Part shown: in pieces, positions 1 to 35,346 of the stretch
How the letters are laid out: every line of letters starts with the position of its first letter
Numbering within the stretch: the first letter of the stretch is position 1
Origin: a virus
DNA: 35,346 bases
IMG/VR virus record: IMGVR_UViG_3300030104_001085
Coordinates: 1 to 35,346 of that record
Reading direction: 5' to 3' (one strand)
Notes under the pieces: model-generated
What the model saw: the letters and a program-made list of their open reading frames with translations, nothing else
What the model was told of the DNA's origin: nothing
Database searches by the model: none
Translations under genes and position numbers: made by a program

Positions 1-99
1 GAAATGCTGGTTTATCTGGTATGGCTGAAATGGCAAGAAGAGTTACAGTACATGGAATAAAAAAAGCTGGTTTATTTCCAGGGAAAAAGTTTTTATCTG
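1..99. repeat. Left copy of 99-bp terminal direct repeat (circle joint)
   Basis: Bases 1-99 are identical to 35248-35346. The repeat lies inside the coding sequence of a large internal virion protein whose frame continues without a break across the joint. The simplest reading is an assembly overlap of a circular or circularly permuted genome with a unique length of about 35,247 bp. A true 99-bp packaged terminal repeat is possible but less likely, because it would sit in the middle of a structural gene. Confidence 0.95.
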
Positions 100-1469
100 G
101 CACTTACGGTAAATCATATAGAGCCTTAAATGATGCTATAAGAGAACAATTAGATAAACAAGCGTCTGAAATTTATACGCATATGGAAATAATTGCGTCA
201 AATGGTTATTTATCAAGATTGGTAAATACCGATATGGGTGCAATAAATAAAGATGTTGGTAAAAAAATAGTAAGTTATACTTCTCTATCTGGTATGGCTG
301 AAATGGCAAGGAAAACAATAAACTTTGCAGAAAGAACAAACAGAGGCGCAGCAAGAGCAACATATTTAGCTAATGCACAAACTCATTTAACACATTTTTT
401 AAAAACAGATTCTGCTGGAATGTCATCTCATTATTTTGTAAAAGACTTACTAGCGTTACATAAAAATAAATTAGATAAATTTAGCATAGATAGACTTACA
501 CAATACGGTCTTAACAAAAAAGACGCTAAAATTATTAATGATTTATTAGAAAAAGATATTATAGAAAAAGCATCAAAGCCTGGAAGAGATCCATTATATT
601 TAATGAACATGGATAGATGGGTTGAAGTTAAAGGCGCAGTAGATATATCAGAAAGATTTATTAACGCTATAAAACAAGACGTAGAAAAAGCAATTGTAAC
701 TCCAGGTTATTCATCAAAACCAAACATGATGTATGGTCGTATACAAATAGATAACCAAAAAATAGCAGATTTTCTTGGAGAGTCAAAATTATTAAAATTT
801 GCAAACAAATATAGTGGTGGTATAACTGGAGAGTTTCATTCTCTACAATACGGTGGTTTATATGAAAATGCATTGTTGATTCCAATCATGCAATTTTATG
901 CATTCAGCATGGGTGCAACAAGATATATATTTAGAAATCTACCAGCTGAACAAGGAGTATATGCTGGTATAACTGCTGCAATGGCATATAGCTGGTTTGC
1001 AAATATATTAAAATATGGATGGTATTCAGATTTAGATATAGATCAACAATTATATATGGCATATGAAACATCTGGAGTAGGTGGTTATTTTAGTGATGTA
1101 CCAAGAATTATAGAAACAGAAACACAAGGAAAATATGGGCTAAGAAAAATATTAGGTATTGATGAGTTAGAATTTAGTCAAGATCAAGACAGAAGAGGAG
1201 CTACATTAATAGGTATCGGTCCACAAAAATTAAGAGAATTATATGGAGCAATGTCCAGCGGAGATGCATTAGAACAATCCTCACAGACAGTAAAAAATTT
1301 ACCTTTTCAAAATAATATGATTTTAAAAAGAGGCTGGCAAGTATTAGGAACAGGCGGAAATACTTTTTATAGCCCAGTTGTTGATTGGCTTTATGATATA
1401 GATAGAGATAAAATAAAAAGAAAGAGAAAATTAAAAAAGAAAGATAGGTTTGGTAAAATTATACAATGA
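1..1469 (+). CDS. Internal virion protein, gp16-like (C-terminal part; gene starts at 32460)
   Basis: This is the 3' part of the gene that starts at 32460. Joining the two ends through the 99-bp overlap gives an uninterrupted frame of 1418 aa, close in size to T7 gp16 (about 1.3 kaa). By position, after gp14- and gp15-like genes and before the fibre, it should be the largest ejection protein, which lines the DNA channel through the host envelope in T7. The part seen here is basic and helical. It has hydrophobic stretches (around IPIMQFYAFSMGATRYIF and ITAAMAYSWFANIL) and ends in a Lys/Arg-rich tail (KIKRKRKLKKKDRF). An ATG at 21 is internal, not the true start. The stop overlaps the fibre start as ATGA. 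I see no lytic transglycosylase motif, unlike T7 gp16. The role rests on synteny and size. Confidence 0.8.
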   Translation, partial: NAGLSGMAEMARRVTVHGIKKAGLFPGKKFLSGTYGKSYRALNDAIREQLDKQASEIYTHMEIIASNGYLSRLVNTDMGAINKDVGKKIVSYTSLSGMAEMARKTINFAERTNRGAARATYLANAQTHLTHFLKTDSAGMSSHYFVKDLLALHKNKLDKFSIDRLTQYGLNKKDAKIINDLLEKDIIEKASKPGRDPLYLMNMDRWVEVKGAVDISERFINAIKQDVEKAIVTPGYSSKPNMMYGRIQIDNQKIADFLGESKLLKFANKYSGGITGEFHSLQYGGLYENALLIPIMQFYAFSMGATRYIFRNLPAEQGVYAGITAAMAYSWFANILKYGWYSDLDIDQQLYMAYETSGVGGYFSDVPRIIETETQGKYGLRKILGIDELEFSQDQDRRGATLIGIGPQKLRELYGAMSSGDALEQSSQTVKNLPFQNNMILKRGWQVLGTGGNTFYSPVVDWLYDIDRDKIKRKRKLKKKDRFGKIIQ

Positions 1470-3301
1470 CAATAGCAAGTAACAAAAATACGCCTAGAGT
1501 GGCATATACAGCAACAGCTAATCAGCAAGCGTTTACCATTCCTTTTGAGTTTTTTTCTGTAGCTGATATTAAGGTTTACAATGGCACAACATTACTTACC
1601 TATGATGCTAATGCTGATGCAGTTACTGAGTATTCTATTACAGGCGCAGCTTCTGATAGTGATGATGCCTATGAGTTTGGTGCTGGAGGCACTGTTAATA
1701 TAGGAGCTACAGGCATATCTGCTGGAGCTATTATTACTATTATCAGAGACATTACTATAGAGAGAGCCTCTGATTTTAGTCCATCTGGAACATTTGATAT
1801 TACTGCTCTCAATACAGATTTAGATAAAGTTTATGCAAAACTCGCAGATATAGATCAACAATCAGATCGTTCAGTAAAATTATTAGACACAGATTCAATT
1901 TCTGCCACTGTAACTTTGCCAGCCAAGGCGACCAGAGCATCTAAGGTATTAACCTTTGATAGCGATGGAAATGTAGCGACGACATTCACAGCAGTAGACA
2001 CCTCTACTGTTGCCAACATAGCAACTGATGTCACAACTGTAGCTGGTATTTCCTCAAACGTCACCACGGTAGCCGGCATCTCGTCAAATGTTACATCTGT
2101 TGCCGGCATTTCCTCAAACGTGACGACGGTGGCAGGCATTTCTTCTAATGTTACAACTGTCGCTGGGATATCATCTAACGTAACTAGCGTGGCTGGGATA
2201 TCGTCCAACGTAACTACGGTAGCTAATAACATATCTGATGTTAATAACTTTGCCGCTGTATATAGAATTGGCTCATCTGATCCTACATCCTCACTAGATG
2301 AGGGAGATTTGTTTTATAATTCTACTGATAATAATTTAAAATATTACAATGGTTCATCATGGACCAGTATTGATACAGGGCTTACAGATATTGTAGGAGA
2401 TGCTAGTCCACAGCTAGGTGGCAATCTGGATGTACAAGCCAGAGAGATTAATACCTCTACAACCAATGGCAATATTATACTTACACCAAATGGCACAGGC
2501 ATGTTGGAAGTTAAAGGTAATACTAACGCTGGTACTATACAGCTTAATTGTGAAAACAATTCACATGGTGTAAAACTTAAAGGACCGCCACATTCAGCTG
2601 GTCAGTCTTATACATTGACTTTGCCATCAAGCATTACAAGTAATTATTATTTAAAAACAGATGGCTCTGGAAACCTATCGTTTGCAGAAGTACCAACAGA
2701 AACTAAACCAACAGTAGCAGATGTTAGCCAGACAATCGCACCAGCGACTGCAACTACGATCAATATTACAGGTACAAATTTTGTTACTGTACCTATTGTT
2801 GAATTTATAAAAACAGATGGCTCTATTACTAGACCAAACTCTGTATCATTTACTAATGCAACAACGCTATCTGTAAATGTAACGCTTGCATCTGGTAACT
2901 ATCATGTACGAGTAGAAAATCCAGATGGTAATGCTGGGCGTAGTACCAACAATATTCTTACAGCAAGTACAGCTCCTACCTTTAGCACATCAGCTGGAAG
3001 TTTAGGAAGTGTAGCAGCTGGAGCATCAGTATCTTTAGATGTAGATGCCTCATCAGATTCAACAGTAGCGTTTAGTGAAACCACAAGCGTACTTACAAGC
3101 AACTCTGACACACCAGCAAGTACAATGAATTTAACTCTTAACTCATCGACTGGAGCAATCACAGGCACAGCTCCAGCGGCAACAGCAGAGACAACATACA
3201 ACTTTACCCTACGAGCAACAGATGCAGAATCGCAAACAGCAGACAGAGCATTTAGTATTACAGTAACAGTAGGAATAAATAACTCAGGGGGATTTAACTA
3301 A
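1466..3301 (+). CDS. Tail fibre protein with T7 gp17-like N-terminus
   Basis: The first 150 residues or so match the T7 gp17 tail-attachment domain pattern (VAYTATANQQAFTIPFEFF, then IIRDITIERASDFSPSGTF and ALNTDLDKVYAKLADIDQQ). This domain docks the fibre on the tail hub. Residues 192-251 are six 10-residue repeats of the VAGISSNVTT type. A further region, GDASPQLGGNLDVQAREI, resembles marine phage fibre modules. Around residues 415-510 is an IPT/TIG-like Ig fold (ITGTNFVTVPIVEF), then a cadherin-like Ig domain ending GINNSGGFN. The start overlaps the previous stop (ATGA), and the stop shares a base with the next ATG. Fibre N-terminus is confident; Ig calls are moderate. It probably forms the base on which the next two proteins act in host recognition. 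Confidence 0.88.
   Translation: MTIASNKNTPRVAYTATANQQAFTIPFEFFSVADIKVYNGTTLLTYDANADAVTEYSITGAASDSDDAYEFGAGGTVNIGATGISAGAIITIIRDITIERASDFSPSGTFDITALNTDLDKVYAKLADIDQQSDRSVKLLDTDSISATVTLPAKATRASKVLTFDSDGNVATTFTAVDTSTVANIATDVTTVAGISSNVTTVAGISSNVTSVAGISSNVTTVAGISSNVTTVAGISSNVTSVAGISSNVTTVANNISDVNNFAAVYRIGSSDPTSSLDEGDLFYNSTDNNLKYYNGSSWTSIDTGLTDIVGDASPQLGGNLDVQAREINTSTTNGNIILTPNGTGMLEVKGNTNAGTIQLNCENNSHGVKLKGPPHSAGQSYTLTLPSSITSNYYLKTDGSGNLSFAEVPTETKPTVADVSQTIAPATATTINITGTNFVTVPIVEFIKTDGSITRPNSVSFTNATTLSVNVTLASGNYHVRVENPDGNAGRSTNNILTASTAPTFSTSAGSLGSVAAGASVSLDVDASSDSTVAFSETTSVLTSNSDTPASTMNLTLNSSTGAITGTAPAATAETTYNFTLRATDAESQTADRAFSITVTVGINNSGGFN
2039..2218 (+). repeat. Six 30-bp coding repeats (VAGISSNVT[T/S])
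   Basis: Six consecutive 30-bp units start at 2039, 2069, 2099, 2129, 2159 and 2189. Each encodes VAGISSNVT followed by T or S. The residues are almost identical, but the Ser, Ala, Gly, Val and Thr codons vary freely between units, so the DNA repeats are imperfect. The repeats form part of the fibre shaft. Local G+C is visibly higher than in flanking coding sequence. Confidence 0.95.
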
Positions 3302-4716
3302 TGGCTAACTCATATTTGACAAGAGCAACATCATCAGCTGGTAATCAAAGAACTTACACAGTATCAGGTTGGTATAGATTTAGTCATTCAGACCATAGCA
3401 GTATGACAATGTTTAGTAGCGATATAGAAGATGATGGCTCTAATTATGCAAGTTTGTCTATGGAATCAGGTGGACAATTAAAATTTATTAATTTGACTGG
3501 TGGTTCACTTGTAACTAATTATCAATCTAACCCTAAATTTTTAGATACAACAGGTTGGTATCATATTGTTTTAAGAGTGGATACAACACAATCTACTGCT
3601 GGAGATAGAATTAGAATATATGTAAATGGCAATCAAGTAACTAACTGGGCATATTCTACTACTCCTAATCAAAACACAGACACAGGATTATTTAAAAGTG
3701 GAACTGCTACATTAGTAGGAATTAGACACCCAAGCTCATCTCCTAATTATTTTGAGGGAGAAATAGCACATCTCCATATAATAGATGGTACAAGTTATGC
3801 ACCAACTACTTTTGGAGAAACAGATAGTACAACAGGTGTATGGAAACCAGTCTTAAATCCGTCAGTTACTTATGGAACTAATGGAGCTTTTTTAAAATTT
3901 GAAAATAGTGGAGCTATGGGTACAGATTCAAGTGGCAATAGTAATACATTTACTGTTAGTGGAGATTTAAAACAAATGCCATCTACACCACACAATAAAT
4001 TCCCAAGAATGAATCCTAGAGGTACAAGTAGAAGTTATGACACACCAACCTATCATCCCAATGGTGGCAGAAGTTTTTTAGGTACTTCAACTACAACTAG
4101 ACCTTGTATGACAGATATGTGTTTTGCTGGAGGCAAATGGTATTGGGAGGCAAAGATTATAAAAAATGATGCTTCATCAACATTAGGTGTATTCCTCACA
4201 GACTCAACATCAGCAAAAAGAATAGAACAGTTTAATGCAGACCTAGCATTACAGACAGCTGGTAATGGTGGTAATGGTGCAATAAGTTTTCTATGTAATT
4301 CATCATCATTAATACAAATGGGTAACAGTACAACTAGCTATGGCACAGGCATAAGTGATGACGATATTATTATGTTTGCTTTTGACGCTGATAACGGCAA
4401 AGTTTGGACAGGTCGTAATGGTACATGGTTTAATGCACCTGGCACATCTAATGCTGGTAATCCAGCAAGTGGTACATACGATAGTGGCAAAACATTAACA
4501 AACACAGACAGAGAGTTAATGGCTTTTTATGTAGCTGGACAAAACTCATCTTCAACAAATAGACTTATACATACAAATTTCGGAGATGGTTATTTTGGAA
4601 CAACAGCAGTAGCATCAGCAAATTCAGATGGAGCTGGTATGGGAGCTTTTGAGTATGCTGTACCAAGTGGGTTTTATGCAGTATGCTCTAAAAATATACA
4701 GGATTATGGGGGTTAA
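3301..4716 (+). CDS. LamG-like plus SPRY-like virion adhesion protein
   Basis: A 471-aa protein with two beta-sandwich regions. Residues 1-170 look like a concanavalin/LamG fold (YTVSGWYRFS, GGQLKFINL, GWYHIVLRVDTTQ, IRIYVNGNQV, FEGEIAHLHIIDG). Residues 245-440 look like a SPRY domain (KWYWEAKIIKN, DDIIMFAFDADNGKVWTGRNGTWF, LMAFYVAG). It abuts the fibre gene (1-nt overlap) and precedes the DUF7483-like gene by 2 nt. Such proteins occur next to fibre genes in marine phages and probably bind host surface glycans. There is no signal peptide, and the start ATG is fixed by the TAATG overlap. Domain assignment is by pattern; the receptor is unknown. Confidence 0.75.
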   Translation: MANSYLTRATSSAGNQRTYTVSGWYRFSHSDHSSMTMFSSDIEDDGSNYASLSMESGGQLKFINLTGGSLVTNYQSNPKFLDTTGWYHIVLRVDTTQSTAGDRIRIYVNGNQVTNWAYSTTPNQNTDTGLFKSGTATLVGIRHPSSSPNYFEGEIAHLHIIDGTSYAPTTFGETDSTTGVWKPVLNPSVTYGTNGAFLKFENSGAMGTDSSGNSNTFTVSGDLKQMPSTPHNKFPRMNPRGTSRSYDTPTYHPNGGRSFLGTSTTTRPCMTDMCFAGGKWYWEAKIIKNDASSTLGVFLTDSTSAKRIEQFNADLALQTAGNGGNGAISFLCNSSSLIQMGNSTTSYGTGISDDDIIMFAFDADNGKVWTGRNGTWFNAPGTSNAGNPASGTYDSGKTLTNTDRELMAFYVAGQNSSSTNRLIHTNFGDGYFGTTAVASANSDGAGMGAFEYAVPSGFYAVCSKNIQDYGG

Positions 4717-4718
4717 TT

Positions 4719-5858
4719 ATGGCAACATTTAGTAAACTAGTAAAACCATCAGCACATCATGATGAAAAAACATGGGCAGGAAGTAGTAGCACAACAACAA
4801 TATCAGGATTAGGTTTTCAACCTGATTGGTTTCATATTAAAAAAAGAAATGGCACAGCAGACCATAGCTGGACAGATACAGTCAGAGGTTTAACTAAAAA
4901 CATTAATCCTAACAATACAGATGGAGAAGATACTGCTACATTAATTGCAAGTGTTACGTCAGATGGTTGCACTCTTACAGGTGGCGAAAATGAGGTTAAT
5001 GCAAGTAGTGGTGGTTATATAGGACATTTTTTTAAACTAGCTGGTTCAACAACTACCAATGACGCTAGTGCTACAGGTGTTGGCACAATAGATTCAAGTT
5101 ATCGTGCAAACACAGATTCAGGTATATCAGTAGTTACTTGGACAGGTACAGGTGCAAATGGCACAATAGCACATGGACTTGGAAAAATTCCCGATGCTAT
5201 AATTACTAAAGATATAGGACAAGACGGATATCACTGGGAATCATATTTTCATGGTGGGAATCGTGCTAGTCAAGGTAATTCTATAAATGAAACAGACAAC
5301 CTTCAATTTTTTAATGATGGTGGAACAGCAGGTGATGACCATACTTATTGGAATGACACAGCACCAACATCAACTGTATTTAGTGTTGGTACTAAAAATA
5401 ATGTCAACCAAAGTGGGATAGCTCAAATGGCACTTGTTATAGCAAACACCAATGGAAGTGTGCGATGTGGACAATATCAAGGAAATGGTAATGCACATGG
5501 TAGTTTCATTTTTACTGGATTTAAACCAAGAGCAGTTTGGATAAAAGCACAGTCTATAAGTGGTGAAAGTACATCTTGGAAAACTTCTACAACAATGGCT
5601 CTAGGTCCTGATAATGCTGCACAAAGTGGAAGTGGTAGTAATCATGGTAATGCTATTCAACATAATATAAAAATGGATGATGCAAACAATGGTGGGGCAG
5701 AAGTCGCAAACCAAGATAATATACAATTTTTTGCACAAGGATTTTCTCCATTTACAACAGACAATAAATCTAATGGTGAAGGTTACTTTTATGTATACAT
5801 AGCATGGGCAAAAGAACCATCAGTAACAACAACTAAATTATTAACAACGGCGTTTTAA
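4719..5858 (+). CDS. DUF7483-like receptor-binding tail protein
   Basis: A 379-aa protein with the pattern I associate with DUF7483 domains of marine phage tail proteins. Three related repeat cores are visible (GLGFQPDWFHIKKRNG near 30, GLGKIPDAIITKDI near 145, FTGFKPRAVWIKAQ near 268), each followed by Trp-, His- and Asn/Gly-rich loops. Motifs such as GGYIGHFFKLAG, AHGSFIFTGF and EGYFYVYIAWAKEP are typical of this family. The upstream GGGGGTTAATT before ATG offers a Shine-Dalgarno sequence. It is the third of three consecutive adhesion genes and probably the receptor-facing one. The domain family is fairly secure; the exact role is inferred. Confidence 0.72.
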   Translation: MATFSKLVKPSAHHDEKTWAGSSSTTTISGLGFQPDWFHIKKRNGTADHSWTDTVRGLTKNINPNNTDGEDTATLIASVTSDGCTLTGGENEVNASSGGYIGHFFKLAGSTTTNDASATGVGTIDSSYRANTDSGISVVTWTGTGANGTIAHGLGKIPDAIITKDIGQDGYHWESYFHGGNRASQGNSINETDNLQFFNDGGTAGDDHTYWNDTAPTSTVFSVGTKNNVNQSGIAQMALVIANTNGSVRCGQYQGNGNAHGSFIFTGFKPRAVWIKAQSISGESTSWKTSTTMALGPDNAAQSGSGSNHGNAIQHNIKMDDANNGGAEVANQDNIQFFAQGFSPFTTDNKSNGEGYFYVYIAWAKEPSVTTTKLLTTAF

Positions 5859-5859
5859 A

Positions 5860-6291
5860 ATGATACCAATGGAATTATTATCAATGTTAGCTTCTACTGT
5901 ACTAGGTGGTGTAATGTCTATCATGGCACAGAAAGCTCAAGCAGAAGCTGAGAGAGAAAAGATGTTAATGCAACGTGCAAACTTTGCAGCTAAACAAACC
6001 GATAAAGCAAGAGTTGTTTCTGATCCACACACTAAACATACCAGAAGATGGATCGCTTTGATGTGTGTATTCTCTATTATTGTAGTACCCATTATGGCTC
6101 CTATCTTTACGGATGTTAATGTGGCATATCAGATAACAACAGAAGCTGATAGTGGCTGGTGGATATTTGGATCTACCTATGAAACCTCATACTTTGAAGA
6201 GGGCAACACTATCTTTATAACTAACCTACAATCACATACTATCTTTTCGATAATTGGATTGTACTTTGGAGGCTCTTTAACGAGAAAATAA
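5860..6291 (+). CDS. Three-helix membrane protein, holin candidate
   Basis: A 143-aa protein with hydrophobic segments near residues 4-23, 64-83 and 125-140. A charged helix rich in Ala, Glu and Gln (AQKAQAEAEREKMLMQRANF) lies between the first two, followed by a basic HTKHTRRW motif just before the second. The topology (three membrane segments, small size, location just after the tail genes) fits a phage holin or a related membrane protein of marine podoviruses. No endolysin lies next to it, so a lysis role is not proved. It starts 2 nt after the previous stop. Holin is a reasonable but unconfirmed guess. Confidence 0.5.
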   Translation: MIPMELLSMLASTVLGGVMSIMAQKAQAEAEREKMLMQRANFAAKQTDKARVVSDPHTKHTRRWIALMCVFSIIVVPIMAPIFTDVNVAYQITTEADSGWWIFGSTYETSYFEEGNTIFITNLQSHTIFSIIGLYFGGSLTRK

Positions 6292-6292
6292 T

Positions 6293-6466
6293 ATGGGAAA
6301 ATCAACCAAACATTACTTTAAAACAGGTAAAGAACATAAAGGTGCTGTACATAAAATGCCTAATGGACAAATTCATACAGGCAAAACACATGGCAAAACT
6401 TCTAAACAAGTTGTTCACTTCAAAGATTTATCTGTAAGGGCAAAAAAGGTGGCTAAAAATGCCTAA
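6293..6466 (+). CDS. Small basic protein, 57 aa
   Basis: ATG at 6293 lies 1 nt after the previous stop. The product is 57 aa, rich in Lys and His (MGKSTKHYFKTGKEHKG, MPNGQIHTGKTHGKTSKQ), with no membrane segment. It ends by overlapping the start of the next small gene by 8 nt. It is the first of four consecutive small cationic proteins, and the tight packing argues that it is translated. No strong Shine-Dalgarno is visible (only GAG). Similar short GK/TGKTH peptides occur in marine phages. Function unknown; nucleic-acid binding is plausible from charge alone. Confidence 0.65.
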   Translation: MGKSTKHYFKTGKEHKGAVHKMPNGQIHTGKTHGKTSKQVVHFKDLSVRAKKVAKNA

Positions 6467-6605
6467 ACTATGTGCTAAAGGCAAAGCCGCAGCCAAAAGA
6501 AAATTTAAAAAATATCCAAGTGCATACGCAAATATGTATGCGTCAGGTGTATGTTCAGGCAGAATAAAACCTGGAGGTAAAAAAAGTGGCAAAAAAAGGA
6601 CTTAG
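6459..6605 (+). CDS. Small basic Cys-containing protein, 48 aa
   Basis: Start ATG at 6459, preceded by AAGGTGG at 6447-6452. The product is 48 aa, about one-third Lys/Arg, with two cysteines (MPKLCAKGKAAAKRKF, then KYPSAYANMYASGVCSGR). The K-YPSAYAN-YAS-C pattern is one I recognise from conserved small proteins of marine phages and some algal viruses. It overlaps its neighbours at both ends (8 nt upstream, 20 nt downstream), so it is probably translationally coupled. The short Cys-spaced core could bind metal or nucleic acid, but function is unknown. Confidence 0.68.
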   Translation: MPKLCAKGKAAAKRKFKKYPSAYANMYASGVCSGRIKPGGKKSGKKRT

Positions 6606-6825
6606 AGCATGGGTGCGAGAAAAATGGGTAGACATTGGTGCGCCAAAAAAAAACGGGAAGTTTCAACCATGTGGAAGAAGCAAAGGAGACGGAAGAAAAT
6701 ATCCTAAGTGTGTACCTCTGGCTAAAGCAAATGCTATGACACCAGCACAACGCTCAGCAGCAGTCAGAAGAAAACGCTCCAAGGACAATACATCAAAAGG
6801 AAAACCAAGTTATGCGAGGACTTAA
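6586..6825 (+). CDS. DUF5872-like small basic protein
   Basis: A 79-aa protein starting at a GTG (6586) with a perfect GGAGGT at 6573-6578, 7 nt upstream, which decides this start. The pattern GLRAWVREKWVDIGAPKK, then KFQPCGRSKGDGRKYPKCVPLAKANAM with a basic tail, matches the family I know as DUF5872, found in marine phages and large eukaryotic viruses. Two Cys lie in CGRSK and KC, and Lys/Arg are spread throughout. Function is unknown. It belongs to the cluster of four cationic proteins at 6293-7076. Confidence 0.78.
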   Translation: MAKKGLRAWVREKWVDIGAPKKNGKFQPCGRSKGDGRKYPKCVPLAKANAMTPAQRSAAVRRKRSKDNTSKGKPSYART

Positions 6826-6827
6826 AT

Positions 6828-7076
6828 ATGGTAGCTAAAAAATATCAAAACCCAAGTGGTGGATTAAACGCAGCTGGCAGAGCATACTTCAAACGTAAAG
6901 AGGGAGCTAATCTTAAACCACCTGTAACAGGTAAGGCAAAAAAAGGATCTAAAGCAGCAGCAAGACGTAGAAGTTTTTGTGCCAGAATGTCTGGAATGAA
7001 AGGACCAATGAAAGATAGTAAAGGTAGACCGACTAGAAAAGCATTGGCGTTAAGAAAATGGAAATGCCGAACTTAA
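6828..7076 (+). CDS. DUF6321-like small basic protein
   Basis: An 82-aa protein, 2 nt after the previous stop. The pattern NPSGGLNAAGRAYFKRKEGANLKPPV, then RRRSFCARMSGMKGPMKD and KGRPTRKALALRKWKC, matches the family I know as DUF6321. That family is shared by marine phages, giant viruses and some bacteria. It is strongly basic, has two Cys and no membrane segment. It overlaps the next gene by 19 nt. The biochemical role is unknown; charge and small size suggest nucleic-acid contact, such as genome condensation, which is inference only. Confidence 0.78.
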   Translation: MVAKKYQNPSGGLNAAGRAYFKRKEGANLKPPVTGKAKKGSKAAARRRSFCARMSGMKGPMKDSKGRPTRKALALRKWKCRT

Positions 7077-7687
7077 AACAAGTAGCAATAGTTATGATAA
7101 TAATCATACTATTCTATGGTATTGAGAATGCTATATCAGATGTTACATCGTCAGGATCGACAACAAATACACAGACCAACAATGCTGGATCTAACACAGC
7201 AATTACCGGTGGATATGAATCCTCAACGACATATCAGTCAGGCTCATCTTCTAGCACTACTACCAATAATGAAACCAACAATAGTACCAATCAGAAAACA
7301 GCTGTAAACAGCGCCTCAGCTCCCTCTATGAGCGTATATGGACAAGATAGCTGTGTGATTCCCCTTGCTGGTGGACTAACTGTCCTCTCTTTCAGCGCAT
7401 CTGTAGGCTCCTATATCGTTGACGAGGAGTGTGAGCGTAGAAAATCTGTAGCTGTATTAGCCAAGCTTGGCATGAAAGTGGCAGCGATTTCTCTTATGTG
7501 TCAAGATGAGAATGTATGGCAAGCTATGATGGACGCTGGTACGCCATGTCCCATTCAGGGGTTGATAGGTCAGAAAGCGAAAGAGAAATGGATGGAGATA
7601 CGTAAGAAAGAATTAGGTAGTGAAACAACTAAACGGAGCATGACTTGGAATGAGAAGCCTGTACCTAGCGGCAATATTACTAAGTAG
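7058..7687 (+). CDS. Membrane-anchored Ser/Thr/Asn-rich protein
   Basis: A 209-aa protein with one N-terminal membrane segment (residues 9-21, VAIVMIIIILFY). A low-complexity Ser/Thr/Asn linker follows (30-85), then a compact C-terminal domain with four cysteines (DSCVIPLAGG, DEECERRKS, LMCQDENVWQAM, GTPCPIQG). The layout is a membrane-tethered domain facing the periplasm, perhaps disulphide-stabilised. I recognise the DEECERRK-CQD-W-AM-AGTPCP pattern from marine phage hypotheticals but know no function. An alternative ATG lies at 7064. It overlaps the genes on both sides, and with the next gene it may take part in lysis or envelope modification. Confidence 0.65.
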   Translation: MEMPNLKQVAIVMIIIILFYGIENAISDVTSSGSTTNTQTNNAGSNTAITGGYESSTTYQSGSSSSTTTNNETNNSTNQKTAVNSASAPSMSVYGQDSCVIPLAGGLTVLSFSASVGSYIVDEECERRKSVAVLAKLGMKVAAISLMCQDENVWQAMMDAGTPCPIQGLIGQKAKEKWMEIRKKELGSETTKRSMTWNEKPVPSGNITK

Positions 7688-9197
7688 TACTGTACTTGCA
7701 GATACTACCGGCAACCTTATAACCAATGGAACATTTGACAATGGTACTACAGGCTGGACTTTATCTGGTGATGCACAAAGAATTAATGATTGTTGTCCAG
7801 GGGGGTACGACCTAGAGTTTGGAGATAGTGGTAGTATTGAGCAGACGTTCGGCTTAACTTCAAATAATATTTCACAACCAATGCTTGATAATGGCATTAC
7901 TCTAAACTCTAGTGTTGAAGTACAGAATGGAGAGTGTGGTGTAGCTCAATGTTGGGGAGGTAGCGGACCAGCAGATACCTTTACGATCAGGCTACAGATC
8001 AGAGATTCAGATAGCAATGTGTTAGCTACAACAACACAGGAGAGAACTAATGTTACGGGAATTAATGGAAAAGATTTTGAAGATAGCGTTTCGTTTACTG
8101 GGACAGGGTCTAATCAAGGAAATATATTTATTAGTGGGTCTGACGGTAATAGTCCTAATACTCTTGGTGGTCCTAATGTGGATAATATTGCTGTAACTAT
8201 GACGTACGATCCAGTCGTACTATCAGCAACAGAGACAGCAATCATAGCCACAGCCTTTGAAGAGATAGAAGAAGTCTTAACCACAGTAAGTCCAGAAGAA
8301 TTATTTATATACGAAGAGTTTATAGTAGAAGAGTTTATTCCCTTTGAAGAACCAGAGATTTTAATAGAGATGATAGAAGAAATAACTTTCGAAGAGATAG
8401 CTATTGAAGAGATCAACACAGGTATTGTTGAGATATTCACAGTAGCTATTGAAGAAGAGATTGTACCTATGGAGGTAACTTATGAAGAACCGGAAACGAT
8501 CGAAGCGTTCACAACAGAAGTCGAAAGCTTTGAAGAAACGTCTGAAATTACAGAAACAATTGAACCAACAGGAGAAATCCCAGGAGGAAACTCAAATGAG
8601 CAAAATAAAACTATCAAAGGAAACACTAACGCTAAAGAAGAAATCACAGTCGCAAGTGGAGAGCAAGAGGAATCCAGAGGAACTGAAAGACTATCTGAAA
8701 GAGAAGTCAACAGTACTCAAAGCGAAGAATCCAACAGCGATGCAACAGCCAACTCAGAAAGTAGAGCCGAAAGTAGAAATGAAACCAGCTCCCAAACCAA
8801 TCCAGACTCTGGAAGTGGAACTGAATCCGATACAGAAGTTTCGCAAGTGGCTAATCAGTCTGTTCAAGTAGCAGATATAGAGAAACAAGTGTCGCAGACT
8901 ATCAAAGAGTTAGATCAACAATTAGTGGCTACATCCAACATCGTAGCCAGCCTAATGGTTACGACAAACCTTGATTCGTACACCAATATGAACCAAGATA
9001 TATTAAAACAACCAATAATTGATGGAGGTAATATAGATGAGTACTATTCGAGAAACTATAGCGATGGTAGGAATATATATGCTGAGACTCAAATTAGCTA
9101 TAATGACCCAGTCTTTCTTTATCAAAGGAAAGTTGAAGAAGCTGTTGATGAAGTAATTAGAGCAGAAGAACATTTAAGGAGAGTACGTGGATATTAA
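7650..9197 (+). CDS. Secreted Glu-rich protein, 515 aa
   Basis: It starts at 7650 inside the end of the previous gene, with GGAG at 7635-7638. Residues 1-17 are a signal peptide (MRSLYLAAILLSSTVLA, then DTTGN). Residues 18-190 form a jelly-roll-like carbohydrate-binding-type domain (NLITNGTFDNGTTGWTLSG, CCPGGYDLEFGD, LGGPNVDNIAVTMTYDP). Residues 195-290 are extremely acidic, built of repeating EE-I/F/V steps. Residues 290-415 are Ser/Asn/Glu-rich and disordered. The C-terminus (415-515) is helical (ADIEKQVSQTIKELDQQL, VDEVIRAEEHLRR). Exported architecture is clear; function unknown, possibly envelope or lysis related. A second frame inside 8482-8871 may also be translated. Codons look somewhat more G+C-rich than in structural genes. 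Confidence 0.7.
   Translation: MRSLYLAAILLSSTVLADTTGNLITNGTFDNGTTGWTLSGDAQRINDCCPGGYDLEFGDSGSIEQTFGLTSNNISQPMLDNGITLNSSVEVQNGECGVAQCWGGSGPADTFTIRLQIRDSDSNVLATTTQERTNVTGINGKDFEDSVSFTGTGSNQGNIFISGSDGNSPNTLGGPNVDNIAVTMTYDPVVLSATETAIIATAFEEIEEVLTTVSPEELFIYEEFIVEEFIPFEEPEILIEMIEEITFEEIAIEEINTGIVEIFTVAIEEEIVPMEVTYEEPETIEAFTTEVESFEETSEITETIEPTGEIPGGNSNEQNKTIKGNTNAKEEITVASGEQEESRGTERLSEREVNSTQSEESNSDATANSESRAESRNETSSQTNPDSGSGTESDTEVSQVANQSVQVADIEKQVSQTIKELDQQLVATSNIVASLMVTTNLDSYTNMNQDILKQPIIDGGNIDEYYSRNYSDGRNIYAETQISYNDPVFLYQRKVEEAVDEVIRAEEHLRRVRGY
8482..8871 (+). CDS. Candidate overprinted Lys-rich protein, 129 aa
   Basis: An open frame nested wholly in the 515-aa gene, shifted by +1. Its ATG at 8482 follows a perfect GGAGGT at 8471-8476 with 5-nt spacing, one of the best Shine-Dalgarno sites in the genome. 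The product is very basic (KNRKRSKRSQQKSKALKKR), with a Pro/Lys segment (PAPKPIQTLEVELNPIQ) and a hydrophobic-aromatic end (FRKWLISLFK). The host frame here uses unusual C/G-ending codons (TCC, AGC, AAC, GCC, ACC), as expected if its wobble bases are constrained. Caution: a Glu-rich GAA frame yields AAG/AGA (Lys/Arg) in the +1 frame automatically, so composition alone proves nothing. The start signal is the main evidence. Confidence 0.45.
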   Translation: MKNRKRSKRSQQKSKALKKRLKLQKQLNQQEKSQEETQMSKIKLSKETLTLKKKSQSQVESKRNPEELKDYLKEKSTVLKAKNPTAMQQPTQKVEPKVEMKPAPKPIQTLEVELNPIQKFRKWLISLFK

Positions 9198-9411
9198 AAC
9201 AATTGCTACAGGCGTAGGTCTTGTAATTACAATAGCTAGTCTATTTGTATTTCAAGGTCAATTAATCCAGAGAGTGGATGTGCTTGAAGCTAGGTCTGCT
9301 CCAGATATTAAACCTCTGGAACAAGACATAGCTATTAACAAGGCTGAAATTGCAGTACTAAAAGCTAAAGTAGAAGAGATTAAATCTCGTTCAGATAATC
9401 CTCTACAGTAG
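9187..9411 (+). CDS. Small membrane-anchored coiled-coil protein
   Basis: A 74-aa protein starting at GTG 9187, chosen because AAGGAG lies 5 nt upstream (9176-9181). Residues 3-23 form a membrane segment (TIATGVGLVITIASLFVF). Residues 25-70 form a heptad-like coiled coil (LIQRVDVLEARSA, INKAEIAVLKAKVEEIKS). This single-TM-plus-coil design resembles inner-membrane spanins, but no outer-membrane lipoprotein partner is evident. It overlaps the 515-aa gene by 11 nt and runs tail to tail into the Ref-like gene by 32 nt, closing the rightward late transcript. Confidence 0.65.
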   Translation: MDIKTIATGVGLVITIASLFVFQGQLIQRVDVLEARSAPDIKPLEQDIAINKAEIAVLKAKVEEIKSRSDNPLQ

Positions 9412-9682
9412 CATAATAGTAAGATAACAATTCCTGTTCTGTTCCATACTTAACAGTCCATGATTTGGTACCTCCGTGTATACCATGCTTTGGATGTTGA
9501 TGATGGTTCCAGCACAAAGGGATAAACAAACGTGATCTTTGTCCCATGCCCATCCCTTTACGAAAATGATGTATGTTAGGTGGAGTATAGACTTGATAGT
9601 GTTTTCTACACACTACACATCCATACTCTACCATTTGTTTCATCAATTCCTTTTCTTGTTTGGTGTGTTTCAATTTTGCCAT
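9380..9682 (-). CDS. Ref-like (RecA-dependent type) HNH nuclease
   Basis: A 100-aa protein with the order expected of P1 Ref-like nucleases. It has a CVVC zinc pair (22-25), IHH (37-39), KGMGMGQRSR, IPLCWNHHQ (C57, H60, H61), then GIHGGTKSWTVKYGTEQELL. The GIH-W-KYGTE ending is what separates the Ref-like family from ordinary HNH nucleases. P1 Ref cuts DNA at RecA-made displacement loops. Here it closes a recombination operon (exonuclease, annealing protein, SSB), so a role in recombination or host DNA breakage is plausible. It overlaps the last rightward gene tail to tail. The HNH fold is confident; RecA dependence is inferred from the family. Confidence 0.78.
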   Translation of the reverse strand: MAKLKHTKQEKELMKQMVEYGCVVCRKHYQVYTPPNIHHFRKGMGMGQRSRLFIPLCWNHHQHPKHGIHGGTKSWTVKYGTEQELLSYYYATVEDYLNEI

Positions 9683-9694
9683 ATCTTTGGCTGG

Positions 9695-9907
9695 CTACTC
9701 ATGGTCAACAGTTAGTAGCAGTTGTCTACTTCCGTGTCCCTCTTTCATTAAGTAGCCTTTCTTGATGAGGCTGTCTACTATCTTGTATGCTTGGCTAACA
9801 GATGATAGTCCACACATTCTGTGGATCTCATTGTATGTAGGAGAGATTCCTTGCTCTCCTATCATACCTCTTACATACTCATAGACTTCCATTTGATGTG
9901 GTGTCAT
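9695..9907 (-). CDS. LexA-type winged-helix DNA-binding protein
   Basis: A 70-aa protein consisting only of a LexA N-terminal-type winged helix (MTPHQMEVYEYVRGMIGEQGISPTYNEI, then LSSVSQAYKIVDSLIKKGYL). The serine-protease (S24) domain is absent, so it cannot self-cleave. I place the start at ATG 9907, overlapping the SSB stop as TAATG; an in-frame TTG at 9913 is less likely. It should bind DNA as a small regulator, possibly of this operon. Inverted repeats near the early promoters are candidate operators, but no canonical SOS box was identified. Confidence 0.75.
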   Translation of the reverse strand: MTPHQMEVYEYVRGMIGEQGISPTYNEIHRMCGLSSVSQAYKIVDSLIKKGYLMKEGHGSRQLLLTVDHE

Positions 9908-10290
9908 TACCAAGGCACTCCATCATCTGCGGTGTTTGTTGGCACCTCCGATGATTCCGTTGGCTTATCATCCTTACTTCCTAGTAATTGGATGTGATGA
10001 CCATACGATACTTCAATGAATGGAATGATACTGTTCTCATCTTTCTTCCAGGTGGTAGCCAATCCCTCTAGATATATCTGCTTACCTTTAGTTAGGTAAG
10101 GATGTAGATTCTCTACAAGTTTCTCATTCCAGACTGTGACATTATGCCATTCAGTTTTCTCTTCTCTACCTACATTCCTGTTGGTAGCCATAGTAAACTT
10201 CATGTATTGTTTGCCACTTTTTGAATCGTGAAGCTCAGCATCCTTGCCAAGCCTCCCTATCAAACAGATTTTATTTAAGTCATTAGCCAT
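9907..10290 (-). CDS. ssb: Single-stranded DNA-binding protein
   Basis: A 127-aa protein of the bacterial SSB/OB-fold type. The N-terminus NKICLIGRLGKDAELH, the core FTMATNRN, TEWHNVTVWNEKLVENL and KGKQIYLEGLATT are standard SSB signatures. The acidic tail ends DDGVPW, equivalent to the host SSB tip that contacts replication and repair partners. I start at ATG 10290 (MANDLNK) because AAGGAG lies 7 nt upstream; a longer frame would begin at 10323 without such support. It overlaps the preceding gene by 8 nt and the LexA-like gene by 1 nt. It probably coats replication and recombination intermediates with the YqaJ/annealing pair. Confidence 0.93.
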   Translation of the reverse strand: MANDLNKICLIGRLGKDAELHDSKSGKQYMKFTMATNRNVGREEKTEWHNVTVWNEKLVENLHPYLTKGKQIYLEGLATTWKKDENSIIPFIEVSYGHHIQLLGSKDDKPTESSEVPTNTADDGVPW

Positions 10291-10567
10291 TGTTAGACTC
10301 CTTTTCTTTTGTTCTAAGTTCATCTATTTCATCAACTAAGTTTTGAAGTTTTTGATAAACATTTTGTAAGCGAAACTCCTCAGCACGAATATAAAACATC
10401 CATTGTGCTAGTCTAACTCTAAGCACATCTCTTTCTACTGAATCTTCTTCTCCAGTTATAGGATTAATATGCTTATATAACTGAGAGTTTGGATCATTTT
10501 CTGCTTTCTCTTTAACAAAATCATTAGGACTTTTGTCTGTTATGTTTGTTACTTTATCTTTACTCAT
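10283..10567 (-). CDS. Hypothetical protein, 94 aa
   Basis: Not recognised. A 94-aa, mixed-charge, probably helical protein (DKSPNDFVKEKAENDPNSQLY at the start, a Leu-spaced C-terminal helix LQNVYQKLQNLVDEIDELRTK). There is no membrane segment. It starts by overlapping the annealing-protein stop (ATGAGTAA) and overlaps SSB by 8 nt, so it is translated within the recombination operon. Its position suggests an accessory to SSB or the annealing protein; nothing in the sequence shows a specific activity. Confidence 0.7.
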   Translation of the reverse strand: MSKDKVTNITDKSPNDFVKEKAENDPNSQLYKHINPITGEEDSVERDVLRVRLAQWMFYIRAEEFRLQNVYQKLQNLVDEIDELRTKEKESNNG

Positions 10568-11015
10568 TTTCTATATCTCCTTTGATATTATCAATTTTAT
10601 TATTAGCTACTGCTTTAACTTTGTTACCCATTGGCTCTTTGAAATCATCAGCTTCTGCTTCTGAATACAAGTAAGCATGAGCATTAAGTAGTTTCAAGAT
10701 ACATCTATCTACTGCTCTCTTCTCTGCCATTGCATATGGGTAAGAGTTCATTGTATTTTTTGCTGATGATTCACCAATAGATTCAATGACTCTATCTCCA
10801 CTAGTAGCAATACATTTAACTACAACATCTGGACTAAAGTTGAGTACCTCTAGTTTCCACATGATATTTTCTTGAGCTGCTACTTTCTCAAGAGCATTAT
10901 GCTTGATGATCCATGTACCTTTGTTACCTCTTTTGAGTTGCCAAAAGTCAGTACCATCTAGTTTATAGTCCTCTTTAAATTTCTTAATCAGACTTTCTGT
11001 ATAATTACTTTCCAT
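10560..11015 (-). CDS. Putative single-strand annealing protein (Rad52/ERF-like)
   Basis: A 151-aa protein with a strong AAGGAGG before ATG 11015. The central pattern (WIIKHNALEKVAAQENI, VVVKCIATSGDRVIESIGESS, YPYAMAEKRAVDRCILKLLNAHAYLYSEAEADDF) is the one seen in Rad52/ERF-type phage annealing proteins. There, an AEKRA-R-LKL helix precedes an acidic YSE-EAD end. The C-terminus is a short Lys/Asn-rich tail. It overlaps the YqaJ-type exonuclease gene by 11 nt; exonuclease plus annealing protein is the classic two-component phage recombinase. Exact superfamily is uncertain; the role is well supported by context. Confidence 0.65.
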   Translation of the reverse strand: MESNYTESLIKKFKEDYKLDGTDFWQLKRGNKGTWIIKHNALEKVAAQENIMWKLEVLNFSPDVVVKCIATSGDRVIESIGESSAKNTMNSYPYAMAEKRAVDRCILKLLNAHAYLYSEAEADDFKEPMGNKVKAVANNKIDNIKGDIENE

Positions 11016-11805
11016 TGTTTTCCTCCTTAATGGTTAGTATGTTTCTTTTATTACGTGTCACCACGACACCGTCTCCACTTGCTCGATAGCAATCATCTGG
11101 CATTAAACCTTTGATTGCTTTCTTACAATTCTCGTATTCATCAACATATGGTTTGACTTCTTTGTATTGTTTAACAAAGTCTTTCCATTTGATATTATCT
11201 TTCATATCGTATTGTTTCATACCATTTAGTTTGATGTCTTTTTTATCAATAGTAGGTAAGCCTTTATATGCTTTAGGTTCTTTGTTCTCATTAAGATGTT
11301 CAAGAAACCATTCTTCTACTGCTATTAATTTCTTTTGATAAGTGTAATCAGCATCAATGAGAGTGTATTCAAATCTTCTATTACCAAAAATTACTGACAA
11401 ATACATTGAATCTTTTTGTGTATGTATCATGTAATGTTGCAATTGAGGGTAGTAGTTTTCTGCTAACACCTCCATTCTATTATCTTGATATGTATGTTTA
11501 GCTTCACAAGGTGTGTGAGTTTCATCTGTCATACCATCTAATGATGATCTCATCCATTTGTTTTTATCATCTGGATCAACAGTTATATCTCTAAATACTT
11601 CTTGTTCTATATCATACTGTAAGAAATCAAGATTAACTTTTTCAGTAGCTATGCCTATTTGTACTTGCAATACTTTTGATAAGTCATCTCTTGGTTTCTC
11701 GTTTTTGATTTCTTTATACAGGTCTAACCACTCTCCTCTCATTAACCTATTGGCATCTGATCCACCAAGAGTATAGTTACCTGTATCGTCTACGTTTCTA
11801 TTCAT
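11005..11805 (-). CDS. YqaJ-type viral recombination exonuclease
   Basis: A 266-aa protein of the YqaJ/lambda-Exo-like PD-(D/E)XK family. In order: GGSDANRLM (14-22), GIATEK with Glu55, MRSSLDG with Asp90, CEAKH with Glu101 and Lys103 (the E-x-K pair), and YYPQLQHYM (118-126). These are the metal-binding and catalytic positions of the family. It should resect double-stranded ends 5' to 3' to make substrate for the annealing protein next to it. ATG 11805 is preceded by AAGGAG. It is the promoter-proximal gene of the recombination cluster, 28 nt after the loader-like gene. Confidence 0.85.
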   Translation of the reverse strand: MNRNVDDTGNYTLGGSDANRLMRGEWLDLYKEIKNEKPRDDLSKVLQVQIGIATEKVNLDFLQYDIEQEVFRDITVDPDDKNKWMRSSLDGMTDETHTPCEAKHTYQDNRMEVLAENYYPQLQHYMIHTQKDSMYLSVIFGNRRFEYTLIDADYTYQKKLIAVEEWFLEHLNENKEPKAYKGLPTIDKKDIKLNGMKQYDMKDNIKWKDFVKQYKEVKPYVDEYENCKKAIKGLMPDDCYRASGDGVVVTRNKRNILTIKEENNGK

Positions 11806-11833
11806 GTTTATCTCCTTGTTTTATATTATTATA

Positions 11834-12469
11834 CTATGTTTCTTCTACATCTGGTAGGTATTTGTTTTTTACTTTACCACCCATCTGCTTCCAAATTTCT
11901 AGCTGATAGAATCTTCTAGATGTTTTTATCAACCAGTCCCTATGTTCGATATACATCGGCTGACATATATCAATGAAGTCTTTAGGCAGCGGCAACCTAG
12001 GGTAAGTATAGGTAGTGAGCAACTGATGTGTTGCTTCTTCTATACAAAACCTAGGGTACTGCTCTAATAGATTGAAGTACTGGGTTAAACCAAAGTCATC
12101 TGGAACTTTGCATTGAAAGGTAGAGGCAATAGTCTCAAGTGCTATTGCTATGTCTTCTCTCTTGCAAGGTTCCATCTGGACTACATACTTCTGACACATA
12201 TCAAGTGCAACGTCATCAATCCCTTTGTTTAGTGGGAAGTCGTTTGACACTCCCATTGACTGTTGAATCTCTTGACTTCGCAACTCTAAGAATACGCTTC
12301 CGTCTATTCGAAACATTAGAGGTATTTGTTTCAGTATGTCCTGATTCTCTAACTCCTCTTGATCTCTCGTACTCATCGGCACGCCTAATCCAGTTTCGGA
12401 AAGCTGCTTCCCAATTTGCTGATACACCTCCATTGCTGAGGTAATAGTCAACGAATTTTTCTTGTTCAT
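11834..12469 (-). CDS. Putative replication/helicase-loader-like protein (start uncertain)
   Basis: The frame runs 211 aa from ATG 12469, but the first 254 nt lie inside the DnaT-like gene in another frame. An internal ATG at 12256 would give 140 aa and reduce the overlap to about 40 nt; no strong Shine-Dalgarno decides. The C-terminal two-thirds is an all-helical domain (MCQKYVVQMEPCKREDIAIAL, YFNLLEQYPRFCIEEATHQLL, YPRLPLPKDFIDICQPMYIEHRDWL). This resembles the helical domain found next to DnaT/O-like proteins in many phages, where the second gene often recruits host DnaB. Function is inferred from position. A frameshift fusion with the upstream gene is an alternative. Confidence 0.55.
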   Translation of the reverse strand: MNKKNSLTITSAMEVYQQIGKQLSETGLGVPMSTRDQEELENQDILKQIPLMFRIDGSVFLELRSQEIQQSMGVSNDFPLNKGIDDVALDMCQKYVVQMEPCKREDIAIALETIASTFQCKVPDDFGLTQYFNLLEQYPRFCIEEATHQLLTTYTYPRLPLPKDFIDICQPMYIEHRDWLIKTSRRFYQLEIWKQMGGKVKNKYLPDVEET

Positions 12470-12560
12470 ATTGTATATCTACTCCTGGAAAGAGTTCAGT
12501 CATGCGCTCTAATGTCGCATGACTTGGTACCCAATCCTCACTTATTTGTTTCTTGCTCAT
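12216..12560 (-). CDS. DnaT-like DNA-binding domain replication protein
   Basis: A 114-aa protein. Residues 35-66 (EKFVDYYLSNGGVSANWEAAFRNWIRRADEY) match the DnaT C-terminal domain pattern: an F-YW helix, variable loop, then W-A-FRNW-RRA. This domain binds single-stranded DNA in primosome assembly and is common in phage replication initiators. The N-terminus (WVPSHATLERMTELFPGVDI) is the usual lead-in, and the tail is basic (NRRKRILRVAKSR). It starts 23 nt inside the previous gene and shares 254 nt with the maximal loader-like frame. No polymerase, primase or helicase gene is present, so it probably brings the host replisome to the phage origin. Confidence 0.72.
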   Translation of the reverse strand: MSKKQISEDWVPSHATLERMTELFPGVDIQYEQEKFVDYYLSNGGVSANWEAAFRNWIRRADEYERSRGVRESGHTETNTSNVSNRRKRILRVAKSRDSTVNGSVKRLPTKQRD

Positions 12561-13002
12561 CTAACCAGTCCTCGTAATAGCTTATGTCTGGGACAAAATC
12601 ATACTCGTCAGCTAGGCTACCTCTGATAGAGAAGAAGCCTGGACACTCACGATATTGCATATACATCCTAGCGTAGTAAGCTTTATAGTTATTGTTTATC
12701 TTGAATGGATCTCCCTTTCCATCCAAGTCCGTGTGATACCTAACAACATTCATAATGATTTCTATACTGTAGTGATCACGTCTCTCTCTTTGGCGATCAG
12801 CTAACTCTACAATCTTATGAAATATTTTAGGATTGTTCTCGTTGAATCTAACAAAGTTAACTGCGAAAGACATCTGTTTATCTAGCGCATCTTGTCTTTG
12901 ATTATATTCAGCAGCTGCTTCCATAACAGCATCATGCTTTTCGATAGCTTCTAACTGATCCTCTGTCATACTATCAAAGTACATTTCTTTTACTCTACCC
13001 AT
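12538..13002 (-). CDS. Conserved phage protein of unknown function
   Basis: A 154-aa helical protein. The pattern NPKIFHKIVELADRQRERRDHYSIEIIMNVVRYH, then FKINNNYKAYYARMYMQYRECPGFFSIRGS, is one I recognise from hypotheticals next to replication genes in many phages and bacteria; no activity is known to me. AGGAGG lies 5 nt before ATG 13002, inside the end of the preceding gene, and the genes abut (TAA then ATG). Context (before the DnaT-like gene, after an early promoter) suggests a DNA replication accessory. Confidence 0.75.
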   Translation of the reverse strand: MGRVKEMYFDSMTEDQLEAIEKHDAVMEAAAEYNQRQDALDKQMSFAVNFVRFNENNPKIFHKIVELADRQRERRDHYSIEIIMNVVRYHTDLDGKGDPFKINNNYKAYYARMYMQYRECPGFFSIRGSLADEYDFVPDISYYEDWLDEQETNK

Positions 13003-13254
13003 TTAGTCCTCCTGTCTCATGACTGGTATGATTGGTAATGTTTCACTTGATGTTGCTAATGCTCCACCATCATTACCTTCATCATCTTGCATTGGATTAA
13101 TCCATGAGCCATCATCGAAAAATATCATGATAGAATTTTTGTACCATCCTGTTTCTTTCATTTCTGATTTAGACATATAACGAACATGAGTTATTTTCTT
13201 ACCAATTAAGAATTTTTCTATGTCCTTTGTCCACTTATCTTTTATTTCTGACAT
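13003..13254 (-). CDS. Hypothetical protein, 83 aa (first gene after early promoter)
   Basis: Not recognised. An 83-aa acidic protein with a beta-hairpin-like centre (KKITHVRYMSKSEMKETGWY, SIMIFFDDGSWINPMQDDEGN). The IHF/DDG-pattern suggests a small open-sided beta sheet. ATG 13254 is preceded by AAGGAG. It is the first gene downstream of the near-consensus minus-strand promoter at 13311-13339 and abuts the next gene, so it leads the replication/recombination operon. No function can be assigned. Confidence 0.7.
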   Translation of the reverse strand: MSEIKDKWTKDIEKFLIGKKITHVRYMSKSEMKETGWYKNSIMIFFDDGSWINPMQDDEGNDGGALATSSETLPIIPVMRQED

Positions 13255-13310
13255 TTGAGTCTCCTTGTTTTAAGTAAGATGTAATACATATATACTACAT
13301 ACATACTATG

Positions 13311-13339
13311 ATTATACTATGTAGTAGGTGTAGTGTCTA
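13311..13339 (-). promoter_or_regulatory. Sigma70-like promoter for replication/recombination operon
   Basis: On the minus strand there is TAGACA (13339-13334), a 17-nt spacer, then TATAAT (13316-13311): 5 of 6 and 6 of 6 matches to the consensus at ideal spacing. Transcription would start near 13304 and read into the gene at 13254. The -35 hexamer and spacer overlap one arm of a perfect 13-bp inverted repeat, so a bound repressor or a stem-loop could control it. Host RNA polymerase use fits the absence of a phage RNAP. Confidence 0.65.
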
Positions 13340-13370
13340 TGAAAATTACTTGGAGTAACACTACACCTAC
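13324..13370 (-). repeat. Perfect 13-bp inverted repeat after the 188-aa gene
   Basis: GTAGGTGTAGTGT (13324-13336) and its exact complement ACACTACACCTAC (13358-13370) enclose a 21-nt loop. It begins 6 nt beyond the stop codon at 13377 (minus strand) and overlaps the promoter at 13311-13339. The arm centres lie 34 bp apart. It may act as an RNA stem-loop at the upstream transcript end, as an operator pair, or both. No U run follows. Confidence 0.85.
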
Positions 13371-13376
13371 CGGTGT

Positions 13377-13943
13377 CTAACAGATTTCGAATCCGCCAGA
13401 CTCTTTACAGAACTTAATAAAACTTTCTAGGTGTTTTACTGTAAATGGATAAACATAATCCCAATCTTTTTGGTCATATATTTTTTCCCATTCTTTTTTC
13501 TGTTCAGGTTCAAGCTTATTAAAATGTTTAGCATCGTACTTAGCTAATAGATCACTCATCTGTTTATCAATAAACTTATTATGTTCTTTAGCTTTTTCTA
13601 CTCTATCCATAATATAAACTTCATGTTTTTTAGCATCGCCATGGTCTATGTGTATTTGCATACGTTGAGCTATTTTACAAGCTAACGGTGAAGATACTGT
13701 ATGTCCACCATTTTCATGCCATCCTTGATGGTCATCTTCTGGTATAAAATCATGGCAACAAGCTAAAACATAGCTAGCTAGTCTACGCCACCACCATACA
13801 TTACTCCTAAAATATGTACCATCTTGTTGTAACCAATCTTCATATTGTTTATGCCAGGCATCTTTGTCTGTCTCATACAATTTAAAGTTTGGTTTATCAT
13901 GTTCTTGTTCAATTGGGTTCATCCCATATAAATCAAATCCCAT
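13377..13943 (-). CDS. Conserved hypothetical protein with YFRSNVWWWRRL motif
   Basis: A 188-aa protein. The opening MGFDLYGMNP and the motif GTYFRSNVWWWRRLASYVLACC identify a hypothetical family I have seen in phages and bacteria, usually as MGFDLYG-NP with YFR-N-WWWRPL. His/Asp-rich stretches (CCHDFIPEDDHQGWHENGGHT) could bind metal. The C-terminal half is charged and helical (DVV-free, KLEPEQKKEWEKIYDQKDWD) and ends GGFEIC. ATG 13943 has GAGAGG upstream. It sits alone between two inverted repeats. Function unknown. Confidence 0.75.
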   Translation of the reverse strand: MGFDLYGMNPIEQEHDKPNFKLYETDKDAWHKQYEDWLQQDGTYFRSNVWWWRRLASYVLACCHDFIPEDDHQGWHENGGHTVSSPLACKIAQRMQIHIDHGDAKKHEVYIMDRVEKAKEHNKFIDKQMSDLLAKYDAKHFNKLEPEQKKEWEKIYDQKDWDYVYPFTVKHLESFIKFCKESGGFEIC

Positions 13944-13965
13944 AATATTATCCTCTCTCTGTTGA

Positions 13966-13995
13966 GGGTAGGCAGAGTCCGTGATCTACCTACCC
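13966..13995 (-). repeat. 7-bp inverted repeat after the 220-aa gene
   Basis: GGGTAGG (13966-13972) pairs with CCTACCC (13989-13995) across a 16-nt loop. On the minus strand it starts 10 nt after the stop at 14006 and is followed by the Shine-Dalgarno region of the next gene, with no U run. It is one of six similarly placed hairpins in this block. Confidence 0.7.
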
Positions 13996-14005
13996 AATGG
14001 TTTAT

Positions 14006-14668
14006 TTATTTATTGCCATCCCAAGCTAGACCTTGACTAATGTCAGGTACACGTGGGCTGTCAATTCCTACTTGTTTGAATACATCATCAATAAATCTTC
14101 TAGCATCTGTGATGTCATATCCACTATGCAGTACTTGGATACAGGCATTCTCTGCATCGTTAAGATGTTTTAAGGCTGCGCCTTTAGCTGATTTTTCATA
14201 AGCAAGCTCAGCCTCATCTCTGCATTTTTCTGCCACAAATTTATTAAAATAATAAATATCTGGCTGTCTATCATGATCACTACCATATCCTTGGTTCATC
14301 TGAAAAGAATTTCTATTTCTATTATCTTTAGTAGATGATGGATTACTATCAATGTGATCATTAACTTTATCCTGAATTGCCATAGCAACTTCAGCCTCTT
14401 TAGCTCGTAAGATGTCAAGTTTAGTTTGCATTGTTAACTCAAACTCTTTACGTGCTTCATGAGCTTTCTTAAATTCAGCTAAAACTTTTTCACATCCCAT
14501 TACTTTGATGTATTTAGGTATAGCTTTATCAAGATTCTCATTGATAAGAGAGTCTCTTTCAGTTTCATAAACACGTCTGTGTTTAGTAAACTTATCTCGT
14601 ATATCCTCTTTCATCCATACCATATCTGGTACACGGATGGGAGTCATACGTTTCTTATTGTCTGGCAT
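14006..14668 (-). CDS. Hypothetical coiled-coil protein, 220 aa
   Basis: Not recognised as a named family. A 220-aa charged, helical protein: VWMKEDIRDKFTKHRRVYETE, then a long helix (FKKAHEARKEFELTMQTKLDI, LRAKEAEVAMAIQDKVNDHI), a disordered Ser/Asn stretch (NPSSTKDNRNRNSFQMNQGYG), and a second helical part (KFVAEKCRDEAELAYEKSAKG) ending DISQGLAWDGNK. ATG 14668 has a strong AAGGAGG. There is no membrane segment or catalytic motif. The coiled coils suggest an oligomeric or partner-binding early protein. Confidence 0.7.
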   Translation of the reverse strand: MPDNKKRMTPIRVPDMVWMKEDIRDKFTKHRRVYETERDSLINENLDKAIPKYIKVMGCEKVLAEFKKAHEARKEFELTMQTKLDILRAKEAEVAMAIQDKVNDHIDSNPSSTKDNRNRNSFQMNQGYGSDHDRQPDIYYFNKFVAEKCRDEAELAYEKSAKGAALKHLNDAENACIQVLHSGYDITDARRFIDDVFKQVGIDSPRVPDISQGLAWDGNK

Positions 14669-14691
14669 AATTGCCTCCTTGTTTTGTTACA

Positions 14692-14709
14692 TCCTTACGC
14701 CCGTAAGGA
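14692..14709 (-). repeat. 8-bp hairpin after the DUF7303-like gene
   Basis: TCCTTACG (14692-14699) and CGTAAGGA (14702-14709) are exact complements with CC between them, so in RNA at least 7 pairs can form around a 4-nt loop. On the minus strand it starts 5 nt after the stop at 14715 and ends upstream of the AAGGAGG of the next gene. No U run follows. Confidence 0.75.
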
Positions 14710-14714
14710 ATTCG

Positions 14715-14927
14715 TTACTGTATCCGCCAAACTCTAACACCATCTGGCATAGTCCTTATTGAAAGTCTCCATTCTGGTCTAATGTATTTTGCTCTTGTAA
14801 CTAAACACATCGCAGTACTTTTACTTTTTACTAATACACTATCACCAACCTCCATATCAACAATAAATTGATATTTACTATTTCTATGCGATTTACTTGG
14901 CATTGGTATATTTTTTTCTATTTTCAT
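14715..14927 (-). CDS. DUF7303-like small protein
   Basis: A 70-aa protein with the layout I associate with DUF7303: a basic N-terminal MKIEKNIPMPSK segment, KYQFIVDMEVGDSVLVKSK, a middle helix with a Thr-Arg (LVTRAKY), and the ending GVRVWRI. These small proteins are common in T7-like and marine phages; their function is unknown to me. GGAGGAAT lies upstream of ATG 14927, inside the end of the preceding gene, with only 3 nt between them. Confidence 0.72.
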   Translation of the reverse strand: MKIEKNIPMPSKSHRNSKYQFIVDMEVGDSVLVKSKSTAMCLVTRAKYIRPEWRLSIRTMPDGVRVWRIQ

Positions 14928-14930
14928 TTG

Positions 14931-15401
14931 TTATTCCTCCTCTGGTTTTCCAAATTTTTCTTCATAATCTGTTGTATCTTCTCCGTCAAATTTATGTTGT
15001 GCTATACCCATTGTCCATTGACCATGCCTCCTTCTTCTGTAATGTTTTAATCTCAATCCAGATATACGACCAGATAACCAACCTTTACTTTGTCTAATCC
15101 AGCCAAACTCTATTCGACCAAAAATTCTACCTAATTCTTTGTATAAATTATTGGCTTCATCAATACCAAACTTACCAATCATTGTATAAAAAGCTTTCTC
15201 AGTAGGAATAGCCATTAACATTTTTGTTTTTACGTTGTACCAATAAGCATAAGTAAACATATGTTTTCTTTTTTTAAGCTTCGGTTGAACATATATCCAA
15301 TCTGTTCCATAAGTTTTGATTTTTCTGTCATAAACTTTAAGACTTTTTATTGCTTTTACACGTTCACACTCAACGTTACCAAATATTGTTATTTGTTCCA
15401 T
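14931..15401 (-). CDS. Hypothetical protein, 156 aa
   Basis: Not recognised. A 156-aa basic protein with alternating strand/helix character: ITIFGNVECERVKAIKSLKVY, KTYGTDWIYVQPKLKKRKH, MFTYAYWYNVKTKMLMAIPTE, a helical centre (MIGKFGIDEANNLYKELGRIF), and a C-terminal Arg/His-rich segment (RLKHYRRRRHGQWTM). The basic tail suggests nucleic-acid contact. ATG 15401 follows GGAGAT. The gene is preceded by a long-loop inverted repeat and followed immediately by the DUF7303-like gene. Confidence 0.68.
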   Translation of the reverse strand: MEQITIFGNVECERVKAIKSLKVYDRKIKTYGTDWIYVQPKLKKRKHMFTYAYWYNVKTKMLMAIPTEKAFYTMIGKFGIDEANNLYKELGRIFGRIEFGWIRQSKGWLSGRISGLRLKHYRRRRHGQWTMGIAQHKFDGEDTTDYEEKFGKPEEE

Positions 15402-15425
15402 TTACATCTCCTATTAATTTATTAA

Positions 15426-15489
15426 GGATAGGCAAGTATTGTTTTGAGACGTCATTTTTCATACCGTATGTTGTCCAACTTGCCTATCC
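15426..15489 (-). repeat. Perfect 12-bp inverted repeat with 40-nt loop
   Basis: GGATAGGCAAGT (15426-15437) and ACTTGCCTATCC (15478-15489) are exact complements. The 40-nt loop contains a smaller palindrome (CATACcGTATG). On the minus strand it begins 9 nt after the stop at 15499 and ends before the Shine-Dalgarno of the gene at 15401. Bases 15418-15431 recur exactly at 15833-15846, next to a similar element. It looks like a structured intergenic RNA element rather than a U-run terminator. Confidence 0.85.
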
Positions 15490-15498
15490 CAGATAAGT

Positions 15499-15810
15499 TT
15501 ACTTACAGAATGCTAGACATTCCTCTAATGTATATTCATTCTCTTTAAAGAACTTATCTCTTTCAATCGTCAAACCAAGTGGTAAATCTATGCTCTTGAT
15601 TTCATCAATGGATACTGAACCCATCTCTGGACATCCAAGGTCACAAACTCCAAATCCTATATTGTTATCTGGATCTAATTCTGATAAGTACCATGTACCT
15701 ATACCAACTGGATTGAATAACTTAACTACAGCTTTGAATGATTTACTACCATCTTGTTTTTGATGATTATCTATCAGCTTTTTCATTTGTGTTTCTGTTA
15801 TTAGTTTCAT
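15499..15810 (-). CDS. DUF2958-family protein
   Basis: A 103-aa protein with the clear DUF2958 pattern: KAVVKLFNPVGIGTWYLSELD, NNIGFGVCDLGCPEMGSVSIDEI and LPLGLTIERDKFF. The family occurs in phages, plasmids and conjugative elements, usually among early or accessory genes; its activity is unknown. Length and both ends match the family, so the gene looks intact. ATG 15810 has AGGAG upstream, following the long-loop inverted repeat at 15841-15914. Confidence 0.85.
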   Translation of the reverse strand: MKLITETQMKKLIDNHQKQDGSKSFKAVVKLFNPVGIGTWYLSELDPDNNIGFGVCDLGCPEMGSVSIDEIKSIDLPLGLTIERDKFFKENEYTLEECLAFCK

Positions 15811-15840
15811 ATTTATTTCTCCTGTTTGTTAGTTTATTAA

Positions 15841-15914
15841 GGATAGATAAGCCTGCAACTTAAGGACAAGGACTTATAAATGCCTGTGACTTTTTGCAAT
15901 TCACCTATCTATCC
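15841..15914 (-). repeat. 9-bp inverted repeat with 56-nt loop
   Basis: GGATAGATA (15841-15849) and TATCTATCC (15906-15914) are exact complements. Together with the flanking TTTATTAAGGATAG (15833-15846) this is a second version of the element at 15418-15489, with similar arms and position. On the minus strand the loop carries TTGCAA followed 15 nt later by TATAAG, a weak promoter-like pair. It lies between the hairpin at 15925-15943 and the Shine-Dalgarno of the DUF2958 gene. Confidence 0.75.
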
Positions 15915-15924
15915 CACAGATACT

Positions 15925-15943
15925 CCAGACTCAGTCAGTCTGG
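15925..15943 (-). repeat. 7-bp hairpin after the 113-aa gene
   Basis: CCAGACT (15925-15931) and AGTCTGG (15937-15943) are exact complements around a 5-nt loop. On the minus strand it begins 7 nt after the stop at 15951. No U run follows, so it is more likely a transcript-end or processing hairpin than an intrinsic terminator. Confidence 0.75.
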
Positions 15944-15950
15944 CAGTTTC

Positions 15951-16292
15951 TTATTTCGGGTATTTCCACAATCCTTTATCTTTAAGATATTTGATACAAT
16001 CTTCTTTACTCATATCATTTGCCTCAAGACATCTTCTTCTCAAATGGTCTAAGTACATCTGATCTTCTTCATCTTGCAAACGATCACGGTCGGTGGTATA
16101 ACACATTCGTACCCAGGCAAGCGATCTCTCAACGCCATCTCGATAACCTTGATGATATGAAAGTGAACATCTTGCATTTGAATCAAGAGTTGTAGTCTTG
16201 TGTTCATATGGTAATTGTTCTAAACATTCTTCTTTAAGTTTTGTGATTTTTTCTTTCAAGTAACCTAATACTTCTACTCTTTCAAATAACAT
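15951..16292 (-). CDS. Hypothetical protein, 113 aa
   Basis: Not recognised. A 113-aa charged helical protein (ERVEVLGYLKEKITKLKEECL, GYRDGVERSLAWVRMCYTTDR, DEEDQMYLDHLRRRCLEAND) ending in KDKGLWKYPK. There is no membrane segment. ATG 16292 is preceded by AAGGAG and, further up, by an extended -10-like element. It lies between two intergenic hairpins, consistent with translation from its own message segment. Confidence 0.68.
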   Translation of the reverse strand: MLFERVEVLGYLKEKITKLKEECLEQLPYEHKTTTLDSNARCSLSYHQGYRDGVERSLAWVRMCYTTDRDRLQDEEDQMYLDHLRRRCLEANDMSKEDCIKYLKDKGLWKYPK

Positions 16293-16317
16293 AATTGTCT
16301 CCTTATTTTCTATTTAT

Positions 16318-16326
16318 ATTCTACCA
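16318..16326 (-). promoter_or_regulatory. Extended -10 promoter candidate
   Basis: On the minus strand TGGTAGAAT (16326-16318) fits an extended -10 (TG-n-TATAAT with one mismatch). The sequence 17-19 nt upstream (TTCCGT) is a poor -35. Transcription would start near 16311, about 20 nt before the ATG at 16292. In DNA this AT-rich such a match can arise by chance, so the call is tentative. Confidence 0.3.
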
Positions 16327-16393
16327 TATTAATCATAAATACGGAATTCATTTGCCGATCCCTTTATGGACATTTGGCAAGGGTTTGCCTGGT

Positions 16394-16424
16394 GTAACAG
16401 AGCCACATAAAGTGACTCTGCTAC
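16394..16424 (-). repeat. 13-bp RNA stem-loop with two G-U pairs, minus-strand specific
   Basis: Read on the minus strand, GTAGCAGAGTCAC (16424-16412), loop TTTAT, then GTGGCTCTGTTAC (16406-16394). All 13 positions pair if two G-U wobbles are allowed. On the plus strand the same two positions are A-C mismatches. This bias says the structure is selected in leftward RNA. It starts 11 nt after the stop of the gene at 16436 and is not followed by a U run. Confidence 0.85.
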
Positions 16425-16435
16425 TTGCTAGATAA

Positions 16436-16774
16436 CTAGCTTACTTTTTTGTATCTGCTATCAAGATCAGCTCGACACTCTTGTGCAATGACATCAATAC
16501 CAAGTTCTAGCATTTTGTTTCGTTGCATATGAGCATTAGCATGCAATCTATCTTGATTAGCCGAATATCTTCTGACTATGGGTTTACCATAAGCGTCGGT
16601 CTGAGGCTTATCAAGATTATTACATATGCTAAAATTTCTCTCAAAGAGTCTCGCATACATATTCTCAACAGCGTTAAGAACATATATTCTGATGTCATCT
16701 TGACCAGTTAATTGGTCTAGTTCTGACTCTTTGAGTATAATATCAACCAGTTTATTTACTTTTTCGTTGTTCAT
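16436..16774 (-). CDS. Hypothetical protein, 112 aa (first gene of the leftward block)
   Basis: Not recognised. A 112-aa helical protein (KVNKLVDIILKESELDQLTGQ, DIRIYVLNAVENMYARLFERN, then NQDRLHANAHMQRNKMLELGI and a basic end). It is the gene closest to the divergent control region, so probably the first expressed. ATG 16774 follows AGGAG (16785-16781 on the minus strand), directly abutted by a 5-bp GC-rich hairpin that could limit ribosome access. Early phage genes in this position often act on the host, but nothing here shows that. Confidence 0.68.
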   Translation of the reverse strand: MNNEKVNKLVDIILKESELDQLTGQDDIRIYVLNAVENMYARLFERNFSICNNLDKPQTDAYGKPIVRRYSANQDRLHANAHMQRNKMLELGIDVIAQECRADLDSRYKKVS

Positions 16775-16785
16775 AATGAACTCCT

Positions 16786-16798
16786 GACGCTGAGCGTC
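16786..16798 (-). promoter_or_regulatory. Leader hairpin abutting the Shine-Dalgarno of the first leftward gene
   Basis: GACGC (16786-16790), TGA, GCGTC (16794-16798) is a perfect 5-bp, GC-rich hairpin. On the minus strand its 3' arm runs straight into AGGAG at 16785-16781, 6 nt before ATG 16774. It could modulate initiation or protect the 5' end. Short, so tentative. Confidence 0.45.
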
Positions 16799-16830
16799 GT
16801 TATTTATTTAATTACAAAGAGTTTTATTTA

Positions 16831-16965
16831 CTCAATGCAAGACAGTAGCTATCACACTTTGAGGATGTGTCAAAACCGACGCAAACAAAAACAAGACAAA
16901 GAGATTGCGTCGATTCACTTTGTTTTGACACACCGCAGACGTGTGATAAATTACATAGCATTGAG
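16831..16965. promoter_or_regulatory. Nested four-pair inverted repeat: divergent control region, possible origin
   Basis: Four pairs of exact inverted repeats nest around a T-free 20-nt centre (16885-16904). They are CTCAATGC 16831-16838 / GCATTGAG 16958-16965; TATCACAC 16850-16857 / GTGTGATA 16941-16948; TGTGTCAAAAC 16866-16876 / GTTTTGACACA 16922-16932; and CGACGCAA 16877-16884 / TTGCGTCG 16905-16912. Read outward on each strand the order is the same: TTGCGTCG, GTTTTGACACA, 8 nt, GTGTGATA, 9 or 11 nt, GCATTGAG. It lies between the leftward and rightward blocks. It could be a pair of matched promoters with operators, a replication origin, or a packaging signal. Confidence 0.85.
16925..16952 (+). 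promoter_or_regulatory. Rightward promoter candidate in the nested repeat
   Basis: TTGACA (16925-16930, perfect -35), a 16-nt spacer, then TAAATT (16947-16952, 4 of 6 for -10), preceded by TGTGA. RNA would start near 16960 and carry the small hairpins at 16977-17006 in its leader before the terminase small subunit gene. The mirror copy on the minus strand (TTGACA at 16873-16868) has a poor -10 (TAGCTA), so the two sides may differ in strength. Confidence 0.45.
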
Positions 16966-16989
16966 AAAAAAAAACCCCAACTTGGTTGG
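16966..16989 (-). terminator. Leftward intrinsic terminator-like hairpin with U9
   Basis: On the minus strand CCAAC (16989-16985), loop CAA, GTTGG (16981-16977), GG, then nine T (16974-16966). A second hairpin, GCGAGC/GCTCGC (16993-17006), lies just upstream. The stem is short but the U run is long. No minus-strand gene lies to its right, so it would stop antisense or read-through transcription before the early block, or end a small leftward RNA. Confidence 0.45.
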
Positions 16990-17055
16990 ACAGCGAGCTT
17001 GCTCGCACAAAAAAAAGAAATAGAATAATATTGCCGACTCTGTTATATATAAACA

Positions 17056-17412
17056 ATGGCTATAAGCAATAAAGCAAAGCTACTTGTAGATACTATCGTA
17101 GCTAAGGGATGTACTATAACAGAGGCGTCAAAGCTCGCTGGATACAAGGGTGTGTCTAGCCGTGTATCTGCCTCTAGGATGCTACATAAACCAGAGGTAC
17201 AAGCGTACATGATGCAACAAGTACAGAAGAAGATAGCACTAGGCAGTACTAAGGCTATCAATACCATTGTTAATCTATCTGATGGTGCGAACTCAGAGTA
17301 TGTACGTCTTGAAGCTAGCAAGGATATCTTAGACCGTGCTGGATTTAAGGCTCCAGATAAGCACCAACATCTTATAGATGGGAACTTTAGTATTAACATT
17401 GACCTAAGTTAG
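17056..17412 (+). CDS. Terminase small subunit (TerS-like)
   Basis: A 118-aa protein with the helical terminase small-subunit layout. An N-terminal helix-turn-helix (LLVDTIVAKGCTITEASKLAG, YKGVSSRVSASRMLHKPEVQ) is followed by a helix for oligomerisation (MMQQVQKKIALGSTKAINTIV) and LEASKDILDRAGFKAPDKHQ, typical of Terminase_2-type TerS. It should bind the packaging site and load TerL. It is the first gene of the rightward block; TerL follows five genes later. No clear Shine-Dalgarno precedes the ATG (TATATATAAACA), so initiation may be weak or nearly leaderless. The 172-nt non-coding stretch after it could hold the packaging site. Confidence 0.82.
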   Translation: MAISNKAKLLVDTIVAKGCTITEASKLAGYKGVSSRVSASRMLHKPEVQAYMMQQVQKKIALGSTKAINTIVNLSDGANSEYVRLEASKDILDRAGFKAPDKHQHLIDGNFSINIDLS

Positions 17413-17483
17413 TAGGGGGTTTAAAAACCTGTCCGTCGTAGTCACAGATAGTCCCATCCTCACGTTATTTCCTCAAAAAGTAC

Positions 17484-17513
17484 TTCACAACCCTTGACAC
17501 CTCGTGGTATAAA
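17484..17513 (+). promoter_or_regulatory. Rightward promoter upstream of the late morphogenesis genes
   Basis: TTCACA (17484-17489, 5 of 6), an 18-nt spacer, then TATAAA (17508-17513, 5 of 6) with TG at 17505-17506, an extended -10. It lies in the 172-nt gap after terminase small subunit and would start RNA near 17520, ahead of the small gene at 17585. A TTGACA at 17494 is only 8 nt from the -10 and is probably not the -35. Confidence 0.5.
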
Positions 17514-17534
17514 GAGAGAGAAGTAATTGATGCG

Positions 17535-17552
17535 CTTAAAAAAAATTTTAAG
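17535..17552 (+). repeat. 7-bp A/T stem-loop in the late leader
   Basis: CTTAAAA (17535-17541), loop AAAA, TTTTAAG (17546-17552), exact complements. It falls just after the expected start of the late transcript and before GGAGAG of the gene at 17585. It could protect the 5' end of the late mRNA. An A/T-only stem in an AT-rich genome is weak evidence. Confidence 0.4.
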
Positions 17553-17584
17553 TAGCGAGAGTAAACTAGAATAGGAGAGTAGAT

Positions 17585-17674
17585 ATGCCAATGGGAAAAG
17601 GAACATATGGATCTAAGAAAGGCAGACCGCCTATGAAGAAGTCTAAGATGCCAATGAAGAAGAAGAAAAAATAA
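17585..17674 (+). CDS. Small basic peptide, 29 aa
   Basis: ATG 17585 has GGAGAG about 5 nt upstream, and the stop overlaps the next start (TAATG), so translation is likely. The product begins MPMGKGTYGSKKGRPPMKK and ends in a Lys/Met tail. The MP-GKGTYGSK-GRPPKK peptide is one I recognise as very common in marine T7-like phages. Its role is unknown; its charge suits DNA or nucleoprotein contact during packaging. Confidence 0.75.
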   Translation: MPMGKGTYGSKKGRPPMKKSKMPMKKKKK

Positions 17675-18192
17675 TGTCACAAAAATCTTTATTAACAAGA
17701 GTAAAAGATCATTACGTAGCAAACCCAACATCATTAGCAATTGATGCAATTAGTTTGATACCAGCCGTGCGAGCCGCTAGATTAGGCTATGGGCTAATAA
17801 AAGGACTCAGTACAGCTGTCAAATCAACTAAGAATATGTATAAATTGAAAGCTGGACAACAAGCTCAAAAGAATCTACAAACTATTAAGAAAGGTTCAGC
17901 AGAGGCTGGAGAAGTTTTTAAAAATTTAAAAAAGTTACCAGATAGTCCTGATAAGTATCAAAAAATGGCAAAAGTGACACAATTTACTAAAATTCTTGAT
18001 CGCTCTTTAAAAGCAAATCATAAAGAATTCTTGTTCAATAAAAAAAATGCTCTAAAGTCAGCTTTAAAAGCTCATTCAGTTGGTAGCAAAATAACCAAAG
18101 CTGGAGCTATAACAGGACTAGGCATAGGAGGTACAACGCTTCTTCAAGTATATACACCTCAATCGTCATATAATATTTTAAAAAAGAAATGA
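17674..18192 (+). CDS. Hypothetical basic protein, 172 aa
   Basis: Not recognised. A 172-aa strongly basic, Ala/Lys-rich helical protein. There is an amphipathic or hydrophobic N-terminal stretch (LAIDAISLIPAVRAARLGYGLIKGL, described by key residues 19-45) and a Gly-rich hydrophobic C-terminus (AGAITGLGIGGTTLLQVYT). The N-terminal pattern (IPxxAxARLAxKAIxKL) resembles the start of the NADAR protein downstream, which hints at a shared targeting or packaging segment. It is coupled to the small basic gene by TAATG and overlaps the next gene by 4 nt. Confidence 0.65.
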   Translation: MSQKSLLTRVKDHYVANPTSLAIDAISLIPAVRAARLGYGLIKGLSTAVKSTKNMYKLKAGQQAQKNLQTIKKGSAEAGEVFKNLKKLPDSPDKYQKMAKVTQFTKILDRSLKANHKEFLFNKKNALKSALKAHSVGSKITKAGAITGLGIGGTTLLQVYTPQSSYNILKKK

Positions 18193-18365
18193 GTATTGAA
18201 AAAAACATCCGTAAAGCTAAAAAAATTTTTGCTATAGAAGCTAAAGAAAAAAGATCCAATCGTAATCGCAGAGTTAAAGACTATATTGAAATGAAAATGC
18301 TTAGAGGTCATTCTAGAGAAGCTGCAACAGAAATGGCTAAAGGACTTATTGACCAACAAGGATAA
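18189..18365 (+). CDS. Small helical protein, 58 aa
   Basis: ATG 18189 overlaps the previous stop (ATGA) and the gene ends 3 nt before the next ATG. The product is charged and helical (MSIEKNIRKAKKIFAIEAKEK, then RVKDYIEMKMLRGHSREAATE, described in parts). There is no membrane segment or known motif. The tight spacing on both sides supports that it is expressed. Function unknown; it is located in the terminase region. Confidence 0.6.
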   Translation: MSIEKNIRKAKKIFAIEAKEKRSNRNRRVKDYIEMKMLRGHSREAATEMAKGLIDQQG

Positions 18366-18368
18366 ATT

Positions 18369-20120
18369 ATGCCACTACCACTTATCCCAATTATTGCTGG
18401 CGCTGCTCTTAGAACAATAGCTCGTAAAGCAATCCCTAAGCTACTAAAAACAGCCAATATTGGAACACTAGGATATGTAGGATATGATGCTGCAAAAGAG
18501 GCAAAAAAGGGCAATTATGAGCCTCTAGGAGATTTAGCTCAATCCTACCTATTAAGAGGTGCTCCTACATTACTCAAAGCAAAAGGCGCAATAGTAATTG
18601 ATAAAAGTGTAGGCAAAGTTAGAAAAGATAAACAAACCTATATCAAAGAAGCAACTACAGATCCATTATCAAAAGGTAAAGTAGTATTTGATGTTAAAGG
18701 AGATTACACTCCAGCAAAAGTTAATGTCCAATCTTATAATTATCAACGAACAGGTTCTAAAGGAACTAGAAGAAATATTGCAGATACACAACGTTTATAT
18801 CGAGAAAGTGTTAAAAGAGATGTCCAGAGAACAGGTGCCTATACTAAAGATATAAAAATTGATGAGGTACAAGCTATAGCAGAAAGGAGAGCGGTTGCAA
18901 CTGGTGTAAGAAGAGAGATTAAAGATGCTGAAAAACGTGGAGATCCATATACAGAATTTTTTATGCCAGCTAAAACTAGTAAAGCATCATCTAGTAATAT
19001 TTGGTGGAGTTCTGGTGAAAATAAAGCATTAAGTAATCTAGCATTGAGACCTTTTAAGTATCAAGGAAAAGAATATAAAACAGTAGAACAAGCTTATCAA
19101 ACTTTAAAAACTGGAAAATTTGATGAAGCTATTTATTCTAGACAATGGAAAGAGGGCGTTAAAATAAGAGGTGGTAAGGTAAATAAAAATATTAGTGATC
19201 AACTAATGAAAGATTTAATAAAGGAATCTTTTAAACAAAATCCTAAAGCATTAGCAAAACTTAAAGAAACAGGCAGTACAACATTAACTCATAGACAAGA
19301 TAAAGGACATTGGGGTACAAAATTTCCTGAAATTCTTACTGAAATAAGAGGAAGCACTAGTAATAAAACTCAAGCAAAAGTAACAACAAACGCTGAAACT
19401 GTACTAAGAAGATACCTTAAAAGATTTTTTCCAAGTGTAAAAGTAACAGATGTTAAAGCAACAAAAGCAACTACTAAGCTAGCAAAAAAAGGATCTGGAG
19501 GTACAGATGTTACTAAGATTGATACTCCACAAGAAACATTAGATAAAGCTGATGCATTGTCTACTGTTGCTAAATACACATATGCTAAAGATAGAAAGAC
19601 AGGTAAAGGTATTTTTGTAGATAATCCGTTTTCAAGGAATGTAGGTGTCCAATATCAAAATATTGTTGGTAGAGATGCTACAAAAAATATAATACAAACA
19701 GAAAATATAATTAAACAAACCCCAACATCAAGAGCATTAAGCTATATAAGATTTCTAGCTAAGAGCAGTAAGACCAAAGGATTAGATAATAAAATAATAA
19801 CCAATATTGGATCTGGTATACCATTAATGGACGATTATGGAGTAGCCTTATTAAGAAGGGAATTCAGAAAAGATGCTAGTAACGTTGGCAAAATAACACT
19901 TAAAAAAGGTCTTAAACAAGGAGATATTGATGTAGCTAGAGCAGCAATGACTAAAGTAGGAGGCACAGGTACAAGAAAAAATGTAGGTGCATATAAAAAA
20001 TTTGGAGGTCCTTATAGCCCAGTCAATAGATCGAAAGAACCTAATGTTGATGCTGCTGCTTTAAGAAAATTATTTGCTGGATATTTTAATAGAAATAAAC
20101 CTAAAAAACCTAAGAAATAA
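18369..20120 (+). CDS. NADAR (YbiA-like) domain protein, 583 aa
   Basis: A 583-aa basic protein. Residues 1-75 contain amphipathic or hydrophobic helices (PLIPIIAGAALRTIARKAIPK). Residues about 210-327 fit the NADAR/YbiA fold: NKALSNLALRPFKYQGKEY (the LSN-F core), YKTVEQAYQTLK (Y-S/T-E-H/Q-AYQ), a variable middle, MKDLIKESFKQNPKALAKL, ETGSTTLTHRQDKGHWGTKF (TG-L-HWG). NADAR enzymes act on ADP-ribosylated or NAD-related substrates; some remove ADP-ribose from DNA guanine, reversing DarT-type toxins. The C-terminal 250 residues are unknown and Lys-rich. Its place between terS and terL is unusual for a free enzyme and suggests late expression or packaging. Domain call fairly firm; anti-defence role inferred. 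Confidence 0.72.
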   Translation: MPLPLIPIIAGAALRTIARKAIPKLLKTANIGTLGYVGYDAAKEAKKGNYEPLGDLAQSYLLRGAPTLLKAKGAIVIDKSVGKVRKDKQTYIKEATTDPLSKGKVVFDVKGDYTPAKVNVQSYNYQRTGSKGTRRNIADTQRLYRESVKRDVQRTGAYTKDIKIDEVQAIAERRAVATGVRREIKDAEKRGDPYTEFFMPAKTSKASSSNIWWSSGENKALSNLALRPFKYQGKEYKTVEQAYQTLKTGKFDEAIYSRQWKEGVKIRGGKVNKNISDQLMKDLIKESFKQNPKALAKLKETGSTTLTHRQDKGHWGTKFPEILTEIRGSTSNKTQAKVTTNAETVLRRYLKRFFPSVKVTDVKATKATTKLAKKGSGGTDVTKIDTPQETLDKADALSTVAKYTYAKDRKTGKGIFVDNPFSRNVGVQYQNIVGRDATKNIIQTENIIKQTPTSRALSYIRFLAKSSKTKGLDNKIITNIGSGIPLMDDYGVALLRREFRKDASNVGKITLKKGLKQGDIDVARAAMTKVGGTGTRKNVGAYKKFGGPYSPVNRSKEPNVDAAALRKLFAGYFNRNKPKKPKK

Positions 20121-20326
20121 TGGCTCATTCTATAGAAAAACTTAGGAAGTATAATAAACCAGCTATGAAAAAATTAGTTATGGCTGTTAAGATGAGCCAT
20201 ATGAAAGACTTACCCAAAGAAGCAATTACTGATAGAGAGGCTGAAAGAGTATTAGAATCTTTAAATCCTTTGACTTTAGAGAAGCTTTACAAACTAGCAG
20301 TAGAACATGACATCGTTAACCTATAA
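20120..20326 (+). CDS. Hypothetical protein, 68 aa
   Basis: Not recognised. A 68-aa helical, positively charged protein (IEKLRKYNKPAMKKLVMAVKM, ITDREAERVLESLNPLTLEKL). It overlaps the NADAR gene by 1 nt (TAATGG) and the terminase large subunit gene by 20 nt. Directly preceding TerL, it may assist packaging; there is no motif to confirm this. Confidence 0.65.
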   Translation: MAHSIEKLRKYNKPAMKKLVMAVKMSHMKDLPKEAITDREAERVLESLNPLTLEKLYKLAVEHDIVNL

Positions 20327-21812
20327 GCCAGACGGCGAAATATTAAAACAGTTTATGAAAGATGAATCTTTCTTTAGAGGATTGAGAGGACCAGTAGGTT
20401 CCGGCAAATCTGTAAGCTGTTGCATTGAAGTAATGCGCAGAGCATTAGAACAAAAAAAAGGTCCAGATGGTAAGCGAAAATCTAGATGGGCTGTTATTCG
20501 TAATACTAACCCACAGCTTAAAACTACTACTATTAAGACTTGGCTAGACTGGTTTGAAGAAGAACATTGGGGAAACTTTGCTTGGTCTGTGCCTTATACT
20601 CATATGATTAAAAAAGGAGATATTGAACTTGAAGTTATCTTTTTAGCCCTAGATAGACCAGATGATGTTAAGAAACTATTGTCATTAGAATTGACAGGAG
20701 TGTGGATTAATGAAGCAAGAGAAATACCTAAGTCAATTGTTGACGCATGTACTATGCGTGTTGGACGTTATCCTAGTATGCGTGATGGTGGTCCTAGCTG
20801 GTATGGTGTTATAGCTGATACTAACCCTCCAGATACAGATCATTGGTGGTCAATACTATCAGGAGAAGCAATAATTCCTGATTACATTACTAAACAAGAA
20901 GCTAAGATGTTAGTTAAGCCAGATACATGGAGATTCTTTAATCAGCCTCCAGCAATGTTAGAAATTATGGATAAAGAGGGAAAACTTGATACATATGGAG
21001 ATAACAAAGATAAAGAGAATGGTAAAAACTTAACCAAAAATTATTATGAAAGTATTATACGAGGTAAGACTAAATCATGGATAGATGTTTATGTATTAAA
21101 TAAACTAGGACAGATTGAAGATGGTAAACCTGTTTATGAAATGTTTAGGAGAGATATTCATGTTGCTAAATCAGATGTAGCTATTATGAAAGAAACTCCT
21201 ATCTATGTAGGAATTGACTTTGGATTAACACCAGCTTGTGTATTTGGACAAAGAGTTAGAGGCAGATGGCTTATTATTGATGAATTAGTAGCTGAAGATA
21301 TGGGTATATTACGCTTCAGTGATCTTATTAAACAAAAAATGGCAGAATACTTACCTAGAAATTTTGTTATATTTGGCGATCCAGCTGGCGATCATAGAGC
21401 GCAAACAGACGAATCTACACCATTTCAAATACTTAGAGGACGTGGAATTAATGCCAGACCAACACATTCTAACGATGTTACGTTGCGATTAGAGAGTGTT
21501 AATGCTACATTGCAGAGAATGATAGATGGAGAATCTGGAATATTGATAGACCCTAAATGTATAAATCTAATTAAAGGATTTGATGGTGGATATCATTATC
21601 GTAGACTCCAAGTATCAGGGGAAAGATATGATGAGAAACCTAACAAAAATAGGTTTTCCCATATACATGATGCTTTGCAGTATCTGTTATTGGGTGCTGG
21701 GGAGGGTAGATCATTGACCATTGGTCAAAAAACTGCTACACCTAGAGTAGCAAAAAGAGATTTTAACGTTTTTGATATGAAATCTAAAAGCGTTTATGAA
21801 AGGAGAAGATAA
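20307..21812 (+). CDS. terL: Terminase large subunit
   Basis: A 501-aa packaging motor. Walker A is GPVGSGKS (28-35); Walker B with the catalytic acid is LTGVWINEARE (129-139). The adenine-proximal region (RNTNPQLKTTTIKTW) fits, and the RNase H-like nuclease carries Asp304 (VGIDFGLTP), Asp358 (FGDPAGDHR) and Asp455 (HDALQYLLLG). Length and all three nuclease acids are as expected for an active enzyme. It cuts concatemers and pumps DNA into the prohead through the portal encoded just downstream. It overlaps the 68-aa gene by 20 nt and lacks an obvious Shine-Dalgarno, implying coupling. Confidence 0.95.
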   Translation: MTSLTYKPDGEILKQFMKDESFFRGLRGPVGSGKSVSCCIEVMRRALEQKKGPDGKRKSRWAVIRNTNPQLKTTTIKTWLDWFEEEHWGNFAWSVPYTHMIKKGDIELEVIFLALDRPDDVKKLLSLELTGVWINEAREIPKSIVDACTMRVGRYPSMRDGGPSWYGVIADTNPPDTDHWWSILSGEAIIPDYITKQEAKMLVKPDTWRFFNQPPAMLEIMDKEGKLDTYGDNKDKENGKNLTKNYYESIIRGKTKSWIDVYVLNKLGQIEDGKPVYEMFRRDIHVAKSDVAIMKETPIYVGIDFGLTPACVFGQRVRGRWLIIDELVAEDMGILRFSDLIKQKMAEYLPRNFVIFGDPAGDHRAQTDESTPFQILRGRGINARPTHSNDVTLRLESVNATLQRMIDGESGILIDPKCINLIKGFDGGYHYRRLQVSGERYDEKPNKNRFSHIHDALQYLLLGAGEGRSLTIGQKTATPRVAKRDFNVFDMKSKSVYERRR

Positions 21813-21813
21813 A

Positions 21814-22080
21814 ATGTGTAGTTTCGGAGGAGGACCAAAGGCACCACCGCCACCACCACCACCAGATCCTCGTATTGAAGAGCAAGCAAAAGAAAAGCGA
21901 AGAAGAGAAAGATTACAGCTTCAAAGAGAAACTGCTGATCTAAAACAAGAACAATACGAACAAAGAGTTGCTGCTACATACGGTACTCGTGGTAGACGTT
22001 CTTTATTGTCTGGTAGTAGAGGAGGTAGAGGCTTTGCACTTGAACCATCATTAATGAGTAAGAAAACACTAGGTGCATAA
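21814..22080 (+). CDS. Proline-rich small structural-type protein, 88 aa
   Basis: I start at ATG 21814 (MCSFGGGPKAPPPPPPP) because AGGAG at 21801-21805 is 8 nt upstream; the ATG at 21796 lies inside the terL end. A Cys and Gly-rich start leads to a polyproline run, then a charged helix (RIEEQAKEKRRRERLQLQRE) and an Arg/Gly/Ser tail (GTRGRRSLLSGSRGGRGF). Such proteins sit between TerL and portal in many T7-like marine phages. The role is unknown, perhaps head-associated. The stop overlaps the portal start by 1 nt. Confidence 0.7.
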   Translation: MCSFGGGPKAPPPPPPPDPRIEEQAKEKRRRERLQLQRETADLKQEQYEQRVAATYGTRGRRSLLSGSRGGRGFALEPSLMSKKTLGA

Positions 22081-23660
22081 TGCCAGTAGAAAGTATTTAC
22101 GAACCACAAATTAACTACATGGACTCTCCTGTTAAGCAATTGCTTAAGAGATATGAACACGCTAAGTCTGTAAAAGATCAATGGAATGGTACATTCGAAG
22201 AATGTTATGAATATGCTTTACCACAAAGAGAGAGTTTTTACACAGAAACTCCAGGAAGAAAACGTACAGATCGTATATTTGATGAAACAGCAGTAGTAGG
22301 CGTACAAGAGTTTGCTTCAAGATTACAGTCTGGAATTGTACCAAACTATGCTAGATGGGCTGATTTTGTAGCTGGTAGTGAAATACCAAAAGAAACTGAA
22401 AAAGAAGTTAATCTAATGTTAGATGAAGTAACAGATTATGTATTCGAGATACTTCAAAACTCAAACTTTTCACAAGAAGTACATGAATCTTTCTTAGATT
22501 GTGCATTAGGTACAGGTGTTTTGCTCGTTGAAGAGGGAGATGCAATGAACCCAGTCAATTTTAAAGCTGTACCACTTCCTCATGTTTGTATGACATCTGG
22601 ACACGATGATAAAGTAGATCATATTTTTAGAAGAAGAATGATAAAAATGTCTGAAATGCCGGTAGCTTATCCAAAAGGTACTTTTGATGAAAAAATTATG
22701 ACTGAAATGGGCAAAAATCCTGATAAAGAATGCGAAGTTATTGAAATAGTTTATAGAAATTATTACAACACAAAAGAAGAAGAGTATAGATTTTGTGCTA
22801 TTACAAAAGAATTTGAAACAAAAATATACGAAGAAACATTTAAAGGAATTGGCTCAAATCCTTATATTATTTATAGATGGAGTAAATGTGCTGGGGAAAC
22901 TTATGGTCGTGGACCATTACAATTAGCTTTACCAGCAATTAAAACTGCAAACTTAGTAGTAGAATTAATATTAGAAAATGCTCAAATGTCTATATCAGGT
23001 ATGTATCAGGTAGAAGATGATGGAGTTATTAATGTAGATAATATACAACTAATACCTGGAACTATTATACCAAAGGCTGCTGGGTCACAAGGACTTACTC
23101 CAGTAGCTCCATCTGGTAATTTTAATATATCTGATTTAGTACTTAATGATATGAGAACCAATATTAAAAAAGCCTTATATAACGATATGTTAGGCAATCC
23201 TAATGAAAAAACTCCTATGTCTGCTACTGAGGTAGCTGAAAGACAAGCAGATTTATCAAGACAAATAGGCGCTGCATTCGGCAGATTACAGTCGGAAATG
23301 GTAGCACCTGTACTACAAAGAGTAGTTTATATACTTAAAAAACAAGGTAGGATTAAAATACCTACAATAAATGGTAGAGAGATTAAAATACAATCTTCTA
23401 GCCCATTAGCACAAGCACAACATCAACAAGATGTAGCTACTATTGACAGATTTTTAGCTATGATACAAGGCAGAGTAGGTCCAGAACTTACTAATATTCT
23501 AATAAAACAGGATGAGGTTGCTAAATATGTAGCTAAAAAACTAGGTATTCCAGAAGAACTTATCCGTTCTCAGGAAGAAATGCAAGCTGCTGCACAACAA
23601 ATGCAACAGATGATGCAACAACAACAAATGCAACAAGAGGAGGAAGCGCCTCCTCAATAG
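22080..23660 (+). CDS. Portal (head-tail connector) protein, T7 gp8-like
   Basis: A 526-aa protein of the T7-type head-to-tail connector family. The N-terminus (KQLLKRYEHAKSVKDQWNGTF, ALPQRESFY), then DRIFDETAVVGVQEFASRLQS, GIVPNYARWADFVAGSE, FLDCALGTGVLLVEEGD, SKCAGETYGRGPLQLALPAIK, PMSATEVAERQADLSRQIGAA, are standard portal landmarks. The C-terminus is a Gln/Met-rich tail (residues 500-526). A ring of 12 forms the DNA entry vertex, binds TerL and later tubular A. It starts within the previous stop and is followed at 8 nt by the Bbp19-like gene. Confidence 0.95.
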   Translation: MPVESIYEPQINYMDSPVKQLLKRYEHAKSVKDQWNGTFEECYEYALPQRESFYTETPGRKRTDRIFDETAVVGVQEFASRLQSGIVPNYARWADFVAGSEIPKETEKEVNLMLDEVTDYVFEILQNSNFSQEVHESFLDCALGTGVLLVEEGDAMNPVNFKAVPLPHVCMTSGHDDKVDHIFRRRMIKMSEMPVAYPKGTFDEKIMTEMGKNPDKECEVIEIVYRNYYNTKEEEYRFCAITKEFETKIYEETFKGIGSNPYIIYRWSKCAGETYGRGPLQLALPAIKTANLVVELILENAQMSISGMYQVEDDGVINVDNIQLIPGTIIPKAAGSQGLTPVAPSGNFNISDLVLNDMRTNIKKALYNDMLGNPNEKTPMSATEVAERQADLSRQIGAAFGRLQSEMVAPVLQRVVYILKKQGRIKIPTINGREIKIQSSSPLAQAQHQQDVATIDRFLAMIQGRVGPELTNILIKQDEVAKYVAKKLGIPEELIRSQEEMQAAAQQMQQMMQQQQMQQEEEAPPQ

Positions 23661-23668
23661 GAGTTAAT

Positions 23669-23956
23669 ATGGCAGAGAAAAAGCCCAATATGCTAATTGG
23701 TTTAGATGGTATGAAGCGTCAACCAAAAGATGAGGAGAACTTAAATACTTTGTTTTACAAAATGTTTAATACACCAGGCGGTTCCGAAATCTTAAAACAC
23801 CTCAAATCATTAACACTAGAAGCAGTAGCTGGACCAGAAATATCTGATTCACAATTAAGGCATTTAGAGGGTCAACGCTATTTAGTTGGATTGATCCAAA
23901 GAAGAGTTAACAAAGGCGTAAGTCAAAATATGATACAGGAGAAAAAAGATGGCTGA
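23669..23956 (+). CDS. Bbp19-like small head protein, 95 aa
   Basis: A 95-aa protein: FYKMFNTPGGSEILKHLKSL, then DSQLRHLEGQRYLVGLIQRRV. The F-K-F-T-G-VL-L with a later EGQR-L-I pattern resembles the Bbp19 structural domain often found between portal and scaffold in podoviruses. GGAG lies upstream of ATG 23669. It overlaps the scaffold gene by 8 nt. Its function in the virion is not defined. Confidence 0.6.
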   Translation: MAEKKPNMLIGLDGMKRQPKDEENLNTLFYKMFNTPGGSEILKHLKSLTLEAVAGPEISDSQLRHLEGQRYLVGLIQRRVNKGVSQNMIQEKKDG

Positions 23957-24737
23957 AGAACAAGCACCAGCTACTGAAGAAGTAGCACAAGAACAACCAG
24001 CAGAAGAAGAAGTTTCACGTGAAACATCTGAGGTAATGGAAAGACCAGAAATCATACCAGAGAAATTTTGGAATAATGAAACTGGAGAAATTAATCTAGA
24101 AGATATGGCTAAATCCTATGCTCATTTAGAAAGATTTGCTAGTGGCAAAAAAGATGAAATGAGAGAAGCAGTTATGTCTGAAATAGAAGCAGAAGCTAGA
24201 GAAAGCCTACCAGAATCAGCAGAAGCATATACTTTACCTAAATTAGTAGAGGGTGTAACTGAGGAAATGGTAGAAAATAACCCTCTTACTGGCTGGTGGC
24301 GTAACAAATGTCATAAAATGGGATTAGATCAAGAGTTATTTGAAGATGGTATTAATCAATATGTAGATTTTATGCAATCTTCTGTACCAAATATTGATGC
24401 AGAAATGGAAAAATTAGGAGAAAACGCAAACGATAGATTAAATGCTGTCAATTCATGGGCGCAATCTTTTTTTCCACCAGAAGAGTTTGAAGCAATAGTA
24501 AGCACTTTAGGTACATCAGCTCAAGGTATTGCTGTATTAGAAAGAATACAAGATTCTATGAAATCTAGCATGGGAAGATCAGAGTCTGTTGCACAACCAG
24601 AAAGAGAGTTGAGTATTGCTGATGTTAAGCAAATGATGAACGATAAACGTTATTATGACTCAAGACATAGAGATGCAGACTATGTAAGAAAAGTAGATGA
24701 GGCATGGGCTAGGCTCAATACGGCTGGCAAAGTTTAA
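23949..24737 (+). CDS. Scaffolding protein
   Basis: A 262-aa acidic protein located directly before the gp13-like and capsid genes, as scaffolds are in T7-like phages. A disordered Glu/Ala-rich N-terminus (EEQAPATEEVAQEQPAEEE) is followed by PEKFWNNETGEINLEDMAKSY (a motif common in podovirus scaffolds), helical repeats and a C-terminal helix (SIADVKQMMNDKRYYDSRHRD). It templates procapsid assembly and is then lost. Assignment is by composition, motif and synteny. Confidence 0.85.
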   Translation: MAEEQAPATEEVAQEQPAEEEVSRETSEVMERPEIIPEKFWNNETGEINLEDMAKSYAHLERFASGKKDEMREAVMSEIEAEARESLPESAEAYTLPKLVEGVTEEMVENNPLTGWWRNKCHKMGLDQELFEDGINQYVDFMQSSVPNIDAEMEKLGENANDRLNAVNSWAQSFFPPEEFEAIVSTLGTSAQGIAVLERIQDSMKSSMGRSESVAQPERELSIADVKQMMNDKRYYDSRHRDADYVRKVDEAWARLNTAGKV

Positions 24738-25264
24738 TGCTTTATGTAGAAAAAGGGACACCAGCTCATGCATTTGAGCTGGCGTTTAAACTACGAGATT
24801 TAGATAAATACGAAATAGCAATATTTGATCACGACCCATTAACTGCATTAATAAATCCTTTTAGATTCGAAAGACCTAATGTAAATACTTATACTGTGTT
24901 AGATAATGGCAGTGTTGTTGCTATGTTTGGCGTTGTATCTAATAAAAATAATATAAAATATGGATCAGTTTGGATGTTATCTTCAAAAGAATTAGATAAA
25001 AATTGGTATTATTTCTCTAAAAGAACTAAAAAATGGTGTGATTATTTCTTATCAGATTACGAATATGTATACAATTGCATAACAAAAGAGCATAAAAACA
25101 ACATAAAATGGCTAAAATGGTTAGGTTTTAGCTTTAAAAATGAGAATATTATTGTCAAAGATGTAGAATTATTGTATTTTTATAAGAAGATACCTAGTGT
25201 ATCTAAAAATATACAGCCCATTTTAGGGGATATCGGTCCGGTTTGGACAACCGAGATAAGCTAA
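24737..25264 (+). CDS. T7 gp13-like protein with GNAT-like fold (DUF2833-like)
   Basis: A 175-aa protein between scaffold and capsid. ALINPFRFERPNVNTYTVLDN, VVAMFGVVSNKN, YGSVWMLSSKEL, and KEHKNNIKWLKWLGFSF resemble the DUF2833/T7 gp13 group. That group has a GNAT-like fold: the NIKWLKWLGF motif corresponds to N-A-YEKLGF of acetyltransferases. Enzymatic activity is doubtful; T7 gp13 affects morphogenesis. It overlaps the scaffold stop by 1 nt. A weak hairpin (GTTAgttTAAC) and TTGGAGG follow in the capsid leader. Confidence 0.72.
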   Translation: MLYVEKGTPAHAFELAFKLRDLDKYEIAIFDHDPLTALINPFRFERPNVNTYTVLDNGSVVAMFGVVSNKNNIKYGSVWMLSSKELDKNWYYFSKRTKKWCDYFLSDYEYVYNCITKEHKNNIKWLKWLGFSFKNENIIVKDVELLYFYKKIPSVSKNIQPILGDIGPVWTTEIS

Positions 25265-25310
25265 AAAAGGACAACTGTTAGTTTAACAATTAACAATTTG
25301 GAGGCTTAAT

Positions 25311-26135
25311 ATGGCTACGCAAATTAGCAATGCGTTTATTAAGCAGTTTGAAGCCGAAGTCCACATGGCTTATCAAAGGATGGGTTCCAAACTGCGTAAT
25401 ACTGTACGCCAATCTAATAACGTAACAGGCAACCAAGCAAGATTCCAGAAAGTTGGTAAAGGTGCTGCGTCTACTAAATCTAGACACGGACAAGTCAACA
25501 CTATGGAAGTTACACATTCTAACGTAGATGTCACATTAGCTGATTACTATGCTGCCGACTATGTCGATACATTAGATCAGATAAAAACAAACATTGACGA
25601 AAGACAAGTGTTAGCTACATCTGCTGCGGCTGCTTTGGGACGTAAAATGGACCAATTAATTATTGATGTTCTTGACGCTGGATCTAACTCAGCAAACATT
25701 GTACACGGCTCTGCTGCTTTAACATTAGCTAAAGCATTAACTGTATATGAAACGTTTGGAGAATCTGATGTTCCAGATGATGGACAAAGATATTTTGTTG
25801 TTTCGCCTGCTGGCTGGGCTGACCTATTACAAATAGATCAATTCAGTAGAGCAGAATATGTGGGAGAACAAGATTTACCTTACGCTGGTGGTATGACTGC
25901 TAAGCGTTGGTTAGGATTCTTGTGGTTTACACATTCAGGACTTTCTATATCTAGCACCACTAGAGATTGCCATGCTTATCACAGCTCAGCTGTTGGTTTG
26001 GCAACTGGTTCAGATGTAAGAACAGAAATTAACTATGTACCTGAAAAGGTCAGTAACTTGATTACATCATACTTTAGTGCTGGAGCTGTCATGATTGACA
26101 ACGATGGTGCTATTGAATGTCAAATCACTGAATAA
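25311..26135 (+). CDS. Major capsid protein
   Basis: A 274-aa protein with a strong GGAGG before ATG 25311 and codon use suited to high expression. Motifs such as HGQVNTMEVTHSNVDVTLADYY, AADYVDTLDQIKTNIDERQVL, FVVSPAGWADLLQIDQFS and GMTAKRWLGFLWFTHSGLS match podovirus HK97-fold capsid proteins. It is somewhat shorter than T7 gp10. Position (after scaffold, before tubular A) is canonical. The 46-nt leader, small head gene and terminator hairpin downstream resemble the gene 10 region of T7. Confidence 0.92.
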   Translation: MATQISNAFIKQFEAEVHMAYQRMGSKLRNTVRQSNNVTGNQARFQKVGKGAASTKSRHGQVNTMEVTHSNVDVTLADYYAADYVDTLDQIKTNIDERQVLATSAAAALGRKMDQLIIDVLDAGSNSANIVHGSAALTLAKALTVYETFGESDVPDDGQRYFVVSPAGWADLLQIDQFSRAEYVGEQDLPYAGGMTAKRWLGFLWFTHSGLSISSTTRDCHAYHSSAVGLATGSDVRTEINYVPEKVSNLITSYFSAGAVMIDNDGAIECQITE

Positions 26136-26146
26136 GGAGGGATATC

Positions 26147-26395
26147 ATGGCTTTAGATGCAACTAACTTAAAAAAAATTGCCGGTGCTGGGGATCAAAAC
26201 TTATTTGTTTATCACAGTACTGACGCTGTAAGCACAATTGCTGGTTCTGGTTATTTTAATAACTCGACAGATGACCTTAAACAATTTGATATTATCTTAG
26301 CTGTAGGTGCCACTGGTGGTACTGCAACTGTAGATGTATTAATTGTTTCATCTGCAACAGGAGCTGCAACTGTAACTTGCACTAACGGAACATAA
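26147..26395 (+). CDS. Small head-associated protein, decoration candidate, 82 aa
   Basis: An 82-aa, beta-rich, Cys-poor protein (KKIAGAGDQNLFVYHSTDAVS, GSGYFNNSTDDLKQFDIILAV, then Gly/Thr/Val strands ending CTNGT). The GYFN-A/S-D-LK-D-I pattern occurs in small proteins encoded just after marine phage capsids, often proposed as head fibres or decoration proteins. AAGGAGG is 8 nt upstream of the ATG. It shares the capsid transcript and lies before the terminator at 26403-26436. Virion location is inferred. Confidence 0.65.
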   Translation: MALDATNLKKIAGAGDQNLFVYHSTDAVSTIAGSGYFNNSTDDLKQFDIILAVGATGGTATVDVLIVSSATGAATVTCTNGT

Positions 26396-26402
26396 TGTTT
26401 CA

Positions 26403-26436
26403 GGGGGAGAGTTTCCTTGTTTATCTTCTCTCCCCC
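26403..26436 (+). terminator. Terminator hairpin after the capsid genes
   Basis: GGGGGAGAG (26403-26411) and CTCTCCCCC (26428-26436) form a perfect 9-bp GC-rich stem with a 16-nt loop, 8 nt after the stop of the 82-aa gene, followed by ACTTTAAATT. The weak U run suggests partial termination, setting high capsid and lower tail expression, as T-phi does after gene 10 in T7. Confidence 0.75.
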
Positions 26437-26446
26437 ACTTTAAATT

Positions 26447-27058
26447 ATGAGTGATAGTAAATTTGATATATGTAGTAAGGCTTTAGTATTAGTAGGTGCT
26501 AATACAATAACCTCTTTTTCTGAAAATACTACAGAATCAAAAGTAGCTAACCAACTCTATGAATCTATACTAGAAAATCTATTAACTAGGACTAGATGGA
26601 GATTTGCAGCAAAACAAGCACAATTATCAAGAAATGCTTCGGCTCCTACAGCAAGATGGTCTGCTAAATACGCTGTTCCATCTGGAACATTATTGATACA
26701 TACGGTAACAGTTAATGATAATGTCATTGAATTTGACAGATATGAATCTGATATTTTATGTGATGCTTCATCATCTGATACTGTAGTAGCTGATTATACA
26801 TTTCAACCATCAGAAGCAAATTTTCCACCTTATTTTAAACAAGCATTAGTTTTTGAGCTAGCTTCTTTATTTGCTGGTGCTATCGCAAGGAATGATGCAT
26901 TATCTACACTGTATCAAAATAGAGCAATTGCTCAAATGGCAATAGCAAGAGCGCAAGATTCACAAGCACAAACTACAAGAAAAGTAGATACTACTAGGTT
27001 TAGAAATAGGAGGAATTCAGGGTCTTTAGGAACTATAAAGGCTACTGTTAGCTCATAG
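26447..27058 (+). CDS. Tail tubular protein A (T7 gp11-like adaptor)
   Basis: A 203-aa protein: KFDICSKALVLVGANTITSFS, ESKVANQLYESILENLLTRTR, WRFAAKQAQLSRN and PPYFKQALVFELASLFAGAIA are the landmarks of gp11-type adaptors, which form the ring joining portal and nozzle. The C-terminus is basic (TRKVDTTRFRNRRNSGSLG). No strong Shine-Dalgarno; the start follows the terminator by about 10 nt. Its stop is immediately followed by the next ATG. Confidence 0.9.
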   Translation: MSDSKFDICSKALVLVGANTITSFSENTTESKVANQLYESILENLLTRTRWRFAAKQAQLSRNASAPTARWSAKYAVPSGTLLIHTVTVNDNVIEFDRYESDILCDASSSDTVVADYTFQPSEANFPPYFKQALVFELASLFAGAIARNDALSTLYQNRAIAQMAIARAQDSQAQTTRKVDTTRFRNRRNSGSLGTIKATVSS

Positions 27059-29539
27059 ATGGGAATAGCAAGAATATCACAAACTAATTTCAATAGAGGA
27101 GAAATTGACCCAAATTTAATAGGCAGAGTAAGTTTAGAAACTTATGGATCAGCTTTAAAAAAAGCAAGAAACGTAATAGTTAATAACCAAGGACCAGTAG
27201 AAAGGAGACCAGGAACTTATTTTAGAGCAGATTTAGGAGCAGAGAGTAGGTTAGAATCTTTTATATTTTCAGGAGATCAAGAATATATTTTTGCTTTTCA
27301 AAATACTGTTCTGAAAATATACTCTACTGCTGGGTCATTATTGCAAACTATAACTTCATGTCCTTGGACAACTAGCAATATATTTGAATTAAATTATACC
27401 CAACAAGGCGATACTATGATTGTTGCACATGAAGATTTTATGCCATCAATTATAAAAAGAACTGGAGCTACTACTTTTACTAATTCAACTTTTGCATTTG
27501 ATACTAGTATAAACGGAGAAAAAGTCTATCAGCCATATTTTAAATTTGCTGACGATATAATTACATTAGATATTGATTCTGTTACTAAAGATGCAACAGG
27601 TGTTACTTGTACTGCCTCATCTGGTTATTTTACAAGTAGTTATGTAGGAACAAGAATCAGATATATGGGAGCTGAACTTCTAATAACAGGATATACTAGC
27701 GCAACTGTAGTTACAGCAACTTTAAAATCTGTTCCAGAAATAATATTAGATGAAGATCCATTTGCTACTGCTGCTGGTACAGGCACAGTAACAGTAACTC
27801 ATGTAGCTCATGGATTTTCTACTGGTGCTTCTGTTACTTTTGCTGGTTCAGAAGATATTAATGACACAGATGGTGCTGGTTTAGCTTCTGGAAATATAAA
27901 TGGAGCAAGAACAATTACAGTAGTAGATGATGATCATTACCAATTTACTGCTGGAGCTGGAGATACAGCTACAGAATCTGTAGATGGTGGTGGTGTTAGA
28001 GTTACTATTGTTGGTCATCCTCCAACAAGAAATTGGGATGAACAAGTCTTTTCAGACATAAATGGGTATCCAAAAGCAGTAGCATTTCATGAACAACGTT
28101 TATTTTTTGGTGGTGTAGCTAATTTACCAGATGGTATACAGAGTAGTAAAACAGGTACATTTTTTAATTTTGATGTTGGCAAAGCTGAAGATGCAGATTC
28201 AGTACAAATACAAATAGCTTCAGATGAAGTAAACGATATTAGACATTTAAGGTCTGGTAAAGTATTAGAAATATTAACAAATACATCAGAGTTTTATTTA
28301 AAACCACAAGTATCTAAACCTATTACACCAGCAGATATACAGATTATTAGACAATCCTCTAATGGATCACAACAAAAAGCAATGCCTAGATTTTTTGATG
28401 GTGCTACTACATACGTTCAAAATAATGGAAAAACAGTAAGAGAGTATGTATTTAATTCTGCTTTAGAAGAATTTAGCGATGCGCCTATAAGTATTGAAGC
28501 TAATCATTTAATAGATTCTCCAAAAGATAGTGCATCTATAGCATCATTGCCAAAAAGAACTGAACAACTTTATTTTTTGATAAATGATGATGGTACTATT
28601 GCAGTATATTCAGCACAAAGGGCGCAAAAAGTATTAGGATGGGTACAATGGAATACGTCTGGAACTTTTGAATCTGTTTGTACTACATCCAATAATGTGT
28701 ATTTTTCAGTAAAAAGGACTATAAATAGCGCAACAGTTTATTATTTAGAACAGTTATCTTCTACCGTATATGATGTACCAACAGATATGACTTGTACTAA
28801 AACATTGTCAGCGAGCTACCAACCCCACGGTGCGCCCCTTACAAACGGAACTACTAGTAGCTCGACTGGCTTTATAGCAGATGGATTTACCAATGCTCCT
28901 CAAGTAGGAGAAAAATTTAAGTTTGCTGGAACAGGCACAGAATACACTATTAATGCTGCAACTGCTACAGGTGTGTCTGGCGAATATAACATTACTATTA
29001 ATGCTGCTGTTAGCACATCTAACAATGTTGAGCTTAGATTTACTTTTTCTAAGACTTGGTCAGGCTTGAATTCTACTCCTGATATGCGAGGATTAGTAGT
29101 ATATGGAACTTCTGGAACTACAGAGGGAGGTAACATTAACTATTATGGAGATGGTACTGTTACTAGCGGCGGTGTTGTCGTATTGGATAGTGTCGCATCT
29201 GCAATAGATATTGGCACAGATTATACGCTAGAAATTGATACTCTAGCTGTAGACGCTGTCGTCCCAGCATCTGGAGGTAAAGCACCATTAACTGGATATC
29301 CAAGAAAAATTGCTAAAGCAATAGTAGAAATATCTAATAGCTATAACCTTAAAGTTAATACCAATGATGTAATTATAACAACAGTATCTGATCTTAATAA
29401 CGCAGACACTATTGCTAGTTTTACTGGTAAAAAAGAAGTACATTTCTTAGGATATGATTTAGAACCATCTATGCAAATAACACAGTCAGTACCTCTACCT
29501 CTTAGAGTATTGGCTATAACATCGGAGATTTATTACTAA
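27059..29539 (+). CDS. Tail tubular protein B / nozzle (T7 gp12-like)
   Basis: An 826-aa nozzle protein. The N-terminus (ARISQTNFNRGEIDPNLIGRV, then LKKARNVIVNNQGPVERRPGT) and GYPKAVAFHEQRLFFGGVANL are diagnostic of phage nozzle/stabilisation proteins, and EILTNTSEFYLKP and LYFLINDDGTIAVYSAQRAQK continue the family. Residues about 235-325 are an inserted beta domain (TVTHVAHGFSTGASVTFAGSE, DDHYQFTAGAG) seen in other marine phage proteins. The C-terminal third (from about 28800) has more G/C-ending codons than the rest. It closes the tail before ejection and holds the fibre. It starts directly after gp11-like. Confidence 0.9.
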   Translation: MGIARISQTNFNRGEIDPNLIGRVSLETYGSALKKARNVIVNNQGPVERRPGTYFRADLGAESRLESFIFSGDQEYIFAFQNTVLKIYSTAGSLLQTITSCPWTTSNIFELNYTQQGDTMIVAHEDFMPSIIKRTGATTFTNSTFAFDTSINGEKVYQPYFKFADDIITLDIDSVTKDATGVTCTASSGYFTSSYVGTRIRYMGAELLITGYTSATVVTATLKSVPEIILDEDPFATAAGTGTVTVTHVAHGFSTGASVTFAGSEDINDTDGAGLASGNINGARTITVVDDDHYQFTAGAGDTATESVDGGGVRVTIVGHPPTRNWDEQVFSDINGYPKAVAFHEQRLFFGGVANLPDGIQSSKTGTFFNFDVGKAEDADSVQIQIASDEVNDIRHLRSGKVLEILTNTSEFYLKPQVSKPITPADIQIIRQSSNGSQQKAMPRFFDGATTYVQNNGKTVREYVFNSALEEFSDAPISIEANHLIDSPKDSASIASLPKRTEQLYFLINDDGTIAVYSAQRAQKVLGWVQWNTSGTFESVCTTSNNVYFSVKRTINSATVYYLEQLSSTVYDVPTDMTCTKTLSASYQPHGAPLTNGTTSSSTGFIADGFTNAPQVGEKFKFAGTGTEYTINAATATGVSGEYNITINAAVSTSNNVELRFTFSKTWSGLNSTPDMRGLVVYGTSGTTEGGNINYYGDGTVTSGGVVVLDSVASAIDIGTDYTLEIDTLAVDAVVPASGGKAPLTGYPRKIAKAIVEISNSYNLKVNTNDVIITTVSDLNNADTIASFTGKKEVHFLGYDLEPSMQITQSVPLPLRVLAITSEIYY

Positions 29540-30213
29540 TGTGTGAACCAGTAACTTTAGGAATATTAGCTGGAGCTGGAGCTGGAACAGCTGCAAGTGT
29601 ATACGGAGGTGCAAGTTTAATGACTGCTGCATCAATTGGTTTGACTGTTGGTAGTGGTGTTATGCAAGTAGGCGCAGCTTATCAAGCAAACAAAGCAGAT
29701 CGTATATCAGCTGGTTTACAAGAAAGACAATATGATGAACAAGTTAAAAGATATAAGGCACAAGCAGAAGCACAAGAATTAGAAACTATGCAACAAATTA
29801 CTGCTAGAAAAAGAGATTATTTAAGAACACTATCATCAAATCGAGCCTGGATGGGTGCAAGCGGAACTACAATGGATTCTGCAAGTTTTAATGCTTTATT
29901 ACAAGATAACATGAATACTTATAGGGATGATGTTTCAGCAATAGGATTAATGGGTACTGAAAAAAGATTTGAGACTATGAGTCTTGCACAAGATGCATTA
30001 GTTGCTAAATCTGGTGTTAAACCATTACTTAAAGCACAACAATCAGCTAGAAATTTACAAACATTATCTTCTGTTGGTAGTCAATTAGCAGAAGTAGGTA
30101 CAGATTTTGGTGGTAAAAAATCAAAAGGTAGGAACATATTAAAAGAAACTGCTAGTCCTAAAGCATACGAAAAATTGAGAAAAAGTTTATTAGGTAAAGA
30201 ATATGGCTATTAA
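29539..30213 (+). CDS. Internal virion protein, gp14-like
   Basis: A 224-aa protein. The N-terminal 55 residues are Gly/Ala-rich and hydrophobic (LGILAGAGAGTAASVYGGASL, then AASIGLTVGSGVMQVGAAYQA), followed by a long helix (GLQERQYDEQVKRYKAQAEAQ) and SNRAWMGASGTTMDSASF. This is the typical T7 gp14-type layout: small ejection protein that enters the outer membrane. It overlaps the nozzle stop by 1 nt and the next gene by 11 nt. Confidence 0.83.
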   Translation: MCEPVTLGILAGAGAGTAASVYGGASLMTAASIGLTVGSGVMQVGAAYQANKADRISAGLQERQYDEQVKRYKAQAEAQELETMQQITARKRDYLRTLSSNRAWMGASGTTMDSASFNALLQDNMNTYRDDVSAIGLMGTEKRFETMSLAQDALVAKSGVKPLLKAQQSARNLQTLSSVGSQLAEVGTDFGGKKSKGRNILKETASPKAYEKLRKSLLGKEYGY

Positions 30214-32467
30214 GAGAGAAAAAAGACAAGTAGAATATAGTACTAAAATTGGAGTAAATAGAGGTTCTGGTATTGCTTCAGCAGCACAAGCAAAAGCACA
30301 AGAATCACAAATATTTGATCGTATACTTACACAACAAGCAGATGAAAATTTAAAAAGATTACAAGACAGAGGAGAACGTTTAGGTTTAGACAGAGCAACT
30401 AAAACTAAGTTTTCTACTATTTCTAAAGATGTAGATATTGATGGGACTATGCAAACAGTTAATGTTCCTATTATGCCAGAAACACCTACAGGCATGGGTT
30501 TAACAGAAGCAAAAACATATCAAAAAAATATAGTAGATTTGTTTAATGCCAGAATGAAAACAGATATTGATAGTCAAATATTACAAGCTAGTAGAGAAGC
30601 TGTAATGAATAATGCAACACCAGATATATTTGATAGAGATTTAGATGTAAGATTAAAACCTTTTTTTGATGCTATGCCAGATGGTTCTTATAGTGAATTA
30701 ATGAGGACTTATGCACAAGAAAGAAAAGACGTCCATAGTTATAAAGTTTTTGATAACAATAAAAAAAATCAAGCTGCACAAGCTAAATTTAATTATGATA
30801 ACCAACTAGCAAATGCAAACATTGAAATTGCATTTAGTTACAAAGATAGAAAAATTACAGCAAAAGATTATGAAAATATAGATTACGAATCTTTAGAAAA
30901 TGCTGGTATAAATACGACTGTTCTTAAACAAGCACAAAAAAATGAAATTGAATCTTTTAACATAGCTGGAGATTTTTTTAGAAAACACAATATTATATCT
31001 GATCCTAATTCAGTGAATGATTTTAATAGATTAATACAAGGCAAAGTAGAAGAAATTACAGTAAATGGAGAAACAATAACACGTGATAAATTGTCTCCAT
31101 ATTTAAGTAATGCACGTGCATTTCAAGTAATAAGTGAAGAATTAAAAAACTTAGACATTTACAATAACGAACAATATGTTGATCGGTTTATAAGACAAAA
31201 ATACGAAAATGATTTTAGTAAAGGTATAGATGGAATATATAATGGTAATCGCATTTCTTCTTCTATTGCTGCTAATCCAACAGATTTTGATAAATTTTAT
31301 AACAAACATAAACCTATGTATGATAGACAACTAGAAGAATCATTAACTAGAAATGGCATACAAGTAAATGAACTTACTAAATTTAGGGCTATGTTAAATG
31401 CTCATTCTTATATTCCAGAAAATGTAAGGACAGAAATTGAATCAATCATTAGAAATCCTAGTAAGACTGGTATTAGCACTATGATGCCTTTTTTAGAAAC
31501 TTTAAATACTTATGGCATAGAAAACAAAGAATATGCAATGCCAGGCATGAATCGTAAACAAAAAAGACAATTAGGTTTGTTAATTAGTTTATATAATAAA
31601 AATGGAAAAGATGCAGAAATAACAAGTATTGAATATCAAAGTTTAAAAGATAAATTTGATACGCAAGGAGATATAACTCAAATAATACAGACTAATATAC
31701 AAACTGGTTCTACATATATAACTGAGAGGAGACATTTAATAGAACAAATTAATGGGCATATGCAAAAAGAAGATGGGGTTTTAAAAGATTTAAAAGTATT
31801 TTCTATAGATAGAGGATTTCAAGAAGAAGTAGTAAGAGAAGTAGAATTATTATTAATGACAGGAAGAGTAGTAACTGATGATGATGATTATGTAAATATG
31901 ATTAGTGAGGCGGCAAACAATGTATTAGCTTACGATACTATTTATTCTATTGATGATACGACAAGTCCGCTTATAACATCTGATGAAATATTAAGAATTG
32001 GAACAACTCCTAGTATGCAAAGAACAAGAATAACTAAATATGGTGCAAAAAAATACTATGGAATTGTAGATACAAATTTTAATACCAAAAGCGAAGATGG
32101 CTCTAATAAAATAAATTTTATACACGATAGTATTTTAATGGAGTTAGAAGATGCAGATCCATCCCAATTTGTTGGAGAAGAAAGCGGAAAAAAACAATTT
32201 ATAAATAAAATGAAAAAGTTAAAAGGCACTAATGAATTTTTTTATGAAGATGAAAGAGAAACTATGCACATACAATTAATACCAATAGGTGCAGTTTATT
32301 CAGAACAAAACCCACCAGATTATTTTATTAGCATATACAATCCACAGAATGATTCATATGAACCAATAGTTTCAGAGAGCGGCACAAGGTTAATACTAAC
32401 ATCAGAAGAGTTTAACGAAGAAAGAGAAGAATATATAGAATTTCTAAAAAAAGGTAGATATGAGTAA
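30203..32467 (+). CDS. Internal virion protein, gp15-like
   Basis: A 754-aa, largely helical protein with Gln/Ala-rich start (GSGIASAAQAKAQESQIFDRI). Size and position (between the gp14-like and gp16-like genes) match T7 gp15, 747 aa, which forms the periplasmic tube of the ejection channel. No catalytic motif is visible. It overlaps the previous gene by 11 nt and the next by 8 nt (ATGAGTAA). Assigned by synteny, length and composition; sequence likeness to T7 gp15 is not evident by eye. Confidence 0.78.
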   Translation: MAIKREKRQVEYSTKIGVNRGSGIASAAQAKAQESQIFDRILTQQADENLKRLQDRGERLGLDRATKTKFSTISKDVDIDGTMQTVNVPIMPETPTGMGLTEAKTYQKNIVDLFNARMKTDIDSQILQASREAVMNNATPDIFDRDLDVRLKPFFDAMPDGSYSELMRTYAQERKDVHSYKVFDNNKKNQAAQAKFNYDNQLANANIEIAFSYKDRKITAKDYENIDYESLENAGINTTVLKQAQKNEIESFNIAGDFFRKHNIISDPNSVNDFNRLIQGKVEEITVNGETITRDKLSPYLSNARAFQVISEELKNLDIYNNEQYVDRFIRQKYENDFSKGIDGIYNGNRISSSIAANPTDFDKFYNKHKPMYDRQLEESLTRNGIQVNELTKFRAMLNAHSYIPENVRTEIESIIRNPSKTGISTMMPFLETLNTYGIENKEYAMPGMNRKQKRQLGLLISLYNKNGKDAEITSIEYQSLKDKFDTQGDITQIIQTNIQTGSTYITERRHLIEQINGHMQKEDGVLKDLKVFSIDRGFQEEVVREVELLLMTGRVVTDDDDYVNMISEAANNVLAYDTIYSIDDTTSPLITSDEILRIGTTPSMQRTRITKYGAKKYYGIVDTNFNTKSEDGSNKINFIHDSILMELEDADPSQFVGEESGKKQFINKMKKLKGTNEFFYEDERETMHIQLIPIGAVYSEQNPPDYFISIYNPQNDSYEPIVSESGTRLILTSEEFNEEREEYIEFLKKGRYE

Positions 32468-35346
32468 AAAAATTGGAGATAAAACTAGTTTTCTAGAAGA
32501 TACTTTTAGAGCATATTTAACTCAAACACCAGAGTTTTTTCAAAGAGAATCAGAGTTTGAAGAGGGTGCTTTAACTCTTAATCCATATTCTGATTTAGAT
32601 GAATTAAGAAGCGGCAGAATGCATTTAGATATTAATTATCTAGAACCAGATCCAGAATTTAATTGGGTACAACAATTAGAAGAAGATGGATATGATATGT
32701 ACAGAAATCATTTAGCTGATCATAACATAACAAACAAAAGACAATATGATGTTGCAATAAATAGAATAAAAAAAATACAATCTAATGCAAGAATATTTAA
32801 TCAATCAGATAGATTTTGGGGTCCAATGATTGCCTCACAGTTTATGCAATTAGAAACTTATGCTCTCTTGCCATTTACATTTGGTGCTGGTGTAGGTATT
32901 GGTGCAGCAGTTAAAGGTGGATTTAAGGCGGCTGCTATTAATATGGCTACTGAAATACCTAGAGAAACCACTAGGGTATATTACGATCCTTATTACAATG
33001 AAACACATAGCTTATTTAATTTTGGTTTAGCTGGTGCATTTGGTGGTGTTTTAGGTGCATTGCCTCCTTTAGCTAGAGGTGGTATGAAGTCATGGCGTAA
33101 TAAAGGCATTGGTCAAAAAACTAAATATGACAATATGAGTCATGAAAATGTTATGAAAGATAGTTTTGAACAATTTTATACAAAATATGGTAATGATTTA
33201 GATATAGATTTTAGTTTAAAATTTCCAGGTTTAAGTAGAAACGTTGTAAGAGAAAATGCAAAAAATGGTACTAATAAATATATTGATCTTAAAACAGGTA
33301 AAGCATTTGTAAGAGACAAAAAACAAAGAAGAGTAATAGGTAAAAAAGATTTGTATATACCTATTAAATTAAAACAAGACGATGCTGGTTTGCAAACTTT
33401 AGAAATAGATAAATCATATATGGAGTATAATTATCAACTTTTTAAACGTGGCAAAACCATTCCCAATATACCAAGTACATTTAATAAATTCATTAAAACA
33501 AGAAGTGATTTTGAAAACTTTATAATACGTAAAGAAGTGTATAGAGATTTAGATTATGTCCAAGATTTACCTGTTAATATAAAAAACAGAGAGTTAGCTT
33601 TGAATACTAAAGTTATGCAAGATTTGATAGATGAAAACAAAATGAGTTTTCAAACTAGAGAAATGGTACCACCTATTAATATAGGAACTGATCATTTTAA
33701 AGTAGATATTAGCGCAATAAATACAATAAACAGAATGATGGAAAAATTATCTCCATTAACAAAATACAATAATAAATTCAAAAACGATCCTAAATTATAT
33801 TTTAAAGCTAATCATTTGATGAGTAGTTTACTTAATGATAATGGTATAAAACTACAAGCAAGCAATAAAGGTTTTTCTATTAATGATAGTGTTTATACTA
33901 CTAAAGATACAATATTTGGAAAACATCAATTAAAATTTGAAACTGAATTGAATGATTTGTATTTAAACTATCTTGGGAGATATAAAGAATACAATGATTT
34001 AAACAAAGGATTAATATCTTCTTATAACTCATTAAAAGTTTCTGCCGAAAGAATGACAGAAAAAACTAAACAATTTACAGAAGATAAAATAAATAAACTA
34101 CTCAATAAAAAAACAGAAAAGTTATCTACAGACGAACCATTTACTACACATTTAACTAGACCAGAATTTAACAAAGAAGTTACAAGATTATTAGCAAACC
34201 CAGATTTGTTAGAAAATACAAAAATACCAGAGTTAAGAGAAGCTGTTATAGCAACTAGAAGATTTTATGATATGCCAGCAAAAATTATAGAAAGAGAAGA
34301 AATGATGGGTTATGCCCCAAAAGCAAAACAATTCAGAGAAATACAAACAAGAATGAAAAGAATTACTGCTAAATTAGAAAAAACAAAAAAGGGAACAGGA
34401 CAGCATGAAACATATAAAAAACTATTACAAGACTACAGAAATAGACAAGAATATTTAGTCGATGTAATTGAAGAATTAGATGATGGTAGTTTAAAATTAA
34501 AAAAAATACCTAAAAATGATGTTAAATATACAGGCATAATGCCAGCAAATGAAAGCAAAGAAACATTTTTTCATAGAATACATATTAGAGAAGCATATGT
34601 AAATTATCCTAAACAAGCTAAAGCTAGAATACTTGATGATCTATTAAATTATCATCCTGATAAAGAAACGTATATAAAATTGATGGCTGGAGATAAAAAA
34701 TCAAAAGCAACAGTATTTAATAAAGTCAATGAAAAATATTTAAGAATAGTTAGCAGAGATCATATGGATGAATTAAATTTAATGGAACATTACAAAGATA
34801 AAAAAGTAAATCCAACAATACATAGAGGTTTATATGGTCCAAACAAAAACTTTTTAGAAGATGCTAATGAGGGTATTAAATTTATAGAAGATGATGTAGT
34901 AGAAATATCTAGACAATACACACAACAAATAGGTACAGCAATACAAATGAATCGTATGTTTGGAGACAAAATGGGATTCTTCAAAAAACTTGAATTAGTA
35001 GAAGATATTGCAGATCGTGTACCTTTAGAAAATGTTAAACCTAGTGTAGAAAATGCATTTCCATTTGTAAGAGATATTAAAAAATCTGTTACAGGCAAAA
35101 TGTCGTTAGATGAAATAAATGCAATAGTAAGAAACTTCGAAGATCAAGTTTATAATATGTACGGTTTACATAATAGAATTGCCCCTAATAATTTTAGCAA
35201 AAGATTAATAGAAAATTTAATGAATTATACAATAACTACTACTATGGGAAATGCTGGTTTATCTGGTATGGCTGAAATGGCAAGAAGAGTTACAGTACAT
35301 GGAATAAAAAAAGCTGGTTTATTTCCAGGGAAAAAGTTTTTATCTG
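32460..35346 (+). CDS. Internal virion protein, gp16-like (N-terminal part; continues at 1-1469)
   Basis: ATG 32460 opens a frame that runs off the right edge. Through the 99-bp overlap it continues to 1469, giving 1418 aa with no stop. The N-terminal 120 residues are acidic and helical. Hydrophobic segments lie near 133-162 (YALLPFTFGAGVGIGAAVKGG) and 186-203 (FNFGLAGAFGGVLGALPP), followed by long charged helices (for example ERMTEKTKQFTEDKINKLLNK). T7 gp16 is similar in size and forms part of the DNA ejection channel; its transglycosylase motif is not seen here. The start overlaps the gp15-like stop by 8 nt. Confidence 0.82.
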   Translation, partial: MSKKIGDKTSFLEDTFRAYLTQTPEFFQRESEFEEGALTLNPYSDLDELRSGRMHLDINYLEPDPEFNWVQQLEEDGYDMYRNHLADHNITNKRQYDVAINRIKKIQSNARIFNQSDRFWGPMIASQFMQLETYALLPFTFGAGVGIGAAVKGGFKAAAINMATEIPRETTRVYYDPYYNETHSLFNFGLAGAFGGVLGALPPLARGGMKSWRNKGIGQKTKYDNMSHENVMKDSFEQFYTKYGNDLDIDFSLKFPGLSRNVVRENAKNGTNKYIDLKTGKAFVRDKKQRRVIGKKDLYIPIKLKQDDAGLQTLEIDKSYMEYNYQLFKRGKTIPNIPSTFNKFIKTRSDFENFIIRKEVYRDLDYVQDLPVNIKNRELALNTKVMQDLIDENKMSFQTREMVPPINIGTDHFKVDISAINTINRMMEKLSPLTKYNNKFKNDPKLYFKANHLMSSLLNDNGIKLQASNKGFSINDSVYTTKDTIFGKHQLKFETELNDLYLNYLGRYKEYNDLNKGLISSYNSLKVSAERMTEKTKQFTEDKINKLLNKKTEKLSTDEPFTTHLTRPEFNKEVTRLLANPDLLENTKIPELREAVIATRRFYDMPAKIIEREEMMGYAPKAKQFREIQTRMKRITAKLEKTKKGTGQHETYKKLLQDYRNRQEYLVDVIEELDDGSLKLKKIPKNDVKYTGIMPANESKETFFHRIHIREAYVNYPKQAKARILDDLLNYHPDKETYIKLMAGDKKSKATVFNKVNEKYLRIVSRDHMDELNLMEHYKDKKVNPTIHRGLYGPNKNFLEDANEGIKFIEDDVVEISRQYTQQIGTAIQMNRMFGDKMGFFKKLELVEDIADRVPLENVKPSVENAFPFVRDIKKSVTGKMSLDEINAIVRNFEDQVYNMYGLHNRIAPNNFSKRLIENLMNYTITTTMGNAGLSGMAEMARRVTVHGIKKAGLFPGKKFLS
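35248..35346. repeat. Right copy of 99-bp terminal direct repeat (circle joint)
   Basis: This is identical to bases 1-99. Removing one copy joins the large internal virion protein gene in frame and closes the genome. Confidence 0.95.

Follow-up and report, generated by a model that had tools for sequence, protein, structure and literature searches.

A long inverted repeat beside the terminase small subunit gene of SAR11-type phages may be kept for its folded shape

Why would a phage genome carry four nested pairs of inverted repeats at the very point where its leftward and rightward gene blocks part? We addressed this question in IMG/VR record IMGVR_UViG_3300030104_001085, in which the whole stretch analysed (35,346 nucleotides, hereafter the window) is a complete circular phage genome with a 99-bp direct repeat common to both ends. 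Judged by its proteins, the window phage is a relative of Pelagibacter phage EXVC031P Hodr, with a terminase large subunit 81% identical and a head-tail connector 79% identical to the Hodr counterparts; the Hodr record itself (OQ414635.1, our locus L108) has locus tags reading EXVC032PBaldr, a possible labelling mix-up in the deposit. The inverted repeat sits between a leftward gene for a 112-aa protein, for which a structure search returned no PDB relative, and the rightward terminase small subunit gene, terS (Table 1). The leftward block encodes an SSB, a RecE/YqaJ-type exonuclease and a DnaT-like replication protein (12216-12560), while genes for packaging and for structural proteins lie in the rightward block. 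Two other neighbours gave domain matches, a leftward gene with a clear DUF2958 domain (15499-15810) and a 583-aa protein between terS and terL (18369-20120) with a weak NADAR-domain match under the Pfam cut-off, and no LexA-like protein was found among the window ORFs scanned. Directly ahead of the terS start, the sequence TCTGTTAT (17038-17050) is kept in loci L029, L031, L033 and L034 despite their unrelated arms. Since no SD is visible before terS, its mRNA may be leaderless or near-leaderless.

The original prediction placed four nested inverted pairs in 16831-16965, around a 20-nt centre devoid of T, with a 9-nt insert on one side only and unequal outer spacers of 11 and 9 nt, and we recovered every one of these features at the expected positions. 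Gapped alignment carries the arms outward to 16821 and 16975, and the centre between them is asymmetric. The inverted-repeat score is 36, whereas the highest value reached when the intergenic region was shuffled 4000 times with its dinucleotides kept was 31, and 16821-16975 was the top inverted repeat in a scan of the genome, with nothing else in it coming close. The repeat had also been held not to be a palindrome produced by assembly, and rightly so: related contigs carry the element at the same place, as does the cultured phage Hodr in a far longer version, which rules out an assembly artefact. Inward-facing terminator-like hairpins flank the element on both sides, as if transcripts running around the circle were to be kept out of it. 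A small hairpin, GACGC-TCA-GCGTC, lies in the leader of the leftward gene (16779-16799), immediately before the SD; its core, GCGTCG, recurs in the innermost blocks of the repeat, and relatives of the L168 type have a hairpin at the leader position in other letters (GCCGAGG...CCTCGGC).

Table 1. Features of the inverted-repeat locus and its neighbours; positions are those of the window unless a locus is given.
Feature	Position	Strand	Remarks
Leftward gene adjoining the element	16436..16774	-	112 aa; SD AGGAG; all-helical model; without known family
Terminator-like hairpin on the left side, inward-facing, shortly before the SD of the leftward gene	16785..16799	+	Consensus match only
Left arm, read outward: GTTTTGACACA-N8-GTGTGATA-N11-GCATTGAG and A/T-rich tail	16821..16876	-	44/58 columns identical to right arm
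Block GCATTGAG, left copy	16831-16838	-	Invariant in window and three relatives
Block GTGTGATA, left copy	16850-16857	-	
Block GTTTTGACACA, left copy, includes TTGACA	16866-16876	-	
Innermost left block TTGCGTCG	16877-16884	-	Invariant in window and three relatives
20-nt centre, T-less; apical loop of predicted fold	16885-16904	+	Length and sequence vary among relatives
Innermost right block TTGCGTCG	16905-16912	+	Invariant in window and three relatives
9-nt insert ATTCACTTT, one side only; bulge in predicted fold	16913-16921	+	
Right arm, read outward: GTTTTGACACA-N8-GTGTGATA-N9-GCATTGAG and A-run	16922..16975	+	
Block GTTTTGACACA, right copy, includes TTGACA	16922-16932	+	
Sigma70-type promoter match TTGACA-16-TAAATT, TG ahead of second hexamer	16925..16952	+	p about 0.02 vs shuffles
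Block GTGTGATA, right copy	16941-16948	+	
Block GCATTGAG, right copy	16958-16965	+	Near the start expected, from the promoter match, for a right-arm transcript
Terminator-like hairpin, T9 tail, inward-facing from the right	16976..16990	-	Letters vary among relatives, stem kept
Terminase small subunit gene (terS)	17056..17412	+	
Core GGGCGTTCGGCTTGYCCGAATCCCCCGAAGCC	L263:1495-1525; L265:4863-4893; L267:1513-1543; other loci among L264-L270		

The locus had been read as an inverted duplication whose blocks were kept while its spacers drifted, and alignment of the window with three relatives (L025, L026 and L027) bore this out. All eight blocks are invariant, with 0 of 70 block columns varying compared to 17 of 65 spacer columns (Fisher p 1.2e-6), and the arrangement is kept in these close relatives, including the 8-nt gap between the two inner blocks in all arms of the family. 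The blocks of both arms appear to be under constraint. Blind copying from one arm to the other fails to explain this family, because the spacers of the left and right arms differ from each other while the blocks are identical and invariant. A search of IMG/VR for the pattern TTGACACA-N8-GTGTGATA returned 24 matches, paired in four only, and we set the single matches aside as looking like chance or ordinary promoters. The predicted fold of the window region (-53.7 kcal/mol, z -9) is what would be expected of any strong inverted repeat. Since this family is very uniform and offers too few changes for covariation, the structural reading of the window copy rests on its kinship with more distant phages.

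To follow the element through these phages, we started from terS and gathered 161 terS-upstream regions from IMG/VR loci, the window and Hodr. Among the 65 non-redundant regions, which share ancestry and are not fully independent lineages, 52 contained an inverted repeat scoring above all 100 shuffles and 13 had no significant long repeat, compared to 3 of 61 downstream control regions exceeding all shuffles. The related phage MEP301 is without the repeat. The arms reach 250 nt and more, with 203 of 277 columns identical in Hodr and 229 of 304 in L131, and in the long-armed lineages they extend 100-250 nt into coding sequence. There, the left arm is made up of the leftward gene's leader and start. 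The right arm mirrors it without coding: in inverted orientation it repeats the leader, the ribosome-binding site, the start codon and the first codons, with indels that break the frame. The proposed inverted duplication is thereby seen in relatives as an inverted copy of the beginning of the leftward gene; in the window, the detectable copy ends within the leader. Hodr-like phages have a sigma70-type terS promoter inside the mirror copy, and in the Hodr element (L108:11656-12560) this promoter, TTGACA-17-TATACT, falls within the mirrored coding sequence of the leftward gene, so it seemingly arose from copied coding DNA. We found no relevant report of inverted repeats or hairpins in pelagiphages in the open-access literature.

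Pairwise scores between lineages revealed that the arms turn over in sequence while staying matched to each other. Compared with one another, the two arms of a lineage give scores of 36 to 119, whereas the same arm compared across different lineages usually gives a background score (about 25-35), close sister lineages excepted, as expected. The genes on either side are better kept, with terS 65-98% identical across phages whose arm sequences are unrelated and the leftward gene recognisably homologous over 22 loci. At this site most relatives have the same foldable shape in different letters, an indication that the structure has a function and is no chance repeat. When we compared 14 pairs of related loci, none overlapping another, both arms had changed at 47 positions (9 expected), and complementarity was restored in 68% of these double changes, as against 32% in a slid control. 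Loci L041 and L042 differ by five concerted changes within 25 nt and few one-sided ones, and concerted changes extend to the outer arm and into the coding part. One-sided breaks in pairing are nevertheless common, and over all within-group pairs the one-sided changes displayed no clear preference between G-T (303) and A-C (275). The arms differ by many small indels and few substitutions, with 1.49 mismatches per indel between left and right arms, 2.92 between right arms and 6.37 between left arms; the low left-right value is the pattern of stems with bulges.

Covariation in the relatives was then measured against the predicted fold. Seven aligned sequences of the Hodr group share a 99-pair fold that is closed by a long helix and contains an apical hairpin as well as a short one to the side, with 93.5% of cells paired. 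Two-sided change affected 27 of the 99 pairs, beyond what was seen in either shuffled alignments (mean 9.3, 0 of 500 as high) or slid structures (at most 10), and it affected 4 of the 6 pairs of the side hairpin, which lies outside the mirror. These compensatory changes point to a folding structure in preference to promoters. Loci L165, L159 and L174 have the same kind of branched top, and their arms, which have diverged, surround a 32-nt core, GGGCGTTCGGCTTGYCCGAATCCCCCGAAGCC, that hardly varies. The core is found upstream of terS in every contig that retains the flank. Exact matches to it occur in eight IMG/VR contigs of one sub-clade, at the branched top of the element. A search of Rfam gave no family match in the window or 14 relatives, and no sequence motif shared by the centres stood clearly above shuffles.

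Over 44 lineages, 173 mismatches between the arms would be G-U on the + strand and 61 on the - strand, with 25 lineages showing an excess on the + strand and 4 on the - strand. A first count in 20 lineages had resembled a composition effect, but the excess held in 44 lineages after correction for composition (1.65-fold; bootstrap 95% interval 1.1 to 2.6). The + strand RNA also folds to a lower energy in 37 of the 44 lineages, while the window and its close relatives display no strand preference. The wobble bias and the better folding of the + strand point to a single-stranded + strand form of the element, which we regard as supported but not settled.

Together, these findings lead us to favor, at a probability of roughly 0.55, a reading in which the window copy is a conserved long-hairpin fold-back element of a SAR11-type phage clade, situated between the leftward gene and terS and acting through + strand secondary structure. 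We infer that the window copy belongs to the clade element from its position, neighbours and form. Selection would then act on the structure of the + strand, whether RNA or single-stranded DNA, and recognition would be by shape and not by sequence, such that the blocks would serve as stems, the spacers as internal loops, the 9-nt insert as a bulge and the T-less 20-mer as the apical loop. In our judgement, the most likely use would be as a shape-recognised control site at the divide of the two gene blocks, for example as a processing or stability hairpin in a rightward RNA running into terS; the main alternative use would be as a single-strand start site. A rightward promoter from which the + strand RNA could be made was looked for to the left of the left arm, and none was detected. 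RNase III processing hairpins of T7-like mRNAs are RNA hairpins that tolerate sequence change upstream of phage genes, and the element resembles them in both regards, but its arms are far longer (60-280 nt), its top is branched and one arm overlaps the start of the opposing gene. More tentatively, we propose that the relatives define an undescribed class of large, branched and shape-conserved SAR11-phage fold-backs that would be read as single-stranded + strand nucleic acid, be it structured RNA or DNA; one arm would be the start of the opposing gene and the other a continually re-matched mirror of it.

The original prediction also raised the possibility of matched divergent promoters, in which each arm would supply a -35, an extended -10 and a start-site block, with shared operators allowing one phage factor to control the leftward gene and terS. 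We consider this unlikely, although part of it stands. The right arm of the window is a good sigma70 match and may be used as a promoter, the inner blocks fall on the -35 and TGN-TA positions, and both the constant 8-nt gap and the invariance of blocks over spacers in the window family are in keeping with such a use. The location is likewise that of divergent sigma70 promoter regions with inverted operators, which are intergenic between divergent genes. The weak point is the matching of the two sides: the left arm of the window has a poor -10 (TAGCTA), and across the clade a sigma70 signal at p<0.05 was present in 0 of 44 left arms, 6 of 44 right arms and 18 of 44 stretches just before terS, where terS would have a promoter of its own, all scored with a general sigma70 matrix that could miss a SAR11-specific promoter type. 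Between terS and the leftward start codon, a leftward sigma70 promoter was found no more often than by chance (1 of 42). Since left arms lack the signal and right arms have little of it, matched divergent promoters are an unlikely general explanation. Promoters would also not need arms that enter coding sequence, and they leave the covarying side hairpin unexplained.

Less probable, in our estimation, is that the element is an old inverted duplication with little or no function, a quasi-palindrome whose arms are kept alike by template switching or by hairpin-based correction. Template switching is known both to homogenise the arms of inverted repeats (PMC8604942) and to give rise to hairpins and preserve them (PMC8794818), and the quasipalindromes it leaves resemble the phage element in their imperfect inverted repeats, concerted arm changes and multi-base matched changes. 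Concerted change between arms is indeed what we observed, reaching the outer arm and the coding part, and substitutions are matched while indels are left in place. However, homogenisation of spacers along with blocks was not seen in the window family, where the spacers of the two arms have gone separate ways, and the phage repeat is fixed at one site in most of the clade (52 of 65 lineages) and spans a gene start. The strand-specific wobble, the side hairpin that covaries in the Hodr group and the conserved core set it further apart and suggest selection. Within the fold-back reading that we prefer, the matching of the arms was probably helped by template switching between them, and part of it could be mutational with no selection involved; that selection has acted besides is suggested by the invariance of the blocks and of the core, by the strand bias and by the side hairpin.

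We assign low odds, below those of a neutral repeat, to the element being a single-strand start site, at which the + strand hairpin would prime synthesis of the complementary strand or serve the leftward gene as a folded single-strand promoter. The single-strand origins (sso) of plasmids and Frpo, the single-strand promoter of the F plasmid, are long imperfect hairpins of one strand in which shape matters and sequence varies, and a start site of this type would work similarly. The phage hairpin is likewise long, imperfect and conserved in shape with variable letters, and over the clade its mismatches are strand-biased. The phage encodes a DnaT-like replication protein together with an SSB, and no double-strand sigma70 promoter was found for the leftward gene. 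On the other hand, the host of this element is a double-stranded DNA phage in which no rolling-circle initiator was recognised, and single-stranded intermediates, like the function itself, are putative.

A bidirectional replication origin or a packaging (pac/cos) site beside terS, both in line with suggestions of the original prediction, is in our view very unlikely. The cumulative GC-skew minimum that had been anticipated is real and lies at 16-17 kb, but the skew changes sign only where gene direction switches, with no turn opposite the site. Since the skew follows gene direction alone, it lends no independent support to an origin, and we rejected it as evidence for one. A link of the DnaT-like gene to the site is putative, and the region of that gene contained no iterons of at least 14 nt. 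As for packaging, the element adjoins terS, and 9 of 43 contig ends (IMG/VR loci L025-L104) fall within 150 nt upstream of that gene, above neighbouring bins. This enrichment would mean either that the upstream sequence varies or that the DNA physically ends there, and the ends cluster on the terS side and not at the repeat centre. Reading of the arm sequence by TerS is improbable, because phages whose TerS proteins are almost alike have unrelated arms. Telomere resolution sites of N15-like phages are also nested inverted repeats at a single site, but we dismissed such a site here given that the window centre is asymmetric and no protelomerase was recognised among the window ORFs scanned.

SAR11 phages are among the most abundant marine viruses, and little is known of their gene control. 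A clade-wide element with a stable fold and changing letters points to a recognition step between two gene blocks that is independent of sequence. The element also lends itself to measuring how the arms of an inverted repeat remain matched when one of them must encode protein as well, and since the cultured phage Hodr has a clear and long version of it, direct testing is possible.
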